Positions 1-64,000 of a DNA stretch of 64,000 bases are shown here, one piece after another. Each line of letters begins with the position of its first letter. The stretch's first letter is position 1. A program made the translations under genes and the position numbers. Source of the stretch: Leisingera sp. M658. GTDB lineage: Bacteria > Pseudomonadota > Alphaproteobacteria > Rhodobacterales > Rhodobacteraceae. The notes below the pieces were generated by a model. That model had not been told where the DNA came from. It saw only the letters and a program-made list of their open reading frames with translations, and ran no database searches. The stretch spans positions 2,806,501 through 2,870,500 of the forward strand of contig NZ_CP083546.1 of NCBI RefSeq assembly GCF_025144145.1, read 5' to 3'.

Positions 1-1179
1 CTGCGTGAAATGTACACAGCCCTGGCGCTGATGATTGTGGTTAGCATCTCCTTCCTGATGACACTGGTCGGCCTGTCCCCGGCGCTTGGCGCTTTTCTGG
101 CCGGGGTGGTGCTGGCCAACTCCGAATTCCGGCACGAGATGGAAAGCGACCTTAACCCCTTCAAGGGGCTGCTTTTGGGGCTGTTCTTCATCACCGTCGG
201 CGCCGGCATCAACTATCGCCAGTTTCTGGCCGACCCTGGCGATCTGATCGGTCTGGCGCTCTTGGTGATCTTTGCCAAGGGGGCGGTGCTGTTTGCCGTC
301 GGCCGTGCCTTTGGCCTGCGCCGCCGCCGCTTGTGGCTGTTCACCCTCAGCCTGGCCCAGGCCGGCGAGTTCGGCTTTGTGCTGCTGGCTTTTTCCACCC
401 AGCTGAACGTGATTCCGGCGGCGCTTTCAGAAAAGCTTTTGCTGGTGATTGCCTTGTCGATGCTGATCACCCCGCTGTTGTTCATCGCTTATGACCTTTT
501 GTCAAAACGCATGGGTGACGCCCGGCAGGAGCATGAACCCGACGAGATTGACGAGGAAGGGCCGGTGATCATCGCGGGCATCGGCCGTTTCGGCCAGATC
601 GTCAACCGGCTGGTGCAGGCCAGCGGTTTCAAAACCGTGGTGCTGGACCATGATATGGAGGCGGTGCAGCTGATGCGCCGTTTCGGGGTCAAAAGCTTCC
701 TTGGCGACCCGACCCGGCCGGAACTGCTGAAAGCCGCCGGCATTGCCAAGGCCAAGGTTTTTGTGGTGGCGCTGGATGACCCGGAAGGCGTGGTCAAGAT
801 GGTGACCTATGTGCGCCGGGCCTATCCGGAGCTGCACATCATCGCCCGCGCCAAGGACCGCAACCATGTTTATGAGCTGTACAAAGCCGGCGCTGATGAC
901 ATCGTGCGCGAGATGTTCGACAGCTCGGTGCGTGCAGGCCGCTATGTGCTGGAGAACGTCGGCCTAAGCGAATATGAGGCCGCGCAGGCGGCGCAGACCT
1001 TTTATGCGCATGACCGTGCCAACCTGCGCGACCTTGCCCAGCACTGGATCCCTGGCGTGCCCGCCAGCCAGAACCCGGCCTATATAGACCGCGCCCGGGA
1101 GCTGGAGAAAGCCATCGAAAGCGCAATTTTTGAGATGGCCGAACGCAAACGAAAAAAGTCCACCAAAGCCGCCGAATGA
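1..1179 (+). CDS. Kef-type K+/H+ antiporter, C-terminal part (5' end outside window)
   Basis: This is the downstream part of a CPA2-family monovalent cation:proton antiporter (KefB/KefC/YbaL type), an inner-membrane exchanger usually gated by nucleotide or glutathione adducts. The reading frame is open from base 1, so the true start lies upstream and the first visible ATG at 10 is internal. The first ~160 visible residues are hydrophobic membrane helices containing the family's GLSPALGAFLAGVVLA and AQAGEFGFVLL segments. From about residue 187 follows a RCK N-terminal (NAD-binding) domain with the GIGRFGQIV nucleotide loop, then a charged Lys/Arg-rich tail. A weak stem-loop follows the stop and separates it from the convergent cobT. 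Substrate (K+ or Na+) cannot be told from sequence. Confidence 0.88.
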   Translation: MREMYTALALMIVVSISFLMTLVGLSPALGAFLAGVVLANSEFRHEMESDLNPFKGLLLGLFFITVGAGINYRQFLADPGDLIGLALLVIFAKGAVLFAVGRAFGLRRRRLWLFTLSLAQAGEFGFVLLAFSTQLNVIPAALSEKLLLVIALSMLITPLLFIAYDLLSKRMGDARQEHEPDEIDEEGPVIIAGIGRFGQIVNRLVQASGFKTVVLDHDMEAVQLMRRFGVKSFLGDPTRPELLKAAGIAKAKVFVVALDDPEGVVKMVTYVRRAYPELHIIARAKDRNHVYELYKAGADDIVREMFDSSVRAGRYVLENVGLSEYEAAQAAQTFYAHDRANLRDLAQHWIPGVPASQNPAYIDRARELEKAIESAIFEMAERKRKKSTKAAE

Positions 1180-1182
1180 CCA

Positions 1183-1207
1183 AAGGCCCGGGGTGAATCC
1201 GGGCCTT
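1183..1207. terminator. stem-loop between convergent antiporter gene and cobT
   Basis: A perfect 9-bp inverted repeat AAGGCCCGG / CCGGGCCTT with a 7-nt loop sits between the two convergent stops. T-runs on both sides are short (2-3 T), so it is a plausible but weak bidirectional terminator. Confidence 0.5.
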
Positions 1208-1232
1208 GCGGAAAAGATCTGGACGGGGCTGT

Positions 1233-2249
1233 TCAGCCGTCCGTCACCCCCGCCTCGGCAAAGGTCGCCATGCCGCTGTGGCAGGCGACGGCGCCTTTCA
1301 GCACTTGGATCGCCAGCGCCGCGCCGGAGGCCTCGCCCAGACGCAGGCCCAGCGACAACAGCGGCTGCTTGCCCAGCTTCGCCAGCAGCGCCGGATGCGC
1401 CCCCTCGGCGCTTTGATGGCCGGCCACTGCGTGGTCCAGCGCACCGTCTGCGGTTTGCATCAGGCAGGCCGCTGCAGCGCAGCAGATAAATCCGTCCAGG
1501 ATCACCGGGATATGCAGCACGCGCGCGGCAGCAATGGCGCCCGCCATGGCAGCAATTTCGCGTCCGCCCAGGCAGGCCAGCGCATCCAGCCCATCGTTGA
1601 CCCTGCCCTGATGCAGTGCAACGCCTTCGGCCACCACGCGGATTTTATTCGCAAGCCCCGCCTCATCCACACCGGTGCCGCGCCCGGTCCAATCCGCCGC
1701 CTCGCCGCCGAACAGCGCACAGGCCAGGGCGGCGGCAGGGGTGGTATTGCCGATGCCCATTTCGCCGACCACCAGCAGGTCAGCGCTTGGGTCCACCGCC
1801 TCCCAGCCGGTTTGCAGCGCAGCCAGCAGGTCAATCTGGTTCATCGCGGGCCCTTGGGTAAAATCGGCGGTCGGGCGCTCCAGCTCCAGCGCATGCACGT
1901 CCATGCGGGCGCCGGCCAGCCTGGCCAGCTGGTTGATGGCCGCGCCGCCGTGTTCGAAGTTGATCACCATCTGGGCGGTGACTTCCGGCGGAAAGGCCGA
2001 GACGCCCTGTGCCGTCACGCCGTGGTTACCGGCAAAGACGATCACCTGCGGTGCGGTGATTTCCGGCCTATCGCTGCCGCGCCAGCCGCCGTACCAGATG
2101 GCCAGCTCCTCCAACCGGCCCAAGGCACCGGGCGGCTTGGTCAGCTGGGTGTTGCGCGCAGCCGCACCGTCCAATGCGGCCTGGTCCTGCGCGGGCGCAC
2201 TGGCCAGTGCGGCGCGAAAATCATCAAGAGAGGAAAGCTGTGGCAGCAT
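1233..2249 (-). CDS. cobT: nicotinate-nucleotide--dimethylbenzimidazole phosphoribosyltransferase CobT
   Basis: CobT transfers phosphoribose from nicotinate mononucleotide to 5,6-dimethylbenzimidazole, giving alpha-ribazole phosphate for the lower ligand of cobalamin. The 338-residue product has the family signatures [14 protein letters not shown] and GEMGIGNTT and the C-terminal RLGE motif, whose Glu (about residue 306) matches the catalytic base. The frame stays open 42 codons further upstream, but the ATG at 2249 is preceded by a GAGG ribosome-binding site and begins at the normal family N-terminus. It is divergent from cobS, which uses the ribazole product, with about 100 bases between the two starts. 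I saw no cobalamin riboswitch in that gap. Confidence 0.95.
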
Positions 2250-2350
2250 GTGAAAGCCTCGTTGCATCTGGGCGCGGGACGCGGATAAAGCGGATGGCAA
2301 TCTGTTTAACGGCTGACGGCAGTGCCGCAAGCCCCGCAATAGGCCCGTAA

Positions 2351-3109
2351 ATGCGAAAAAACGACATCCAGGCAAATGACATCCTGCTGGCGCTGGTTCT
2401 GCTGACCCGGCTGCCCTTGCCCCATCTGCCTGCGACGGCTTTTCAGCGGCAGGCCAAGGCGGTCTGGGCGTTTCCGCTGGCCGGGCTTGCCGTCAGCCTG
2501 CCGGCGGCGTTGGTTGCATCTTTTGCATTGCACATGAACCTGCCCGCCGCGGTCGCCGCGGGACTGGCGCTGGCGGTTCAGGTGATGCTGTCAGGCGCCA
2601 TGCATGAGGACGGGCTGGCCGATACTGCCGACGGGCTGTGGGGCGGGTTCACCCGGGACCGGCGGCTGGAGATTATGAAGGACAGCCGCATCGGCGCCTA
2701 TGGCGTGATTGCCCTGATCCTTGGGTTCGGCCTGCGCTGGAGCGCCCTGGCGGCGCTGATCGCCGCAGCAGGCGCCTGGCCGCTGCTGGCCTTGGCAATG
2801 CTGAGCCGGGCAGTAATGCCGGCGCTGATGCTGGCACTGCCAAACGCGCGCGCCGCCGGACTGTCGCAAACCGTGGGCCGTCCCCGCGCCCTGCCCTGTT
2901 TTCTGGCAGCCCTGCTGGCCATTGTCCTGTCGCTGCCGCTGATTGGCGCTGCGGCGTGGCCTGCGGCCTTGGCCATGGGTGCGTCTGCCCTGGGTTTGGG
3001 GGCGCTGGCCAAGGCCAGGATCGGCGGCCAGACCGGGGACATTCTGGGGGCAGCCCAGCAAATCGCCGAGATTGCCGGCCTGCTCACGCTTCTCGCACTC
3101 TGCAGCTGA
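2351..3109 (+). CDS. cobS: adenosylcobinamide-GDP ribazoletransferase CobS
   Basis: CobS is the membrane enzyme that joins adenosylcobinamide-GDP with alpha-ribazole (phosphate) to finish the nucleotide loop of cobalamin. The 252-residue protein is mostly hydrophobic helices and carries the acidic CobS signature [11 protein letters not shown] near residues 85-95. Length matches the family. It is divergent from cobT, so the pair forms a short cobamide-assembly module; other cob genes are not in the window. A stem-loop follows 20 bases after the stop. Confidence 0.94.
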
Positions 3110-3127
3110 GCCGGACCGTCGCATGAA

Positions 3128-3158
3128 AAAGGCCGCGCCCACGAGGGGCACGGCCTTT
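3128..3158. terminator. bidirectional intrinsic terminator between cobS and carD
   Basis: Stem AAAGGCCG / CGGCCTTT with a 15-nt loop. Read on the minus strand it ends in a five-T run, so it is a convincing terminator for carD; on the plus strand it ends cobS with three T. Confidence 0.75.
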
Positions 3159-3181
3159 CAATGACTGACTATTGCAGATGC

Positions 3182-3694
3182 TTATGCTGCAACGCGGGAG
3201 GTCAGAACCTCATCCACCTGCTTGGCGGCCGCAATCTCGTCGTTGCCGGATACTGCTGCAACTTCGCGGGTCAGGCGCTCAAGGGCTGCCTCATACAACT
3301 GGCGCTCGGAGTAGCTTTGTTCGCGCTGGTCGTCGGTGCGATGCAGGTCGCGCACCACTTCGGCGATCGAGATCAGGTCGCCGGAGTTGATCTTTTGCTC
3401 ATATTCCTGGGCGCGGCGCGACCACATGGCGCGTTTGACCTTGGCCTTGCCCTTCAGCGTTTTCATCGCTTGGGCAATCACGTCCGGCGAGCTGAGCGAG
3501 CGCATCCCCACCTCGGTTGCCTTGTTGGTCGGCACCCGCAGGGTCATCTTGTCTTTTTCAAAGGTGATCACGAAAAGCTCCAGCGCAAAGCCGGCCACTT
3601 CCTGCTCCTCGATCGAGATGATCTGGCCCACGCCATGCGCCGGGTAGACAACATACTCATTAGGGCGGAATTCGAGCTTCTTCGATTTGGTCAT
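3182..3694 (-). CDS. carD: CarD/CdnL-family transcription regulator
   Basis: CarD/CdnL proteins bind the RNA polymerase beta subunit and stabilise open promoter complexes, notably at rRNA and other housekeeping promoters. The 170-residue product starts with a lysine-rich leader and a CarD/TRCF-like Tudor domain (YVVYPAHGVGQIISIEEQ, residues ~19-36), followed by a helical C-terminal DNA-contacting domain with the MWSRRAQEYEQKI helix. Length and layout are typical for alphaproteobacterial CarD. The ATG sits behind GGAATAACCTGT, a weak ribosome-binding site. It lies downstream of fdxA on the same strand, separated by the fdxA terminator, so it is probably transcribed alone. Confidence 0.93.
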   Translation of the reverse strand: MTKSKKLEFRPNEYVVYPAHGVGQIISIEEQEVAGFALELFVITFEKDKMTLRVPTNKATEVGMRSLSSPDVIAQAMKTLKGKAKVKRAMWSRRAQEYEQKINSGDLISIAEVVRDLHRTDDQREQSYSERQLYEAALERLTREVAAVSGNDEIAAAKQVDEVLTSRVAA

Positions 3695-3995
3695 ACAGGT
3701 TATTCCTTACTCATAGCCGGGCGGCTCCGGCATTTTAGCGAACAAAATGCCCGGCCCCGGTCAGTTTGATTTGACCAGCCCCCAGGACATTTTATCCGCA
3801 GAAATACCGCCCAATCTGCGCACCACTGCTGGCGTGCGCCAGGGGCGGACTCCGATTGTTTATGTCTTTTGCCCTTTAAGCATACCACAAAAAAGGGCCG
3901 CCCGAAAGGCGGCCTGCAGATCAGGGTCCGTTAAAACCCCATGCGATGCGGCGGTTTCCCGCAAATTTGCGGCATCGCCCCTATCAGGCAGAGAA
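3695..3995. other. intergenic region: carD promoter and fdxA terminator
   Basis: About 300 bases between carD and fdxA, both on the minus strand. It holds the fdxA terminator and presumably the carD promoter. The short open frames here show no recognisable protein and no good ribosome-binding site. Confidence 0.5.
3888..3914 (-). terminator. intrinsic terminator of fdxA
   Basis: Read on the minus strand: 7-bp stem GGCCGCC / GGCGGCC with loop TTTCG followed directly by C and a run of T. Strong rho-independent terminator shape downstream of fdxA. Confidence 0.8.
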
Positions 3996-4334
3996 TCAGC
4001 CGCCTTCGCCGGGCGCTTCGGAGAAATACTTCTCCATCTTGCCCTCTTCGCCGTCGCGTTCCTCGTAGCCCGGCATCGGGTCTTTCTTGGAGACGATGAC
4101 CGGCCACAGTTCAGAGTATTTGCGGTTGAACTCGACCCATTTGTCCATGTCCGGCTCGGTATCCGGGCGGATTGCATCTGCTGGGCATTCCGGTTCGCAA
4201 ACGCCGCAATCGATGCATTCGTCGGGGTGGATCACCAAGGTGTTCTCGCCCTCGTAAAAGCAATCCACCGGGCATACCTCGACACAGTCGGTGTATTTGC
4301 AGGCGATGCAGTTTTCCGTCACGACATAGGTCAT
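3996..4334 (-). CDS. fdxA: seven-iron ferredoxin FdxA
   Basis: Small soluble electron carrier with one [3Fe-4S] and one [4Fe-4S] cluster. Cysteines at 9, 17 and 50 and at 21, 40, 43 and 46 follow exactly, shifted by one, the ligand pattern of Azotobacter ferredoxin I (3Fe ligands first set, 4Fe ligands second set). The C-terminal third is the extended acidic tail ([17 protein letters not shown]) typical of this ferredoxin subtype. 112 residues, normal length. It follows the helicase and S4-protein genes on the same strand with a ~60-base gap; the helicase-S4-fdxA-carD order suggests a conserved neighbourhood rather than one pathway. Confidence 0.95.
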
Positions 4335-4396
4335 AATACCGAGTCCCGTTTTCCGTTTGCGCCTAGCTAATCCAGACCGGCGACGGCTTCAAGCCG

Positions 4397-4771
4397 TCAA
4401 AGGGTATCCTGCTTGCGAGTAAGATCAAGCGCTCTGCGGGCTTTTTTGTCCGGCCGGCCTTTTCCTTCGAACCTGGGATTGGCCGGAATTTTTTCCTGCT
4501 TTTCCGTCATATCGAAGTACAGTGCCTGGGCTTCGGGCGCGGGGCCGCGGCGTTCGCCGATGGCCTCGACCCGCACCACGCGGATCACTTTGGCCTGGGC
4601 AAAGGTCAGAACGTCACCCGGGGTGACGTTCTGAGCCGGTTTCAAGGTCTTGGTGCCGTTGAGACGCACATGGCCCGCGCTGACCTGTTTTGCAGCCAGG
4701 CTGCGGGTTTTGAAAAACCGCGCATGCCATAGCCACTTGTCGATGCGGATCTTGGGCGCGCCCTCGGTCAT
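4397..4771 (-). CDS. S4-domain RNA-binding protein (Hsp15-like)
   Basis: Small basic RNA-binding protein. Residues ~8-60 form an S4 domain (RIDKWLWHARFFKTRSLAAK, AGHVRLNG), the fold also used by Hsp15/HslR, which recycles blocked 50S subunits. The C-terminus is lysine- and arginine-rich and likely disordered. 124 residues. The start lies 7 bases after the stop of the upstream RNA helicase, so the two are almost certainly co-transcribed and coupled, which supports a shared role in RNA or ribosome metabolism. The exact target is not evident from sequence. Confidence 0.88.
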   Translation of the reverse strand: MTEGAPKIRIDKWLWHARFFKTRSLAAKQVSAGHVRLNGTKTLKPAQNVTPGDVLTFAQAKVIRVVRVEAIGERRGPAPEAQALYFDMTEKQEKIPANPRFEGKGRPDKKARRALDLTRKQDTL

Positions 4772-4778
4772 GGCAGGA

Positions 4779-7730
4779 TCAGTCGCCCTGTTTCAGCCCC
4801 ATCAGCGCGGCGGCAAAGGGGTTGTCGGGGTCGATCTGCTTTTCCTTCCTGGCAGGGCGCGCGGAATAGGTCTTGGCGCCCTGATCCTGACGCGGACCGC
4901 CCTTGCGGCCCGGTTTGCCGCGCGGGCCGCCTTCGCGGTCGCCGCCTTTGGCGCCGCGCGGTTTGCCCTTGCCTGCCGGCTTGCCGTCGCCCTGCGGACG
5001 GCGGTTCTGCTGGCGCTGGCCGCCCTGGCGTCCGCCCCGGTTGCCGCCCCAGGTGAAAGTGAAGAAGACTTCCATTTCCGGTTCGGCAGCAGCATCCGCT
5101 TCAGCAGCCGCTTCGGGCTTGGCTTCTGCACTATCTTCCGCAGGTGCCGTGTCTTGTGCAGGTGCCGTGTCTTCAGCAGGTGAGGCCTCGGCCTCAGCGG
5201 CGGGAGCTTCGGCAGCGGCGTCTTCAGCGGGTGCTGCATCCGCAGCTTCAACAGCCGGCTCTTCCGTTGCAGGTGCCGCGTCACCAGCTGCTTCAGCAGG
5301 CTTGGCTTCTGCATCTTCAGCAGGTTTCGCTTCCGCTTCCGCCGCAACCGGCTTCACCTTCTGGCGCTCGCCCTTTTCGGCCTTGTAACCCAGACCCTGC
5401 ATCAGGTCGGCGAACTGCTCCAGCGTCATGCCGGTGATCGACAGCATGTCAGCCTTGGCTTCAAAGCCGCCGCGGCTGTCTTCGCCGCGCAGCATGTCGG
5501 CCAGGCGTTCCAGCATGTCGATGCGGATCATCCGTTCACCCGCCGCGCGGTAGCCGGACATGGTGTCATAGCCGTCGGGCGCGTCCTTGGCGGAGGGCAC
5601 CGTGACCAGACCGGGAGGCGGCGATTCGGGGAAATCCTGCAGACCGTTGGCCAGCGACCACAGCACCAGCCGCAGACGGGTCGGCGCGGGCTTCAGCAAG
5701 AGCGGCATGAAAATGGTGAACTGGCCGAAACGGATGCCATGCTTGCGCAGCGCGCCGCGGGCGTCCTGGTCCAGGTCCTTCACCTCTTGCGCGATGCTTG
5801 CACGCGGCAGCACGCCAAGGTTTTCGACCATGCGGAACGCAAAACCACGGGCCAAGCCGGTCAGCTCTTCGTCCTTTTGCAAGGCCAGCAGCGGCTCAAA
5901 CAGCGCGTTGATCTTGCGGGTGATGAAATGCAGCAGGCGGCGTTCCACCTTCTGGGCGACATCCGGTCCGGCGGACTCGTCCACAAAGACCTCGATCTGC
6001 GGGGTCAGCGCGTCGGCGCCGGCAACCAGTTTGCCCACCGCATGTTCGCCCCACATCAGGCCGCCCTGTTCGGTGTAATCGATCTCGGTATCGGGCGCGT
6101 TATAGAACCGGTCCGCACGCAGATGGAATTGCGGCGCCAGCGCCTGCAGCGAGGCCGCCTTCAAGGCCTTGGCCTCGGCACCCTGCGCGCTTTTGTCCGG
6201 GCTGAACCGGAACCCCTCGAGACGGCCGACGAATTCGCCTTCAACCGTCACTTCACCCTTGTCATTCACTTCGGCCAAAAGGGCCTCCTTCTGTTTGAGC
6301 CGGCGCAGCAGCACAGACGTGCGCCGGTCCACAAATCTTTGCGTCAAGCGCTCGTGCAGAGCATCTGACAACCTGTCTTCTACAGCGCGCGTCTCTCCGC
6401 GCCAATGGCTTTCGTCACGCAGCCAGCCATTCCTTTGCGCGACATAAGTCCACGTGCGGATAAATGCCAGCCGCTTGGACAATGTGTCGATGTTGCCGTC
6501 GGTGCGGTCAATTCGCTTTATCTGGCGGGCCATCCAGTCGTCCGGCACCACGCCGCCGCCCTGCAGATGTTCAAAAATCACCCCCAGAAGCGAGGCATGT
6601 TCGGCGTGGGAGATGCCGCGGAAATCGGGAATCCGGCAGATATCCCACAACAGTTTCACCGATTGCGCGTTGGTGGTGCGCGAGATCACGGCGGATTCGC
6701 GCGACAGCATTTTCAGCGCGCCCAGGTCATCCGCCTCGCGCGCTTTGATCAGGTTTTCGTCCGAAGGGCTTGATTCGAGCGAGTGGATCAGCGCCTCAAC
6801 CGTGCCGAACTGCAGATCCGCAGACCGCCAGTTCAGCTTTTTCAGCGGCGTGAACTGGTGGTTCATGATCGCAGACGCCGTGCCCTCGTCCAGGGGCCGC
6901 GCATCGCCGGTCACACCAAAGGTGCCATGGCTCATCCCGCGGCCTGCACGGCCGGCGATCTGCGCCAGCTCATTCGGGGCCAGCTCGCGCATCCGGCGGC
7001 CGTCGAATTTGCGGGTCGAAGAAAACGCCACATGGTCGATATCCAGGTTCAGCCCCATGCCGATGGCATCAGTGGCGACCAGGTAATCCACCTCGCCGTT
7101 CTGATACAGCTCCACCTGGGCATTGCGTGTGCGGGGGCTAAGCGCCCCCATCACCACCGCCGCGCCGCCCTTCTGGCGGCGGATCAGCTCGGCAATCGCA
7201 TAGACATTATCAACCGAAAACCCGACAATTGCAGTGCGCGGCGGCATCCGGCTTATCTTTTTCGAACCTGCATAGACAAGATCCGACAGCCGCTCGCGGC
7301 GGTGGAACTCCACCCCGGGCACCAGCGCCGAAATCGGCCCCCGCATGGTGTCGGCGCCCAGGAAAAGTGTCTCCAGCGTGCCGCGGGCGCGCAGCAGGCG
7401 GTTGGTAAAGACATGGCCGCGCTCGGGATCGGCACAAAGCTGAATCTCGTCGATCGCCAGGAAGTCGCAGCCCATGCCCTCGGGCATCGCCTCCACCGTG
7501 CAGATCCAGTATTTCGCGCGCGGCGGCACGATGCGTTCCTCGCCGGTGACCAGCGCCACCACCGACGGCCCGCGCGCCGCCACCACCTTGTCATAGACCT
7601 CGCGCGCCAGAAGCCGCAGCGGAAAGCCCATGACGCCGGTGCGGTAGCCCAGCATCCGTTCAATGGCGTAATGGGTTTTGCCGGTATTGGTCGGGCCCAG
7701 AACGGCCACGATCCGCGATGCGCTTGCCAT
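4779..7730 (-). CDS. SUV3-like superfamily 2 RNA helicase with acidic and RG-rich tail
   Basis: A 983-residue DExH-type helicase resembling the SUV3 helicase of the mitochondrial RNA degradosome. The N-terminus has Walker A GPTNTGKT (residues 12-19), a DEIQ Walker B box (94-97) and the late helicase motif AQIAGRAGRG, followed by the SUV3-type C-terminal region to about residue 790. Then comes an Ala/Glu/Pro-rich acidic stretch (about 795-890) built of short degenerate repeats, a Gly/Arg/Lys-rich stretch with RGG-like repeats (about 900-965) and a short end DPDNPFAALMGLK-like. The tail resembles the intrinsically disordered RNA-binding tails of degradosome components. It heads a unit with the S4 protein. 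The likely role is unwinding structured RNA; direct partners are unknown. Confidence 0.88.
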   Translation of the reverse strand: MASASRIVAVLGPTNTGKTHYAIERMLGYRTGVMGFPLRLLAREVYDKVVAARGPSVVALVTGEERIVPPRAKYWICTVEAMPEGMGCDFLAIDEIQLCADPERGHVFTNRLLRARGTLETLFLGADTMRGPISALVPGVEFHRRERLSDLVYAGSKKISRMPPRTAIVGFSVDNVYAIAELIRRQKGGAAVVMGALSPRTRNAQVELYQNGEVDYLVATDAIGMGLNLDIDHVAFSSTRKFDGRRMRELAPNELAQIAGRAGRGMSHGTFGVTGDARPLDEGTASAIMNHQFTPLKKLNWRSADLQFGTVEALIHSLESSPSDENLIKAREADDLGALKMLSRESAVISRTTNAQSVKLLWDICRIPDFRGISHAEHASLLGVIFEHLQGGGVVPDDWMARQIKRIDRTDGNIDTLSKRLAFIRTWTYVAQRNGWLRDESHWRGETRAVEDRLSDALHERLTQRFVDRRTSVLLRRLKQKEALLAEVNDKGEVTVEGEFVGRLEGFRFSPDKSAQGAEAKALKAASLQALAPQFHLRADRFYNAPDTEIDYTEQGGLMWGEHAVGKLVAGADALTPQIEVFVDESAGPDVAQKVERRLLHFITRKINALFEPLLALQKDEELTGLARGFAFRMVENLGVLPRASIAQEVKDLDQDARGALRKHGIRFGQFTIFMPLLLKPAPTRLRLVLWSLANGLQDFPESPPPGLVTVPSAKDAPDGYDTMSGYRAAGERMIRIDMLERLADMLRGEDSRGGFEAKADMLSITGMTLEQFADLMQGLGYKAEKGERQKVKPVAAEAEAKPAEDAEAKPAEAAGDAAPATEEPAVEAADAAPAEDAAAEAPAAEAEASPAEDTAPAQDTAPAEDSAEAKPEAAAEADAAAEPEMEVFFTFTWGGNRGGRQGGQRQQNRRPQGDGKPAGKGKPRGAKGGDREGGPRGKPGRKGGPRQDQGAKTYSARPARKEKQIDPDNPFAAALMGLKQGD

Positions 7731-7756
7731 TGCTTCAGCCCCCGCCCCGATGGGGC

Positions 7757-8323
7757 TTACAGTTCCCGGCCCTCGGCCAAGGGCGCCAATCGTTCGAGGG
7801 CGCTGCTTACGTCCTCGTGGTGCGGATGTATAGCCTTGGCCCGCTGATAGGCCTGATAGGCGCGTTCAGGATTGCGGAATTGCTCGAACAGGGCGCCCAG
7901 CGCGTAGATCGCGTTGTAATCCATCGGGTTCAGCGCCAGCGCGCGTTCCAGATCCGCCACCGAAGGCCCGTAAAGCCCCAGCGCGAAATAGACGCGGGCC
8001 CGTTCGTACCAGCCGCGGGCAAATTCCGGCGCATGATCGGTCAGCGCGGTCAGATGTTCCGCTGCCTGCTGCAAATCGCCGCGCTCCAGCGCGTCGGTGC
8101 CGCGCCGCAGCAGCAGATCCATCGCAGGCGAGCCGCTTTTGGCCCAAAGCGCCTGCAGCTCGCGGTCGATGGCCGCAGCCTCGGAGAGTTCCGACACGGC
8201 CAGATCCTGCAGCAGCGCATCGGCGGAATGCTGCTGTGCCGCGCCGGCCCCAGGCAAGGAATACGTGACTGTGACTGCCGTTGCCGCCACGATAGCTTTG
8301 AGCTTTGGGAGATTTGCCAGCAT
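7757..8323 (-). CDS. periplasmic TPR-repeat protein
   Basis: 188-residue exported protein: an N-terminal signal peptide (KAIVAATAVTVTYSL, cleavage likely near AGAAQQ) followed by at least three tetratricopeptide repeats (ERARVYFALGLYGPSVADLE, then NAIYALGALFEQFRNPERAY). TPR arrays act as protein-protein scaffolds. The frame is open 59 codons further upstream, but the ATG at 8323 is preceded by GGGGG and begins right at the signal peptide, so I take that start. It lies 27 bases upstream of the helicase gene on the same strand. No specific function can be assigned. Confidence 0.82.
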   Translation of the reverse strand: MLANLPKLKAIVAATAVTVTYSLPGAGAAQQHSADALLQDLAVSELSEAAAIDRELQALWAKSGSPAMDLLLRRGTDALERGDLQQAAEHLTALTDHAPEFARGWYERARVYFALGLYGPSVADLERALALNPMDYNAIYALGALFEQFRNPERAYQAYQRAKAIHPHHEDVSSALERLAPLAEGREL

Positions 8324-8424
8324 GATGCCCCCAGTGTAATCCAGCGCGCGGCAAATTCCAGTATTGGATGCAAATGCTTCACAGATTTGTGCTATGAAGC
8401 GCGCAAAACAGATTGAGGACGGAC

Positions 8425-8715
8425 ATGAGCGATACCCTGGCACAAGCGGCAGAGACCCTGAACAGCAAACTGGACGCAGGCGAATTTGACGCCTCCGCAA
8501 AATTCGAGATTGAGGGGCTGGGCTCCATCGTGCTTGACGGCGCAGGCGCCCGCGTCAGCGACGAAGACACCGATGTCACCATGAAAGCCGACGCCGACAC
8601 GTTCCAGTCGATCCTTGAGGGTGACCTTAACCCCACCGCTGCCTTCATGTCCGGCAAGCTGACCATCGATGGTGACATGGGCACCGCGATGAAGCTGGCC
8701 TCGGCCCTGTCCTGA
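8425..8715 (+). CDS. SCP2 sterol-binding domain protein
   Basis: A stand-alone SCP2-type lipid-binding domain of 96 residues, with the family features FEIEGLGSIVLDG, DVTMKADADTFQ and the GKLTIDGDMGTAMKL end. Such domains hold acyl chains or sterol-like lipids in a hydrophobic tunnel. A TTG 12 bases upstream could extend the frame, but ATG 8425 is preceded by GAGGAC at proper spacing. Its stop codon overlaps the start of the next hydrolase by one base, so the two are translationally coupled and may act on related lipids. Confidence 0.9.
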   Translation: MSDTLAQAAETLNSKLDAGEFDASAKFEIEGLGSIVLDGAGARVSDEDTDVTMKADADTFQSILEGDLNPTAAFMSGKLTIDGDMGTAMKLASALS

Positions 8716-9677
8716 TGGACGGCGCCCCGGTGGAGCCGCAGTCCGCCCCCCTGTTTGCGGATATCGCGCAGGGGCCTGCGGGCGGTGCGGCCCATTGGGT
8801 GCACACCTCGGACGGCCTGCGTATCCGCGCGGGCCACTGGCGACCGGAAGGAGCGGCAAAGGGCACGGTCCTGCTGTTCCCCGGCCGTACTGAATACATC
8901 GAAAAATACGGGCTGGCCGCGGCGGAATTTGCGGATCGCGGATTTGCTACCCTCACCGTGGACTGGCGCGGTCAGGGGCTGGCGGACCGGACCCTGGCTG
9001 AGCGCCGCCTGGGCCATGTCGAAGACTTCAGCGATTTCCAGAAGGACGTGCAGGCGCTGACTGGGCTGGCCGAGCAGCTGGATCTGCCGAAACCCTGGTT
9101 TCTGGTCGGCCACTCCATGGGCGGCGCCATCGGATTGCGCGCGCTGATGCAGGGGCTGAAGGTCAACGCCTGCTGTTTTACCGGCCCGATGTGGGGCATC
9201 CAGATCCCACCGCTGCTGCGCCCCTTGGCCAGTTTTCTAAGCGGCGTTGCGCCGTTTTTGCGGCTGGACAAATTGCTGCTGCCGACCACGGCGCTGGAAC
9301 AATATGTGCAGATCACGCCGTTCGAGGGCAACACTCTGACCACTGATCCGGACATGTACCGGATGATGCATGCCCAACTGGCTGCACAGCCCGATCTGGC
9401 GCTTGGCGGCCCCACCGTCCAATGGCTGCGCGTCAGCCTGCAGGACTGCGCCTGGCTGGCCGGGCAGCCCTCGCCTGCCCTGCCCTGCATCACCTTTGCT
9501 GGCTCGGAGGAGCAGATCGTCGACACCAAGGCCATCCACGACCGGATGGCGCGCTGGCCAGACGGCGAGCTGGACCTGATCAAGGGTGCCCAGCACGAGG
9601 TACTGATGGAAACCCCGGAAATCCGCGCGCATGTGTTTTCCAGCATGTGCCGCCTGTTTGAACAGTACCGCGGCTGA
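8715..9677 (+). CDS. alpha/beta hydrolase, lysophospholipase-like
   Basis: 320-residue serine hydrolase of the lysophospholipase/monoacylglycerol lipase type (PldB-like). The nucleophile elbow GHSMGG puts the catalytic Ser at residue 134; the oxyanion region FPGRTEYIEKYG and DWRGQGLADR are family hallmarks, and the late GAQHEVLMET segment supplies the His. No signal peptide, so probably cytosolic or membrane-associated. It overlaps the SCP2 gene by one base (TGATG), suggesting a lipid-handling pair. Substrate is not known. Confidence 0.88.
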   Translation: MDGAPVEPQSAPLFADIAQGPAGGAAHWVHTSDGLRIRAGHWRPEGAAKGTVLLFPGRTEYIEKYGLAAAEFADRGFATLTVDWRGQGLADRTLAERRLGHVEDFSDFQKDVQALTGLAEQLDLPKPWFLVGHSMGGAIGLRALMQGLKVNACCFTGPMWGIQIPPLLRPLASFLSGVAPFLRLDKLLLPTTALEQYVQITPFEGNTLTTDPDMYRMMHAQLAAQPDLALGGPTVQWLRVSLQDCAWLAGQPSPALPCITFAGSEEQIVDTKAIHDRMARWPDGELDLIKGAQHEVLMETPEIRAHVFSSMCRLFEQYRG

Positions 9678-9828
9678 TCGCCCGGCGTTGCGCCGTGCCT
9701 TTACCCGCCCCTTACCAGCTTTCGTTAAACTCCCGGTGATCTGCAGATGATCAACGCCCGCCTGCTTGTGATCCCGCAAGCCGCCGCTTAGATGTTGGGT
9801 CAACGAATTCCTCATGACAGGAGCCCCC

Positions 9829-11649
9829 ATGTTCCAGCTTCCCTTCCCCGTTCACGACGCAAACGCCTCAGCCGGTTCCGGCGGTCTTGGCAATCTGCCG
9901 GAATGGGACCTCAGCGATCTTTACACGTCTGAAGACGCCCCCGAACTGGCCCGCGATCTGGGCTGGCTGGAGCAGGAATGCGCCGCTTTTGCTGCCGATT
10001 ACGAGGGCAAGCTGGCCGGTCTGGACGCCGCCGGCCTGCTGGAATGTGTTGAGCGCAACGAGAAAATCAACAATATCGCCGGCCGCATCATGTCCTTTGC
10101 CGGCCTGCGCTATTACCAGCTGACCACCGATGCCGACCGCGCTGCCTTTTTGTCGGACTGCCAGGAAAAGGTGACGGTGGCCACCACGCCGCTGGTGTTC
10201 TTCACGCTGGAGCTGAACCGTATTGAAGACGGCGTGATGCAGGCGCATCTGGCCGCCAATGCGGAGCTTGCCCGCTATGCCAGCGTGTTCCGCCGCATCC
10301 GGGCGATGAAGCCCTACCAGCTGTCGGACGAGCTGGAACGCTTCATGCATGACCTCGGCATTGTCGGCGATGCCTGGGAGAAGCTGTTTGATGAGACCAT
10401 CGCCGGTTTGCAATTCACCGTCGATGGCGAAGAGCTGACCATTGAGGGCACCCTGAACCTGCTGACCGACCCGGACCGTGCCAAACGCGAGGCGGCGGCG
10501 CGGGAGCTGGCCGCCGTCTTTGCCGAAAACGTCAAGACCTTTGCCCGTGTCCACAACACCCAAGCCAAGGAAAAGGAAATCATCGACCGCTGGCGCGGCA
10601 TGCCCAGCGCCCAGACCGGCCGCCACCTGTCAAATGATGTGGAGCCTGAGGTGGTTGAGGCCCTGCGCGCGGCTGTGGTTGCCGCCTATCCCAAGCTGAG
10701 CCACCGCTATTATGAGCTGAAGCGCAAATGGCTAGGTCTGGACGTGATGCAGGTCTGGGACCGCAACGCGCCGCTGCCGCTGGAAGACCCCCGCACCATC
10801 AGCTGGGAGCAGGCGGAAAAGACGGTGATGGACGCCTATAATGCATTCGATCCGCGCATGGGTGAAATCGCCGCGCCGTTCTTCTCGGACGGCTGGATCG
10901 ACGCGGGCGTGAAGCCCGGCAAGGCGCCGGGCGCCTTTGCCCACCCCACCGTCACCAATGTGCACCCCTATGTGATGCTGAACTACCTGGGCAAACCGCG
11001 CGACGTGATGACCCTGGCGCATGAGCTGGGCCACGGCGTGCACCAGGTGCTGGCGGCGGAACAGGGCGAGATGCTGTCCTCCACCCCGCTGACGCTGGCG
11101 GAAACCGCAAGCGTGTTTGGCGAAATGCTGACTTTCCGCAAGATGCTGGACGGGGCCGAGACCAAGGAGCAGCGCAAGGTGCTGCTGGCAGGCAAGGTCG
11201 AGGACATGATCAACACGGTTGTGCGCCAAATCGCGTTCTATGACTTTGAATGCAAACTGCACGCCGCCCGCGCCGAGGGCGAGCTGACGCCGGATGACAT
11301 CAACGCCATCTGGATGTCGGTGCAGGCGGAATCACTGGGCGACGCCTATGAATACATGGACGGCTACGAGACGTTTTGGGCCTATATCCCGCATTTCGTG
11401 CACTCGCCGTTCTATGTCTACGCCTATGCCTTTGGCGACGGGCTGGTGAACGCGCTTTACTCGGTCTACGCGAGCGGCGCCGAAGGGTTCGAGGACAAGT
11501 ATTTCGAGATGCTCAAGGCAGGCGGCTCCAAACACCATAAGGAGCTGCTGGCGCCCTTCGGCCTGGATGCCACAGATCCCGAATTCTGGGACAAGGGCCT
11601 GTCGATGATCTCCGGCTTCATTGACGAACTGGAAGCTATGGAGGGGTGA
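9829..11649 (+). CDS. pepF: oligoendopeptidase F family metallopeptidase (M3)
   Basis: Cytosolic zinc peptidase that cleaves short peptides. The HExxH zinc motif is HELGH, residues 398-402, with a downstream Glu helix in the SSTPLTLAETASVFGE region as third ligand, and the PepF-type N-terminal helical lid. 606 residues, normal for the family. An upstream in-frame ATG at 9814 exists, but an AGGAG ribosome-binding site lies between it and the ATG at 9829 with five bases of spacing, so 9829 is preferred. The acetyltransferase gene follows with overlapping stop and start. Confidence 0.94.
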   Translation: MFQLPFPVHDANASAGSGGLGNLPEWDLSDLYTSEDAPELARDLGWLEQECAAFAADYEGKLAGLDAAGLLECVERNEKINNIAGRIMSFAGLRYYQLTTDADRAAFLSDCQEKVTVATTPLVFFTLELNRIEDGVMQAHLAANAELARYASVFRRIRAMKPYQLSDELERFMHDLGIVGDAWEKLFDETIAGLQFTVDGEELTIEGTLNLLTDPDRAKREAAARELAAVFAENVKTFARVHNTQAKEKEIIDRWRGMPSAQTGRHLSNDVEPEVVEALRAAVVAAYPKLSHRYYELKRKWLGLDVMQVWDRNAPLPLEDPRTISWEQAEKTVMDAYNAFDPRMGEIAAPFFSDGWIDAGVKPGKAPGAFAHPTVTNVHPYVMLNYLGKPRDVMTLAHELGHGVHQVLAAEQGEMLSSTPLTLAETASVFGEMLTFRKMLDGAETKEQRKVLLAGKVEDMINTVVRQIAFYDFECKLHAARAEGELTPDDINAIWMSVQAESLGDAYEYMDGYETFWAYIPHFVHSPFYVYAYAFGDGLVNALYSVYASGAEGFEDKYFEMLKAGGSKHHKELLAPFGLDATDPEFWDKGLSMISGFIDELEAMEG

Positions 11650-12122
11650 TGCGCCTCAGCCTGCGACCGGTGCCGCGAAACGAATTTGATCTGGTCTCCC
11701 ATATTCAGGTGGAGCCGGATCAGGTGCGATACTCCGGCACTGTGGCGCAGGCGTTTGAAGAAAATGAGGACGGCGTGGATTTTCACGCCATCCTTGACGG
11801 CTCCCAAGTGGTCGGGTTCTTCAAGATCGACCGGCTGTATCACGAAACCTACAGCTTTGCCGGGCCGGATGAGCTGGGTCTGCGCGCCTTCATGATTGAT
11901 CGCGCTGAGCAAGGCAAAGGCTATGCCACGGCTGCCGTTGCCGCGCTGGGACCCTATCTGGCCGCGCAGTATCCGGCGCGGCGTGCGGTGGTGCTGACCG
12001 TCAATATGCAGAATTTCGGCGCCATCCGCTGTTACCGCAAGGGCGGTTTTGCAGACACCGGCGGCATCTATCCCCACGGCATCGCAGGCCCGCAGCACAT
12101 TCTGCGAATGGGGTTCGGATAG
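11649..12122 (+). CDS. GNAT-family N-acetyltransferase
   Basis: 157-residue acetyl-CoA-dependent acetyltransferase. The acetyl-CoA loop EQGKGYATAAV (Q/R-x-x-G-x-G/A type) is followed by VLTVNMQNFGAIRCYRKGGF, the standard GNAT motif B. The start ATG shares its A with the pepF stop and is preceded by GGAGGGG inside pepF, so translation is coupled to the peptidase. A GTG one codon earlier is an alternative. The acceptor (small molecule or protein N-terminus) is unknown. Confidence 0.85.
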   Translation: MRLSLRPVPRNEFDLVSHIQVEPDQVRYSGTVAQAFEENEDGVDFHAILDGSQVVGFFKIDRLYHETYSFAGPDELGLRAFMIDRAEQGKGYATAAVAALGPYLAAQYPARRAVVLTVNMQNFGAIRCYRKGGFADTGGIYPHGIAGPQHILRMGFG

Positions 12123-12248
12123 ATCCTAAGCGGTACACCAGCCCCACTCCCTTTTGCGTGCAATTGAACACCACCTAGGGGGAATTTTTAGAATACAGAT
12201 TCAATGTGTGGTAAACTAAGCCGGTTAACCAGTATGGGAGTTGTTACC

Positions 12249-12710
12249 ATGGCACCGCTTTCAAAGCTCACTGCGCTCGTAATTGCTGCGGCCCTGACCG
12301 CCACCAGTGCTATAGCTGCCGGCCCGGACCGCAAGAAACCCGTCAGCGGTCAAACCATTGCCGAATTATATTCTGGAAAAACCTGGACCTGGACCAAGGG
12401 AGGCTCCTACTGGGGACCGGACGGCAGCTTTCAGGCTGTTTGGGAAGACAGCGTTGGCCTCGGAAAGTGGTATGCGACGTCCAAGGGCAACCTTTGCTAT
12501 GAAGCGACCTGGTATAATCAAAAGGGGGATCCCGGCGGACAGCATAACGAATGCTTCCGGCATGTTGCCGACAGCGAAGGGCAATTGTGGAAATACAGCG
12601 AAAAGGACAAATCCTGGTACAAGCCGAAAAAAGAATTCGCAGAACGCATCAAGCCTGGCAACAAGATTGCCTCTCAAGTCCGCAAGCTGCGCCGAAAATA
12701 CGGCATCTGA
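12249..12710 (+). CDS. secreted DUF995-like protein
   Basis: 153-residue exported protein with a clear signal peptide (KLTALVIAAALTATSAIAAG). The mature part has TIAELYSGKTWTWTKGGSYWG and DGSFQAVWED, the pattern of DUF995, a family of unknown function in alphaproteobacteria, plus two cysteines (NLCYEATWY, NECFRH) that could form a disulfide. The basic C-terminus (VRKLRRKYGI) is notable. In-frame start codons exist up to 45 bases earlier, but 12249 starts directly before the signal peptide and follows GGGAGTTGTTACC. The DUF number is from memory of the motif. Confidence 0.7.
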   Translation: MAPLSKLTALVIAAALTATSAIAAGPDRKKPVSGQTIAELYSGKTWTWTKGGSYWGPDGSFQAVWEDSVGLGKWYATSKGNLCYEATWYNQKGDPGGQHNECFRHVADSEGQLWKYSEKDKSWYKPKKEFAERIKPGNKIASQVRKLRRKYGI

Positions 12711-12722
12711 TCGCTGCGCGCC

Positions 12723-12992
12723 CTACTTCAACTGGCTGTCCTTCGAGCCGCGCCGGTTGAAGCCCCCGCGCGCCTGATGCGCGCCGTCGCGCTCCTGCTG
12801 GCAGTCAATGCACAGCTTCACGCCAGGAATGGCGACACGGCGTTTCTCGGGGATCACCTCCTCGCATTCCGCGCAATGGGTCAGGCTTTCGCCCACCGGA
12901 CGCCGCACCGCTTTCAGCCGCGCCAGCTCATCATTGATCGACGCTTCAATCTGCTCATTCACCGCGCCGTCCTGCGCCCAGCCGCCTGCCAT
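12723..12992 (-). CDS. DksA/TraR C4-type zinc finger protein
   Basis: 89-residue small DksA/TraR-family protein. The zinc finger is C-x2-C ... C-x2-C (THCAECEEVIPEKRR, LCIDCQQERD). It lacks the long coiled-coil of full DksA, like the short members YbiI and TraR that enter the RNA polymerase secondary channel. The C-terminus is Arg/Gly-rich. The ATG follows GGAGGAAGGACC. The stop lies 10 bases from the end of the convergent DUF995-like gene. Confidence 0.85.
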   Translation of the reverse strand: MAGGWAQDGAVNEQIEASINDELARLKAVRRPVGESLTHCAECEEVIPEKRRVAIPGVKLCIDCQQERDGAHQARGGFNRRGSKDSQLK

Positions 12993-13456
12993 GGTCCTTC
13001 CTCCTGTGCCAGAGGGGCTGAATGTAAGGCCGCGCAGGCGCTCTGCCTAGGGCTGCCTGAAAGCAATTCCCGAGCAAATCTATCAACTATTTGATTTCAT
13101 TGCATTTTCTGTTGACCTGCAGCGCAGGCACGGCTAAACAGAATACAGAAATTGCACGCAAGCCAGAATCACCAGGCCGCAAGCAGCCAGCACTCCAGCC
13201 ATCCCCCGGGACAGCCAGACCGCAAGCAACGCCAGCAACCAGAGTGATTTCAGCCAGCCACGCGCATGTCTGCCAGCCAGCGTTTCTACCAGCCTCCCAT
13301 TCAGCCGCGCACCCAGCATTTTGCCAGGCCCGTGCTAGACAGGTTTTACAGCCAGCTTCCGCCAGCTTTTCAGGTCAGTCTTTCTGACCCAATGTTTCGC
13401 GCGCGAAACATTCCGGCAGGACTGCTGCCGTAAAGCCAGCATCATTGTCAGTTGAC
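12993..13456. other. long intergenic region upstream of the DksA-like gene and downstream of rpoH
   Basis: About 460 bases between two minus-strand genes. Its most striking feature is a dense recurrence of CCAG on the plus strand (CTGG on the minus strand), close to twenty in ~250 bases between 13150 and 13380. A short minus-strand frame runs through it (separate entry). The rest should hold the promoter of the DksA-like gene. No other gene is evident. Confidence 0.4.
13134..13319 (-). CDS. possible small membrane protein (uncertain)
   Basis: A 61-codon frame with a basic N-terminal half (RLNGRLVETLAGRHARGW) followed by a long hydrophobic stretch (SLWLLALLAVWLSRGMAGVLAACGLVILACVQFLY) that would make one or two membrane helices. 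The codons are CTG-rich, which explains the CTGG repetition here. There is no convincing ribosome-binding site before the ATG and I do not recognise the protein. It could equally be non-coding. Confidence 0.3.
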   Translation of the reverse strand: MLGARLNGRLVETLAGRHARGWLKSLWLLALLAVWLSRGMAGVLAACGLVILACVQFLYSV

Positions 13457-13485
13457 AAAAAAAGGCGGCGCCAAGCACCGCCTTT
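13457..13485 (-). terminator. intrinsic terminator of rpoH
   Basis: Minus-strand hairpin with 8-bp stem AAAGGCGG / CCGCCTTT followed by a seven-T run (seven A at 13457-13463 on the plus strand). It lies 24 bases beyond the rpoH stop. Confidence 0.85.
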
Positions 13486-13509
13486 ACAGTCTGCTGCCGG
13501 GCGCTGGGA

Positions 13510-14406
13510 TCAGGCGCCGGTCAGCATTCCTTTTTCGCTCGCCAGATCGCGCATCTTTTTCTGCAGCTTTTCAAACGCCCGCACTTCAATCTGACGGATC
13601 CGCTCGCGGCTGACCTTGTACTGCGTGCTCAGCTCCTCCAGGGTCACCGCCTGATCCATCAGGCGGCGCTGGGTCAGAATGTCCTTCTCGCGGTCGTTAA
13701 GCACATCCAGTGCCGCAGTCAGCAACTCCCGGCGCGCCTCCAGCTCATCTCGGGCCTCGTAATCGCCGGCCTGGTCGGCATCTTCGTCTTCCAGCCAATC
13801 CTGCCATTGCATCGTGCCTTCGCCTTCGGAACCGACGGTGGCATTAAGCGACGCATCACCGCCCGACATGCGGCGGTTCATCGAGATCACCTCGTCCTCG
13901 GTCACGCCAAGGTCGGTTGCGATCCGCTTGACATTCTCGGGCCGCAGATCGCCATCTTCCAGCGCACCGATGCGGGCCTTGGCCTTGCGCAGGTTGAAGA
14001 ACAGTTTTTTCTGCGCCGAAGTGGTTCCCAGTTTGACCATAGACCAGGACCGCAGGACATATTCCTGGATCGACGCGCGGATCCACCACATCGCATAAGT
14101 CGCCAGCCGGAAACCTTTTTCCGGATCGAATTTCTTAACCGCCTGCATCAGGCCTACATTCGCCTCGGAGATCACTTCGGCCTGCGGCAGGCCATAGCCG
14201 CGGTAGCCCATGGCAATCTTGGCCGCGAGCCGCAGATGGGAGGTTACCATCTTGTGCGCGGACTTTGCGTCCTGCTCCTCGACCCAGCGCTTGGCCAGCA
14301 TGTATTCCTCTTCCGGCTCCAGCAGTGGAAACTTGCGGATTTCCTGGAGATACCGGTTCAGACCGCCTTCGGGCGTCGGGGCAGGCAGGTTTGCATAATT
14401 CGCCAT
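13510..14406 (-). CDS. rpoH: RNA polymerase heat-shock sigma factor RpoH
   Basis: 298-residue sigma-32-type factor. Region 2 is clear (SHLRLAAKIAMGYRGYGLP, EANVGLMQAVKKFDPEKGFR, YAMWWIRASIQEYVLRSW), as is region 4 with the final helix-turn-helix ([17 protein letters not shown]). The RpoH box appears as the Q-R/K-K-L-F-F-N-L-R motif (AQKKLFFNLRKAK). The frame opens at a TTG 18 bases earlier, but ATG 14406 is preceded by GGGAGGG and matches the usual MANYANLPAP start. Rhodobacterales often carry two rpoH paralogues; which one this is cannot be told here. Confidence 0.95.
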   Translation of the reverse strand: MANYANLPAPTPEGGLNRYLQEIRKFPLLEPEEEYMLAKRWVEEQDAKSAHKMVTSHLRLAAKIAMGYRGYGLPQAEVISEANVGLMQAVKKFDPEKGFRLATYAMWWIRASIQEYVLRSWSMVKLGTTSAQKKLFFNLRKAKARIGALEDGDLRPENVKRIATDLGVTEDEVISMNRRMSGGDASLNATVGSEGEGTMQWQDWLEDEDADQAGDYEARDELEARRELLTAALDVLNDREKDILTQRRLMDQAVTLEELSTQYKVSRERIRQIEVRAFEKLQKKMRDLASEKGMLTGA

Positions 14407-14567
14407 ATAAAGTGTCCCTCCCAAAATGTATAAGGACTTAACATTAGCGCATATGTGTTAGCGCCAAATCCTTTTCAAGGACCGCTTAAGGAATTGTTGT
14501 ATGTTAACCCGCCGGAATGCGTCTGTGAATTGCATCACAGGCGTGAACACGCTTATTTGCCGGCAAT

Positions 14568-15593
14568 TTACTGGCGCAACGCCGCCAGCAATTCCGCCAT
14601 ATCCTGCGGCAGCGGCGCCTCAAACCTGAGCGGTGCGCCCGTCACCGGGTGATTGAATCCCAAGACAGCGGCGTGAAGCGCCTGGCGCGGAAACTGCTGG
14701 ACGGCCGCATGCGCGGCTTCGCTCAAGGCCTTGGCCGCCAGTTTGCGGCGCCCGCCATAGGTGGGATCCCCCACCAGCCCGTGACCGGCGTGGGCCATAT
14801 GCACCCGGATCTGATGGGTGCGTCCGGTTTCCAGCCAGCATTCAACCAGCGCCGCGCAGGCCGGGTTGCCGAAACCCTCGCAGATGCGGGCCCGGGTCAC
14901 CGCATGGCGGCCGCCCTGGAACAGCACCGCCTGGCGCTGCCGGTCAGTTTTGTGGCGGGCCAGCTGGGTGGTGAGCTTGAGGATATTGCCCGGCTCGAAG
15001 CTGGCCCCTTTGACGCCGCGCAGCCGCGGGTCGTTGCCATCCGGCACGCCATAGCAGACCGCCTGATAATAGCGCTCCACCGTGTGTTTTTCGAATTGCA
15101 CGGCCAGCCCCTGGTGGGCGGCGTCGGATTTGGCCACAACCAGCAGGCCGCTGGTCTCCTTGTCGATCCGGTGCACGATGCCAGGGCGCTTGACGCCGCC
15201 TACGCCCGACAGGTTGCCGCCGAAATGATGCAGCAGCGCATTGACCAAAGTGCCTGAGGGGGAGCCCGGCGCCGGATGCACCACCATGCCGGAGGGCTTA
15301 TTGATGACGATCAGGTCATCGTCCTCAAAGACAATCTCCAGCGGGATGTCCTCGGGGCCGATATGGCTGTCTTCTGCCTCCTCCACGGTGATCGCGATCT
15401 GCGCGCCGGCCTCAACCTTGGCCTTGGCGTCCTGCACCACGGCGCCGTCCACCGTCAGCGCGCCCTCTTCGATCAGACGGGCCAGACGGGTGCGCGACAA
15501 AGACGCCTCCTCTGGCACATCGCGCGAAACCGCTTTATCAAGCCGCTTAGGCGGGTTTTCCGCGATGACAAATTCAATCCGGCGGCTGCCCAT
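14568..15593 (-). CDS. RluA/RluD-family 23S rRNA pseudouridine synthase
   Basis: 341-residue pseudouridine synthase. Residues ~15-75 form an N-terminal S4 RNA-binding domain (LDKAVSRDVPE, LSRTRLARLIEEGALTVDG), followed by the catalytic domain with the HRIDKETSGLLV motif whose Asp is the nucleophile. S4 plus this motif fits the RluD subfamily, which modifies helix 69 of 23S rRNA. The frame is open a further 99 codons upstream, but only the ATG at 15593, behind GGAAGGA, matches the family N-terminus. That start overlaps head-to-head with the start of the divergent gene. Confidence 0.92.
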   Translation of the reverse strand: MGSRRIEFVIAENPPKRLDKAVSRDVPEEASLSRTRLARLIEEGALTVDGAVVQDAKAKVEAGAQIAITVEEAEDSHIGPEDIPLEIVFEDDDLIVINKPSGMVVHPAPGSPSGTLVNALLHHFGGNLSGVGGVKRPGIVHRIDKETSGLLVVAKSDAAHQGLAVQFEKHTVERYYQAVCYGVPDGNDPRLRGVKGASFEPGNILKLTTQLARHKTDRQRQAVLFQGGRHAVTRARICEGFGNPACAALVECWLETGRTHQIRVHMAHAGHGLVGDPTYGGRRKLAAKALSEAAHAAVQQFPRQALHAAVLGFNHPVTGAPLRFEAPLPQDMAELLAALRQ

Positions 15594-15897
15594 GACTGAT
15601 CCTTCCGAGACCGAAATCCAAACGGAGCCGCCGCAGATCCGGTTCCTGCGGCGGCTGGTGACCACGCTGACCGTGGTGATGATTGGCGGGCTTGTAGTGA
15701 TAATCTCGCTGCTTGTCATCCGCTTGCAGGCAGGCGATGCGCCGCTGCCCGCAGAAATCGCCCTGCCCGACGGGATAAAGGCCGAGGCTGTCACACTGGG
15801 ACGCGGCTGGATAGCTGTGGTCAGCCAGGACAACCGCATCCTGATTTTCGACCGCGAGTCCGGTGCGCTGCGCCAGGAAGTGCGGATCAAGGACTAA
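15592..15897 (+). CDS. small single-span membrane protein (DUF6476-like)
   Basis: 101-residue protein: a short acidic cytoplasmic start, basic IRFLRRLVTT, one membrane helix (VVMIGGLVVIISLLVIRL), then a soluble part with GRGWIAVVSQDNRILIFD. It resembles a conserved Rhodobacterales family that I recall as DUF6476; function unknown. The ATG at 15592 shares the bases CATG with the minus-strand start of the pseudouridine synthase, so the 5' control regions of each gene lie inside the other's coding sequence. The frame is open upstream as well, so a longer form cannot be excluded. Confidence 0.72.
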   Translation: MTDPSETEIQTEPPQIRFLRRLVTTLTVVMIGGLVVIISLLVIRLQAGDAPLPAEIALPDGIKAEAVTLGRGWIAVVSQDNRILIFDRESGALRQEVRIKD

Positions 15898-15907
15898 CCC
15901 CGCGGGG

Positions 15908-16489
15908 TCAGGACCTGAGCAAAACCTTGTTGGAATCGATTGCCGCGGCAATCTGGGCGTATTGCGCCTGCCGCTCCTGCGCGGATTCCGCGCTGCGCAG
16001 CAGGACCGTGCCTGCGTCTTCGAATATGCGCACGGCTTCCCGGTTCACTGCAGCCTGCGCGGACGGTCTGACAGGCGTCAGCGGCCGGGTGGTGCGTTCA
16101 GCCGGGTTTGCGGAACTGGTGACACTGACCCTGCTGCGCCCCGGATCGCTGTTCTGGCGGGCCAGCCGCTTGAGCCGGGCCGAGGTGTCTTGCAGCACAT
16201 CGCGCACCTCGTCGTAATCAGTGCCCGCCGGAATACCATCTGCAGCCGCTTCCAGCCGTTCAGAGAGGCAATCGACCTGAAGCGCCGAATCACCGGTGGC
16301 GCGGCAAAAGGCCTTGGCGGCCGACAGGGTGCCCAGCAGCTCGGTCAGAAAGGCAGCCGAACCGAATTCTCCGGCCGGAACCACGACTGTATAGGTCAGG
16401 GGTCCGGCGCCCTGTGCCAGTGCAGGTGCTGCGGCCAGACCCAGGCAGGAAACCCCTGCGGTCAAGCTCTTGGCGGCTGTCTTAAACAT
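15908..16489 (-). CDS. secreted hypothetical protein
   Basis: 193-residue exported protein with a signal peptide (SLTAGVSCLGLAAAPALAQ, cleavage after ALA). The mature part is helical and polar, with a C-x13-C pair (KAFCRATGDSALQVDCL) that may form a disulfide. I do not recognise the family. Upstream frame is open, but the ATG at 16489 follows GAGGGTAACG and begins at the signal peptide. It is convergent with the small membrane protein gene (10 bases between stops) and divergent from the next gene. Confidence 0.68.
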   Translation of the reverse strand: MFKTAAKSLTAGVSCLGLAAAPALAQGAGPLTYTVVVPAGEFGSAAFLTELLGTLSAAKAFCRATGDSALQVDCLSERLEAAADGIPAGTDYDEVRDVLQDTSARLKRLARQNSDPGRSRVSVTSSANPAERTTRPLTPVRPSAQAAVNREAVRIFEDAGTVLLRSAESAQERQAQYAQIAAAIDSNKVLLRS

Positions 16490-16644
16490 ATCGTTACCCT
16501 CGCATATCCCCGAAAAACCACGCATAGCGGTGCGGCAGCTGCGCGGCATCTCGCCGGAACATCGCCGCTGCAGCGCCGCCGTGTTGCCTGGCGCCCGGGC
16601 CTTCATTAACCTTAAGATGTTCCAAAGCATAAGGTTGTTTTATC

Positions 16645-17004
16645 ATGTACACCAGTATCTTGCGGGCAGCGGCATTGATTATCCCCCTGTCTTTTGCCGC
16701 ACAGCCCGTATTTGCCCAGACCGCGGACGCCGCATTGAACGAAGCCAAGCGGCGCGTGGCCTGCGGTGCCGGTGTTCCGGTCTCCGCCACCTATCTGGCA
16801 AACGGCACGCTGCAGGTGACCTGCCAGGCACAGGGCGCCGAGGCCGTGGCCCAGGCCGCCGCAAGCGGCCTGCCGGAAACCGGACTGTCCGCCGGAGCCG
16901 CCGCCGGAGCGGTTGCAGGGGTGCTGTTCCTGGTTCTGATCGCCGATGACGATAATGGCACATCCACCACAACAACGACCACGACCACCAGCACAACCGA
17001 TTGA
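16645..17004 (+). CDS. secreted or membrane-anchored hypothetical protein with poly-threonine tail
   Basis: 119-residue protein: signal peptide (AAALIIPLSFAAQPVFAQ), a small domain with a C-x19-C pair (RVACGAG, VTCQAQ), a glycine/alanine-rich membrane-spanning helix (AAAGAVAGVLFLVLIA) and a C-terminal tail made almost only of Thr/Ser ending in Asp. The tail is encoded by a run of ACN codons at about 16966-16999. Function unknown; a low-complexity Thr tail after a membrane anchor could be a glycosylation or cell-surface segment, but that is inference. Confidence 0.65.
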   Translation: MYTSILRAAALIIPLSFAAQPVFAQTADAALNEAKRRVACGAGVPVSATYLANGTLQVTCQAQGAEAVAQAAASGLPETGLSAGAAAGAVAGVLFLVLIADDDNGTSTTTTTTTTSTTD

Positions 17005-17354
17005 GGCCAGGTCCCTTTTGTCCGTTCTGCTTGAGCACATCCATTGCCTGCTCCAGCAGAACGGCATGCACCGGCCGGCACAGCGCCACTGCTTTAGCCT
17101 GCCCCGCGTGCAGAAGATCAAAGGACCGCGCAAAATTGCGCGGCCAAAAGGCTAATCCCCCAAAAAAGCACCACAACCGCAGTCCCGGCTGTTGGCGCCC
17201 GACGGGAGGCGTGAACAAGCCGGCCGTTCAGCGGCCAGGGAAACCTGGGCTGGTGGCGGGAACCCGCAATAGAATGATGAGACTGCAAAAGCCGTGCCCG
17301 TCAGAAACGCCGGGCTGCTGCCGCAACTGATATTTCTCAAGGTGTTTGATTGAG
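17005..17354. other. intergenic region before tRNA-His
   Basis: No gene is evident. The only structure I see is a tight inverted repeat CCGCGCAA / TTGCGCGG at 17126-17143, without a T-run. Confidence 0.4.
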
Positions 17355-17431
17355 TGGTACCACCTCCCCGGCTCGAACGGGGGACCTCCTGATCCACAAT
17401 CAGGCGCTCTAACCTACTGAGCTAAGGCGGC
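17355..17431 (-). tRNA. tRNA-His (GTG)
   Basis: Full cloverleaf on the minus strand. Acceptor GCCGCCT pairs with AGGTGGT, the anticodon stem-loop is CCTGA-TTGTGGA-TCAGG (anticodon GTG), the T arm is CCCCG-TTCGAGC-CGGGG, and CCA is encoded. The base before position 1 is T, not G, pair 1-72 is G-U and the discriminator is A. This differs from the near-universal G-1/C73 histidine tRNA and matches the variant known from a group of alphaproteobacteria. Confidence 0.96.
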
Positions 17432-17441
17432 ACTGTGGGGT

Positions 17442-17470
17442 CATTTATAGCACGTCCTGGAGGCGTGCAA
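17442..17470 (-). promoter_or_regulatory. probable promoter of tRNA-His
   Basis: TTGCAC and TAAATG on the minus strand separated by exactly 17 bases, ending 10 bases before the tRNA 5' end. The boxes closely resemble those before the two tRNA-Glu genes. Confidence 0.55.
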
Positions 17471-17602
17471 GAGGTTTTTTTGCCTTTCCGCTGCAGAAAC
17501 CCGCCCCTTCTGATTGCCCGGCTCAACGGTCCGGACCCGCCATGACAGGCGGCTGAAAATTATCCGCAACCGTTTGCAATCATGCGCAATTTTACGCTGC
17601 AC

Positions 17603-18109
17603 TTAGGGCGCTTTGCCGTCCGAAACCGGAAAAGACAACCGCCAGGTTTGCTCCACCAGATCCTGGCCATAGCTGTGCACCGGATGGCTGTCCGTCAGCT
17701 GCCAGCCGAAAGCCCGGTAAAGCGCGCAAGCGGTCTGGTGGCTTTCATGGGTTTTCAGCATCATGCCCCGGTACCCGGCTGCACGGGCAAACTCCATGCA
17801 TTCCCGCAGCAGCCGCTTGCCCAGCCCCTTGCCGCGCGCCGCAGGCGTCAGCAGGAACAGCCGCAGCTGCGCTGTGTCGGCATCCTTTTTCATGCAAAAC
17901 ACCGATCCCAGCCGCTCGCCGCCGCTTTCCGCCAACCAGCCGCGTTCGCACGCCGGATCGTGGTCTGCGCAGAAACTGTGCAGAATATCGGCGACCAGCG
18001 GTCCGAAAGTTTCATCAAACCCGGCCTCGCGGGCGTAAAGATCCTGGTGGCGGGCCGCCAGCCAGTGCATGTCGGAAGGAGCGAATCGGCGCAGGGTCAC
18101 ATCCATCAT
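17603..18109 (-). CDS. GNAT-family N-acetyltransferase
   Basis: 168-residue acetyltransferase. The acetyl-CoA loop is PAARGKGLGKRLL, preceded by the beta-strand LRLFLLTP, with the late motif HQTACALYRAFGWQL. The fold resembles the acetyltransferase halves of MarR-GNAT fusions. Starts at ATG 18109 or the next codon; the frame is open upstream but without family similarity. It is divergent from the small acidic protein gene at 18199. Substrate unknown. Confidence 0.83.
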   Translation of the reverse strand: MMDVTLRRFAPSDMHWLAARHQDLYAREAGFDETFGPLVADILHSFCADHDPACERGWLAESGGERLGSVFCMKKDADTAQLRLFLLTPAARGKGLGKRLLRECMEFARAAGYRGMMLKTHESHQTACALYRAFGWQLTDSHPVHSYGQDLVEQTWRLSFPVSDGKAP

Positions 18110-18198
18110 GCAAACAGCATAGCGCAAAGCCGGCTTGCGTTTCAGCCTGCCCCGGGCTAGCACCAGCTGCAATCCGCTGACCGGCATTGGAGTGTGCA

Positions 18199-18384
18199 AT
18201 GAGTATCAACACCGAACGCGATATTGAGGCAAACATGCAAATCGGTCCGACCGATCAGGGTATGGTGCGGATTTTCATTGATACCGGCAGCGTTGAAATC
18301 CCGATGGACTTTGACCCGGAAGAAGCCGAGGAGATTGCCGAAGAGATCCGCGCCGCTGCACAAGCCGCGCGCAGCGTCAAGTAA
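18199..18384 (+). CDS. small conserved acidic protein (DUF6324-like)
   Basis: 61-residue soluble protein with the conserved core DIEANMQIGPTDQGMVR and an acidic helical end (DFDPEEAEEIAEEIRAAA). I recall it as the Rhodobacterales family DUF6324; function unknown. A GGAG box six bases before the ATG at 18199 decides the start over the upstream ATG at 18187. Confidence 0.72.
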   Translation: MSINTERDIEANMQIGPTDQGMVRIFIDTGSVEIPMDFDPEEAEEIAEEIRAAAQAARSVK

Positions 18385-18459
18385 CGCAGTCTTTCCGGCA
18401 CTCCGCACCCGCCCTTCCGCGCTGCGCCCGATTGCCGGGCAAAGCGGCGCAACAAGCGC

Positions 18460-18541
18460 CGGCAGCGTGCCGCAGGCTCGCTGCCGGGCCCAAGGCCGCC
18501 AAGGGGTTCCGGCGCAGCCGGGGCACCTGCGGGCGCGGGAG
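18460..18541 (+). repeat. palindromic intergenic repeat, copy A
   Basis: Non-coding palindromic element: hairpin CGGCAGCG / CGCTGCCG (18460-18486), then a stretch (18488-18541) that matches, in inverse orientation, 28785-28841: both carry GCCCAAGGCCGCCAAGGG and end in CCTGCGGGCGCGGGAG. Part of a dispersed family (see also 23306, 28785, 52231). Confidence 0.7.
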
Positions 18542-18554
18542 CAGCCGCTAGCGC

Positions 18555-19049
18555 TCAATCCTGCTGCTCTTGATCTCCTGCCCCATCTCCTGCCCCGCCC
18601 AGCAGCTGCCCGTCCCGGCCCGGGCGCGGGTCACGCAGGGCCTGCAGGCGGCGGGCGGAATCCATCGCGAACTTCTGGATCAGTTTTTTGCGGCGCGCTG
18701 GCGGCAGTTTGCCCTCCGGCGCCATGCGGATGATTTCGGCATCATACGGGTCTCCAATAATCAGCCCGGTGCCGTCCGGCAGCAGTTCGGTTGGAAACGC
18801 CAGGTCCACCGCCCAGAAAAAGCGGTCGCACCACTCCAAATAACCCTCCCACTTGCTGTCGGACTGGAAATCAGCGCGGCTGGACTTACACTCGACCACC
18901 CACAGCTCCCCCTTGGCGCCCAGCGCCATCACATCGACGCGCAAGCCGCGGGCCGGCACAAACTCCTCCAGCGGCGCATAGCCCAGCGAGCGCAGATAGC
19001 GCGACACCCCGCGTGCAAGTTTCTGTCCAGGCTGCAGATCATTCATCAT
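18555..19049 (-). CDS. mmcB: MmcB family DNA repair protein
   Basis: 164-residue protein of the MmcB family, which in Caulobacter is a DNA-damage-induced protein linked to mutagenic repair. The core has the nuclease-like RVDVMALG ... LWVVECKSSRADFQSD pattern of PD-(D/E)xK enzymes (Asp, Glu-x-Lys) followed by KWEGYLEWCDRFFWAV. The C-terminal 30 residues are Gly/Asp/Gln-rich and probably disordered. Two adjacent ATG codons (19049 and 19046) are possible starts; neither has a strong ribosome-binding site. Confidence 0.87.
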   Translation of the reverse strand: MMNDLQPGQKLARGVSRYLRSLGYAPLEEFVPARGLRVDVMALGAKGELWVVECKSSRADFQSDSKWEGYLEWCDRFFWAVDLAFPTELLPDGTGLIIGDPYDAEIIRMAPEGKLPPARRKKLIQKFAMDSARRLQALRDPRPGRDGQLLGGAGDGAGDQEQQD

Positions 19050-19345
19050 ACAGGCGAATGTGAACAATCAGGGAACAAGTTGCAATCCTGCGGTTTTATC
19101 CGGAAACAACCCGCCAGCACTGCGTTCCCCTTGTAACAGCGGGCCGGGCAGACTACTTACGGCATTGGCGGGTTCTGCCCTTCTTGTGACAGGCAGCATT
19201 CCAGTGGCCTTAAGCAATTCCACGGGAGCTGGCTCTGTTCGGACCCTGGTCCGTTTACCTGGCGCCCACCTGTACAAACAGGTCCCCGGGAATCAAAGCC
19301 GCACGGTTGATTGGTGGTCCCGCCGCATTTCCCCTTACCGCCAAA
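19050..19345. other. intergenic region between mmcB and a small membrane protein gene
   Basis: About 300 bases downstream of the 19400 gene and upstream of mmcB. It must hold the mmcB promoter; I see no gene and no clear repeat. Confidence 0.4.
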
Positions 19346-19377
19346 GAAAAACCGCGCCTTCCGGATGGAAAGCGCGG
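19346..19377 (-). terminator. intrinsic terminator of the small membrane protein gene
   Basis: On the minus strand, stem CCGCGC-x-TTCC / GGAA-x-GCGCGG with one mismatch, followed by TTTTTC. It lies just downstream of the stop at 19400. Confidence 0.7.
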
Positions 19378-19399
19378 GCGGATTGCGTTTTGCAATGCT

Positions 19400-19729
19400 T
19401 CAGCGGCGGCTGCGCAGCTGACGCTCACGCTGGGACGGCTCGTCAGCCGGTACACGCACCGGCTGGAATTCATTAACCACCGGAGTGCCGCGGCGGGGCC
19501 CGCCATCCTTTTCGGCCATGGCCATCACCGCCCAGGCAAACTGCACACCGGCAAAGACGATGCCATGCATGAACCACAACAGGAACACCGCCAAGAGGCC
19601 CGCGTCAGATGTGAAAACCAGCCCCCAAAGGTTCATCACGTTGAACCAAAGCAGCATCGCCACAAATACGGCAGCAATGCAGAAGCCGATCACGACGTTG
19701 CGGATATACATCTTCACCAGTTCAGGCAT
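19400..19729 (-). CDS. small two-helix membrane protein
   Basis: 109-residue protein with two membrane helices (VVIGFCIAAVFVAMLLWF and LLAVFLLWFMHGIVFAGVQFAW) and a charged C-terminal tail rich in Arg and Pro. The ATG at 19729 follows GGAGGACTCAG, a strong ribosome-binding site, which excludes the longer open frame. Not recognised beyond being a conserved-looking integral membrane protein. It sits downstream of nusB, separated by a weak terminator. Confidence 0.7.
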   Translation of the reverse strand: MPELVKMYIRNVVIGFCIAAVFVAMLLWFNVMNLWGLVFTSDAGLLAVFLLWFMHGIVFAGVQFAWAVMAMAEKDGGPRRGTPVVNEFQPVRVPADEPSQRERQLRSRR

Positions 19730-19846
19730 CTGAGTCCTCCAGATATGCAATAGGAGGTTATCAGTCTTTGCAGCGCCGTCCAGCGCTTCCGGAAAAATGA
19801 GCGGAATATGCCGCACCCTTTGCGATTGGCAATCTCCCAAAGAAAA

Positions 19847-19873
19847 AGGCGCACCCTGCAGCGCGCCCTTTCT
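19847..19873 (-). terminator. probable terminator of the ribB-ribH-nusB operon
   Basis: Imperfect minus-strand hairpin (AAAG/GGCGC paired with GCGCC/CTTT) ending in TTTTTC, 25 bases after the nusB stop. Confidence 0.5.
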
Positions 19874-19897
19874 CCATCGAAGTCCGGAATTACCGCC

Positions 19898-20380
19898 TTA
19901 GAAGGCTTCCGGTTTTGCTTCGCGTGCCATGTGGTCCAGCACCGCGTTGACGAATTTCGGCTCTTTGCCCTCGGGAAAGAAAGCGCGGGCGATGTCGACA
20001 AACTCGTTGATCACCACTTTGGGCGGGGTGTCGGATTGCGTCAGCTCGGACCCCGCGGCGCGAAACAGCGCGCGCAAGGTGGGATCGATCCGGGCAATCG
20101 GCCATTTCGCCACCAGGGCGCGGTCGGTCATCTGGTCGATCTGCGCCTGGTGGTTCACGGCTTCGCGTATCAGCTTTCGGAAGATTTTGTTATCCCCCTC
20201 CGCCATCTCGTCACCCTCATAGACAGCGCCAAAGCGGTGGTCCTCAAACTCGACGATCACCTTGTCAAAGGTGAGGCCGCTGTGTTCCATCTGGAACAGC
20301 GCCTGCACAGCGTAAAGCCGCGCTGCCGATCTCATCTGATTCTTGCCATTGCCCTTGGGGCGGCTGTCCTGGGTGCTCAT
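19898..20380 (-). CDS. nusB: transcription antitermination factor NusB
   Basis: 160-residue all-helical RNA-binding protein that, with NusE (S10), binds boxA RNA and supports rRNA antitermination. Family signatures: RSAARLYAVQALFQMEHSG at the N-terminus and PPKVVINEFVDIARAFF near the end. The start overlaps the ribH stop by four bases (ATGA), so it is translationally coupled to ribH. The ribB-ribH-nusB order is standard in alphaproteobacteria. Confidence 0.96.
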   Translation of the reverse strand: MSTQDSRPKGNGKNQMRSAARLYAVQALFQMEHSGLTFDKVIVEFEDHRFGAVYEGDEMAEGDNKIFRKLIREAVNHQAQIDQMTDRALVAKWPIARIDPTLRALFRAAGSELTQSDTPPKVVINEFVDIARAFFPEGKEPKFVNAVLDHMAREAKPEAF

Positions 20381-20928
20381 ACGCTGGTGGATCCGTTGTC
20401 TGTACCGGCGACCTGGTACGCCCCTGTGGGCGCCTTGAAACCGATGCCTTTGGTCTGGGCGCCCCACTTACGCGTGAGTGCGATCAGATGCAAGGCCGCA
20501 GCTGCCGCACCGCCGCCTTTGTTCTGATCGGCCGTATCAGCCCGCACTTCGGCCTGTTTGCGGTTCTCCACCGTCAGGATGCCGTTGCCGATGCACAGGC
20601 CCTGCAGCCCCATCAGCTGGATCGCGCGGCTGCTGTCATTGCAGACGGTGTCATAATGGGTGGTCTCGCCGCGGATCACGCAGCCCAGCGCCACGTAGCC
20701 GTCGAAATTCGAGGTCCGGTCGGCGATTGCAATCGCTGTCGGCACTTCCAATGCGCCGGGCACTTCGACGATCTCGAAAGTTCCGCCTGCGGCTTCGATC
20801 TCGGCTGCGGCGCCGGTGACCAGATTGTCGGCGATATCCTTGTAATAAGGCGCGACAACAATCAGCATCTTCACCGGCTTGTCGAACTCGGCGCGCGGCA
20901 GGGTGTAGTGGGTTTCATGTCCAGCCAT
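20377..20928 (-). CDS. ribH: 6,7-dimethyl-8-ribityllumazine synthase RibH
   Basis: 183-residue lumazine synthase, which condenses dihydroxybutanone phosphate with the ribityl-aminopyrimidine. Signatures include FEIVEVPGALEVPTAI, GCVIRGETTHYDTVC and GNGILTVENRKQA; the His of the GETTHYD motif is the catalytic base. The N-terminus is ~30 residues longer than the shortest bacterial forms, typical for the icosahedral type. It starts one base after the ribB stop and overlaps nusB. Confidence 0.97.
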   Translation of the reverse strand: MAGHETHYTLPRAEFDKPVKMLIVVAPYYKDIADNLVTGAAAEIEAAGGTFEIVEVPGALEVPTAIAIADRTSNFDGYVALGCVIRGETTHYDTVCNDSSRAIQLMGLQGLCIGNGILTVENRKQAEVRADTADQNKGGGAAAAALHLIALTRKWGAQTKGIGFKAPTGAYQVAGTDNGSTSV

Positions 20929-20929
20929 A

Positions 20930-22057
20930 TCAATCGTCCTTCAGAATGGGGCGGCTGCCGGTGATGGACAGCCCATAGGCATCCAGCCCGACATATTTGG
21001 TCGAGGGCGAATCGGTCAGCAGAACCAATTCGTTCAGCCCCAGGCTTGACAGGATCTGCGCGCCGATGCCGGTCTGTTTGATGGTCACGGTCCGCGCGCC
21101 GTCTTCCTCATTGGCATAAAGCGCGTTGCGGGGCTGGCGGAACAGGGTCACCACACCGCGGCCCTCTTCGGCGATGATCTCCATCGCGCGGGGCAGCTGG
21201 CGGGCTGATTTCGGGCCAAGACCCAGGATGTCCGTTGCCTCATGCAGCGCATGGGTGCGCACCAGCACCGGCTCCGGCGTGGTAATGTCGCCCTTGATCA
21301 TCACCACATGCTCAATGCCGTGGGTCTGATCGGTAAACAGCCGCATCTCCCACTCGCCGCCGATTTCCGAGGTCACGGTCTCGCGCGAGGTTTCCGTCAC
21401 CAGATTGTCGTTGCGGGCGCGGTAGGTGATCAGGTCGGAAATGGTGCCGATCTTCAACCCGTGCGTCGCGGCGTATTCCACCAGATCGGGCAGACGTGCC
21501 ATGGTGCCGTCTTCCTTCATGATCTCGCAGATCACCGACGACGGGTATTGACCTGCCAGCCGGGCCACGTCGCAGCCGGCCTCGGTATGGCCTGCACGCA
21601 CCAGCACCCCGCCCCGGCGCGCGCGCAGCGGAAAGACATGGCCGGGGGTGGCGATGTCGGCGGCGGTGTTATCGGGATCAATGGCAGTGGCCACGGTCAG
21701 CGCCCGGTCGGCGGCAGAGATGCCGGTGGACACGCCTTCGCGCGCCTCGATCGAAACTGTGAAAGCAGTCTCATGGCGCGACGAATTGTGCAGCGCCATC
21801 ATCGGGAGGCCCAGTTCCTCGATTCGATCGGCAGGCAGGGTCAGGCAGATCAGCCCTCGGCCGTGGGTGGCCATGAAGTTGATCGCCGCCGCATCGGCAG
21901 CTTGCGCCGGGATCACCAGGTCGCCTTCGTTTTCGCGGTCCTCGTGATCGACCAGGATGAACATACGGCCTTGGCGGGCCTCCTCAATGATGTCTTCAAT
22001 CGGGCTGATGGCATTGCGCAATTGCGCCTCAACCGGCCCCGGTGTTTCAAAGCTCAT
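20930..22057 (-). CDS. ribB: 3,4-dihydroxy-2-butanone 4-phosphate synthase RibB with degenerate cyclohydrolase II domain
   Basis: 375-residue RibBA-type protein. The N-terminal half (about 15-215) is an intact DHBP synthase that makes the four-carbon precursor from ribulose 5-phosphate: [11 protein letters not shown] holds the metal-binding acidic residues, with THGRGLIC and AGHTEA. The C-terminal half (about 220-375) has the GTP cyclohydrolase II fold ([33 protein letters not shown]) but lacks the zinc-binding cysteines: the usual C-x10-C-x-C segment reads [15 protein letters not shown]. So only the RibB activity is expected, and a separate RibA must exist elsewhere. The start at 22057 follows AAAGG; the frame stays open upstream without similarity. 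First gene of ribB-ribH-nusB. Confidence 0.93.
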
Positions 22058-22251
22058 GTAGCAGCCTTTCGATGCGCAAAGGCAGCACGCCTGGCGCTGC
22101 GGGTTCTTTCCCTGCCAGATAGCCCACAGACGGGGCAAATGCCAGTCCCGCAAACGGCACCGAGGGGTCTGGACGCGGCCTGTGCACCTGTGCACAAATG
22201 ATTTTGGATCCAATCCATAGGTCCGGGGTTACATCGGGAAGGGAGAGACAG

Positions 22252-23304
22252 ATGCGCGCATCCCGCATTATCCAGGCGGTTGAGGCTCATGCCGAGGGCG
22301 AACCGGGCCGGGTGATCACCGGCGGCATGCCGCTGCTGAAGGGCCGTTCGGTGTTCGAAAAGATGCAGGACATGGCGGCCAATCATGATGATATCCGCCT
22401 GCAAATGCTGCGTGAGCCGCGCGGTAATCCGGGTCTTTGCGGCAATGCGATTGTGCCGCCCTGCCATCCGGAAGCGGACGCCGGGTTCATCATTTTCGAG
22501 CAAACCGAATACCCGCCGATGTCCGGCTCCAACACCATCTGCGTGGTGACGGTGCTGCTGGAAACCGGCGTGGTGGCGATGGTGGAACCGGTGACCGAGC
22601 TGGTGCTGGAGGCCCCCGCCGGGCTGATCCGGGTGCGGGCCGAATGCCGGGATGGCAAGGTGACGCGGGTGGAGTTTGAGAATGTGCCGGCCTTTGCGGT
22701 GCATCTGGACGCGCCGGTTGAGGTTGCAGGTCTTGGCACTGTCACCGTGGATGTGGCCTGGGGCGGGATGTTCTTTGTGCTGGCCGAGGCCGGGAGGCTG
22801 GGGATTTCCCTCGATGCAGACAATGGAGCAGAGATCGTGCGGGTGTCGGAAGCGATCCGCCATGCCACTGCCGAGCAGCTGCCCGTAGCGCATCCTGAAA
22901 ATCCGGAAATCACAGGGCCTACGATCACCAACCTGTGGGGCGCTCCGGTGGCAGATGGCACCCACGGCCGCGGCGCCATCACGATTTCAACAGGCCCGTT
23001 CGACCCGAAGCGCCCGCAAGACGCCAGCGGCATCCTGGACCGGTCGCCCTGCGGCACCGGCACCTGCGCCAAGATGGCGGTGCTGCATGCGCGCGGACAG
23101 CTGGAGATCGGGCAGGACTATGTGAACGCAGGACCACTGGGCACCACGTTCACCGGGCGTATCACAGCAGAGACGCAGGTCGGGCCATACCAGGCCATCA
23201 TCCCCACCCTGTCCGGCCAGGGTTGGATCTACGGGCTGAGCCATTACACGCTGGATCCCAGCGACCCGTTCCCTTTGGGCTATACCGTTGGCGACATGTG
23301 GTGA
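22252..23304 (+). CDS. proline racemase superfamily enzyme (hydroxyproline epimerase/dehydratase type)
   Basis: 350-residue member of the proline racemase superfamily, which covers proline racemase, 4-hydroxyproline 2-epimerase and trans-3-hydroxyproline dehydratase. The two active-site positions are Ser91 (motif MSGSNT, where many members have Cys) and Cys267 (RSPCGTGTC). This Ser/Cys pair argues against a classical Cys/Cys proline racemase, but the substrate is not fixed by it. The ATG at 22252 is preceded by GGGAGAG. The gene is alone on the plus strand, between ribB and ribE, with no hydroxyproline-catabolic neighbours. Confidence 0.85.
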   Translation: MRASRIIQAVEAHAEGEPGRVITGGMPLLKGRSVFEKMQDMAANHDDIRLQMLREPRGNPGLCGNAIVPPCHPEADAGFIIFEQTEYPPMSGSNTICVVTVLLETGVVAMVEPVTELVLEAPAGLIRVRAECRDGKVTRVEFENVPAFAVHLDAPVEVAGLGTVTVDVAWGGMFFVLAEAGRLGISLDADNGAEIVRVSEAIRHATAEQLPVAHPENPEITGPTITNLWGAPVADGTHGRGAITISTGPFDPKRPQDASGILDRSPCGTGTCAKMAVLHARGQLEIGQDYVNAGPLGTTFTGRITAETQVGPYQAIIPTLSGQGWIYGLSHYTLDPSDPFPLGYTVGDMW

Positions 23305-23305
23305 C

Positions 23306-23379
23306 GCGCGCCGCCCCGGCGGCGCGCCACGCCCAACGCTTTGGGGAGCACTTCAGTGCTGCTCAAGGGGGCGGGAGCG
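23306..23379 (+). repeat. palindromic intergenic repeat, copy C
   Basis: Hairpin GCGCGCCGCC / GGCGGCGCGC (23306-23327), then GCCACGCCCAACG, a second hairpin AGCACT-TC-AGTGCT, then GGGCGGGAGCG. The order hairpin, GCCCAACG, hairpin, GGGCGGGAG is shared with 28837-28917 and, inverted, with 52231-52304. Confidence 0.7.
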
Positions 23380-23468
23380 TTTGTATGTGGCGGGATGAGG
23401 GGCGCTGCCCCTCGGCCTTACGGCCTCACCCCGGAGTATTTTTGGAACGATGAAGAGGCTGCGCCGTT

Positions 23469-24056
23469 TTAGCCGGCTTCCTGCAGACGCGCGACGTAGC
23501 GGGCCAGGGTGTCGATTTCCAGGTTGATGCGGTCCCCGGTTTTCACATCGCCCCAGGTAGTGACCTCCTTGGTGTGCGGGATGAAGTTGATACCGAAATC
23601 GCAGCCGTCCACGTCATTCACCGTCAGTGAAGCGCCGTTCAGGGCCACCGATCCTTTGGAGGCAATGAAGCGGGCCAGGTCCTGCGGCGCGCGCAGGGTG
23701 ACGCGGGTGCTGTCGCCCTCGTCTTCCATCTTCACCACTTCGGCAACACCGTCCACATGGCCGGACACGATATGGCCGCCCAGCTCGTCGCCCACTTTCA
23801 AAGCGCGCTCCAGATTTACCCGCTTGCCCGTGGTCCAGCTGTCCAGGTTGGTCTTGGAGACGGTCTCGGCCGAGACTTGCACGTCATACCAGTCTTCCCC
23901 CAGCGCGATCACTGTCAGGCAGACCCCGTCAGAGGCAATAGAAGCGCCGATATCAATGGCCGCCGTGTCATAAGAGGTGCGGATGCGGGCGCGCAAATCG
24001 CCTTGCTGCTCCAGTTCGGTGATGGTGCCAACGTCCGTGATAATGCCTGTAAACAT
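23469..24056 (-). CDS. ribE: riboflavin synthase alpha chain
   Basis: 195-residue enzyme that dismutates two lumazines into riboflavin. The two-fold repeated beta-barrel is visible: MFTGIITDVGTI with SDGVCLTVI in the first half, GGHIVSGHVDG with KGSVALNGASLTVND in the second. Normal length; the frame is open upstream but MFTGII is the invariant N-terminus. Transcribed alone on the minus strand here, between the proline-racemase-like gene and the capsule genes, whereas in relatives it usually sits between ribD and ribB. Confidence 0.96.
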   Translation of the reverse strand: MFTGIITDVGTITELEQQGDLRARIRTSYDTAAIDIGASIASDGVCLTVIALGEDWYDVQVSAETVSKTNLDSWTTGKRVNLERALKVGDELGGHIVSGHVDGVAEVVKMEDEGDSTRVTLRAPQDLARFIASKGSVALNGASLTVNDVDGCDFGINFIPHTKEVTTWGDVKTGDRINLEIDTLARYVARLQEAG

Positions 24057-24219
24057 GGGTCCGCTCCCCGCAGATGATGTGCCGATGCTGCCGCAGAGGT
24101 AGCCAAGCTGCGCGCGCTCCACAAGCCCCGGCTTGCCTTACCGCCCCTCGCGGCCATAGTTTCGCCCCAGTCAATTGTTAATCAATCCTTGAGACTGCCA
24201 CCGTATTTATGACACCGGG

Positions 24220-25512
24220 ATGTCACGCCACCTGATGAAACACCGCAGCTTTCTGTTCCTGCAAGGCCCGCACGGGCCGTTTTTCGCCGCCCTTGGACGA
24301 TTGCTGCGGGCTGCGGGCTGTGATGTGGCCCGGGTGGGGTTCAATGCGGGCGATCAGGCCTTCTGGCGCAGCAAAGACAGCTATTTGCCCTTCACCGGCA
24401 GCCTTGAAGATTGGCCGGAAGTGCTGGCCGGGCTGCTGGAAAGCCGCAGCATCACCGATATTGTGCTGTATGGCGACACCCGCCCTATTCACGCCAGCGC
24501 GATCAAAGCCGCGCAGCAACGCGGTATCACCGTGCATGTATTCGAGGAAGGCTATCTGCGCCCCTATTGGGTAACTTACGAGCGCGGCGGCGCCAATGGC
24601 CATTCGCGGCTGATGGAGATGGATGTTCCGCAAATGCAGCAGGCGCTGGCGCTGTCCGACATGGAGGCGCCGCTGCCCCCCGCACACTGGGGCGATATGC
24701 GCCAGCATGTGTTTTATGGCGCGCTGTACCATTGGTTCGTGATGTTCCGGAATGGCAAGTACCGCAGTTTCCGGCCGCACCGGTCATTGACGGTGACCAA
24801 GGAATTCCGGCTGTATCTCAAGCGGTTGCTGCTGATGCCGGTCCAGGCGCTGGAGCGCCGGCTGGCAGAGCGGCGGATCCGCAATGGCGGGTTTCCCTAT
24901 CATCTGGCGCTTTTGCAACTGGAGCATGACAGTTCCTTTCAGATGCACTCGCCGTTCTCCAGCATGGGCGAGTTTCTGGAAGAAGTGATCCGCGGCTTTG
25001 CCGAAGGCGCCCCGCGCCACCATCATCTGGTGATCAAGGCGCATCCGTTGGAGGACGGCCGGGCCCAAGTGCGCCGCAGCCTGCGCCGGCTGGCGCGCGA
25101 GCACGGCATCGAAGACAGGGTGCATTATGTGCGCGGCGGCAAGCTGGCACAGCTGCTGAACGAGGCGCGCACCGCGGTGACCGTCAATTCCACCGCCGGC
25201 CAGCAGGTGCTGTGGCGCGGCATTCCGCTGCGGGTGTTCGGGCGCGCGGTTTACGGCAAGCCGGAGTTTGTGTCCGAGCAGCCCCTGGCGGAGTTTTTTG
25301 CCGCCGCCAGCCGCCCGGACAGCCGCGCCTACAAGGATTACCGTCGGTTCCTGCTGGAAACCTCGCAGGTGCCCGGCGGCTACTATTCCCGCGAGGGGCG
25401 GCGCCAGCTGCTGCGCCAAGTGGCAGACATGATGCTGGCGGACGAGGACCCCTATGACGCGCTGCGCCTGGGCACAGCGGCACCGCGGCAACAGTTGCGT
25501 CTGGTGACCTGA
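24220..25512 (+). CDS. kpsS: capsule polysaccharide biosynthesis protein KpsS-like (Kdo transferase)
   Basis: 430-residue protein of the KpsS/LipB family. In group 2 capsules KpsS adds the first beta-Kdo to lyso-phosphatidylglycerol, priming the poly-Kdo linker in the cytoplasm. Visible family elements: FLFLQGPHGPFFAALGR at the start, GDTRPIHASAIKAAQ, FEEGYLRPYWVT, and HHHLVIKAHPLEDGR with VTVNSTAGQQVLWRGIP in the C-terminal glycosyltransferase part. A second in-frame ATG at 24235 is an alternative start. First of three plus-strand genes with wza/kpsD-like and kpsC. Confidence 0.87.
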   Translation: MSRHLMKHRSFLFLQGPHGPFFAALGRLLRAAGCDVARVGFNAGDQAFWRSKDSYLPFTGSLEDWPEVLAGLLESRSITDIVLYGDTRPIHASAIKAAQQRGITVHVFEEGYLRPYWVTYERGGANGHSRLMEMDVPQMQQALALSDMEAPLPPAHWGDMRQHVFYGALYHWFVMFRNGKYRSFRPHRSLTVTKEFRLYLKRLLLMPVQALERRLAERRIRNGGFPYHLALLQLEHDSSFQMHSPFSSMGEFLEEVIRGFAEGAPRHHHLVIKAHPLEDGRAQVRRSLRRLAREHGIEDRVHYVRGGKLAQLLNEARTAVTVNSTAGQQVLWRGIPLRVFGRAVYGKPEFVSEQPLAEFFAAASRPDSRAYKDYRRFLLETSQVPGGYYSREGRRQLLRQVADMMLADEDPYDALRLGTAAPRQQLRLVT

Positions 25513-25607
25513 TACAGCTGCGCCCAAAGACTGGATTTTTCCCTGCTGGCAGGTTAGGTTGCCCCTAAAACTTGAGGCAAACAATAATTGGTCGAGGAGA
25601 CCGAGCA

Positions 25608-26741
25608 GTGAAATCCGTTCCCCTTCGCTGGGCGCGTCCGGTGGCGATGCTGGCAGCATTGGCCCTTGCGGCCTCCTGCGGGCTGCCCAAGGTCGGCCCC
25701 AACAAGCGCCAGATCTTTGCCGGTTCCGTGCAGCGGGAAGGCGATGCCTTCATCGTCTCCGTCAACGACCGCGTCGCCCGCGCCACCGCCGTGGTGCCGG
25801 CGCTTGGCTTTTCCTCCGGCTTTACGTCTGCCGGCCGGCTGACCTCGGACACTATCCGTCCTGGCGACGTGCTGGGCCTGACGGTCTGGGAAAACGTGGA
25901 TGACGGGCTGCTGGCCGCCGAAGCCACCAATTCCACGGTGCTGGAAGAGGTGCAGGTCGACAGCGCCGGCTATATCTTTGTGCCCTACGCGGGCCGCCTG
26001 CGCGCCTCTGGCAATACGCCGGACCAGCTGCGCGAGACCATCACCAAAAAGCTTGAAGACCAGACCCCCGACCCGCAGGTGCAGGTGCGCCGTTTGGCCG
26101 GTGACGGCGCCACCGTCAGCCTGACGGGCGCCGTGGGCGGCCAGGGTGTCTATCCGATTGAACGCCCCACCCGCACCCTGTCGTCCATGCTGGCCCAGGC
26201 CGGCGGCGTGACGATCCAGCCGGAAATTGCCCAGGTCACCGTGATCCGCGGCCAGGAAAAGGGCAAGATCTGGTTCCAGGACCTGTTCGACCATCCGGAG
26301 CTGGATGTGGCCCTGCGCGGCGGCGACCGTATTCTGGTTGAGGAGGACACACGTTCTTTCACCGCATTGGGGGCGACCTCGGCCCAGGCGCGGGTGCCTT
26401 TTGAAAGCCAGGACCTGTCGGCGCTGGAAGCCATTGCCCAGGTTGGCGGGCTGATTTCCACCGCCTCTGATCCGACCGGTGTCTTTGTGCTGCGCAATGA
26501 GCCGGCCGAGATTGCCAATCAGGTGCTGGGCCGCGATGATCTGATCGGCGCGCAGCGTTTGGTTTATGTGCTGAACCTGACTCAGCCGAACGGGCTGTTT
26601 GTCGCCCGCGATTTCGTGATCCGCGACGATGACACGCTTTATGTCACCGAAGCGCCGTACACCCAATGGACCAAGACCATTTCGCTGCTGGTGACACCAG
26701 TGGGGTCGCTGTCAAGCGTTTCCAGCGCCGTAGGCGGTTAA
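25608..26741 (+). CDS. polysaccharide export outer-membrane lipoprotein (Wza/KpsD family)
   Basis: 377-residue outer-membrane export protein. It starts with GTG at 25608 behind GAGGAG, which beats the earlier TTG. The N-terminus is a lipoprotein signal with lipobox LAASC (Cys at residue 24). Then come the Poly_export domain (IRPGDVLGLTVWENVDDG, GYIFVPYAGRLRASG) and two SLBB-like domains (VSLTGAVGGQGVYPI; AISLAQVGGLISTASD-like). Members form the ring through which capsule or EPS leaves the cell. No KpsE/KpsMT or Wzc partner gene is near. Its TAA stop is in frame with and 6 bases before kpsC. Confidence 0.9.
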   Translation: MKSVPLRWARPVAMLAALALAASCGLPKVGPNKRQIFAGSVQREGDAFIVSVNDRVARATAVVPALGFSSGFTSAGRLTSDTIRPGDVLGLTVWENVDDGLLAAEATNSTVLEEVQVDSAGYIFVPYAGRLRASGNTPDQLRETITKKLEDQTPDPQVQVRRLAGDGATVSLTGAVGGQGVYPIERPTRTLSSMLAQAGGVTIQPEIAQVTVIRGQEKGKIWFQDLFDHPELDVALRGGDRILVEEDTRSFTALGATSAQARVPFESQDLSALEAIAQVGGLISTASDPTGVFVLRNEPAEIANQVLGRDDLIGAQRLVYVLNLTQPNGLFVARDFVIRDDDTLYVTEAPYTQWTKTISLLVTPVGSLSSVSSAVGG

Positions 26742-26747
26742 ACCGCC

Positions 26748-28760
26748 ATGCATCAAGGCGCTGGCCAGCACAAAGCCGGGAGCATTGCATCCCGGCTTTT
26801 TGTTTACAATGGCGGTTTTCTGACCCAGCGCCGGGTGCGGCGGATCCTGCAGCTTTGCGGCTACCGCATCCAGCTGGGATTGCCGCAGGCCGAAGATCTG
26901 GTTGGCATCTGGGGCGCCTCGCCCACAGCGCACCGGGGCCTTGCAGTCGCCGAACAGCGCGGCTGCGGATTGTTGCGGGTCGAGGATGCCTTTCTGCGCT
27001 CGCTTCACCCCGGCCGCGCAGGCGAACCGCCCATGGGGCTGTTGCTGGACCGGTCAGGCATGCATTTCGATGCGGCGCAGCCCTCGGAGCTGGAACAGCT
27101 GCTGGCCAGCCATCCGCTGGATGATGCACATCTGATGCGCCGGGCACGGGATGCGATTACCCGGCTCAAGAACGCGCATCTCAGCAAATACAACGCCTTT
27201 GATCCTGCGGCGGCGGTGCCGGACCCGGGTTATGTGCTGGTTGCGGACCAGGCACGCAACGATGCCTCGGTCACTGCATCGCGCGGCGACCGGGCGCGGT
27301 TTCTGGAAATGCTCGCCTTTGCCCAGGAGGAGCACCCGGGCGCGCGGGTGCTGATCAAGACACATCCAGAAACATTGCGCGGCTACCGGGCGGGATATTA
27401 TGATGCGCAGGACGCTCAGGGGCGGGTTGCGCTGTTCACGGGAAGCGTGTCGCCCTGGGCGCTGCTGGAAGGGGCCGTGGGCGTCTATACGGTATCGTCG
27501 CAACTGGGGTTCGAGGCGATCCTGGCAGGTCACAAGCCGAGGGTCTTCGGCCAGCCGTTTTACGCGGGTTGGGGGCTGAGCATTGACGACGCCCCGCCCC
27601 CCCGCAGGCAGCGGCGGCTGACACGGGCGCAGCTGTTTGCCGCAGCGATGATCCTCTACCCAAAGTGGTACGACCCGTTCCGGGATGAGTTGTGCGGGCT
27701 GGAGACAGTTCTGGATAACCTGGAGGCACGGGTGCGGGCCTGGCGGGACGACCATCCCGGCTGGGCGGCTTCTGGTATGCGGATGTGGAAACGCAAGCCG
27801 CTGCAGAAGTTCTTTGGCGCCGGGACGCGGGTGCTGTTCACCGAAGACCCGGCCAAGGCACAAGCCAGCGGACGCAAACGGATGGTCTGGGCCGGCAAGG
27901 CGGATGCGGCGCATGACGGTGCTGTGCGGGTGGAGGACGGCTTTCTGCGCTCCCGCGGGCTGGGGGCGGAACTGGTGCCACCGCTGTCGCTGGTGGCTGA
28001 CCGTCAAGGGATCTACTATGACCCGCGCCAGCCCTCGGATCTGGATGGGCTGATTGCCCGCAGGGTTGAGATGACCCAGGCCGAGGCGTTACGGGCCGAG
28101 CATCTGGTGCGGTCTCTGATCCTGGACGGGGTGTCGAAATACAATCTTGGCGGCACCGCCCCTGCCCTGCCCCAAGGCCGCCGGATCCTGGTGCCGGGCC
28201 AGGTGGAGGATGACGCCTCAATCCTGTGCGGAGCCGGAGCGGTGAAGACTAACCTGGATCTGCTGCGCGCGGTGCGGCAGGCCAACCCGGACGCGGTGAT
28301 TGTCTACAAGCCGCATCCGGATGTGGAGGCAGGCCTGCGCAAAGGCCGGGTTGCAGCAGAGGGGCTGGCGGATGCGGTTGCCTCCCATGCGGACCCCATG
28401 GCCCTGCTGGCTGAAGTGCAAGAGGTCTGGACGATAACCTCCCTTCTGGGGTTCGAAGCGCTGCTGCGCGGGGTGCCGGTAACCACGCTGGGAACACCGT
28501 TTTATGCAGGCTGGGGGCTGACTGCCGATCTGGCTCCGGCGCCAGCCTGGCGGCAAGCCCGTGTCACGCTTCTGGGCCTCGCCCATGCGGCGCTGATCGA
28601 CTACCCGCGCTACTTCGACCCGGTGACCGCACAGCCCTGTCCGGTGGAGGTTGCAGTGATGCGTCTGCGCCAAGGGCATCTGCCGCATCCGGGGTTAAGC
28701 AACCGGCTGTTGTCCAAGCTGCAGGGGCTGTTTACCACCTACGCCCATCTCTGGCGTTGA
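26748..28760 (+). CDS. kpsC: capsule biosynthesis glycosyltransferase KpsC (dual beta-Kdo transferase)
   Basis: 670-residue KpsC, which extends the poly-Kdo linker by alternating beta-2,4 and beta-2,7 additions. The two tandem transferase halves are plain: VEDAFLRSLHPGRAG and HLSKYNAFDP in the first, VEDGFLRSRGLGAEL and GVSKYNLGG in the second, each followed by a Q-x-x-DAS motif, a K(T/P)HP motif and a TxSxLGFEA...FYAGWGL block. Length matches E. coli KpsC (~675). ATG 26748 is the only in-frame start before the conserved RLFVYNGGFLTQRRVRRIL, because the frame is closed just upstream by the wza stop. A complete intrinsic-terminator hairpin lies in codons 9-18 (26772-26801). Confidence 0.93.
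   Translation: MHQGAGQHKAGSIASRLFVYNGGFLTQRRVRRILQLCGYRIQLGLPQAEDLVGIWGASPTAHRGLAVAEQRGCGLLRVEDAFLRSLHPGRAGEPPMGLLLDRSGMHFDAAQPSELEQLLASHPLDDAHLMRRARDAITRLKNAHLSKYNAFDPAAAVPDPGYVLVADQARNDASVTASRGDRARFLEMLAFAQEEHPGARVLIKTHPETLRGYRAGYYDAQDAQGRVALFTGSVSPWALLEGAVGVYTVSSQLGFEAILAGHKPRVFGQPFYAGWGLSIDDAPPPRRQRRLTRAQLFAAAMILYPKWYDPFRDELCGLETVLDNLEARVRAWRDDHPGWAASGMRMWKRKPLQKFFGAGTRVLFTEDPAKAQASGRKRMVWAGKADAAHDGAVRVEDGFLRSRGLGAELVPPLSLVADRQGIYYDPRQPSDLDGLIARRVEMTQAEALRAEHLVRSLILDGVSKYNLGGTAPALPQGRRILVPGQVEDDASILCGAGAVKTNLDLLRAVRQANPDAVIVYKPHPDVEAGLRKGRVAAEGLADAVASHADPMALLAEVQEVWTITSLLGFEALLRGVPVTTLGTPFYAGWGLTADLAPAPAWRQARVTLLGLAHAALIDYPRYFDPVTAQPCPVEVAVMRLRQGHLPHPGLSNRLLSKLQGLFTTYAHLWR
26772..26801 (+). 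terminator. intrinsic terminator-like hairpin inside the 5' end of kpsC
   Basis: Perfect 10-bp stem AAAGCCGGGA / TCCCGGCTTT, 8-nt loop GCATTGCA, T-run of five plus GTTT. It lies 31 bases after the wza-like stop and 24 bases after the kpsC start codon, so it can act both as the wza terminator and as a structure in the kpsC leader. Confidence 0.8.
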
Positions 28761-28784
28761 TCGGCGGCCAGCTGATCGGGAACC

Positions 28785-28917
28785 CTCCCGCGCCCGCAGG
28801 ACATCCTGGCTGACGCCAGCCCGCCCTTGGCGGCCTTGGGCGTGGCCCGGCGCGCAGCGCCGGGCCACGCCCAACGGAAGCGGAGCATGTTTCATGCTCC
28901 AGTGACGGGCGGGAGAG
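28785..28917. repeat. palindromic intergenic repeat, copy B (long form)
   Basis: Fills nearly the whole gap between kpsC and ribD. 28785-28841 is the inverse of copy A (18488-18541). It runs into a perfect 17-bp inverted repeat TGGGCGTGGCCCGGCGC / GCGCCGGGCCACGCCCA (28837-28873, 3-nt loop), then CCCAACGG, a perfect hairpin GGAGCATG-TTT-CATGCTCC (28882-28900), then GGGCGGGAGAG as in copy C. It looks like two head-to-head units. Confidence 0.78.
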
Positions 28918-28941
28918 CCTGCTCTGCACGGAAAAGGATGA

Positions 28942-30039
28942 TCAGCGCAGCGCGCGGGTCCAGCGGTGCAGGATGTCTTTGCCGAGGGGACGGGTTTCAA
29001 CCAGCTCAAACCGCGGCGCTTCCTCCAGCCGGCCGATGCCAAGCGCACCGATCGACGGCAGACCCTCGGCCCCGATCCCCAGACCCGCAGTGAAGCCGAT
29101 CAGCTCATCCACCAGATCAAATGCCAAAAGCGATGCCGCCAGCGCGCTGCCGCCTTCGCAGAACACCCGTGTCAGACCCGCCTGCCCCAGCTGCTGGAGC
29201 ACATCCGCCGCGTCCAGCTGTACCCCGTGCGACGCACAGGGGATCAGATTGGCACCCAGCCCTTCCCAGGCCTGAATGCGTTCATGATCAGCGCCGTGGC
29301 CATGGCAAAGCCAGACCGGCACGTCCTTGGCGGTGCGGGCCAGCTGACCCATCAGCGGCAAGTCCAGATGGCGCGAGATCACCACCCGCACAGGCTGGTG
29401 CTCCACCCCCAGATCGCGCACGGTCAGCGAGGGATCATCAGCCCGCGCAGTCCCGCCGCCGACCATCACCGCGTCATGGCGCGCGCGCATCGCGTGCACG
29501 GCGCGACGGGCCTCCGGTCCGGTGATCCATTTGCTTTGGCCCGATCCGGTGGCGATGCGCCCGTCGAAACTGGCGGCCAGCTTCAGGGTCACCAGCGGGC
29601 GGCCCTGCTCAGTCTTCAGGAAGAAACCCGCGTGATCCCGCGCTGCCTGTGCCCCCCATATTCCGGTGGCCACATCGATGCCCGCATTGCGCAGCATCTG
29701 AAATCCGTGCCCCGACACCCGCGGATCGCTGTCCTCAATCGCGGCAACAACCCGCGCCACACCGGCGTCAATCAGCGCCTGCGCACAGGGCGGCGTTTCG
29801 CCGTGATGGGCGCAAGGTTCCAGCGTCACATAAGCCGTGGCACCGCGTGCGGCCCCGCCGGCCTGCGCCAGTGCTTCAGTTTCTGCATGGGGGCGGCCGC
29901 CCGGCCTGGTCCAGCCGCGGCCCACCACGCGGCCGCCCTGCACGATAACACAGCCCACTGCCGGGTTCGGCCAGCAGTTGCCCTGCCCGCGCCGTCCCAG
30001 GGACAGCGCCAGCGCCATGAAACGGTGATCAGCGTCCAT
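28942..30039 (-). CDS. ribD: bifunctional riboflavin deaminase/reductase RibD
   Basis: 365 residues. The N-terminal zinc deaminase (about 1-140) has HAETEAL with the zinc His and catalytic Glu and the PCAHHGETPPC cysteine pair; the C-terminal reductase (about 145-365) has VTLKLAASFDGRIATG, KWITGPEARR and VFCEGGSALAASLL. Together they convert the pyrimidine product of GTP cyclohydrolase II into the ribitylamino substrate of RibH. Start overlaps the nrdR stop by one base, so it is coupled to nrdR. The palindromic element 28785-28917 follows its stop. Confidence 0.96.
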   Translation of the reverse strand: MDADHRFMALALSLGRRGQGNCWPNPAVGCVIVQGGRVVGRGWTRPGGRPHAETEALAQAGGAARGATAYVTLEPCAHHGETPPCAQALIDAGVARVVAAIEDSDPRVSGHGFQMLRNAGIDVATGIWGAQAARDHAGFFLKTEQGRPLVTLKLAASFDGRIATGSGQSKWITGPEARRAVHAMRARHDAVMVGGGTARADDPSLTVRDLGVEHQPVRVVISRHLDLPLMGQLARTAKDVPVWLCHGHGADHERIQAWEGLGANLIPCASHGVQLDAADVLQQLGQAGLTRVFCEGGSALAASLLAFDLVDELIGFTAGLGIGAEGLPSIGALGIGRLEEAPRFELVETRPLGKDILHRWTRALR

Positions 30040-30506
30040 TATTCTTCCGGTGCAACTGGCGGGCGCAGCTCGTGAACAAAATCCTCGAAATCATCCGCCG
30101 CCTGGAAATTCTTGTAAACGCTGGCAAAGCGCACGTATGCCACGGTGTCGATCCGGGCCAGCGCTTCCATCACGATCTCGCCGATTTTCTTCGAGCCGAT
30201 ATCGGTCTCGCCCATGCTTTCCAGCCGCCGCACGATGCCCGAGATCATCTGATCAATCCGCTCCGGCTCAATCGGGCGTTTTTGCATCGAGATGCGGATC
30301 GAGCGTTCCAGCTTGTCGCGGTCGAAATCCTCGCGCTTGCCGCTAGTTTTGATCACCACAAGATCGCGCAGCTGCACCCGTTCGTAGGTGGTGAAACGGC
30401 CGCCGCAGGCCGGGCAGAACCGGCGCCGCCGGATCGAAACATGATCTTCGGCGGGGCGTGAATCCTTGACCTGAGTGTCGATATTTCCGCAAAATGGGCA
30501 GCGCAT
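30039..30506 (-). CDS. nrdR: transcriptional repressor NrdR
   Basis: 155-residue repressor of ribonucleotide reductase genes. Zinc ribbon MRCPFCGN ... [17 protein letters not shown] (C3, C6, C31-type, C34) followed by an ATP-cone ([19 protein letters not shown]) that senses ATP/dATP. Standard length. The nrdR-ribD pair is typical for alphaproteobacteria. The ATG follows GGGAGCAGGCGG. Confidence 0.97.
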
Positions 30507-30628
30507 CCGCCTGCTCCCTCAATCCTGTCAGCCTATTGTTTGTGCCGGTGTTTGCCCGGTTATCCACAACTATAGGCTACCCTCCAGAATTTGGGTAGTG
30601 GTGATTTATGGCCGCTAGATAAAGAGGT

Positions 30629-31045
30629 TCAGGCCAGATGCACGGCCACATGCCGCTGGTGCGGACGATCGCGATGTTCAAACAGGTAAATCCCCTGCCA
30701 GGTGCCCAGCACCAGTGCACCGCGGCTGACAGGGACCGACAGGCTGACTGGCATCATCGCCGCTTTGATATGGGCGGGCATGTCGTCCGGCCCCTCATAG
30801 GTGTGGCGCAGATAGGCCATTGCGGGATCGGAGGAAGGCGGCACCAGGCGCGAAAAGAAGGCCCGAAGGTCGGTCTGCACCTCGGGGTCGGCATTTTCCT
30901 GGATCAGCAAAGAACAGGAGGTATGGCGGACAAACAGGGTCAGCAGCCCATCCTGCAGGCCGGACCCGGAAACCCAGGCCTGCACGTCGCGGGTGAACTC
31001 ATAAAGGCCCTGCCCGCGCGTCGGAATGGTGAACTCATACTGCAT
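30629..31045 (-). CDS. yjbQ: YjbQ/UPF0047 family protein
   Basis: 138-residue protein of the YjbQ family, small trimeric proteins reported to have weak thiamine-phosphate-synthase activity. The signature residues are present: LTLFVRHTSCSLLIQENADPEV and the late GTWQGIYLFEHRDRPH, with conserved His in each. It is read alone on the minus strand, upstream of nothing obviously related. Confidence 0.9.
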   Translation of the reverse strand: MQYEFTIPTRGQGLYEFTRDVQAWVSGSGLQDGLLTLFVRHTSCSLLIQENADPEVQTDLRAFFSRLVPPSSDPAMAYLRHTYEGPDDMPAHIKAAMMPVSLSVPVSRGALVLGTWQGIYLFEHRDRPHQRHVAVHLA

Positions 31046-31105
31046 AAATCATTTGTGGCGGAACCCGGTTCGGCTGGCAACCGCCACGGCCGGCGAAGGC
31101 GGACG

Positions 31106-31531
31106 CTAAGGCAACCAGCGGTCCCGGCCGGGCAGCCGGTCATAACAATAGGTTTGTGCAGCCGTCACATGCAGATTGTCACCTGCCTCGCGCACATTCA
31201 GCGACAGGCTGGAGGACCGGTCAGGAACACCAGGCGGCAGGCCAAAGGCGAATTGCACCGCTTTGCGCCCCGGCCGGTTGACCGAAGGCCCGACCCCGCG
31301 CCAGACATAGATGCGCTGGTTCACCGGCGCCCGCAGCTGGCGGATCGCAAAATCACCGATACCGCACCAATAATCCTGCGCGCCAGTCCCGACCCGGGCC
31401 ACCACTTCCCAGACGCCTTCGGACACTGGCAGCACCTCATGGCGGTTGATTGCCCGCCAGGCAGCGCTTGCTTCAGGCAATAGGAGAAGCGCCCCGGCCA
31501 GACCGGCAATGGCTGCAATGCGTTTGGTCAT
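31106..31531 (-). CDS. small secreted two-cysteine protein, paralogue 1
   Basis: 141-residue exported protein with a signal peptide (AAIAGLAGALLLLPEASA). The mature part shares a pattern with the next two genes: V-x3-V-aromatic-EVV, then a WC motif (AQDYWCGIGDFAIRQLRAP), a strand with W/V-RG (IYVWRGVGPS), R-x2-VQF and a final YC before the C-terminus (QTYCYDRLPGRDRWLP). The two cysteines probably form a disulfide. No known family recognised. One of three tandem copies; this is the most divergent and longest. Confidence 0.75.
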   Translation of the reverse strand: MTKRIAAIAGLAGALLLLPEASAAWRAINRHEVLPVSEGVWEVVARVGTGAQDYWCGIGDFAIRQLRAPVNQRIYVWRGVGPSVNRPGRKAVQFAFGLPPGVPDRSSSLSLNVREAGDNLHVTAAQTYCYDRLPGRDRWLP

Positions 31532-31579
31532 CTAATTCTCCTTGTTTCAACAGCCGCCAGATATCAAGCAGGCCCTGGC

Positions 31580-31981
31580 TCAGGGACGCCCCGGCAGCCT
31601 GTCGCAATAACCAAAAGCCCGCTGCACACTCATGCTTTGGCCGGCCTTCAGGCTATTGATATTGCCACGGCTTGCCCCCGGCGCCAAACCCGCATTCAGG
31701 GTGAATTGAACCGCTGATACGCGGTTTGTTGTCTCGCTTGCCCCCAACCCGCGGGTGATAAACAGATCCGCCTTCCACGGCGCTCCTAGGTTCCGCTGGG
31801 CATGATCTGCTGCAGCACACCAGAAGAATGCACCGGCTGAGATTTTCGGCACCACCTCAAAGACATCTTGCGATACTGCATTGATATGAGCCGCCCTGCG
31901 GTCATTCCAGGCCGCGGCCGGCTCTGGCAGAAAAAACGGCAGAGCGGTGGCGAGAGACAGGACAGATATCCAGATTTTCAT
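31580..31981 (-). CDS. small secreted two-cysteine protein, paralogue 2
   Basis: 133-residue exported protein: signal peptide (SVLSLATALPFFLPEPAAA) and mature domain with VSQDVFEVVPK, FFWCAAADHAQRNLGAP, LFITRGLGAS, SAVQFTLNAG, GQSMSVQRAFGYCDRLPGR. The late GQSMSVQ-x3-GYC block is nearly the same as in paralogue 3, and the final RLPGR is shared with paralogue 1. It lies 48 bases upstream of paralogue 1 on the same strand. Function unknown. Confidence 0.75.
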   Translation of the reverse strand: MKIWISVLSLATALPFFLPEPAAAWNDRRAAHINAVSQDVFEVVPKISAGAFFWCAAADHAQRNLGAPWKADLFITRGLGASETTNRVSAVQFTLNAGLAPGASRGNINSLKAGQSMSVQRAFGYCDRLPGRP

Positions 31982-32417
31982 GTCGGACCCCTTTCAGTTA
32001 TTGTGCGCCGCCCGGCAACCAGGCAGATACCGAAAAGTGTAAGGAGAATTGAAACACAAGCGACTCACACTGCTGTGCGGTCACTGTGTCAAGTCACGCC
32101 CCGGCTCTTTCACACCGTTCTCAAGGCCATCGACATTTGAGAAAACTCCGCTTTGTCAGCCCCTTAACTACAGCACGGCAGGGACAAGCATGAGCTGCGA
32201 TTCCACCTGAAACGTTACTTCGGCGCAAACGCGACGGGGGTTCTATCCGGGCAGCAGCTCACGCTCGATGACACTGTATTGCGAAGGATGCTGCAGAAGA
32301 ACTGGCATTCCATTGCTACACGCGGATTGCGCAGCTACCGGAGCGACCGGCATCAGTAGACAGCCAATTGTCATCATACAACGTCACATCCGCGCAAGTT
32401 CAAATGCTTCGAATCCA
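31982..32417. other. 435-base gap between paralogues 2 and 3
   Basis: Between two members of the secreted family, both on the minus strand. I find no further copy, no gene and no clear repeat; it should contain the promoter of paralogue 2. Confidence 0.4.
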
Positions 32418-32819
32418 TTACAACGCCGGCTCATTCACGCAATAGCCGTATCCCTGCTGCACCGACATGCTTTCCCCGGTACGAAAACCCAGCGACAGCC
32501 AGCCTGTTTTGGGTTCGACACCGCTCCGTTTCGGGTAGAGCGTGAACTGCACCGACGACCGGCGCCCTGTGGTGACGCTGACATCCCGGCCCCGCACCAC
32601 GTAAAACCGGTCCATCCAGCCAGCGCCCAGCTCGCGGCGGGCGTATTCGGCAGCTGCGCACCAGTAATCCCAGGTCCCGCCGGAGCCGCGCGGCACCACC
32701 TCATAGACCGTGTCATTGACCGGCAGCACCCGCACGCCGCGGTTGGTAATGAAGGCATCCGCAGCTGCGGGACTGGAAGAAAGACAAGCCAGGATGGCAG
32801 CGCAAAGGAGGTGTTTCAT
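32418..32819 (-). CDS. small secreted two-cysteine protein, paralogue 3
   Basis: 133-residue exported protein: signal peptide (LLCAAILACLSSSPAAADA), then VNDTVYEVVPRG, WDYWCAAAEYARRELGAGW, FYVVRGRDVS, RRSSVQFTLYPK and GESMSVQQGYGYC. The cysteine of the WC motif and that of the GYC motif are conserved in all three copies. ATG 32819 follows AGGGATATTTCCGA; the frame is open upstream to 32960 but without signal features. No recognised family. Confidence 0.75.
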   Translation of the reverse strand: MKHLLCAAILACLSSSPAAADAFITNRGVRVLPVNDTVYEVVPRGSGGTWDYWCAAAEYARRELGAGWMDRFYVVRGRDVSVTTGRRSSVQFTLYPKRSGVEPKTGWLSLGFRTGESMSVQQGYGYCVNEPAL

Positions 32820-32925
32820 TCGGAAATATCCCTGTGTTCGCTTCAACATAGGGATTTGCCGCAGCGGCTCCAATAGACCGGCAGCACCTTTGCAACCACC
32901 TCTCGCAGATGTGTGAACGCCCGGC

Positions 32926-33222
32926 TTAGGCGCGGGGCGGGAAGGGAATGATCTCCGCACTGTCCCGCTGATGGCTCAGCACGCCTTCCAGAATGGCCAG
33001 CGCTGCAGCATTCGGGAGGGTGCCAGTGTCCGGGTGGAACTTTTCGCGCGCCTGCCGGCGCAGCATATCCTTGGTCTCAGCACCATCCATTTGCTTAAGC
33101 GCATCCCCCTGATCCGCCAAAGCCTCGACCATGAACTGGTTGGCAGTCACCAGATCATTCAACGACTGAAGCTTTGCAGTCAGCGCCAGCAGTGCCGTGT
33201 TCATATTGGTATGTGCAGACAT
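32926..33222 (-). CDS. hypothetical helical protein
   Basis: 98-residue soluble protein, largely helical (TALLALTAKLQSLNDLVTAN, QRDSAEIIPFPPRA end). The ATG at 33222 stands behind GGGGGGAGAAA, a strong ribosome-binding site, which defines it as a real gene even though the same frame is open much further upstream. I do not recognise the family. It lies downstream of the DCC/DUF4166 pair on the same strand. Confidence 0.65.
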   Translation of the reverse strand: MSAHTNMNTALLALTAKLQSLNDLVTANQFMVEALADQGDALKQMDGAETKDMLRRQAREKFHPDTGTLPNAAALAILEGVLSHQRDSAEIIPFPPRA

Positions 33223-33307
33223 TTTCTCCCCCCCGGAAGGCCAATGGGCAACAGCATCGACTTTAAAGGCCGATGCCGCGCCGGGCAATGACAGGGTTAG
33301 CAAATGG

Positions 33308-33853
33308 TTAACGTCTGAGGTCCAGCTCCGGCAGCACCAGAAACCCGCTGTAGCGCACCAGCAAGCCGATGCGCGGCAGGCTGGCAGAGATGTCAAATCC
33401 CAAGTGCCCCTCCGGCGTTTCAAATTCGGTAGCGGCGCTTTGCGGGCAAAGAGCTTGGGGCAGCGGCAGGCCGAACAGCCGGGCCCTCTCCACCGAGACC
33501 ACCATTGCGCCTTGCTGAGCCGAGACGGCCAGGTCCAGTTCGACCAGGCCGAAGCGTTCCACTGCTCTGCCTGTTTGCGGATCATACCGCAAATGCGAGC
33601 GGGTCAGGAATTTTCCGAAACTGCGCCGCCAGATATGGCCCTTGCCCTGCGGGGCGACATCCAGCCGGAACCGGGTTTCGGCCATTGGCGGCGGAAAGCC
33701 CGCAAGCGCCGCCAGCAGCCGCGCCCAGCGGCTGCCGCCCTCAACCTTGACCATGCCGTGGCTGCGTTGCGGCGGCTGCGCATGGAACCGCAGCAGGGCC
33801 GGCGGCACCTCCAGGTCTTGTGCCGCGATGATGTCGCCAAAGGCATCCCTCAT
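33308..33853 (-). CDS. DUF4166 domain protein
   Basis: 181-residue protein matching DUF4166: the HGMVKVEGGSRWARLLA start, MAETRFRLDVAPQGKGHIWRRSFG core and GPVELDLAVSA-like strand region, ending in strands (LVRYSGFLVLPELDL). Function of the family is unknown; it is often found next to oxidoreductases. Its start overlaps the DCC protein stop by four bases, so they are translationally coupled. Confidence 0.82.
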   Translation of the reverse strand: MRDAFGDIIAAQDLEVPPALLRFHAQPPQRSHGMVKVEGGSRWARLLAALAGFPPPMAETRFRLDVAPQGKGHIWRRSFGKFLTRSHLRYDPQTGRAVERFGLVELDLAVSAQQGAMVVSVERARLFGLPLPQALCPQSAATEFETPEGHLGFDISASLPRIGLLVRYSGFLVLPELDLRR

Positions 33854-34278
33854 GGCTCAAAGCCTCCGTCGGCAAACCGGGCGCGAACCTCAGGGCCAGG
33901 GATCAGGCACGTATCAAAGCGGCCGAACAGCCGGTACCGGTTGCGGGCGATACTGAAGTACAGCGCATCCTTCAGCCGCCCCGGCAGGAACCGGCAGACA
34001 GACAAGGCCGGCCAGGGCCGGGGCAGCGCCCGCATTGCGGCGGCAAAGGCATCCAGCCGCTGATAGGTGCGGCCATCCACTATCACCAGATTGGTCTCGA
34101 AATTATCCGTCGGCAGGCCATGCTGGCGGTAGAGCTGCTGCCCCAGCGGCGACTGCGCGGTGGCAAAGGAGAACCGCCCGGCCCGGTCATGGCGCAGCAT
34201 GAAGCGGAAAAAGCCCGAGCACAGCACGCATTCGCCGTCGAAGACGATGAGGTCTGTGTTCACCTCCTTCTTTCTCAT
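33850..34278 (-). CDS. DCC1-like thiol-disulfide oxidoreductase family protein (DUF393)
   Basis: 142-residue YuxK-type protein. The defining D-x-x-C-x-x-C motif is FDGECVLCSGF, residues 14-24, in a thioredoxin-like fold, with the family's later LPRPWPAL and YFSIARNRYRLFGR segments. Probably a redox protein; partner unknown. The start follows a weak site; it is coupled to the DUF4166 gene downstream. Confidence 0.88.
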   Translation of the reverse strand: MRKKEVNTDLIVFDGECVLCSGFFRFMLRHDRAGRFSFATAQSPLGQQLYRQHGLPTDNFETNLVIVDGRTYQRLDAFAAAMRALPRPWPALSVCRFLPGRLKDALYFSIARNRYRLFGRFDTCLIPGPEVRARFADGGFEP

Positions 34279-34300
34279 TCAATTCATGCCCCGATCTTGG

Positions 34301-34912
34301 TCAGCGTTCGGGGAAAATGTTGGTGTCAGGCCCAAACACCACATCATCGCCGGAAGCATACAAAAAACATCGTCTGCGATTACCATCATTTTCTTCACAT
34401 TTGTTAAGCGCAACCTGTTCGGCCTCGCGCATGGTCAAGCGCCCCGACGCATAAGCCCAAGCTCCGTTCCGGCTGAGCGCCAGCGCCTTATTCCGTCTGG
34501 CCGCAGAATAGCGGGACACCACGTCCCTGCCCCGCAAATCAGCAACAAACGGAATAGTCTCAGGACTTACGGTCTCGGCATAGACCAAGGAAGGACTTGC
34601 CTGCCAATCCGGTGTGTTCTGCCCCTTTGCAATGGCCATGCCGCAAGCCTGACCCGCCGCGTGCTCGCACTTTTGCAATACAGCACGGGTTATTGTCGAC
34701 GACAGCTTGTTGCCGCTGCAGCGGGACGCCCAATGCCCATTCGGCGACACGGCCACCATATAGGTCTGCTTGCAGCGGACCCGTTCATAATCCCTTTGAA
34801 TACTGGCGCTGGCGACATCCGATAGGAAGGGGATCTGAAAGAAATCGGGAACGTCTGCCCGCGCGGAATGAGCACTGGCCACCAGCGCAACTAATACGAA
34901 TCTAAACAACAT
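34301..34912 (-). CDS. secreted hypothetical protein with two DUF4189-like repeats
   Basis: 203-residue exported protein with signal peptide (FRFVLVALVASAHSARA). The mature part seems to contain two copies of one unit: YMVAVSPNGHWASRCSG...AVLQKCEHAAGQACGMA and ALALSRNGAWAYASG...VALNKCEENDGNRRRCFLY. Each has an A-x-S-x-NG-x-W/A strand, an ALxKC helix and a closing Cys, the pattern of DUF4189. That assignment is from motif memory. The four repeat cysteines suggest two disulfides. Upstream is the rpoD terminator region. Confidence 0.68.
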   Translation of the reverse strand: MLFRFVLVALVASAHSARADVPDFFQIPFLSDVASASIQRDYERVRCKQTYMVAVSPNGHWASRCSGNKLSSTITRAVLQKCEHAAGQACGMAIAKGQNTPDWQASPSLVYAETVSPETIPFVADLRGRDVVSRYSAARRNKALALSRNGAWAYASGRLTMREAEQVALNKCEENDGNRRRCFLYASGDDVVFGPDTNIFPER

Positions 34913-34965
34913 CTTCTGAATTCCCCAAACTAATCTGTTGGGCAGATTACAGGTCAATCAGGCAA

Positions 34966-34989
34966 GAAAAAGGCGCCCCGCGGGGCGCC
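34966..34989 (-). terminator. intrinsic terminator of rpoD
   Basis: Perfect palindrome GGCGCCCCG / CGGGGCGCC at 34972-34989 followed, on the minus strand, by five T. It begins 8 bases after the rpoD stop. Confidence 0.88.
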
Positions 34990-34996
34990 CTCTAAA

Positions 34997-36982
34997 TTAC
35001 TGATCCAGGAAGCTGCGCAGCTTGCGGCTGCGGCTGGGATGCTTCAGTTTCCTGAGCGCCTTTGCCTCGATCTGACGGATCCGTTCGCGGGTCACGCTGA
35101 ACTGCTGGCCGACTTCTTCCAGCGTGTGGTCGGTGTTCATGCCGATGCCGAACCGCATCCTCAGAACCCGTTCTTCACGCGGCGTCAGCGAGGCCAGAAC
35201 CCGGGTGGTGGTTTCCTTGAGGTTTTCCTGAATGGCGCTGTCCAAGGGCAGCACGGCATTCTTGTCCTCGATGAAATCACCCAGCTGCGAATCTTCCTCA
35301 TCCCCGATCGGGGTTTCAAGGCTGATCGGCTCCTTGGCGATCTTCATCACCTTGCGGACCTTCTCAAGCGGCATCTGCAGCTTTTCAGCCAGCTCTTCCG
35401 GGGTCGGCTCGCGGCCGATCTCATGCAGCATCTGGCGGCCGGTGCGGACCAGCTTGTTGATGGTCTCGATCATGTGGACCGGGATCCGGATGGTCCGCGC
35501 CTGATCCGCGATCGAGCGGGTGATGGCCTGACGGATCCACCAGGTCGCATAGGTCGAGAATTTGTAGCCGCGGCGGTATTCGAACTTGTCCACCGCTTTC
35601 ATCAAGCCAATGTTGCCTTCCTGGATCAAATCCAGGAACTGCAGGCCCCGGTTGGTGTATTTCTTGGCGATCGAGATCACCAGGCGCAGGTTGGCCTCGA
35701 CCATTTCCTTCTTGGCCTGGCGGGCTTCTTTTTCGCCCTTTTGAACCTGCTGCACAATGCGGCGGAATTCCGAGATATCCAGACCGACATACTGGCCGAC
35801 CTGGGCCATGTCGGCGCGCAGTTCTTCGACCTTGTCGGTCGAGCGTTCGATGAACATCTGCCAGCCGCGGCCGGGCTTGCCGCCCATGTCGGCCAGCCAG
35901 TTCGGGTCCAGCTCGCGGCCGCGGTAAGCATCAATGAACTCGCGGCGGTTGATGCGGGCCTGGTCGGCCAGCTTGACCATCGCGCTGTCAATCTGCATCA
36001 CCCGGCGGTTGATGCCGTAAAGCTGGTCAATCAGCGCCTCGATCCGGTTGTTGTGCAGATGCAGCCCGTTCACCAGTTCGACGATTTCCGAACGCAGCGC
36101 CTGATAGGTCGCCTCGTCCTGCGTGCTGAAGGAGCCGTCCTCGTTCAGGGTCGCCGAGATCCGGCTGTCCTGCATTTCGGACAGCTGCGCAAAGTCGGTC
36201 GAGATCCGCTCCAGCGTGACCAGAACACGGTCCTTGAGCGCGGCCTCCATCGCGGCCAGCGACATGTTGGCCTGTTCGTCCTCGTCATCGTCGTCATCGC
36301 TGGCAATCGGGTTGCCGTCGGCGTCCAGCTCGGGGCCTTCGTCTTTGACCGGCTTGGCCGCGGCCACAGCAGATGTATCGACAACCGGCGCTTCCTCCTC
36401 GCCGTCTTCGTCCAACTGGTTGCCAAAGGTGGCCTCCAGGTCGATGACGTCGCGCAGCAGGATGTCCTCGGACAGCAGTTCGTCGTGCCAGATGGTGATC
36501 GCCTGGAAGGTCAGCGGGCTTTCGCACAGCCCCAGGATCATCGTATTGCGGCCGGCTTCGATCCGCTTGGCGATGGCAATCTCGCCTTCGCGGCTCAGCA
36601 GCTCAACCGAGCCCATCTCGCGCAGGTACATGCGCACCGGATCATCGGTGCGGTCCAGCTTTTCAGCCTGGGCGCCGGCCAGCGCAACCTCGCGCGGGCC
36701 TTCGGTGGTCACAAGGTCGGTGGTGCCCTTGTTCTCTTCTTCTTCGGCCTCTTCGTCCTCGATGATGTTGATGCCCATTTCACTGAGCATCGACATCACG
36801 TCTTCGATCTGTTCCGAACTGACCTGATCCGGCGGCAGAACCTGATTGAGCTGATCGTAGGTGATGTAGCCTTTCTCGCGGGCTTCCGCGATCATCTTCT
36901 TGACCTGAGTCTGGCTCATGTCGAGTGAGATTTCGGCATCCTGATCGTCAGGTTTGCGGTCGTCGGTGTCTTTGGCGGCCAT
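34997..36982 (-). CDS. rpoD: RNA polymerase primary sigma factor RpoD (sigma-70)
   Basis: 661-residue primary sigma factor. Region 1.1 at the N-terminus ([20 protein letters not shown]), a long acidic spacer with [12 protein letters not shown] and DDDDDEDEQ stretches, region 1.2 ([18 protein letters not shown]), region 2 ([35 protein letters not shown]), region 3 and region 4.2 ([24 protein letters not shown]) are all present. ATG 36982 follows AGGAGCA. It lies 130 bases downstream of dnaG, the conserved macromolecular-synthesis order. Confidence 0.98.
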
Positions 36983-37116
36983 TCATTGCTCCTACTCAGG
37001 GGCTGCGGGGCGATTCGGGTCGCGCGAATCATTAGCGCGATTCTCTGATTCGTCACCCCGTTTACCCAATTTTCCTGTGCTCTTCCTTAGCAAAACGCAG
37101 AATCAGGCAATCTGTG

Positions 37117-39114
37117 TCATTTACCGGAAAAGCCGATCCGATCCAAAAGGGCGCCGAATGCGTCGCGCTCATCCCGGCTGAGCCGCGCGCCGTTCTCGCC
37201 CACATCATACTGCGCCTGGTCCTCATTCTCGCTGCGCACTGCCTTGTTTTTGGCCTCGGCTGCCTGCCGCAACCGCCAGGTCAGCGCCTCATCGGCAAGA
37301 CCGTCCAGATCCTCTTCGGCTTCTGCCAGTTCCGCGTCCAGCCCGCGCCGCGCCTCAAGTTTTGCCAGCTCCTCGGCCAGGGTCATGCTGGCCAGTTCGG
37401 TGTCGCCGGGTTTGCGCAGGCAGGGGGTGATTGCGACATGGCGAAGCCCAAAGAGGTTTTCAAGGGCATGAGGCCCCAAAGACCAGTCGATTTCCTCGCG
37501 CAGACGCTCCGGCGCGCCGATGCCAAAGCGCAGCACCATATCCCGCAGCACCGCCAGATCCGGGTCGGCGCATTGCAGGCGCTCCAGGCTGGTTTCAAAT
37601 TCGGGGATCACAGCCGGGGTGGTGATTGCCGTGGCCAGGATCACCGCTTCGCGCATGGCGGCAAAAAATTCGTCTTCGGCACCTGCCACCAGCGAGGCAC
37701 GGGTGGTTGCGCGCGGCTGCGGGATCGGGCCAAAGCCTTTGCCGGGTTTCCACGGCGGACGGCTGCCGTCGCGAAAGCCGCCGCTGCGGGATCCGCGCTG
37801 CTGGAAACCGCCCTCGCCGCCGCTGCGGTTACTGCGGAACAGCTGCCAGCGCATCTCCTTAACGTCTTCGCCGTAATGCTTGCGGATCGACGGGTCGCGG
37901 ATCAGCTTGATCTTCTCGCGCAAGGATTTGTCCAGCGACGCCTTGCGTTCGGGACTGTCGAAGACTTTGCCCTCGGTCTCGCGCTGCCACAGCAGCTTAA
38001 CCATCGGCATCGCCTGATCCAGCACCGCCTGCACCGCCTCAGGGCCCTTGCTGCGGATCAGATCGTCGGGGTCCTTGCCCTCGGGCATGATGGCAAAGCG
38101 CAGGGACTTTCCGGCCTCCAGCAGCGGCAGCGCCAGATCGATCAGCCGCATGGCGGCGCGGATGCCAGCGGTGTCGCCGTCCAGCGCGATGATCGGCTCG
38201 TCCGACATCCGCCACAGCATCTGCAGCTGGTTTTCGGTGATCGCAGTGCCCAGCGGCGCCACGCAGGACTGAAACCCGCCCTCGGCCAGCGCAATCACAT
38301 CCATATAGCCTTCGGCCACAACCAGCGTGGAACCCCGCCCCGAGGCCGCCCGCGCAGGTCCGTGATTGTACAGGCTGCGGCCTTTGTCGAACAGCTCAGT
38401 CTCGGGCGAGTTCAGGTATTTGGCGTTGTCATTCGGGTCCATTGCCCGGCCGCCAAAGGCAATGGCGCGGCCGCGCGCATCGCGGATCGGGAACATAATC
38501 CGGTTACGGAACGTGTCATAAGGCTTGCCGCCCTTGTTCGAGGGTTTGGCCAGCCCGGCGCCGATGATCAGGTCTTCGGGCACGTTTTTGCCGCGCAGCC
38601 CGTCCCACAAGGCTTGCCAGCCATCAGGGGCAAAGCCGATTTCCCAGCGGTCCAGCGCCGGCGGCGTCAGCCCGCGGCGCTGCAGGTAGGCACGGGCGTC
38701 ATGGGCAGCGCTGGTTTTCAGCTGCAAGCGGAAGAACTGCACCGCCTGCTCCATCACTTCGGCCAGCAGCGTCCGGCGGTCCTGTTTTTCCTGCGCGCGC
38801 GGGTCGCGCTTGGGCATTTCCATGCCAGCCTCTTGCGCCAGGATCTCCACCGCCTCCATGAAACCGACGTTCTCGGTCTCCTGGATGAACTTCAGCGCGT
38901 CGCCTTTGGCATGGCAGCCAAAGCAGTAATAGAACCCCTTGCGGTCCTCGACATGGAAAGACGCGGTTTTCTCGTGGTGAAAGGGGCACGGGCTCCAAAA
39001 GTCACCCTTGCCCGGCTGCGACTTGCGCTGATCCCACATGACCTTGCGCCCGACAACATCAGAGATACTGATTCGGGTGCGCAATTCATCCAGAAAGCCG
39101 GGCGGCAGGGACAT
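37117..39114 (-). CDS. dnaG: DNA primase DnaG
   Basis: 665-residue primase. The N-terminal zinc-binding domain has CPFHHEKTASFHVED and YYCFGCHAKGDALKF (C-H-C-C ligands); the TOPRIM core has VVAEGYMDVIAL and EPIIALDGDTAGIRAA; the C-terminal ~150 residues would contact DnaB helicase. The linker 410-440 is Gly/Arg-rich (GGEGGFQQRGSRSGG). Normal length. Upstream on the same strand is a small secreted protein one base away, so the two transcripts may be joined. Confidence 0.98.
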   Translation of the reverse strand: MSLPPGFLDELRTRISISDVVGRKVMWDQRKSQPGKGDFWSPCPFHHEKTASFHVEDRKGFYYCFGCHAKGDALKFIQETENVGFMEAVEILAQEAGMEMPKRDPRAQEKQDRRTLLAEVMEQAVQFFRLQLKTSAAHDARAYLQRRGLTPPALDRWEIGFAPDGWQALWDGLRGKNVPEDLIIGAGLAKPSNKGGKPYDTFRNRIMFPIRDARGRAIAFGGRAMDPNDNAKYLNSPETELFDKGRSLYNHGPARAASGRGSTLVVAEGYMDVIALAEGGFQSCVAPLGTAITENQLQMLWRMSDEPIIALDGDTAGIRAAMRLIDLALPLLEAGKSLRFAIMPEGKDPDDLIRSKGPEAVQAVLDQAMPMVKLLWQRETEGKVFDSPERKASLDKSLREKIKLIRDPSIRKHYGEDVKEMRWQLFRSNRSGGEGGFQQRGSRSGGFRDGSRPPWKPGKGFGPIPQPRATTRASLVAGAEDEFFAAMREAVILATAITTPAVIPEFETSLERLQCADPDLAVLRDMVLRFGIGAPERLREEIDWSLGPHALENLFGLRHVAITPCLRKPGDTELASMTLAEELAKLEARRGLDAELAEAEEDLDGLADEALTWRLRQAAEAKNKAVRSENEDQAQYDVGENGARLSRDERDAFGALLDRIGFSGK

Positions 39115-39115
39115 A

Positions 39116-39454
39116 TCAGTTCGACTTCAGCTGTTTCTGCATCGCCTGGATCTGATCCCAGTTCTGCAGGCACTGTTCCTCGAAGGCCGCACCAAGATCA
39201 ACGTCGCGCAGATCGCGCCGTTTCATCGCATAGACATGGTTCGTCAGCTGCGGGATCGCCTTGGAATAGGTCTCAGGCCAGTCCGGTTCGCTGTCCAGTA
39301 CCGCCTGCTCCACCTCTTCCTGTTTCACCCGGTCCAGCCGCGCCTGCTGCACCGCGGCCATGACCTGGCCCTGGTACTTGCAGCTTTGTTCTTTAGTTTC
39401 AGAAGCATAGGCCGGAGCCGCCAATAAGGCGGCTGCAAGGGCAATGCGGATCAT
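39116..39454 (-). CDS. small secreted hypothetical protein
   Basis: 112-residue exported protein with signal peptide (IALAAALLAAPAYA) and two cysteines (QSCKYQGQV, EEQCLQNWDQI) likely paired. Mostly helical. The stop lies one base before the dnaG start, so translation may be coupled. No family recognised. Confidence 0.65.
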   Translation of the reverse strand: MIRIALAAALLAAPAYASETKEQSCKYQGQVMAAVQQARLDRVKQEEVEQAVLDSEPDWPETYSKAIPQLTNHVYAMKRRDLRDVDLGAAFEEQCLQNWDQIQAMQKQLKSN

Positions 39455-39491
39455 AGATGCGCTCCGGGAATCAGTTGGTGATCCCCAAAGG

Positions 39492-40037
39492 TTACCCCCG
39501 CGCCGCGACAGCTTCCATCGCTGTTTTCAAATCATGCACAAGCGTTTTCGCCATCGAGCGGAACACCATGATCTGAAACGCCTGCGGGCCGGTGCGGGTC
39601 ACAGACGCCATCATGTGCTTCAGCTCGGCCCGCACGGTATGGCCGCGCTTGAACACCTGGTTCCGCAGATCCACCGGCACCAGCCGCGCCAGCACGTCCT
39701 CAGCGCCAGCACCCTCTAGCCGCACCACGGCCCAGGCGTCGCTCTGATCTGTCAGCGCGGCGTGCCCCGCCAGCTTGGCATCCGGCGCAGGCCCTATCAG
39801 CAATGCCATGTCCCGCCCGAACCAGACAGCGCGGCTGCCGGCCTTGCCCGTCGACCGGTTCGGCGCCGGAAAGGCCATGCCATGGGCAGCCTCCAGCGCC
39901 TTGCTCAGCGCCTCCTGCTGGCCCTTGAACGGGGCCACGGTCCACATCGAACCCGGGTGTTCCTCGGTCAGGCTCATGCCGCCGATACTTGCCGGAACCA
40001 GCCCCTCGCAGGGGCTTTTTGCTATCAGTTCAGCCAC
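39492..40037 (-). CDS. soxG: sarcosine oxidase subunit gamma
   Basis: 181-residue gamma subunit of the heterotetrameric sarcosine oxidase, a small structural subunit with a GcvT-like fold. It starts with GTG at 40037, behind GGAGGGCGTGCCC, and overlaps the soxA stop by eight bases, so it is coupled to soxA; the open frame upstream has no similarity. Conserved elements: WFGRDMALLIGPAP, DQSDAWAVVRLEGAGAEDVL, HTVRAELKHMMASVTRTGP. Last gene of soxB-soxD-soxA-soxG. Confidence 0.92.
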   Translation of the reverse strand: MAELIAKSPCEGLVPASIGGMSLTEEHPGSMWTVAPFKGQQEALSKALEAAHGMAFPAPNRSTGKAGSRAVWFGRDMALLIGPAPDAKLAGHAALTDQSDAWAVVRLEGAGAEDVLARLVPVDLRNQVFKRGHTVRAELKHMMASVTRTGPQAFQIMVFRSMAKTLVHDLKTAMEAVAARG

Positions 40038-42975
40038 GGGCACGCCCTCCTTCGGGGTCAAAGAACACAGGCGGCACAACCTCGCACAGGGTATCAACGC
40101 CGCGCATATGGTCGACCAGACGCACGGTTTCGCCGATCCGGTCGGGGCCTTCTTTCAGAAAGGCCAGGCCGATCGGATGCCCCAGCGTTGGCGAATAGCC
40201 TGCCGAGGTCACATAGCCCTGATCGTAGATCCGCTCGACCGGGTCGCCCGGTGTGAACAGATGCGCGCCGGCGGTGATCTCCTTGGCTGCACCAACAGGT
40301 TTCAGCCCCACCATACGCATCCGGTCCTCGGCCATCAGCCCCTCACGGGTGGACATCGGCTTGCCCAGGAAGTCCTTCTTCCTGGACATCATCCCCTGCA
40401 GGCCCAAATCAAAGGCGGTCACTGTGCCGTTGATCTCGGCATGGGTGATCAGGCCCTTCTCGATCCGCAGCACGTTCAGCGCTTCCATCCCATAGGCACT
40501 ACCGCCCAGGGCCTCGGCCCGCTTCAGCAGCTCACGGAACAGCGCCTCGCCATAACGCGCGGGCACGGCCACCTCATAGGCGTGTTCGCCCGAGAAGGAG
40601 ATCCGGAACAGCCGCCCCTTGACGCCCAGCACGGTCGCTTCACCGCAGCCCATGAAGGGCCAGGTTTCGCCGTTCACGTCTTCGTCCAAGAGGCCATCCA
40701 GCAGCTCCTGCGACTTCGGCCCGGCCACGGCAAACTGCGCCCATTGCTCGGTCACCGAGGTAAAGCGCACATCCCAATCGGGGTGCAACACTTGGCTGAC
40801 AAACTCCATATGCGCCATCACCTGCCCTGCCGCAGCGGTGGTGGTGGTCATGACATAATGGTTCTCGCCCAGCCGCGCGGTGGTGCCGTCGTCCATGACA
40901 AAGCCATCTTCGCGCAGCATCAGCCCATAGCGGACCTTGCCCACCTTCAGCGTGCTGAAGGTGTTGGTATAAAGATGATCCAGGAACTTGCCCGCATCGG
41001 CGCCCTGAATGTCGATCTTGCCCAGGGTGGAGACATCGCAGATGCCCACCGCATTGCGCACGCACGTCACTTCACGGTCGCAGGACTGGCGCCAATTGGT
41101 CTCCCCCGGTTTCGGGTAATAGGCGGCCCGGTACCACAGGCCGACCTCCAGCTGATGCGCACCGCGGGTGTCGCTTTCAGCGTGCGAGGTCAGGAAGCGC
41201 TGCGGCTTGAAACCTTCATCCGTGGCCCCCGCCCCGATGGCGCCAATCGCCACCGGCACAAATGGCGGGCGGAAGGTTGTGGTGCCGGTCTCGGGGATCG
41301 TCCGCCCCGTGGCATCCGCCAGCACCGCCAGCGCAGCAACGTTTGAGTTCTTGCCCTGATCCGTCGCCATGCCTTGGGTGGTGTAGCGCTTCATATGCTC
41401 GACAGAGCGGAAGTTCTCGACCGCTGCCTGCTTCACATCCTTGACCGTTACGTCATTCTGAAAGTCGAGCCAGGCGCGGCCCTTGCCGGGTACAGCCCAG
41501 AGTGCCGCAATACGGTAGGGATCATCCTCCGCATCCGGCAGATCGGCGGCAGCGGGGTTCAGGCCCAGCGCTTCCAGCACCTTGCCCGCGGCTTCAGCCC
41601 CTTCGCGCAGCGCGCCTGCGGTGGAAAATGTGCCGTTGCAAGCCCCCGCAGTGACCATGCCCGGCACGGCCCCCTCGGCAGGCACAAAGCCCAGCACATC
41701 GCGCTTCCACACCGGGCGGCTGTTCAGATGGCAGGTCAGATGCACCGAGGGGTTCCAGCCGCCGGACATCGCCAGGCAATCGGTCTGGATCTTCTCCTCA
41801 CCCTTGACCGAGCGCACAGTGATGCTGTCCACCCGATGCCGTCCGGCGGAACCGCAAACCTGCGCGCCCTTGATCACCTGATAAGGGCCGCTGTCCGGCG
41901 CTTCGTGGCGGCTGTCGATCACCGCTGCAATGTGCACGCCAGCCTCTGCCAAATCGCGCGCTGTCCGGTGCGCCTGATCGTTGTTGGCAAAGACGGTGAC
42001 CCGCTCCCCCGGCGCCACGCCCCAACGGTTCAGATAGGCGCGCACAGCGCCCGCCATCATGATGCCAGGCCGGTCGTTGTTACGGAACGCGACCGGACGC
42101 TCGATCGCACCTGCCGCCAGCACCGCGTGTTTGGCCGCGATCCGCCAAAAGCATTCGCGCGGCAGATGGCTGCCCTTCAGCGAATGCCGCCGCGGCAAGT
42201 GATGCGAGACCCGCTCCAGCGCGCCATAAGTGCCCTGATCATAGGCACCAGTGACAGCGGTGCGGGTCATCAGCCGCACGTTGTCCATCGCCTCAAGCTC
42301 AGCCAGCACGTCCGCGGCCCATTCATGGCCCGGCTTGCCGCTGACGTCTTCGCGTTCCGCCAAAAGACGCCCGCCTATGCGGCTGTCTTCCTCAGCCAGG
42401 ATCACATCCGCCCCGGCCCGGCCTGCGGTCAACGCCGCCATCAGCCCGGCAGGACCGGACCCGATCACCAGCACATCGCAAAAGGCAAAGGCTTTCTCGT
42501 AGCGGTCCTGATCCGCCTCGCCCGACAGCGCACCAAGCCCCGCCGCATTGCGGATCATCGGCTCATAGAGCTTTTCCCAGAACGCCGCCGGCCACATGAA
42601 GGTCTTGTAATAGAACCCCGCAGTAAAGAACGGCGCCGCCAGGTCATTGACCGCCATCACGTCGCGCTCAACCGAGGGCCAGCAATTCTGGCTGCGCGCC
42701 TCCAGCCCCTCATAGATCTCCTGCTGGGTAGCACGGACGTTCGGATCCTGCTGGCCGCCGGCGCCGGTAGTCACCAGCGCATTCGGCTCCTCGCTGCCCG
42801 CAGTCAGCACCCCGCGCGGGCGGTGGTATTTGAACGATCGCGCCATCAGATGCACATCATTGGCCAGCAGCGCCGCGGCCAGCGTGTCCCCTTCCAGCCC
42901 CATCATGTGACGGCCATTAAAAGAGAACGTAATCGGCTTCGCACCCTGGTTCAGCCCTTTTCCGGGAAGCCTCAT
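40030..42975 (-). CDS. soxA: sarcosine oxidase subunit alpha
   Basis: 981-residue large subunit. The N-terminal part holds a ferredoxin-like fold that in this family lacks an iron-sulfur cluster, followed by a pyridine-nucleotide-binding domain (VLVIGSGPAGLMAALTAGRA) and a large redox domain; the last ~370 residues are a GcvT-like domain (GKIDIQGADAGKFLDHLYTN, VGLKPVGA) that binds tetrahydrofolate and captures the formaldehyde as 5,10-methylene-THF. The enzyme turns sarcosine into glycine. Overlaps soxD by four bases and soxG by eight. Confidence 0.97.
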   Translation of the reverse strand: MRLPGKGLNQGAKPITFSFNGRHMMGLEGDTLAAALLANDVHLMARSFKYHRPRGVLTAGSEEPNALVTTGAGGQQDPNVRATQQEIYEGLEARSQNCWPSVERDVMAVNDLAAPFFTAGFYYKTFMWPAAFWEKLYEPMIRNAAGLGALSGEADQDRYEKAFAFCDVLVIGSGPAGLMAALTAGRAGADVILAEEDSRIGGRLLAEREDVSGKPGHEWAADVLAELEAMDNVRLMTRTAVTGAYDQGTYGALERVSHHLPRRHSLKGSHLPRECFWRIAAKHAVLAAGAIERPVAFRNNDRPGIMMAGAVRAYLNRWGVAPGERVTVFANNDQAHRTARDLAEAGVHIAAVIDSRHEAPDSGPYQVIKGAQVCGSAGRHRVDSITVRSVKGEEKIQTDCLAMSGGWNPSVHLTCHLNSRPVWKRDVLGFVPAEGAVPGMVTAGACNGTFSTAGALREGAEAAGKVLEALGLNPAAADLPDAEDDPYRIAALWAVPGKGRAWLDFQNDVTVKDVKQAAVENFRSVEHMKRYTTQGMATDQGKNSNVAALAVLADATGRTIPETGTTTFRPPFVPVAIGAIGAGATDEGFKPQRFLTSHAESDTRGAHQLEVGLWYRAAYYPKPGETNWRQSCDREVTCVRNAVGICDVSTLGKIDIQGADAGKFLDHLYTNTFSTLKVGKVRYGLMLREDGFVMDDGTTARLGENHYVMTTTTAAAGQVMAHMEFVSQVLHPDWDVRFTSVTEQWAQFAVAGPKSQELLDGLLDEDVNGETWPFMGCGEATVLGVKGRLFRISFSGEHAYEVAVPARYGEALFRELLKRAEALGGSAYGMEALNVLRIEKGLITHAEINGTVTAFDLGLQGMMSRKKDFLGKPMSTREGLMAEDRMRMVGLKPVGAAKEITAGAHLFTPGDPVERIYDQGYVTSAGYSPTLGHPIGLAFLKEGPDRIGETVRLVDHMRGVDTLCEVVPPVFFDPEGGRARG

Positions 42976-43241
42976 GTCTTACCTCCCAGCCCGGCCTCGG
43001 ACGTCAGCTGCACCGCCAGAATCTCATGGGTCGACGTATTGCGAGTGACCTTCAGCCAGGAATTGCAGCCCATCTCGTGATACCACAGCTCATCCAGCGG
43101 CCCCGCCGGGTTTTCGCGCAGGTTCACATAGGCGTGCCAGGCATCCAGACCGGCGCCCTCAGCCGGGCGCTCCAGCGCGGCCCCTTTATAATAGAATTCG
43201 CGGCGGTCCCTTTCGCCGCAGAGCGGACAGGCAATCCTCAT
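42972..43241 (-). CDS. soxD: sarcosine oxidase subunit delta
   Basis: 89-residue zinc-binding delta subunit. The ligand set C5, C8, H55, C59 (CPLCGERDRREF, WYHEMGCNSW) matches the zinc site known from the structure of a heterotetrameric sarcosine oxidase. ATG 43241 follows AAGGGCG and gives the normal N-terminus; the longer frame does not. Overlaps soxA by four bases. Confidence 0.95.
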   Translation of the reverse strand: MRIACPLCGERDRREFYYKGAALERPAEGAGLDAWHAYVNLRENPAGPLDELWYHEMGCNSWLKVTRNTSTHEILAVQLTSEAGLGGKT

Positions 43242-43307
43242 GACCAGCGCCCTTTCATCTTTCTGAAAAAACTCCCGCCGGAGGCAAACCCGGCGCATTC
43301 AAAACGC

Positions 43308-44561
43308 TTAGTGCAAGTTATGCTGCGCACCGGTCCCCTCCTCATCCATCAGGCCGTGGCCGCTGCGAAAACGGTCCAGCTTCAGTTTGGTTGCTGCCCC
43401 ATGCGGGCGGTCTGTGGCGATCAGATGGGCATAGACATGGCCCGACGCCGGCGTCGCCTTAAAGCCGCCGTAGCACCAGCCGCAATTCAGATAGAGGCCG
43501 TCAACCGGCGAATGATCGATAATGGGCGAGCCATCCGGGGTCATGTCCATAATACCGCCCCAGCTGCGCAAGAGCCGCGCCTTGCTGACCGCCGGCACCA
43601 TCGCCACAAAGCTTTCCATCGTGTGCTCCACCATCGGCAGGTTTCCCCGCGCCGCGTATGAGCTGTAGAAATCCAGGTAGCTGCCAAACACCAGCCCGCC
43701 CTTGTCCGACTGGCTGATATACAGATGCCCTTCGGCAAAGGTGATCACATGATCCACCATGGGTTTCAGCCCTTCGGAAACAAAGGCCTGCAGCACGTGG
43801 CTTTCAATCGGCAGGGTCAGCCCCGCCATCGCCGCCACCTGGCCCGACCGACCGGCGGCGGCCAGCGCCACCTTCTTGGCCCGGATCGGTCCGCGGGCGG
43901 TCTGCACGCCCACAACCTTGCCGTTCTCCACGTCGATGCCGGTCACTTCGCAGTTCTGGATCAGATCCACCCCGCGCATATCGGCGCCGCGCGCATAGCC
44001 CCAGGCCACCGCGTCATGGCGCGCAGTACCCGCCCGGCGCTGCATCAGCCCGCCCATGATCGGGAAGCGGTTGCTGTCAAAATTCAGGAACGGCGCCATC
44101 TGACGCACCTGTTCGCGGCTCAGGATCTCAGCATCGTCACCCTGGTTGATGATCGCGTTGCCCCGCCGCACCGCTGCATCGCGCTGACCGTCATTGTGGT
44201 ACAGGTTGAGGATGCCGCGCTGCGACATCATCGCGTTGTAATTCAGGTCCTGCTCCATCCCCTCCCACAGTTTCAGCGAGTGGGAATAAAACTCGGAATT
44301 ACCCGGCAGATAGTAGTTCGCCCGCACGATGGTGGTGTTGCGCCCCACATTGCCGCTGCCAAGATAACCCTTTTCCAGCACTGCAACATTGGTAATGCCG
44401 TGTTCTTTGGCCAGGTAGTAGGCGGTCGCCAGACCGTGGCCGCCGCCGCCGATGATCACCACGTCATATTCGGACTTGGGCGCGGGGTCGCGCCAGTGCG
44501 GCGTCCAGCCCTTGTTTCCGGTGAGCCCCTCTTTGAGCACACGCCATCCCGAAAACCGCAT
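43308..44561 (-). CDS. soxB: sarcosine oxidase subunit beta
   Basis: 417-residue catalytic beta subunit, a DAO-family flavoprotein with GGGGHGLATAYYLAKEHG as FAD-binding loop (residues 38-55). His182 in the ARHDAVAWGYAR motif is the candidate for covalent FMN attachment known in this family. The later CYGGFKATPASG motif lines the active site. Starts at 44561 behind GGAGGGACGAC. First gene of the operon; the 250-base gap upstream should hold the promoter. Confidence 0.97.
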   Translation of the reverse strand: MRFSGWRVLKEGLTGNKGWTPHWRDPAPKSEYDVVIIGGGGHGLATAYYLAKEHGITNVAVLEKGYLGSGNVGRNTTIVRANYYLPGNSEFYSHSLKLWEGMEQDLNYNAMMSQRGILNLYHNDGQRDAAVRRGNAIINQGDDAEILSREQVRQMAPFLNFDSNRFPIMGGLMQRRAGTARHDAVAWGYARGADMRGVDLIQNCEVTGIDVENGKVVGVQTARGPIRAKKVALAAAGRSGQVAAMAGLTLPIESHVLQAFVSEGLKPMVDHVITFAEGHLYISQSDKGGLVFGSYLDFYSSYAARGNLPMVEHTMESFVAMVPAVSKARLLRSWGGIMDMTPDGSPIIDHSPVDGLYLNCGWCYGGFKATPASGHVYAHLIATDRPHGAATKLKLDRFRSGHGLMDEEGTGAQHNLH

Positions 44562-44768
44562 GTCGTCCCTCCCCGTCAAATCACTTCCGATGCCCGGAAA
44601 AAAGGTGACCCGGACCCTGGCGGCATTGCTACCCGCTTTCGCCTGCTGCTCCTAGCCCCAAGGATCAATTTGCGGCAGTTCAGCCCGGCTTTGCTGCAAA
44701 ACACACGAACTGATCACATGTGTCTAGTAGTAATTGCGACAGGTCGTGACGTATTCCGGTTCACTTGC

Positions 44769-44805
44769 AAAAAAAAACGGGGCGCAGAGTTTTCCCTCCG
44801 CCCCG
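44769..44805 (-). terminator. intrinsic terminator of glutamate dehydrogenase gene
   Basis: On the minus strand, stem CGGGGCG / CGCCCCG with a 14-base loop followed by a run of about nine T. Strong terminator 28 bases after the gdhA stop. Confidence 0.8.
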
Positions 44806-44832
44806 GCCATAATCCAATTACCCGCTGCCTGG

Positions 44833-46263
44833 TCAGAGACCCTTGGCGTGATAGCTTTTGGCGACCTTGTCGATCGACACCAGATAGGCGGCAGTCCGAA
44901 GGTCGGTGACATCGTCCCGGCTGTGCCAGACCTCACGCATCGACTGGTAGGCCACCCGCATGGTGTCATCAAGGCCCGAGCGCACCAGTTCCAGCTCACC
45001 CGCGCCCTTAAGGTACTTGTCCTTGAAATTCGGCGACATCGACCAGGTGCTCCCCATCACGTCGTCCAGGCGCTGCAGCTCGTCGATCACCAACTGGTGG
45101 CGCGCCTCTTCCTGGCGGCGCTGCATGCGTCCGAAACGGATGTGGGAAAGGTTCTTCACCCACTCGAAGTAAGACACCGTCACACCGCCCGCATTGGCAT
45201 ACATGTCGGGAATGATCACGGTGCCCTTCTTGCGCAGAATGTCATCCGCACCGGCAGTCACCGGACCGTTTGCAGCCTCGATGATCAGCGGCGCCTTCAC
45301 GCGTTCGGCGTTGGACAGGTTGATCACCCCCTCCAGCGCGGCCGGGATCAGGATGTCACAGTCTTCCTCCAGCAGCAGCGCGCCGTCTTCCACATACTGG
45401 GCATCCGGGTAGCCAACCACGCCACCATGCTTGACGATCCAATTGCGCACCGCCTCGACATCCAGGCCATCGGGGTTCGACAATCCGCCGTCCCGTTCGA
45501 TGATGCCGGTGATCCGCGAACCATCTTCCTCGGACAGAAATTTGGCCGCGTGATACCCCACGTTGCCAAGCCCCTGAACAATGATCCGTTTGCCATCCAG
45601 CTTGCCGCTCAGGCCAGCTGCCGCCTTGTCTTCCTCGTAACGGAAGAATTCCTGCAGCGCATATTGCACGCCGCGGCCCGTGGCCTCGACCCGGCCGGAG
45701 ATGCCGCCGGCATTCAGCGGCTTACCGGTGACGCAGGCCTTTGCGTTGATGTCGGTGGTATTCATGCGTGCATACTGGTCTGCAATCCAGGCCATCTCGC
45801 GCTCGCCGGTGCCCATGTCGGGTGCAGGCACGTTCTGCGAGGGATGGATCAGGTCGCGCTTGGCCAGCTCATAGGCAAAGCGGCGGGTGATCAGTTCCAG
45901 CTCGTGTTCCTCATACTCGCGCGGATCAATGCAAAGCCCGCCTTTGGAACCGCCGAACGGCGCCTCCACCAGAGCGCATTTATAGGTCATCAGCGCCGCC
46001 AGCGCTTCGACCTCGTCCTGGTTGACACCGGTGGCATAACGAATGCCGCCCTTCACGGGCTCCATATGTTCGGAATGGACCGAGCGGTAGCCGGTGAATG
46101 TGTGCATGGCGCCGCGCAGGCGCACCCCGAACCGCACCGTATAGGTCGCATTGCAGACCCGGATCTTTTCTTCCAGCCCCGGCGGCAGATCCATCAGGGA
46201 CACGGCCCGGTTAAACATCAGGTCCACGCTCTCGCGGAAGCTCGGCTCTGTGCGGCTGCTCAT
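44833..46263 (-). CDS. gdhA: Glu/Leu/Phe/Val dehydrogenase (glutamate dehydrogenase type)
   Basis: 476-residue amino-acid dehydrogenase, most likely NAD-dependent glutamate dehydrogenase, joining ammonia and 2-oxoglutarate with glutamate. PVKGGIRYATGVNQDEVEAL is the substrate-binding glycine loop with catalytic Lys (MTYKCALVEAPFGGSKGG), and GLGNVGYHAAKFL is the nucleotide-binding loop. NAD versus NADP is not decided by what I see. Separate transcript from the upstream sox genes, ended by its own terminator; the gene is divergent from the Tad-like cluster. Confidence 0.92.
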   Translation of the reverse strand: MSSRTEPSFRESVDLMFNRAVSLMDLPPGLEEKIRVCNATYTVRFGVRLRGAMHTFTGYRSVHSEHMEPVKGGIRYATGVNQDEVEALAALMTYKCALVEAPFGGSKGGLCIDPREYEEHELELITRRFAYELAKRDLIHPSQNVPAPDMGTGEREMAWIADQYARMNTTDINAKACVTGKPLNAGGISGRVEATGRGVQYALQEFFRYEEDKAAAGLSGKLDGKRIIVQGLGNVGYHAAKFLSEEDGSRITGIIERDGGLSNPDGLDVEAVRNWIVKHGGVVGYPDAQYVEDGALLLEEDCDILIPAALEGVINLSNAERVKAPLIIEAANGPVTAGADDILRKKGTVIIPDMYANAGGVTVSYFEWVKNLSHIRFGRMQRRQEEARHQLVIDELQRLDDVMGSTWSMSPNFKDKYLKGAGELELVRSGLDDTMRVAYQSMREVWHSRDDVTDLRTAAYLVSIDKVAKSYHAKGL

Positions 46264-46602
46264 CTAAAATCTTCTCCGTGCTCAAACATCGACTCGATGC
46301 CGATGATGCCTTCACTCTATGCAGAGAAGATTAAGGAGTGCGACCTTTTTGACCATTCCCTGCCAAAAAGATTCGCATTTTTGCCAAAAGTTCACGATTC
46401 GCTGTTTGCCCAGAACCATTGTTCTGCAGACCGCGACAGCCCCGCAGGATACCCGGCAATTGAAACCCCAAATCACTACAATCACATGTTTTTCGGCGCA
46501 AACCCGCCCCAATTCCGCCACGTTCGGCAGCCATTAATTATGTGTAAATTCCGCGTCTAGAGCCGGGCTGATCTGTTCAAGAACCGGCGGGGGGGTGTTT
46601 AA
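46264..46602. other. divergent promoter region between gdhA and the tadG-like gene
   Basis: Some 340 AT-richer bases between divergent genes. It should carry both promoters. Short open frames here show no ribosome-binding site or recognised protein. Confidence 0.45.
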
Positions 46603-48279
46603 ATGCATAGACGTCACAAGGGTCCCACAGCGCTGAGCAGCCCGCTCATGCAGCGCTGTCTGGCCGGTGCTCAAACCTACCTGCGGGAAGAAGATGGTGT
46701 TCTGGCCAAACCGATGATCGGTACTTTCCTGGCTATGGTTGCGGTGGGCGGAATTGGCGTGGACCTGATGCGGATGGAACGCGACCGCACCATGCTGCAA
46801 TACACGCTTGACCGGGCGGCACTGGCAGCGGCGGACCTGGATCAAGAGAAGTTACCTGATGCAGTCGTGCTGGACTATCTGTCGAAATCCGGTCTTCAGG
46901 AGTACTATCAAGCGCCCTGGTGGGAAGCCGGCTTGGGTTTCAAGAAAGTGCAGGCCACGATCGACACAACCTTTCCCACCCACATGCTGGGTTTCGCAGG
47001 TGTCGACGAAATGCCGCTCTATGCCACCTCCCGAGCTGAAGAGAGCATCGACGGTCTGGAAATCTCGCTGGTGCTGGACGTGTCCGGGTCAATGACCCGC
47101 AATAGCCGTCTGACCAACCTGCAAGCGGCAGCAAAGGATTTTATCGACACCATGGTGGCCAACACCACCGATGGAAAAATGTCGATCTCAATCGTGCCCT
47201 ACGCCACGCAAGTGTCAGTCCCGGAAGACCTGATCGGCAAATACGCTTTGGACGAGTTGCACGACGATTCGTATTGCGTGAACTTTGATGGCTCGGATTT
47301 CAACACAACCAGCCTGTCCACCACCGCACCGCTGGAGCAAACGATGCATTTCTCGCCCTGGTCCAGCAATGACCGGCGCGATAACGGGGATTTGGTTCAA
47401 TCCCCCGTCTGCGTTGCCGCTTCGGATAGCTCCCGGGCGATCCTTCCCTTTCAGAAGGATGCCACAGCTCTTAAAGCCTTCATCGATGGTCTTTGGGGTG
47501 GCGGCAACACCTCCATCGACATTGGGATGAAATGGGGCACGACCCTGCTGGACCCTTCAGCCCGGCCCGCGATAAACGCCCTGACCGCTGGTCCGGATGC
47601 GTCTGTTCCAAGTGACTTCTCAACCCGCCCCTCGGAATACACAGACTCGGATACCGTCAAAGTGATCGTGCTGATGACCGACGGCCAGAACACCTCGCAG
47701 TACTATGTCGAAAGCGACCATCGCGAGGGCGACTCCTACGTCTGGTATACGGAAACGAGTCCCGGCAGTGGTGTTTACTCAACACTCAGGCCATCGACCG
47801 GCAGCTATTTCTGGCATAATGGCGGCGGCTGGCAGGACCATCCTTTCGGTGCCGGGAACGACACAGTCTGCACCAACTCTTATAATGGCTACTGTTATGG
47901 TTATACAACCGAAAGCGGCACGCCGGTCCGGCTCTCTTATACCGATTTGTTCGCGCAGACGCCGCTCAAATATCTGTACAAGTACATCTACGCCGACTGG
48001 ATGGGCACGTCTTCCGCCCGCAGCGAGTGGTATTACGGCGTTTACGACTCCTACGGGAACTCTACCAAGAACGCCCGCACCCGCAGCATCTGCGAGGCGG
48101 CTAAGGATCAGGGCATAATCGTCTACACCATCGGCTTCGAGGCGCCCAGCAACGGGGTGGCGGTGCTGCAGGACTGCGCCAGCTCCGACTCCCACTATTT
48201 CGACGTGCAAGGTCTGGAGATCGCCGATGCCTTTTCCTCCATCGCAACCTCAATCCGCCAACTGAGGCTGACCCAATGA
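46603..48279 (+). CDS. TadG-like pilus-assembly protein with von Willebrand factor A domain
   Basis: 558-residue protein. A hydrophobic N-terminal anchor (PMIGTFLAMVAVGGIGVDLMR, residues 38-58) is followed by the TadG-type helix with ERDRTMLQYTLDRAALAAA. From about residue 148 there is a VWA domain with MIDAS motif DVSGSM and its later Thr/Asp elements (GNTSIDIGMKWGTTLL, VIVLMTDGQN). Such proteins are exposed on the outside and take part in Flp/Tad pili and attachment. ATG follows GGGGGGG. It overlaps the next TadE-like gene by four bases. Confidence 0.88.
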   Translation: MHRRHKGPTALSSPLMQRCLAGAQTYLREEDGVLAKPMIGTFLAMVAVGGIGVDLMRMERDRTMLQYTLDRAALAAADLDQEKLPDAVVLDYLSKSGLQEYYQAPWWEAGLGFKKVQATIDTTFPTHMLGFAGVDEMPLYATSRAEESIDGLEISLVLDVSGSMTRNSRLTNLQAAAKDFIDTMVANTTDGKMSISIVPYATQVSVPEDLIGKYALDELHDDSYCVNFDGSDFNTTSLSTTAPLEQTMHFSPWSSNDRRDNGDLVQSPVCVAASDSSRAILPFQKDATALKAFIDGLWGGGNTSIDIGMKWGTTLLDPSARPAINALTAGPDASVPSDFSTRPSEYTDSDTVKVIVLMTDGQNTSQYYVESDHREGDSYVWYTETSPGSGVYSTLRPSTGSYFWHNGGGWQDHPFGAGNDTVCTNSYNGYCYGYTTESGTPVRLSYTDLFAQTPLKYLYKYIYADWMGTSSARSEWYYGVYDSYGNSTKNARTRSICEAAKDQGIIVYTIGFEAPSNGVAVLQDCASSDSHYFDVQGLEIADAFSSIATSIRQLRLTQ

Positions 48280-48812
48280 TCCGCTGCATCACACAAAAAC
48301 TGCGCCGTTTCAGGGCACATGACGATGGCAACGCTTCTGTTGAGTTCGCCATCGTCATCCCCGCCTTCCTACTGGCACTGATGTCGACCGTGGAGCTGGG
48401 GCTGATCAATCTGCGCCACTCGCAGCTGGAACGCGCCCTGGACCTAACTGTACGCGATATTCGCTTGAACACCGGCGCCAACAAGGATCACGCGCAAATC
48501 CGCGACGAAATCTGCGAACTTTCCGGGTTCATAGACGACTGCGCGTCATCTCTGAAGCTTGAAATGGTGCGAGCCGACCCGTTCAATTGGACAGGGATTG
48601 ATCCAGATCCGGATTGCATCAACCGGATCGAAGAAGTGAACCCAGACGTAACCTTCGAACACGGGCAATCCAATGAGCTGATGCTGATCCGTGCCTGCAT
48701 GAAGTTTAAGCCCATCCTGCCAACCTGGGGATTGGGACAAAGCCTATCCAAGGATGATGACGGCCGGATCAGCCTGACCGCCGCATCCGCATTTGTTCAG
48801 GAACCGAGGTGA
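48276..48812 (+). CDS. TadE-family pilus assembly protein
   Basis: 178-residue protein with the TadE/prepilin-like N-terminus NASVEFAIVIPAFLLALMSTVELGLINLR, in which Glu occupies the position-5-type site of the hydrophobic segment. TadE-like pseudopilins are processed by the TadV peptidase. Three cysteine residues (ICELSG, DDCASS, DCINR) are in the soluble part. Coupled to the TadG-like gene by an ATGA overlap; three bases before the next gene. Confidence 0.85.
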   Translation: MIRCITQKLRRFRAHDDGNASVEFAIVIPAFLLALMSTVELGLINLRHSQLERALDLTVRDIRLNTGANKDHAQIRDEICELSGFIDDCASSLKLEMVRADPFNWTGIDPDPDCINRIEEVNPDVTFEHGQSNELMLIRACMKFKPILPTWGLGQSLSKDDDGRISLTAASAFVQEPR

Positions 48813-48815
48813 GCC

Positions 48816-49442
48816 ATGCTGACTGCCCTGATACCGAAATTTTCCGGCCAAGCCCTGCCCCGCTATCTGCACATCTTCCGGTGCAGAACCGAGGGTAGCG
48901 TATCAGTCGAATTCGCACTCTATGCCCCCCTGTTATTGGCCCTGTTTGCCTCCATCTACACGTTCTTTGACGCCTTCCGCCGCGACAGTGTCAATCTCAA
49001 AGCTGCTTACACCATCTCAGACCTGATCTCGCGCGAAACAACGGCGATCAACGACGACTATATCGACAGCATGTACGAAATGGCGCAACTCCTGATCCGG
49101 CAGGATTCGCAGCTTGGCCTTCGGGTATCAGTGGTGCGCTGGGACGAAGATGACGCCAAATACTATGTAGATTGGTCCGAAGTCCGCGGCACGTCCGATA
49201 TCACATGGACTGACACCACCATCAACACTGTCGCCGGCAAACTTCCGGACATGCCGGATCAGGAACGGGTCATTCTGGTGGAGACCTTCAACGAGATGGA
49301 GCCTGCCTTCAATGTCGGCCTGCCGACGCTAAACCTGGACAATTTCATCTTCACCCGCCCGCGTTTTGCCCCGCTTGTCGTCTTCGAAGGCAGCGCCACC
49401 GGTTCCGGCAGCCACAATGATGGCGGTGAAAGTACCGACTGA
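48816..49442 (+). CDS. TadE/TadF-like pilus assembly protein
   Basis: 208-residue second pseudopilin-like protein: GSVSVEFALYAPLLLALFASIYTFFDAFR as hydrophobic N-terminal segment with the conserved Glu, then a soluble beta-rich domain. It resembles TadE or TadF. Third gene of the tadG-tadE-tadE-like set; the machinery genes of a Tad locus (cpaE, tadA, tadBC) are not in the window, so they must lie elsewhere. Confidence 0.82.
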   Translation: MLTALIPKFSGQALPRYLHIFRCRTEGSVSVEFALYAPLLLALFASIYTFFDAFRRDSVNLKAAYTISDLISRETTAINDDYIDSMYEMAQLLIRQDSQLGLRVSVVRWDEDDAKYYVDWSEVRGTSDITWTDTTINTVAGKLPDMPDQERVILVETFNEMEPAFNVGLPTLNLDNFIFTRPRFAPLVVFEGSATGSGSHNDGGESTD

Positions 49443-49448
49443 GCCAGA

Positions 49449-49471
49449 AGCGCGGCCTTATTGGCCGCGCT
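49449..49471. terminator. hairpin between convergent tadE-like and membrane protein genes
   Basis: Perfect 9-bp stem AGCGCGGCC / GGCCGCGCT with loop TTATT, spanning the stop of the minus-strand gene. No long T-run; a shared, weak bidirectional terminator. Confidence 0.45.
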
Positions 49472-49931
49472 GCGCCATCATCGCCGCCAGGATTTCCGAC
49501 ATCGCCTTGCCTTGCGATCCAGGCGTTACCCCGCCAATGCCGATCCGGCGGCCCGACCGCCACCACAGCCCGGGCATCCAGATCCTGGAGCCTTGCGCAC
49601 CGGTCCGGATCAAAAAACCGTTGGACGGCTTAAAGGCAAAAAAGCCGCGGTCGATGGCTTTGATATCTTCAACCCTGGCAATCAGCTGGCCATTTGAACA
49701 GCGCAGTTCCTCCGCCGTCAGCTCAATCCGGTGCACGGTTGCCTGCCACATCCGCACGGCCAGCCACAGTGCCGCTGCGCCAACCGCTAGCAGAAACACC
49801 AGCCAAGCCGGAGACGGCGGCGCCGCGAAGGCGACATAAAGCAGCAGGCAGCCGGTCAATCCCAGCATCACCGCGCCCATGATCCGCCGTCCGCCGGAGG
49901 CTTCTATTGTGGCCAGGACCTCGTTGTTCAT
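49458..49931 (-). CDS. two-helix membrane protein, hypothetical
   Basis: 157-residue protein with two N-terminal membrane helices (GAVMLGLTGCLLLYVAFA and AWLVFLLAVGAAALWLAVRMW) and a C-terminal soluble PH-like strand-rich domain (HRIELTAEELRCSNGQLIARVEDIKAIDRG). Not recognised as a named family; such membrane-PH proteins are widespread. Minus strand, convergent with the tad-like genes. Confidence 0.68.
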   Translation of the reverse strand: MNNEVLATIEASGGRRIMGAVMLGLTGCLLLYVAFAAPPSPAWLVFLLAVGAAALWLAVRMWQATVHRIELTAEELRCSNGQLIARVEDIKAIDRGFFAFKPSNGFLIRTGAQGSRIWMPGLWWRSGRRIGIGGVTPGSQGKAMSEILAAMMAQRGQ

Positions 49932-49977
49932 CCGCTGCTCCCCTTGCTGCTGCGCCGGGCATAAACCGGATTTGCCA

Positions 49978-50008
49978 AAGAAAACAGCCCCCGCCGGGGC
50001 AGGGGCTG
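49978..50008 (-). terminator. intrinsic terminator of the dehydrogenase gene
   Basis: Minus-strand stem CAGCCCC / GGGGCTG with loop TGCCCCGGCG, followed by TTTTC. Just downstream of the stop at 50034. Confidence 0.72.
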
Positions 50009-50033
50009 GATGCGGCCGTGCAAGCGGGGAAAC

Positions 50034-51002
50034 TTACTCCGCAGCAACGCGGCGCACGACCACCTCATAGCCCGGCTCTTCCGGTTCGTCGTCAATCAAT
50101 TCCTGCGGGAAACCCGGCGCGGTGATGGATAGGCCGGTGGCCTCTTCCAGACGCTCGATCATCCGGTCGGACTGCGCCCGCTCGCCATAACGGCGCTGGC
50201 CGTCCTTCATCATCTCGATCATCAGCGGCGACAGCTCCAGCGGCACATTGCTGCGGTCCGCCAGGGTCTGGAACAGGCCGATGTCCTTCATCACCAGATC
50301 CATGGTGAAGTTCACATCGCGTGATCCGGACAGGATCAGCTGGCTTTCGGTTTCATGCGCAAATGAGGTGCCCGACGACATCGAAATCGCCTCAAACGTC
50401 ATGCCCAGATCCATGCCGCAGGCCTTCATCACTGTCAGCGCCTCGCAGACCGCCAGCATGTTGATATTGGCCAGATAGTTGGTCATCACTTTCAGAACCG
50501 ACGAATTGCCGACCTCGCCCACATGCAGAATGCGGCGCCCCATGGTGGTCAGGATCGGCAGAATGCGCTCAAAAGTCTCGCGCTCGCAGCCCGCATAGAT
50601 CGAGATATTGCCTGTATCCGCCCGATGGCAGCCACCGGACACAGGGCAGTCGACCGGCTGACCGCCGCGTTCCACGATCAGGGCGCCCAGGCGCTTTACC
50701 TCGGCCACATCGGTGGTGGACATTTCCATCCAGACCTTGCCGGGCTGCACATGCGGCAGCATCTCGGTGACAACCGCATCGGATGCCGCAGGGCTTGGCA
50801 GGCAGGTGATGACCGCATCGCAATCCTGCATCATTTGCGCCGGGCTGCCGCCGGCCTTGGCACCGCGCTCCACGAAGTTTTGAACCAGTTCTGCGTCCAA
50901 ATCGTGCACTGCCACGTCCAAGCCGTTGCGCACCAGGCTGCCCGCCAGTTTTCCGCCGACATTGCCAAGGCCGATAAAGCCGACTTTCAAAGTGGTTGCC
51001 AT
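50034..51002 (-). CDS. 3-hydroxyisobutyrate dehydrogenase family oxidoreductase
   Basis: 322-residue beta-hydroxyacid dehydrogenase. The NAD(P) loop is GFIGLGNVGGKLAGSL; the substrate-binding signature DCPVSGG follows and the catalytic Lys sits in SSVLKVMTNYLANINML. Members act on 3-hydroxyisobutyrate, tartronate semialdehyde, gamma-hydroxybutyrate and others; the substrate here is not fixed. ATG 51002 stands behind GGAGGAG. Divergent LysR gene 111 bases away suggests regulation by that protein. Confidence 0.88.
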   Translation of the reverse strand: MATTLKVGFIGLGNVGGKLAGSLVRNGLDVAVHDLDAELVQNFVERGAKAGGSPAQMMQDCDAVITCLPSPAASDAVVTEMLPHVQPGKVWMEMSTTDVAEVKRLGALIVERGGQPVDCPVSGGCHRADTGNISIYAGCERETFERILPILTTMGRRILHVGEVGNSSVLKVMTNYLANINMLAVCEALTVMKACGMDLGMTFEAISMSSGTSFAHETESQLILSGSRDVNFTMDLVMKDIGLFQTLADRSNVPLELSPLMIEMMKDGQRRYGERAQSDRMIERLEEATGLSITAPGFPQELIDDEPEEPGYEVVVRRVAAE

Positions 51003-51112
51003 TTCGAGTTTCTCCTCCCGGGGCTGATCTTCTGCGATATGGCTAGCTTGACCTCCGCCGAAATTAAAACGAATAATAAAACGGCCTGACCCCAGAAAAA
51101 TTTGCAACACTA

Positions 51113-51988
51113 ATGTCCGACCTGCCCAATCTCGTCTGGCTGCGCGCGTTTGAGGCCGCCGCCCGTCTGAAAAGCTTCACCGCTGCGGCGGAGGAACTGG
51201 GGCTGACCCAGGCCGCCGTCAGCCATCAGGTGCGCAGTCTGGAGAAAAGCTTTGGCATCACCTTGTTTATCCGCCGGTCGCGCCATCTGGAACTGACAGA
51301 GCTGGGCCATGCCTATTACCCCTCGGTGGCGCAGGCGCTGACTGATATCGCGTATTCCACCCGCGGGCTGCTGGGGCATGCGCAGACCCGCACGGTGACG
51401 ATACGGGCACCGGTCTCGACTGCTGTCCTGTGGGTGGCGCCGCGGCTGGGGGTGTTCCACGCCGCCAATCCGCATATCCGCATCCGGCTTATCTCTGCCG
51501 TCTGGGCCGACAGCACCCAGGACGAGGACGTGGATATCGACCTGCGGCTTGGGCCATCCGGCTGGTTCGGCCGCCGTGCGCATCTGCTTTCGGCTGAGAC
51601 CGTGATCCCCGTGGCACAGCCGCAGCTGGCCGGACGGATGCGGTCCGTGGATCAGCTGTTCGACCAGACGCTGATCCATATCCACGGCTATCAGGACCAC
51701 TGGCTGCGGCTGTCCGAACAAGAAGGCGTGCCGCTGAAGGACCGCACCGCGCCGCTCTATGTGGACACCTCTTTAGCGGCGATAGAAATGACGGCCTCTG
51801 GCGCTGGTGTGGCCATGCTGATGCGCCGCTATGCCGAACTGCCGCTGTCGCAGGGTCGGCTGGCACAGGTTCTTGGTGCAGAAATCCCCATGGGTCAGGG
51901 CCACTATTTGATGCCCGCCGCCGGAGAGGCCCCGAACAGCGCCGAAGTATCCCTGGTACGCGATTGGATTGTATCGCTGTTCGGCTGA
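51113..51988 (+). CDS. LysR-family transcriptional regulator (GcvA-like)
   Basis: 291-residue LysR regulator. Winged helix-turn-helix at residues 5-65 (AAARLKSFTAAAEELGLTQAAVSHQVRSLE), then a periplasmic-binding-type effector domain. The N-terminal sequence LPNLVWLRAFEAAAR is typical for the GcvA subgroup. It is divergent from the dehydrogenase gene, the classic arrangement for a LysR target; effector not known. Confidence 0.92.
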   Translation: MSDLPNLVWLRAFEAAARLKSFTAAAEELGLTQAAVSHQVRSLEKSFGITLFIRRSRHLELTELGHAYYPSVAQALTDIAYSTRGLLGHAQTRTVTIRAPVSTAVLWVAPRLGVFHAANPHIRIRLISAVWADSTQDEDVDIDLRLGPSGWFGRRAHLLSAETVIPVAQPQLAGRMRSVDQLFDQTLIHIHGYQDHWLRLSEQEGVPLKDRTAPLYVDTSLAAIEMTASGAGVAMLMRRYAELPLSQGRLAQVLGAEIPMGQGHYLMPAAGEAPNSAEVSLVRDWIVSLFG

Positions 51989-52233
51989 ACAGCAGCGGCC
52001 CCTTGCCCGGCCGCCGGGCGCATGATGGCATCCGCGAGGGGTTCCAGGCCGCCATCCGGCCCGGCACGCCGGTGGCCATGGAAGCGCTGGAGATCGATGA
52101 TCCCGCCAAAATGCCCGCAGAAGTAAAGCGTATCGCCAAGTTCTTCGGCGCCGGTCATTGCGGTATCACCGATCTGGACGAGCGCTGGATAAACACCGCC
52201 CGTGTTGATACCCGCGACGATACCAAGCGGCGC
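51982..52233 (+). pseudogene. probable remnant of a reductive-dehalogenase-like gene (N-terminal fragment)
   Basis: Just past the LysR stop, in another frame, ~80 codons read RLNSSGPLPGRRAHDGIREGF ... PGTPVAMEALEIDDPAKM ... EVKRIAKFFGAGHCGITDLDERW ... RVDTRDDTKRR. This is the pattern of the N-terminal region of the large reductive-dehalogenase homologues of marine Rhodobacterales (GPLP, FFGAD-x-VGI, DxRW). No start codon with ribosome-binding site, and the frame runs into the palindromic repeat 52231-52304, so the gene is truncated at both ends. The assignment is from motif memory and needs a search. Confidence 0.5.
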
Positions 52234-52304
52234 TCCCGCCCGGCCTTGGCGCCTGCGGCGCCGCGTTCCGTTGGGCCGGGCAGCCCTGCGGGCTGAAGCG
52301 CTCC
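52231..52304 (-). repeat. palindromic intergenic repeat, copy D
   Basis: Inverse orientation: read on the minus strand it has a hairpin CAGCCC-GCA-GGGCTG, then GCCCAACGGAA, a hairpin GGCGCC-GCA-GGCGCC, then GGGCGGGAGCG. Same order as copies B and C. It caps the remnant of the dehalogenase-like gene. Confidence 0.68.
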
Positions 52305-52402
52305 GTTCGCACACGCACAGAAGCCGTGTTTCAACGCCCGTTTTCCGGCGGCACCGCACAGCCTATCTTGCCGTCAGTCCATAAAACCCAGGAGACAGGC
52401 AG

Positions 52403-53314
52403 ATGTCCCTCAGACCGATACTCGAAACCCGTCCGGCACAGCCCCATACCGAGGGCGCCGGCGTGAAACTGCACCGCGCCTTCGGCTTTCAGGATCCGTC
52501 AGAGCTGGACCCGTTCCTGCTGTTCGACGATTTCCGCAATGAAAATCCCGAAGACTATCTGCGCGGCTTCCCCTGGCACCCGCACCGGGGCATCGAGACC
52601 ATAACTTATGTGCTGTCCGGCGCGGTCGAACATGGCGACTCGCTGGGCAATGCGGGCACCCTGGGTGCGGGCGACGTGCAGTGGATGACCGCCGGCTCCG
52701 GCATCCTGCATCAGGAGATGCCGTCGGGCAACGCGCAAGGCCAGATGCATGGTTTCCAGCTTTGGGGCAACCTGCCTGCCAGCGAGAAAATGACCGCGCC
52801 GCGCTATCAGGATGTGCAGGGCACCGAGATCCCCGAAATCATCGACGACGACGGCACACGGGTGAAAGTGATTGTCGGAGATTTCTGGGGCAAGCGCGGC
52901 CCGGTGGACGGGATTGCCGCCGATCCGCAGTATCTGGATGTGTTCATTCCGGCGGGCGTGAAAAAGACCCTGCCGGTCGACACCTACCGCCGCGCCTTCG
53001 CCTATGTGTTCGAAGGCCAGGCGGCTTTTGCTGATGCCTCTGCTCCGCAAGGTGTATTGCTGGAAAAAGAAGTTGCAGGTGAAGAGGTCAACATCCGTGA
53101 CCTGTCCGGCGACCGTACCCTGATCCGCTTTGGCACCGGCGATGAGATCACCGTGCAAGCGGGCCCCGAGGGCGTGCGTTTCCTGCTGATCTCCGGCGCG
53201 CCGATCCACGAGCCGGTGGCCTGGCACGGGCCCATTGTGATGAATACCCAGGCAGAACTGCAACAGGCCTTCCGCGACCTGCGCAACGGGACGTTTATAA
53301 AGCCTGCGCACTGA
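52403..53314 (+). CDS. pirin family protein
   Basis: 303-residue bicupin of the pirin family. The metal-site region is HPHRGIETITYVLSGAVEHGD with conserved His residues and a Glu further on (ILHQEMP). Pirins bind Fe; bacterial members have quercetinase activity or regulate metabolism. ATG follows AGGAGA. Alone on the plus strand after the palindromic element; a stem-loop follows. Confidence 0.93.
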   Translation: MSLRPILETRPAQPHTEGAGVKLHRAFGFQDPSELDPFLLFDDFRNENPEDYLRGFPWHPHRGIETITYVLSGAVEHGDSLGNAGTLGAGDVQWMTAGSGILHQEMPSGNAQGQMHGFQLWGNLPASEKMTAPRYQDVQGTEIPEIIDDDGTRVKVIVGDFWGKRGPVDGIAADPQYLDVFIPAGVKKTLPVDTYRRAFAYVFEGQAAFADASAPQGVLLEKEVAGEEVNIRDLSGDRTLIRFGTGDEITVQAGPEGVRFLLISGAPIHEPVAWHGPIVMNTQAELQQAFRDLRNGTFIKPAH

Positions 53315-53322
53315 CCGGGAAA

Positions 53323-53348
53323 ACCGCGTCCGCAAAAACGGACGCGGT
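53323..53348. terminator. stem-loop after pirin gene
   Basis: Perfect 10-bp stem ACCGCGTCCG / CGGACGCGGT with 6-base loop. Followed by ATGCTATACTCC rather than a T-run on the plus strand, so termination strength is doubtful; the TATACT just after may be a promoter -10 for the next gene. Confidence 0.5.
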
Positions 53349-53387
53349 ATGCTATACTCCCTGCGCCAATAAGCGTTGGGGGGAGTG

Positions 53388-53690
53388 ATGATTATCCGGG
53401 TATTCCGTGCCACCGTCCGCGAGGACAGGATCGAGGACTTCAAGGCCTTTCTGACCGGCAGCGCCATTCCGCATGTGCGCCGCCAGCCGGGGCTGGTCTC
53501 GGTCACCGCCGGGCTGCCCCGGCCGGACTCGCCTGCCACCTTCTGCGTCGTCATGATTTGGGAGAGCGTGGCCGCGCTGCAGGCCTTTGCAGGCGAGGAT
53601 TGGGAACAGCCGCATGTGCTGCCGGAGGAAGACCCGATGGTGCTAAGCCGCCAGATCGACCATTATGACATGATCGGGCTGATCAGCTGA
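53388..53690 (+). CDS. antibiotic biosynthesis monooxygenase (ABM) domain-like protein
   Basis: 100-residue dimeric alpha/beta-barrel type protein: IIRVFRATVREDRIEDFKAF start and VVMIWESVAALQAFAGEDW. These small ABM-like proteins are heme-degrading, quinone-modifying or of unknown role. The ATG at 53388 follows GGGGGGAG; an upstream TTG is less likely. It is convergent with the GNAT gene. Confidence 0.8.
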   Translation: MIIRVFRATVREDRIEDFKAFLTGSAIPHVRRQPGLVSVTAGLPRPDSPATFCVVMIWESVAALQAFAGEDWEQPHVLPEEDPMVLSRQIDHYDMIGLIS

Positions 53691-53706
53691 ACCGCAAACG
53701 CAAGCG

Positions 53707-54186
53707 TCAGCCGTCTGCGCGCCAGCAGTAGACGGTTTCGCCCTGCGCAGCCTCCGGCGTGAAGCCCGCCTTTTCCAGCACCCGGGCCGAAGCCGCGTTT
53801 TCCTGCATGACGCCTCCGCTCAGCGTCACCGCGCTGCCGCTGAAATGCACCTGCAAGCCGGCAATCAGCTCACTTGCCAGACCCTGGCCCCAAGCTTTTT
53901 CGGCCAGAAGATATCCCAGATTGCGGGTGCGGCTGCCCTCCTCCGGATAAGAGAGGATCAACAGCCCGATGCCCTTTCCTTCAGCAAGCCGCAAAGCAAC
54001 GATGTCTGCTTGCTGCGATACAGCCGCCAGGAAATCCCGGCGCGCCTGATCGCTGTCTTGCGTTTGAAACCCGGCAGGCAGCCATTGCACCACCTTAGGC
54101 GCAAACAGATCCGCCAGTTCCGGCTCCGGCAGATCCTGCCAGCGCCCGGCGCTCAGCCGCTGGGTTTGCAAGCTCAGAAGACTCAT
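53707..54186 (-). CDS. GNAT-family N-acetyltransferase
   Basis: 159-residue RimJ/RimL-type acetyltransferase: RNLGYLLAEKAWGQGLASELI as acetyl-CoA loop and GVMQENAASARVLEKAGF as motif B, typical for acetyltransferases that modify ribosomal proteins or small molecules. Its start overlaps the TetR stop by four bases (ATGA), so it is translated from the same message. Confidence 0.85.
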   Translation of the reverse strand: MSLLSLQTQRLSAGRWQDLPEPELADLFAPKVVQWLPAGFQTQDSDQARRDFLAAVSQQADIVALRLAEGKGIGLLILSYPEEGSRTRNLGYLLAEKAWGQGLASELIAGLQVHFSGSAVTLSGGVMQENAASARVLEKAGFTPEAAQGETVYCWRADG

Positions 54187-54770
54187 GCGCTGACCGCTTT
54201 TTGCACCATGTCCCAATAGACCTTCTCGACCTCATCCAGCGTCAGACGCCCCTCGGAACGGTACCATGTGTTGACCCCGTTCAGCATCGCAATCACCGCC
54301 AGAGTGGCGATTTTGGTATCGGGGATGCGGAACACACGCTGCTCCACCCCCTCCTTCAGGATCGCCTCCACGCCGTTCTCATAGTCCCGGCGCAACGATT
54401 CGAGGGCGGAGAAATTTTCCTCCGTCAGGTTGCGCAGCTCCATATAGGCGATGAACACCGCATCCGGGCGCTCCAGGTGAAAGCGGATGTGAAAGCCGGT
54501 AAAGGCCCGCAGCCGCTCTGCCGCGCCCGCGGCCCGCGGCACCGCGTCCCAGGCCGCCTGCAGTTCCACCATATGTCCTTGCATCAGGTTGAACAGCAGG
54601 CTTTGCTTGTCCGGTGTGTAGTTATACAGCGCCCCGGCCTGCACCCCCACCTCCTTGGCGATCTGGCGCATTGAGACGGCGGCGTAGCCATGCTGCGCAA
54701 ACAGCCGTAAAGCGGCCTCGCGGATTTTGGGTCCGGTGATATCGGAATGGGAGCCTTGGGTACGTGCCAT
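54183..54770 (-). CDS. TetR-family transcriptional regulator
   Basis: 195-residue regulator. The helix-turn-helix is at about residues 15-55 (AALRLFAQHGYAAVSMRQIAKEVGVQAGALYNYTPDKQ); the C-terminal ligand domain resembles fatty-acid-type TetR members (TetR_C_17-like). ATG 54770; the frame can extend 7 codons. It is followed by the overlapping GNAT gene, and its target is likely its own operon or the divergent genes. Confidence 0.88.
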   Translation of the reverse strand: MARTQGSHSDITGPKIREAALRLFAQHGYAAVSMRQIAKEVGVQAGALYNYTPDKQSLLFNLMQGHMVELQAAWDAVPRAAGAAERLRAFTGFHIRFHLERPDAVFIAYMELRNLTEENFSALESLRRDYENGVEAILKEGVEQRVFRIPDTKIATLAVIAMLNGVNTWYRSEGRLTLDEVEKVYWDMVQKAVSA

Positions 54771-54947
54771 ACCCGGACCGTAACTGAACACGCGTTCAGA
54801 AAAAAGAGCGGGAATGCCGAAAAGATGGTCTGACCCATACCCCTATAGCCCGACCAAGCCAATCCCGGCACCTGCAGGCGGGAAAGCAATTGTGCGGCGG
54901 CCCCGGACACCCTAGAACCACCAGGATAAAACACAGGATTTCGTACA

Positions 54948-55202
54948 ATGCAGGTTTGGGTCCGGATTACATGTCTTCTGGTTATGGCAACCGCAGCCGC
55001 CTGCACCCGCGTGCCCGAGCTTGAGGATCGGCTGACCCCGGATCTGCGCGGTGCGGGCTATCCGGAATTGCTGCCGCTGGATGACGCGCTGGAACCGCTC
55101 GATCAGCCGCAGCAGGCCAGCGCAGACCTGCAGGATGAGCTTGACGCCCGCAGCGACCGGCTGAAACGCCGCGCCGAGGCGGTGAAAAACGCCGGATCTT
55201 AG
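54948..55202 (+). CDS. small lipoprotein
   Basis: 84-residue lipoprotein: signal ITCLLVMATAAAC gives lipobox TAAAC at residues 15-19, then a mature, Asp/Glu- and Leu-rich helical part (ELEDRLTPDLRGAGYPELLPL). The recurring EDRLTPDLR start is seen in small lipoproteins of this family of bacteria next to hom. Function unknown. Confidence 0.72.
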   Translation: MQVWVRITCLLVMATAAACTRVPELEDRLTPDLRGAGYPELLPLDDALEPLDQPQQASADLQDELDARSDRLKRRAEAVKNAGS

Positions 55203-55318
55203 GCCGTTCCCGGCTTTCCCTTCCGCATGTGCCGCACGCAGGCGGCAGCAGCGTTGCACGCCCGCGCCGAACCCGCTAAGGCGGGGCCTGAGCATTTCGG
55301 AACAAAGGACCTCCAGCT

Positions 55319-56605
55319 ATGACAGAACCGCTTCGTCTTGGGATTGCAGGTTTGGGCACGGTTGGCATCGGCGTGGTGAAGATCATCCGCCGCCATGCTG
55401 CGCTGCTGGAGGCACGGACAGGACGCCCCGTTGTGATCACGGCGGTGTCTGCCCGCGACGCCAATAAGGACCGTGGTGTCTCGCTGAAAGACTACGCCTG
55501 GGAAACCGACCCGGTGGCGCTGGCCGTGCGCGACGACGTGGATGTATTTGTCGAGCTGATGGGCGGCCATGAAGGCGCTGCCAAAGCGGCAACCGAGGCC
55601 GCACTTGCCGCGGGCAAGGATGTGGTCACTGCCAACAAGGCGCTGCTGGCGATCCATGGCCAGGCGCTGGCCGAACAGGCCGAGACCGCAGGCCGGGTCA
55701 TCCGGTTCGAGGCTGCCGTGGCCGGCGGCATCCCGGTGATCAAATCGCTGACCGAAGGTCTGGCCGGCAATGAGATTACCCGCGTCATGGGGGTGATGAA
55801 CGGCACCTGCAACTTTATCCTGACCCAGATGCAGGCCACCGGCCAGGGCTACAATGCCCTGTTCGAGGAATGCGGCCGTCTGGGTTATCTGGAGGCCGAT
55901 CCGAACCTGGACGTGGGCGGCATCGACGCGGGCCACAAGCTGGCGCTGCTGTCCTCAATCGCATTTGGCACCAAGCCAGCCTTTGACGACGTGCAATTGG
56001 AAGGCATCCAGCGCATCCAGCTGGACGACATCAATGCTGCCGCTGATATGGGTTACCGCATCAAACTGCTGGGTGTGGCGCAACGCACTGCCCGCGGGCT
56101 GGAGCAGCGCATGTCGCCCTGCCTGGTGCCTGCGAATTCCCCGCTCGGCCAGCTGGAAGGCGGCACCAATATGGTGGTGATTGAGGGCGACTCGATCGAA
56201 CAAGTGGTGCTGCGCGGCCCCGGTGCCGGCGAAGGCCCGACGGCCAGCGCAGTAATGGGCGATGTGCTGGACCTGGCCCGCGGCCTGCGGATTGCAACTT
56301 TCGGCCAGCCCGCCGGCACCCTGCAAGAGGTGCCCGCAGCGCAAACCGGCCTGCCCGCGCCCTTCTACCTGCGTATGGGACTGCTGGACAAACCCGGCGC
56401 ATTGGCCAAAGTTGCCGCCGTGCTGGGCGATGCCGGGGTCTCCATCGACCGGATGCGCCAGTACGGCCATTCCGAACCAACCGCACCGGTGCTGATCGTC
56501 ACCCACAAATGCACCCGCGCCGCACTGGATGCGGCACTGGACGGCCTCGCCGCCACCGATGTGGTCGACGGCACTCCGGTTGCGCTGCGCATTGAAGAGG
56601 TTTGA
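55319..56605 (+). CDS. hom: homoserine dehydrogenase
   Basis: 428-residue enzyme reducing aspartate semialdehyde to homoserine for Met, Thr and Ile. NAD(P) loop GLGTVGIGVVKII, the catalytic core with NKALLA and GGIPVIKSL, GTCNFIL, and a C-terminal ACT domain (LLDKPGALAKVAAVLGDAGV) that mediates threonine feedback. ATG after GGACCTCCAGCT. Heads hom-glpX-recJ, a conserved order in this lineage. A stem-loop ACTGCGGC / GCCGCAGT at 56641-56667 follows without T-run. Confidence 0.97.
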   Translation: MTEPLRLGIAGLGTVGIGVVKIIRRHAALLEARTGRPVVITAVSARDANKDRGVSLKDYAWETDPVALAVRDDVDVFVELMGGHEGAAKAATEAALAAGKDVVTANKALLAIHGQALAEQAETAGRVIRFEAAVAGGIPVIKSLTEGLAGNEITRVMGVMNGTCNFILTQMQATGQGYNALFEECGRLGYLEADPNLDVGGIDAGHKLALLSSIAFGTKPAFDDVQLEGIQRIQLDDINAAADMGYRIKLLGVAQRTARGLEQRMSPCLVPANSPLGQLEGGTNMVVIEGDSIEQVVLRGPGAGEGPTASAVMGDVLDLARGLRIATFGQPAGTLQEVPAAQTGLPAPFYLRMGLLDKPGALAKVAAVLGDAGVSIDRMRQYGHSEPTAPVLIVTHKCTRAALDAALDGLAATDVVDGTPVALRIEEV

Positions 56606-56761
56606 GCCTCGCGATAGGCCGAAAACCGGCGGCTTTGGTCACTGCGGCTGGATTTTCCTGCCGCAGTAAACGCTATCTGCTCTTGCGAGCCTGCCCTGCC
56701 CCGCGCTATTCGGCTTTAAACGCCCACTTCACATCTGACCCGTTGAGACAGGATTTCCGGT

Positions 56762-57748
56762 ATGACATCGAACACTTCTGACGCGCCTTTTCATGACCGC
56801 ATGCTGTCGCTCGGCCTGGCCCGCGTTGCCGAGCAGGCCGCGCTGGCCTCTGCCTCGCTGATCGGCCGCGGCGACGAGAAAGCCGCCGACCAGGCAGCCG
56901 TGAACGCCATGCGCGAGCAGCTGAACCTGCTGGACATCGCCGGCGTCGTGGTGATCGGCGAAGGTGAACGCGACGAGGCGCCGATGCTGTACATCGGCGA
57001 AGAAGTCGGCTCTGGCAACGGCCCCGGCGTCGACATTGCGCTGGACCCGCTGGAAGGCACCACGCTGACCGCCAAAGACATGCCGAACGCGCTGACCGTG
57101 ATCGCCATGGGGCCGCGCGGCTCGATGCTGCACGCGCCGGACACCTATATGGACAAGCTGGCAATCGGCCCGGGCTATGCCGAGGGCGTTGTGTCTCTGG
57201 ACATGTCCCCGCGCGAACGGGTTGAGGCGCTGGCCGCGGCCAAGGGCTGCGCGCCCTCCGACATCACCGTCTGCATCCTGGAACGCCCACGCCATGAGGC
57301 GATGATCGCCGAAGTGCGCGAAACCGGCGCTTCGATCCGCCTGATCACCGACGGCGACGTGGCCGGCGTCATGCATTGCGCCGAATCCGAGATTACCGGC
57401 ATCGACATGTATATGGGCCAGGGCGGCGCGCCTGAGGGCGTGCTGGCAGCCGCTGCGCTGAAATGCATGGGCGGTCAGATCTTCTGCCGTCTGGTGTTCC
57501 GCAACGACGACGAACGCGCCCGCGCCGCCAAGGCAGGCATCACCGATCTGGACCGCGTCTATACCCGCGACGAGATGGTCACCCAGGACGTGATTTTTGC
57601 CGCCACCGGCGTCACCGGCGGTTCGCTGCTGCCCAGCATCAAGCGCACACCGGGCTGGGTTGAGACCACCACCCTTCTGATGCGCTCAAAGACCGGTTCG
57701 GTGCGGCGCATGTCCTACCGCACGCCGCTGGCGCCGCATCAAGGCTGA
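56762..57748 (+). CDS. glpX: class II fructose-1,6-bisphosphatase GlpX
   Basis: 328-residue gluconeogenic phosphatase. The metal-binding motif DPLEGTTL (residues 97-104) with preceding GEGERDEAPMLY is the family signature; IFAATGVTGG-like end. Standard length. Stands between hom and recJ and carries its own terminator. Confidence 0.96.
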   Translation: MTSNTSDAPFHDRMLSLGLARVAEQAALASASLIGRGDEKAADQAAVNAMREQLNLLDIAGVVVIGEGERDEAPMLYIGEEVGSGNGPGVDIALDPLEGTTLTAKDMPNALTVIAMGPRGSMLHAPDTYMDKLAIGPGYAEGVVSLDMSPRERVEALAAAKGCAPSDITVCILERPRHEAMIAEVRETGASIRLITDGDVAGVMHCAESEITGIDMYMGQGGAPEGVLAAAALKCMGGQIFCRLVFRNDDERARAAKAGITDLDRVYTRDEMVTQDVIFAATGVTGGSLLPSIKRTPGWVETTTLLMRSKTGSVRRMSYRTPLAPHQG

Positions 57749-57811
57749 GCGTTGCGCTTGGTAGCGGCTTGCGCCGTTGCCTCCGGCAGGGATATTTAAA
57801 GCCAGAAGAAG

Positions 57812-57839
57812 GGCCGGGTCCGTTTTGGGTCCGGCCTTT
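57812..57839 (+). terminator. intrinsic terminator of glpX
   Basis: 10-base stem GGCCGGGTCC / GGGTCCGGCC (two G-U pairs) with loop GTTTT, then TTTG. Downstream of glpX and just before recJ. Confidence 0.72.
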
Positions 57840-57856
57840 GCATATGGGGGAAACGC

Positions 57857-59596
57857 ATGAGCTTTTTGGGTGTTGAGCAGTCCTTGACCGGGCGGCGCTG
57901 GGTCGGCCCCGGTGTGGAGATGGACCGCGCCTCCGAGATGATGGCACAGCAGACCGGCCTGCCCCGGTCTGTCTGCCAGGTGCTGGCACGGCGCGGGGTT
58001 CCGGCGATGGAAGCCAAGGGTTTTTTGGAACCCCGGCTGAAGGAACTGTTGCCCGATCCGCGTGAAATGAAGGACATGGAAGCGGCAGCTTCCCGTTTTC
58101 TGGATGCGGTGCGGCGCAAGGAGCGGATTGCGGTTTTTGCCGATTATGACGTCGATGGCGGCAGCTCGGCCGCGCTGCTGCTGGTCTGGCTGCGGCAGAT
58201 GGGGCTGCAGGCCACGCTTTATATCCCCGACCGCATTGACGAGGGCTATGGCCCCAATGTGCCCGCGATGCAGGAGCTGGCCGCCGCCCACGACCTGATC
58301 ATCTGCGTCGATTGCGGCACCCTCAGCCATGAGCCGATTGCTGCCGCCAAAGGCGCGGATGTGATCGTGCTGGACCACCACCTGGGCGGTGAGACGCTGC
58401 CGGACTGCGTAGCGGTGGTGAATCCCAACCGCCAGGACGAAAGCGGCGACCTTGGATATTTCTGCGCCGCAGGTGTGGTGTTCCTGATGCTGGTTGAGGC
58501 CGGGCGGCAAATGCGCGAAGCAGGCGCCAAGGGGCCGGATCTGATGGCCTTGCTGGATCTGGTGGCATTGGCCACCGTTGCCGATGTGGCGCCGCTGATC
58601 GGCGCCAACCGGGCGCTGGTGCGCCAGGGGCTGAAGGTCATGGGCGCACGCAAACGCCCCGGTCTGGTGGCCCTGTCCGATGTCAGCCGCATGGATTCGG
58701 CGCCCTCCACCTATCACCTCGGTTTCCTGCTGGGACCGCGGGTCAATGCCGGCGGGCGGATCGGCAAGGCCGATCTTGGCGCACGGCTGTTGTCAACAGA
58801 CAACCCGCATGAAGCTGCCGCCCTGGCCGAACGGCTGGATGAGCTGAACACCGAACGCCGTGACATTGAAAACGCCGTGCGTGCCGCCGCCCTGGAACAG
58901 GCGGAAGACCGCGGGCTGGAGACTCCGCTGGTCTGGGCCGCTGGCGAAGGCTGGCATCCCGGCGTGGTCGGCATCGTCGCCTCGCGCCTGAAAGAAGCCG
59001 CCAACCGCCCCGCCGTTGTGATCGGTTTTGATGGCGAGGAAGGCAAGGGCTCTGGCCGGTCCGTGTCCGGCGTCGACCTGGGCGCCTCGATCCAGCGGCT
59101 GGCAGCCGAGGGGCTGCTGGTCAAAGGCGGCGGCCACAAGATGGCGGCAGGTCTCACTGTCATGCGGGACAAGCTGGAGCCGGCGATGGCGCGGCTGTCG
59201 GAGCTGTTGGAAAGACAAGGCGCCGGACAGGGCGGCCCGGCCGATCTGAAGCTGGACGGCGCCCTGATGCCCGGTGCCGCGACGGTAGACCTGATCGAAC
59301 AGATCGAACAGGCAGGCCCCTTTGGCGCCGGCGCCCCTGCCCCGCGCTATGCGCTGCCGGATCTGCAGGTGCGTTTTGCCAAGAAGGTGGGGGAAAGCCA
59401 TCTGAAGATTTCCCTTAGCGACGGTATGGGCGGCGGATTGGACGGGATCTGCTTTGGCGCCTTTGACACCGCGCTTGGTCCCCGCCTGCTGGAACACGGC
59501 GGCGCCCGCTTCCACTTTGCCGGCCGGCTGGAGGTGAACAGTTGGGGCGGTCGCCAAAGCCCTCAGCTGCGCCTGGAAGATGCCGCCGAAGCCTGA
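57857..59596 (+). CDS. recJ: single-stranded-DNA-specific exonuclease RecJ
   Basis: 579-residue 5'-3' exonuclease of recombination and mismatch repair. DHH-family motifs are complete: DYDVDGGSSAALLL, DCGTLSHEPI, DHHLGGETLPD; the DHHA1 part has GGHKMAAGLTV, and the C-terminal OB domain follows. Normal length. ATG at 57857 follows GGGGGAAACGC. Third gene of hom-glpX-recJ. Confidence 0.97.
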   Translation: MSFLGVEQSLTGRRWVGPGVEMDRASEMMAQQTGLPRSVCQVLARRGVPAMEAKGFLEPRLKELLPDPREMKDMEAAASRFLDAVRRKERIAVFADYDVDGGSSAALLLVWLRQMGLQATLYIPDRIDEGYGPNVPAMQELAAAHDLIICVDCGTLSHEPIAAAKGADVIVLDHHLGGETLPDCVAVVNPNRQDESGDLGYFCAAGVVFLMLVEAGRQMREAGAKGPDLMALLDLVALATVADVAPLIGANRALVRQGLKVMGARKRPGLVALSDVSRMDSAPSTYHLGFLLGPRVNAGGRIGKADLGARLLSTDNPHEAAALAERLDELNTERRDIENAVRAAALEQAEDRGLETPLVWAAGEGWHPGVVGIVASRLKEAANRPAVVIGFDGEEGKGSGRSVSGVDLGASIQRLAAEGLLVKGGGHKMAAGLTVMRDKLEPAMARLSELLERQGAGQGGPADLKLDGALMPGAATVDLIEQIEQAGPFGAGAPAPRYALPDLQVRFAKKVGESHLKISLSDGMGGGLDGICFGAFDTALGPRLLEHGGARFHFAGRLEVNSWGGRQSPQLRLEDAAEA

Positions 59597-59653
59597 TTTT
59601 TCAAAGGCTTATCCCCTGCGGACAAGAAACTTCACTGAGGCCCGCTTTTTCCC

Positions 59654-59682
59654 TTGCGGGATCCGGCTGTTGCGACTAAATA
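59654..59682 (+). promoter_or_regulatory. promoter of first tRNA-Glu
   Basis: TTGCGG and TAAATA separated by 17 bases, ending 18 bases before the tRNA. Same geometry as before the second tRNA-Glu copy. Confidence 0.6.
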
Positions 59683-59700
59683 CCCGCTCACACATAGAGT

Positions 59701-59775
59701 GGCCCGTTCGTCTATCGGTTAGGACGCCAGGTTTTCAACCTGGAAAGAGGGGTTCGATTCCCCTACGGGCTGCCA
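59701..59775 (+). tRNA. tRNA-Glu (TTC), copy 1
   Basis: 75-base tRNA. Acceptor GGCCCGT pairs with ACGGGCT, anticodon arm CCAGG-TTTTCAA-CCTGG (anticodon TTC), T arm AGGGG-TTCGATT-CCCCT, CCA encoded. Identical in sequence to the copy at 59946. Confidence 0.97.
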
Positions 59776-59898
59776 CTTTTCCCACATATGAATGACGCAT
59801 TCCCCAAGCCGGTGAAGCATGGCTTTTTCCTGTTCTTTCATCCACTTAGCAATTGAACTCGGGAGATGGAAAATCTTTGTGCCTCCGCAAAAAACCTC

Positions 59899-59927
59899 TT
59901 GCGCCCGGCCATGGCAATCAGTAAACA
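59899..59927 (+). promoter_or_regulatory. promoter of second tRNA-Glu
   Basis: TTGCGC and TAAACA separated by 17 bases, ending 18 bases before the tRNA 5' end. It repeats the geometry of the promoter of copy 1 although the surrounding 170 bases are otherwise different. Confidence 0.6.
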
Positions 59928-59945
59928 CCGCTTCACAGACAGCGT

Positions 59946-60020
59946 GGCCCGTTCGTCTATCGGTTAGGACGCCAGGTTTTCAACCTGGAAAGAGGGGTTC
60001 GATTCCCCTACGGGCTGCCA
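59946..60020 (+). tRNA. tRNA-Glu (TTC), copy 2
   Basis: Same 75 bases as copy 1, including encoded CCA; anticodon TTC. The flanking GT before and CTTT after the tRNA are also shared. Confidence 0.97.
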
Positions 60021-60446
60021 CTTTCTCCTGACATGCGCTCTTAAGCTGAACACACGCAGCAGCCAGCCGGTTGGTGCAGGGATGCTTGGCTGCTTTATGG
60101 TTCAAGCAGCTGTCCTAACCTCAGAAAACCGCAGCTGTCCTAGCCCAAAAACACGGCGTGCATGATCCTGCTGCGGATCACGCCAAGCGGTGTCGCCTCC
60201 CTGGCCCGTTCGGGACATTTTCGGTGCCAGCAGCCGGCCTTGTACCGGTGTTCTGGATGCTGGACACCAGCACTGCCCGAAACCTCCACAAGGAAATTGG
60301 CATGCCGCACTCAGCGCAGCGCTTGCCATCGCACACCCCGATGGCAAGCAAGACGCGGCCGCCTATCGCACCCCAGCGGCTGAGATCCAGGACCGGGGCC
60401 GACAGCCGCTGCACTGCCTGTACACAATCTTATAAACCGGTAATCT
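60021..60446. other. gene-free region between tRNA-Glu and the GGDEF gene
   Basis: About 425 bases, downstream of both flanking transcripts. Only short open frames without ribosome-binding sites. I see no clear repeat or terminator. Confidence 0.4.
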
Positions 60447-61496
60447 TCAGGCTGCCGGGCCCCGTGCCGCTGCTTGCGGCTGGGCAGCCTCGCTGATGCC
60501 GCATGCGTCTTCTTTCTCCATGCCTTCTCGGTAAAAAAAATGCTGCGCCCGTCCGGCGCGCTTGGCAGCATACAGCGCCATGTCCGCTTGGTTCAGCAGT
60601 TGATGAGCATCCGGAACTTTTTGCCAGGTGGACAGCGTGGTGCCGGCACTGGCCGAGATCCGGCACGTCAAGGCGCCAAACGGAACCGGCTCCTCCAGCC
60701 GCTGGATCAGCCGTTTGGCAATAGCAGCCAGCCTGGCCGTGTCCAGAACACCTTCGAGAATCATAACAAATTCATCGCCGCCGACACGGGCAACGGTATC
60801 GGACTGGCGGGTGCATTCCACCATGATCCGCGCCGCCTGCTGCAGCACCGCATCACCAGCCGCGTGGCCCATCGTGTCATTGACCTGCTTGAAATAGTCC
60901 AGGTCCAAATGCATCAGCGCAAATTCGCGGCCGCCGTTGATCAGCCGGCCCAGCACATGATCCATCGCCCGGCGGTTCTTCAACCCGGTCAGCGTGTCGG
61001 TAAAGGCTTGTTCCTCGGCTGCGATCTTTGCCCCTTGCAACCGCGTGTTCAACTGGCGCGACGCCTCCATCGCGGCCGATTTTGCCTCCACCAGATAGAG
61101 CATCTCGATGGTCAGATCCGTTGGCGAAAAATCAGCGCTGGTCAGATCATAATCGCGTACGGCCTCCAGCACGGAGATCCCAAAGGACAGATTGATGAAA
61201 GCGCCCTGACCGCCAGGCAGCGGCGTGCAAACGCCTTTCAGGCCGGTTTGCGGCCCGTCCCGGAACTGCAGATGCAGCTTGCTCCCGGAGGTCCTGACCA
61301 GATCCTCTATCGACCGCACCGAACGCGGCCGCGACAGGTCGAACACCCGGAAGAACCGCCGCCCCTCCCAGTTCAGTTGCGGGCGCAATTTTTTCAGCGT
61401 CGGCCCGGCAGAGGTGATCCGCCCCTTGGCATCGGCAATCACGTACATCGGGCAGATCACGCCTGCCATCTGTGTCAGCTGCTCGAGAGTCATCAT
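60447..61496 (-). CDS. diguanylate cyclase with HNOBA-type N-terminal domain
   Basis: 349-residue protein. Residues ~10-135 resemble the HNOBA (heme-NO-binding-associated) domain of soluble guanylate cyclase: PMYVIADAKGRITSAGPTLKK, then FRVFDLSRPRS, LKGVCTPLPGG and DLTSADFSPTDLTIEMLYL. A helical linker (EAKSAAMEASRQLNTRL) leads to the GGDEF domain: active site VARVGGDEFVMIL and inhibitory I-site RQSD five residues before it. It should make cyclic di-GMP. Its start overlaps the stop of the H-NOX-like gene by four bases, so the sensor and cyclase are translationally coupled. Short disordered C-terminus (SEAAQPQAAARGPAA). Confidence 0.9.
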   Translation of the reverse strand: MMTLEQLTQMAGVICPMYVIADAKGRITSAGPTLKKLRPQLNWEGRRFFRVFDLSRPRSVRSIEDLVRTSGSKLHLQFRDGPQTGLKGVCTPLPGGQGAFINLSFGISVLEAVRDYDLTSADFSPTDLTIEMLYLVEAKSAAMEASRQLNTRLQGAKIAAEEQAFTDTLTGLKNRRAMDHVLGRLINGGREFALMHLDLDYFKQVNDTMGHAAGDAVLQQAARIMVECTRQSDTVARVGGDEFVMILEGVLDTARLAAIAKRLIQRLEEPVPFGALTCRISASAGTTLSTWQKVPDAHQLLNQADMALYAAKRAGRAQHFFYREGMEKEDACGISEAAQPQAAARGPAA

Positions 61497-62080
61497 AAGG
61501 AATGCGCCCCCAGATCAAATTCACGCCCGGCGGCAAACTCGGTTTCGATAAGGGTGATCGCAATCACCTCTGCCCCGTCCTGACTGCCGCTGTGATCCAG
61601 GAAAACAAGATCACCGTAATCATCGGCCATTGCCCGCAGAACCCCCATCAGAACATAGGCATAGCCAGGCAGCCCAGGCTGGCAAACCAGCTCGAACTGT
61701 TCCGGTGCCTGTTCCAGAAGCTCCAGCCCCGGCAGGTGCAAATCCGACACTGCCAGCCGGGCCCGGTCCGGCAAGTCGTCCAGCGAATGCAAAAATTCAA
61801 CGTAATTCACCCCGCCGAAACGCAGCAGCCGCCGCAGTGCCTCCACCTGCGGATTGGACACCAGAAACGTGCCCATATCCTCCAGCATTTCCGGCAGCGG
61901 GCGCGCCAGAACCTTTTCCATCGCCGTCAGCATCTGGCTCGATTGCTCTTCAGAATAGAACAGCATCGCCTCGAACTCGGTAAACCCAAGCCCTGCCTCT
62001 TCCATAACCTCTTCCCAGCGGTCGGCCCCGTAGGTACTGGTCACAAAAGCCTGAATCGCCCTATTGATCAGACCGTGCAT
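61493..62080 (-). CDS. H-NOX-like protein lacking the heme-ligand histidine
   Basis: 195-residue heme-NO/oxygen-binding (HNOB) family protein. The N-terminus MHGLINRAIQAFVTSTYG and the segment LRRLLRFGGVNYVEFLHSLDD align without gaps with soluble guanylate cyclase beta. At the heme-ligating His of that segment (LDALHDHL in sGC) it has LDDLPDRA, so Pro104. The Y-x-S-x-R heme-propionate motif is C133-x-P135-x-L137. It therefore probably does not bind heme the normal way. The start at 62080 gives the usual N-terminus; the frame is open for 9 more codons. Overlaps the GGDEF gene by four bases. Confidence 0.85.
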   Translation of the reverse strand: MHGLINRAIQAFVTSTYGADRWEEVMEEAGLGFTEFEAMLFYSEEQSSQMLTAMEKVLARPLPEMLEDMGTFLVSNPQVEALRRLLRFGGVNYVEFLHSLDDLPDRARLAVSDLHLPGLELLEQAPEQFELVCQPGLPGYAYVLMGVLRAMADDYGDLVFLDHSGSQDGAEVIAITLIETEFAAGREFDLGAHSL

Positions 62081-62521
62081 ACAATGGCCCCTCTTTGCCT
62101 TTGCCACAGTCTTGACGCCTGCAGGTTAAGAAAGAACCAACAAAGCGAACTTGTACGATAAGCCGCGCGCGTTTCTTCTGACATTATCAACTCTTGCACG
62201 AACCCTGCACCCCCGGCAGCAGACGCCGGCCATATGCGCAGCGCGGCCATTGCCCGGCAGCCGGCCCTGCGGCCAGCCACATCTGAAACCAACTTCAAAT
62301 TTGCACGCACCTGCACTCCCGCATTGGACCGTTCAGGCGCCTTTCCCTACTGGACCGGCTGGCGCCAGGAGGCAAGCCTGCTGCTGTGCATCCGCGCCGA
62401 ACCGGCGGCTTCCAACCTGCCGCCGGCGCGCTGTGTTCGAAACCTGCAGCCCGCGCATAAACGCGCATAAAAAAGCGGAGGGGCTGCCTCCGCTTTTCCT
62501 GCTGGTGATAGGCCCGATGGC
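62081..62521. other. 440-base intergenic region upstream of the H-NOX-like gene
   Basis: Lies between the H-NOX-like gene and the mttB-like gene, both on the minus strand. It holds the mttB terminator and presumably the promoter of the H-NOX/GGDEF pair. No gene recognised. Confidence 0.5.
62468..62497 (-). terminator. intrinsic terminator of the mttB-like gene
   Basis: Perfect stem AAAAGCGGAGG / CCTCCGCTTTT, loop of five, continuing into a T-run on the minus strand. Strong. Confidence 0.85.
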
Positions 62522-64000
62522 TCAGAAATCTGTCGGTGCGCCGCCCTCGGCCTTGCGGCGGGTGACGAAATCCGCAAGTTCGTCGCGGATCGCTGCATCC
62601 ATCGGCGGTTCCTCGAAATCGGCGATGATCTCCTTGAACAGCTTGTGGGCGCGCTCAGCAGTCCAGGTCGCACCGGCCGCCTCCCAGGCCTCATAGTTGC
62701 GCCAGTCGCTCAGGAACGGCTGATAGAAGGCCTCGGAATAGCGGTCCTGGGTGTGCTGGATACCGAAGAAATGGCCGTCATTGCCGACCTCCCTGATCGC
62801 ATCCAGGGCAATCTCTTCCGGGCCGGTGGCCGAAATCTGCGGCTGCATATAGCGTTCGATCTGCTGCAGGATCTCGCAGTCCATGATGAATTTTTCAGGC
62901 GAGGCAATCAGCCCGCCCTCCAGCCAGCCGGCCGCGTGATAGACCATATTGGTGCCCGACTGCACCGCCGCCCACAGCGAATTCGAGGTCTCCCAGATTG
63001 CCTGCCCGTCCGGCACATTGGCGGCACAAACCCCTGAGGACCGCATCGGCAAGCCGTAAAACCGTGCCATCTGCCCGGTCATCTGGGTTGAGCGCATGTA
63101 TTCCGGGGTGCCGAAGGCCGGCGCGCCCGATTTCATGTCCACATTCGAGGTAAAGGTGCCGATCACGCAGGGCGTGCCGGGGCGCACGTACTGGAACAGC
63201 GCAATGGCACAGAGGCTCTCGGCAATCGACTGCGCCACCGCACCGGCCATGGTCACCGGCGCCATTGCACCTGCCAGCGTGAAGGGCGACACCACGATGG
63301 CCTGGCCGCGCCGCGCCAGCCGCAGGCAGCCGTCGATCATCGGAAAGTCGTGCTTCAGCGGCGAGGTGGAGTTGATGTTGGTGTACATATGCGGCTTGGC
63401 ATCGAACTCCTCATGGCTGAGCCCGCCGGCAATCCGCACCATCTCCATCACGTCTTCGACCCGTTCCTTGCCAAGGGAGTAGGCATGCATCGCTTTGTCG
63501 GTGAGCGTGAGCTTGTCGTAGAGCACATCCAGATGCCGGGTTGAGGCATGCAGGTCCACCGGCTCCACCGGATAGCCGCCGGCAAAGTGGATGCAGTTGA
63601 AATACTGGGTCAGTTTCAGCAGGTTACGGCATTGCTCGCGGTTGCCGGCCACCTTTTTGTTCAGCTCCATATCCCAGTAGTTCGGCGGCGAAGACACATT
63701 GCCGAACAGGATGTGGTTGCCGCCCAGCGGAATGGTCCGGTCCGGGTTGCGCGGCGTGATCGAGAATTCGCGGGGCGCCTTGCCCACCATCTCCATCACA
63801 AAATCCCTGTCCATCTTGACCAGTTCGCCCTCGACCTTGACGCCGGCCTGTTTGAAGATCTCCAGCGCTTCCGGGTTCAGGAAAACCACGCCGATCTCTT
63901 CCAGGATACGCATGGCGCCCTCGTGGATCGCCATCACGCCTTCCTCGCTCAATGGCTCGGTCGGCCGGTCGATGTTGACCGGGATCTGCCAGGGCATCTG
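62522..64000 (-). CDS. MttB-family (trimethylamine methyltransferase-like) corrinoid methyltransferase, non-pyrrolysine, 5' end outside window
   Basis: At least 492 residues of a protein from the MttB superfamily; the frame is still open at base 64000, so the ATG at 63997 may be internal. Conserved pieces: EGAMRILEEIGV near the N-terminus, GNVSSPPNYWDM, the central AGAMAPVTMAGAVAQSIAE barrel strand, and SGTNMVYHAAGWLEGGL. There is no in-frame amber codon, so this is a non-pyrrolysine member like the glycine betaine methyltransferase MtgB, transferring a methyl group from a quaternary amine to a corrinoid protein. Substrate not determined. Confidence 0.88.
   Translation of the reverse strand, partial: QMPWQIPVNIDRPTEPLSEEGVMAIHEGAMRILEEIGVVFLNPEALEIFKQAGVKVEGELVKMDRDFVMEMVGKAPREFSITPRNPDRTIPLGGNHILFGNVSSPPNYWDMELNKKVAGNREQCRNLLKLTQYFNCIHFAGGYPVEPVDLHASTRHLDVLYDKLTLTDKAMHAYSLGKERVEDVMEMVRIAGGLSHEEFDAKPHMYTNINSTSPLKHDFPMIDGCLRLARRGQAIVVSPFTLAGAMAPVTMAGAVAQSIAESLCAIALFQYVRPGTPCVIGTFTSNVDMKSGAPAFGTPEYMRSTQMTGQMARFYGLPMRSSGVCAANVPDGQAIWETSNSLWAAVQSGTNMVYHAAGWLEGGLIASPEKFIMDCEILQQIERYMQPQISATGPEEIALDAIREVGNDGHFFGIQHTQDRYSEAFYQPFLSDWRNYEAWEAAGATWTAERAHKLFKEIIADFEEPPMDAAIRDELADFVTRRKAEGGAPTDF

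Follow-up and report, generated by a model that had tools for sequence, protein, structure and literature searches.

A heme-motif-less H-NOX-like gene paired with a diguanylate cyclase gene in Leisingera and other Rhodobacteraceae

Described H-NOX systems and the gene of the window

The proximal heme ligand of H-NOX proteins is a His residue, and the YxSxR motif anchors the heme propionates. Nostoc H-NOX (Alr2278) and the beta1 subunit of soluble guanylate cyclase (sGC) bind heme. In sGC, the H-NOX, PAS, coiled-coil and cyclase parts cooperate. The sGC alpha subunit carries a heme-free H-NOX domain that works with the PAS and cyclase parts and partners the heme-bearing H-NOX of the beta subunit.

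Several related systems have been described. Lee-Lopez and Yukl described in 2022 a Group 5 of H-NOX proteins in which less than 10% carry the His and most carry Pro (PMC8738867). This group has no conserved Cys, retains the hinge glycines, and is centred on a GGDEF-linked Paracoccus protein; GGDEF and MTTB are named as neighbour families in a figure legend that pools all groups (PMC8738867). The heme-free H-NOX of Vibrio cholerae is a precedent for heme-free H-NOX signalling (PMC8738867). In Paracoccus denitrificans, an hnoX gene overlapping a GGDEF gene and missing the His was described in 2017; biofilm was reduced in the hnoX mutant, the authors suggested that H-NOX inhibits the cyclase DgcA with NO as the signal, and the abstract calls this H-NOX a heme protein (PMC5588039). 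A later study placed c-di-GMP below detection in P. denitrificans (PMC12582929). The H-NOX of Dinoroseobacter shibae was reported to inhibit Dgc1 when NO-bound (PMC7232146, PMC8846402), and a review lists it as a heme NO sensor (PMC8846402).

The window analysed here is a stretch of 64,000 nucleotides of Leisingera sp. M658. It contains an hnoX-like gene, P0001 (61493..62080, minus strand; ATG at 62080, stop codon at 61493-61495), which encodes a protein of 195 aa with an HNOB domain without the heme motifs, as indicated by the open reading frame, translation, Pfam and fold match. The protein is 98% identical to its counterpart in Leisingera aquimarina. Its Pfam HNOB match (E 1.3e-21, 77.6 bits; cut-off 25.5 bits) places it in the HNOB family. 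NCBIfam gave no family name to P0001 or to its D. shibae relative (L128).

A profile of 89 members of the class formed by P0001 and its relatives was aligned with the solved Nostoc H-NOX (4iae, 2o09) at E ~1e-29 with one inserted residue. In this alignment, Pro104 (codon 61769..61771, minus strand) stands at the His of LDNLH, and C133, P135 and L137 of residues 133-137 (C-Q-P-G-L; 61670..61684, minus strand) stand at the YxSxR of HYQSTR; translation and census (below) agree on both sites. Neither the proximal His nor YxSxR, the two marks of a heme-binding H-NOX, was found in P0001 (Pro104; C-x-P-x-L). The class shares the fold and a near-gapless alignment with Nostoc H-NOX and sGC beta1, whereas the His is kept in both of these and YxSxR is kept in Nostoc. 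The sequence-only reading had pointed to LDDLPDRA with Pro104 at 61769-61771 and to C133, P135 and L137; all are present, and the strand, unstated there, is the minus strand.

The structure of P0001 was modelled from the window protein and 31 of the 40 close loci (pLDDT 78.6, pTM 0.75; the five models span 59.5-78.6). The top PDB match of the model in Foldseek was Nostoc H-NOX 4iae_A (E 1.7e-13, TM 0.77/0.82). The model proposed earlier as a check recovered the Nostoc H-NOX fold, and together with the Pfam score it bears out the assignment as H-NOX-like. Residues 81-90 and 101-110 were modelled weakly (block means 56 and 55). Since the best fold match is a drug-bound Nostoc H-NOX, the pocket may persist in P0001.

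The locus agrees with Group 5 at several points. The window protein has Pro104, the class has Pro in 204/282 and His in 22/282 members (7.8%, in agreement with <10%), no Cys is conserved (C133 in 151/282), and G70 and G146 are kept, which probably correspond to the hinge glycines of the Group 5 description. The Group 5 section is silent on YxSxR, conserved residues, co-occurrence, HNOBA partners and an upstream box (PMC8738867). The pair Pden_3719/Pden_3720 (DgcA), compared by its description, is likewise a His-less H-NOX whose gene overlaps a GGDEF gene (PMC5588039). Therefore, the loss of the His, whose novelty was implied at first, is not new; it was printed in 2017 (PMC5588039) and in 2022 (PMC8738867). 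In a literature search that left most subscription papers outside, no description was found of YxSxR loss or a conserved signature for the class, of the near-obligate pairing and the CtrA-like box described below, or of the rare-His status of the D. shibae H-NOX; none of five H-NOX terms occurs in PMC9756655.

Distribution of the heme-motif loss in Rhodobacteraceae

The sample consisted of 394 Rhodobacteraceae genomes. An HNOB match was present in 296 and a match to P0001 in 288; three of the latter were counted as heme-type, G004 (locus L004) and G294 (L003) by sequence and G388 by a strong HNOB and weak P0001 score, which left 285 genomes with the class. The census comprised 289 class loci, from which seven identical sequences were dropped to give 282 distinct members from 281 genomes. 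Fragments in G030, G061, G220 and G344 lie outside this census, as do loci L033-L072, which come from another collection. Three class members have an internal stop or a split frame (L083 in G271, L326 in G176, L330 in G036).

At residue 104, the 282 members carry Pro (204), His (22), Gln (13), Arg (12), Asn (8), Ala (6), Ser (5), Gly (4), Glu (3) or other residues (5). The complete YxSxR motif was found in none of them: Tyr133 occurs once, Ser135 in 53 and Arg137 in 11 members, and position 133 is Cys in 151. Pro104 is present in 39 of the 40 close sequences that span the site, window included, and L045 has Ser there; L072 does not span it. The loss is therefore no chance event or sequencing error, and the breadth of Pro104 among relatives, raised earlier as a point to check, extends widely through the Rhodobacteraceae. 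When the 192 positions were ranked by conservation, position 104 came 95th, 133 came 113th, 135 came 172nd and 137 came 180th. The variety at 104 would resemble drift, not a new conserved role for Pro. P0001 also has a counterpart of about 90% identity (L043) on a contig whose title names Nocardioides marinus; this genome is probably mislabelled.

In a wider sample, 289 genomes drawn from the taxonomic class of the window's organism, eight had a profile match; the heme-less type was seen only in three of these, all belonging to its family. Loci L367-L370 retain the heme motifs, and L371 would by score (32.5 bits) be of a more distant type.

An alternative holds that P0001 still binds heme and senses NO through another ligand (His2, His142 or Tyr142, His98, Cys133) or through a weakly held heme. 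His2 is present in 250/282 members compared with Tyr or Gln in the five heme-type relatives that have a letter there, and residue 142 is His in 119/282. None of the candidate ligands is invariant, however, and Cys133 reaches only 151/282; eight of the 204 members with Pro104 lack His at each of positions 2, 98 and 142 (a gap at 2 being counted as none), and the complete YxSxR is missing in all 282. His98 (codon 61787..61789, minus strand) had been named as the only near alternative. It was rejected as a substitute ligand because it stands opposite Glu in the Nostoc alignment, is His in only 160/282 members, and is replaced by Tyr at three of the close loci (L058, L060, L065).

The literature lends this alternative some weight, since reports on D. 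shibae describe its H-NOX as an NO sensor (PMC8846402, PMC7232146) and the Paracoccus authors keep the NO model (PMC5588039). Locus L128 (genome G035) belongs to the D. shibae genome, as its pDSHI01 DNA matched at 100%, and it presumably is Dshi_2815, given that this species has a single H-NOX gene (PMC6473078). L128 is of the same class with the same type of partner (Dshi_2815/Dgc1) and shares E67, D68, R83, R84, R87, D153-G156, R186 and F188 with P0001. It differs in having His104 and Arg137 and in being reported as NO-acting (PMC7232146, PMC8846402). D. shibae is thus not representative of the Pro members and says nothing for them, and what the consulted papers offer as direct evidence that the class senses NO concerns a protein with His104, a residue carried by 22 members (PMC7232146, PMC8846402). 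We consider it unlikely that P0001 is still a heme-based NO sensor.

A thiol or zinc redox sensor is another alternative; heme-free H-NOX signalling has its precedent in V. cholerae (PMC8738867), and Cys133 occupies the Tyr place of YxSxR. P0001 has a single Cys and not the three-Cys zinc motif of the V. cholerae type. Cys redox sensing was rejected because of this single Cys and the occurrence of C133 in only 151/282 members; a sensor of this kind is very improbable.

Conserved residues and the partner diguanylate cyclase

Several charged residues are almost invariant in the class. In RRLLRFGG (residues 83-90; 61811..61834, minus strand), R83 is present in 279, R84 in 281 and R87 in all 282 members. 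E67-D68 (61877..61882, minus strand) is kept in 275/282 and 272/282, and D153-D154-Y155-G156 (61613..61624, minus strand) in 278, 269, 276 and 280 of 282, respectively. W22, G70, R87, P117 and G146 are invariant in the members with a letter there (G70 280/282, G146 281/282), and F188 and R186 are present in 277/282 and 257/282.

The six heme-type relatives showed a different pattern. All six have His104, Tyr133, Ser135, Arg137 and Trp73. R83 and D68 occur in none of them, R84 and E67 in one each and R87 in two; D154 and Y155 are likewise absent, while D153 is present in three and G156 in four. Position 73 is Leu in 270/282 class members versus Trp in the heme-type relatives; we take this Trp73 to sit in the distal pocket and positions 73 and 143 to be pocket positions. 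By sequence, the best markers of the class are R83, D68, D154, Y155 and Leu73, and R87 and D153 are not class-specific because they are present in 2/6 and 3/6 heme-type relatives.

These residues bear on the proposal that the signal is a small molecule, such as a nucleotide, c-di-GMP in feedback or a hydrophobic metabolite, bound in the vacated pocket or at a new site on the surface. The near-invariance of R83/R84/R87, E67/D68 and D153-G156 is consistent with such a site, as are the 0/6 counts of R83, D68, D154 and Y155 in heme-type relatives and the hydrophobic residues that remain at 73 and 143. On the other hand, R87 and D153 are shared with heme-type relatives, the charged residues may instead form salt bridges or an interface with the cyclase, and residues 81-90 and 101-110 lie in the poorly modelled blocks (means 56 and 55). 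A bound small molecule is possible, though we do not regard it as probable; the proposal overlaps the preferred reading given below and differs from it by naming a ligand.

The dN/dS values were 0.04-0.09 in ten comparisons, five of which had dS >1, near saturation. The P0001 class is under strong purifying selection. The earlier statement that the gene is intact, coupled to a cyclase and maintained agrees with these values, and the adjoining cyclase proved to be a GGDEF diguanylate cyclase. A decaying gene without function would account for the loss of the known cofactor motifs and for the three broken members (L083, L326, L330). Such decay was rejected on the dN/dS values; selection and distribution contradict it, as do the invariant residues and the near-universal pairing with an intact cyclase, and its probability is practically negligible.

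The partner gene, P0002 (60447..61496, minus strand), encodes a diguanylate cyclase of 349 aa with the order HNOBA, long helix, GGDEF, as identified from the open reading frame, Pfam, motifs and model. The two genes overlap in ATGA at 61493-61496, where the hnoX stop lies over the P0002 start. The N-terminal HNOBA match of P0002 is right at the Pfam cut-off (23.4 bits). GGDEF is found at residue 239 with RxxD ahead, motifs that predict an active cyclase. In the model, an alpha/beta N-domain reaches to about residue 107 and a long helix spans 125-187 before GGDEF (mean pLDDT 75.1, pTM 0.48; residues 108-160 below pLDDT 50).

The pairing is nearly complete. A cyclase lies directly downstream on the same strand in 128/129 class loci, and the exception (L130) stops at the contig end. 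Among the 394 genomes, the P0002 N-domain occurs in 284 and together with an H-NOX match in 282. The six genomes with an H-NOX match and no N-domain are two outside the class (G004, G388), two with fragments (G030, G220) and two with the match at a contig end (G287, G390); the two with an N-domain and no H-NOX match are G028 and G111, the latter at a contig start. This near-complete co-occurrence indicates that the hnoX-cyclase pair is kept and lost together. Of 267 class partners, 265 have GGDEF, 262 of these with RxxD; the two that lack GGDEF are short pieces.

The sequence-only reading compared P0001 with the heme-free sGC alpha subunit. A heme-free fold is indeed the best reading, and the strict alpha parallel did not hold. 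Unlike the situation of sGC alpha, the window genome has a single HNOB match above the cut-off and so no second HNOB protein; a strict alpha/beta pair was rejected for this reason. Its partner must therefore be of another kind, and the cyclase is the simplest candidate.

P0001 is best explained as an H-NOX-fold protein that works without heme as a regulatory subunit of the adjoining diguanylate cyclase; we assign this reading a probability of about 0.55. The motif loss, the retained partner and the selection described above lead to this reading, together with a presumed docking on HNOBA. P0001 most likely descends from an ordinary heme H-NOX that stood next to an HNOBA-bearing signalling protein. 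By analogy with soluble guanylate cyclase, H-NOX would dock on the N-terminal HNOBA (PAS-like) domain of the cyclase, and its conformation would restrain c-di-GMP synthesis. After loss of the heme ligands, the input may be one other than heme-bound NO, such as a ligand, the redox state or the amount of H-NOX alone, and would act via the now nearly invariant residues.

The suggestion that the His-less H-NOX of P. denitrificans inhibits DgcA supports a heme-free subunit (PMC5588039). Against it, NO remains the signal in the model of the Paracoccus authors (PMC5588039), D. shibae, a member of the class, is listed as having a heme NO sensor (PMC8846402), and His recurs in scattered branches of the tree (18 changes). 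The possible persistence of a pocket, the five near-saturated dS values and the c-di-GMP level below detection in P. denitrificans (PMC12582929) also weigh against it. If the class is heme-free, this concerns many Rhodobacteraceae genes annotated as NO sensors (285/394 sampled genomes carry the class) and provides a naturally occurring example of a cofactor-based sensor retained as a heme-free regulator.

Origin of the pair, upstream box and gene neighbourhood

All six heme-type relatives adjoin other signalling genes. Five of their partners were scanned: one is a GGDEF-EAL protein (L003, same family as the window) and four are histidine kinases. Pfam HNOBA was found in 4/5, barely above the cut-off at L003 and L004, and was not found at L007; BLAST matched the P0002 N-domain to the partners at L007 and L370. 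The class probably lost its heme motifs from a pair of this kind, given that the heme-type relatives too adjoin signalling genes, most of which carry HNOBA. A heme H-NOX with an HNOBA partner likely lost its motifs near the base of the class while the partner was kept. L003 (G294), with a heme-type H-NOX beside an HNOBA-GGDEF-EAL protein, is possibly a picture of the ancestral pair.

The tree was built from 280 rows (277 class members, three outgroup sequences) with columns 98, 104, 133, 135 and 137 excluded and without L362, L363, L083, L330 and L326. Unordered parsimony placed Pro near the class root with 18 changes between His and non-His, and a loss-only history needs 46 losses. With weak support on several backbone branches and an outgroup of three sequences, the root state is not firm. 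His in scattered branches would reflect drift or repeated recovery of heme binding.

A CtrA-like box, TTGG-N7-TTAA, lies upstream of hnoX (62126..62140, minus strand), and its TTAA begins 49 bp upstream of the start codon. Read from 62140 to 62126, the box is TTGGTTCTTTCTTAA. TT-N9-TTAA was found 35-70 bp upstream in 61/78 distinct class loci and in 0-1/78 in each of six other bins; Rhodobacteraceae heme-type H-NOX genes had it in 4/24. Plain TTAA was present in 11/24 heme-type genes versus 73/78 class loci. The perfect CtrA site TTAA-N7-TTAA was found in 1/184 upstream regions and in 0/78 at the box position; only the degenerate form is common.

The CtrA motif of D. shibae is TTAAC-N5-GTTAAC (PMC7232146), and hnox and dgc1 of this species are induced in a quorum-sensing programme involving CtrA (PMC6473078). 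In R. capsulatus, rcc02629 was described as CtrA-regulated (PMC9143464). The box may be a CtrA site or could be a promoter element, and hnoX expression is probably under CtrA control.

A more specific version of the preferred reading joins these points. In one bacterial family, a heme NO sensor would have become a heme-free cyclase subunit in which the input of the heme pocket gave way to a new site around R83/R84/R87 and D153-D154-Y155 that recognises a different signal, perhaps c-di-GMP or some other anionic metabolite; the gene would be controlled by CtrA, and His carriers such as D. shibae would be recoveries. We hold this combination to be doubtful and offer it tentatively. If it were true, the NO paradigm for the class would rest on an exception.

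The upstream neighbour of hnoX is an MTTB-superfamily methyltransferase gene (62522..63997, minus strand; Pfam MTTB E 3.2e-220). Such a gene lies within about 2 kb of hnoX in 23/58 loci and is frequent, not universal. The flagellar FlhA family was present in 238/285 genomes with the class versus 71/109 without it (Fisher p 0.00018, kinship ignored). This association is weak, so the pair is not strictly tied to motility.
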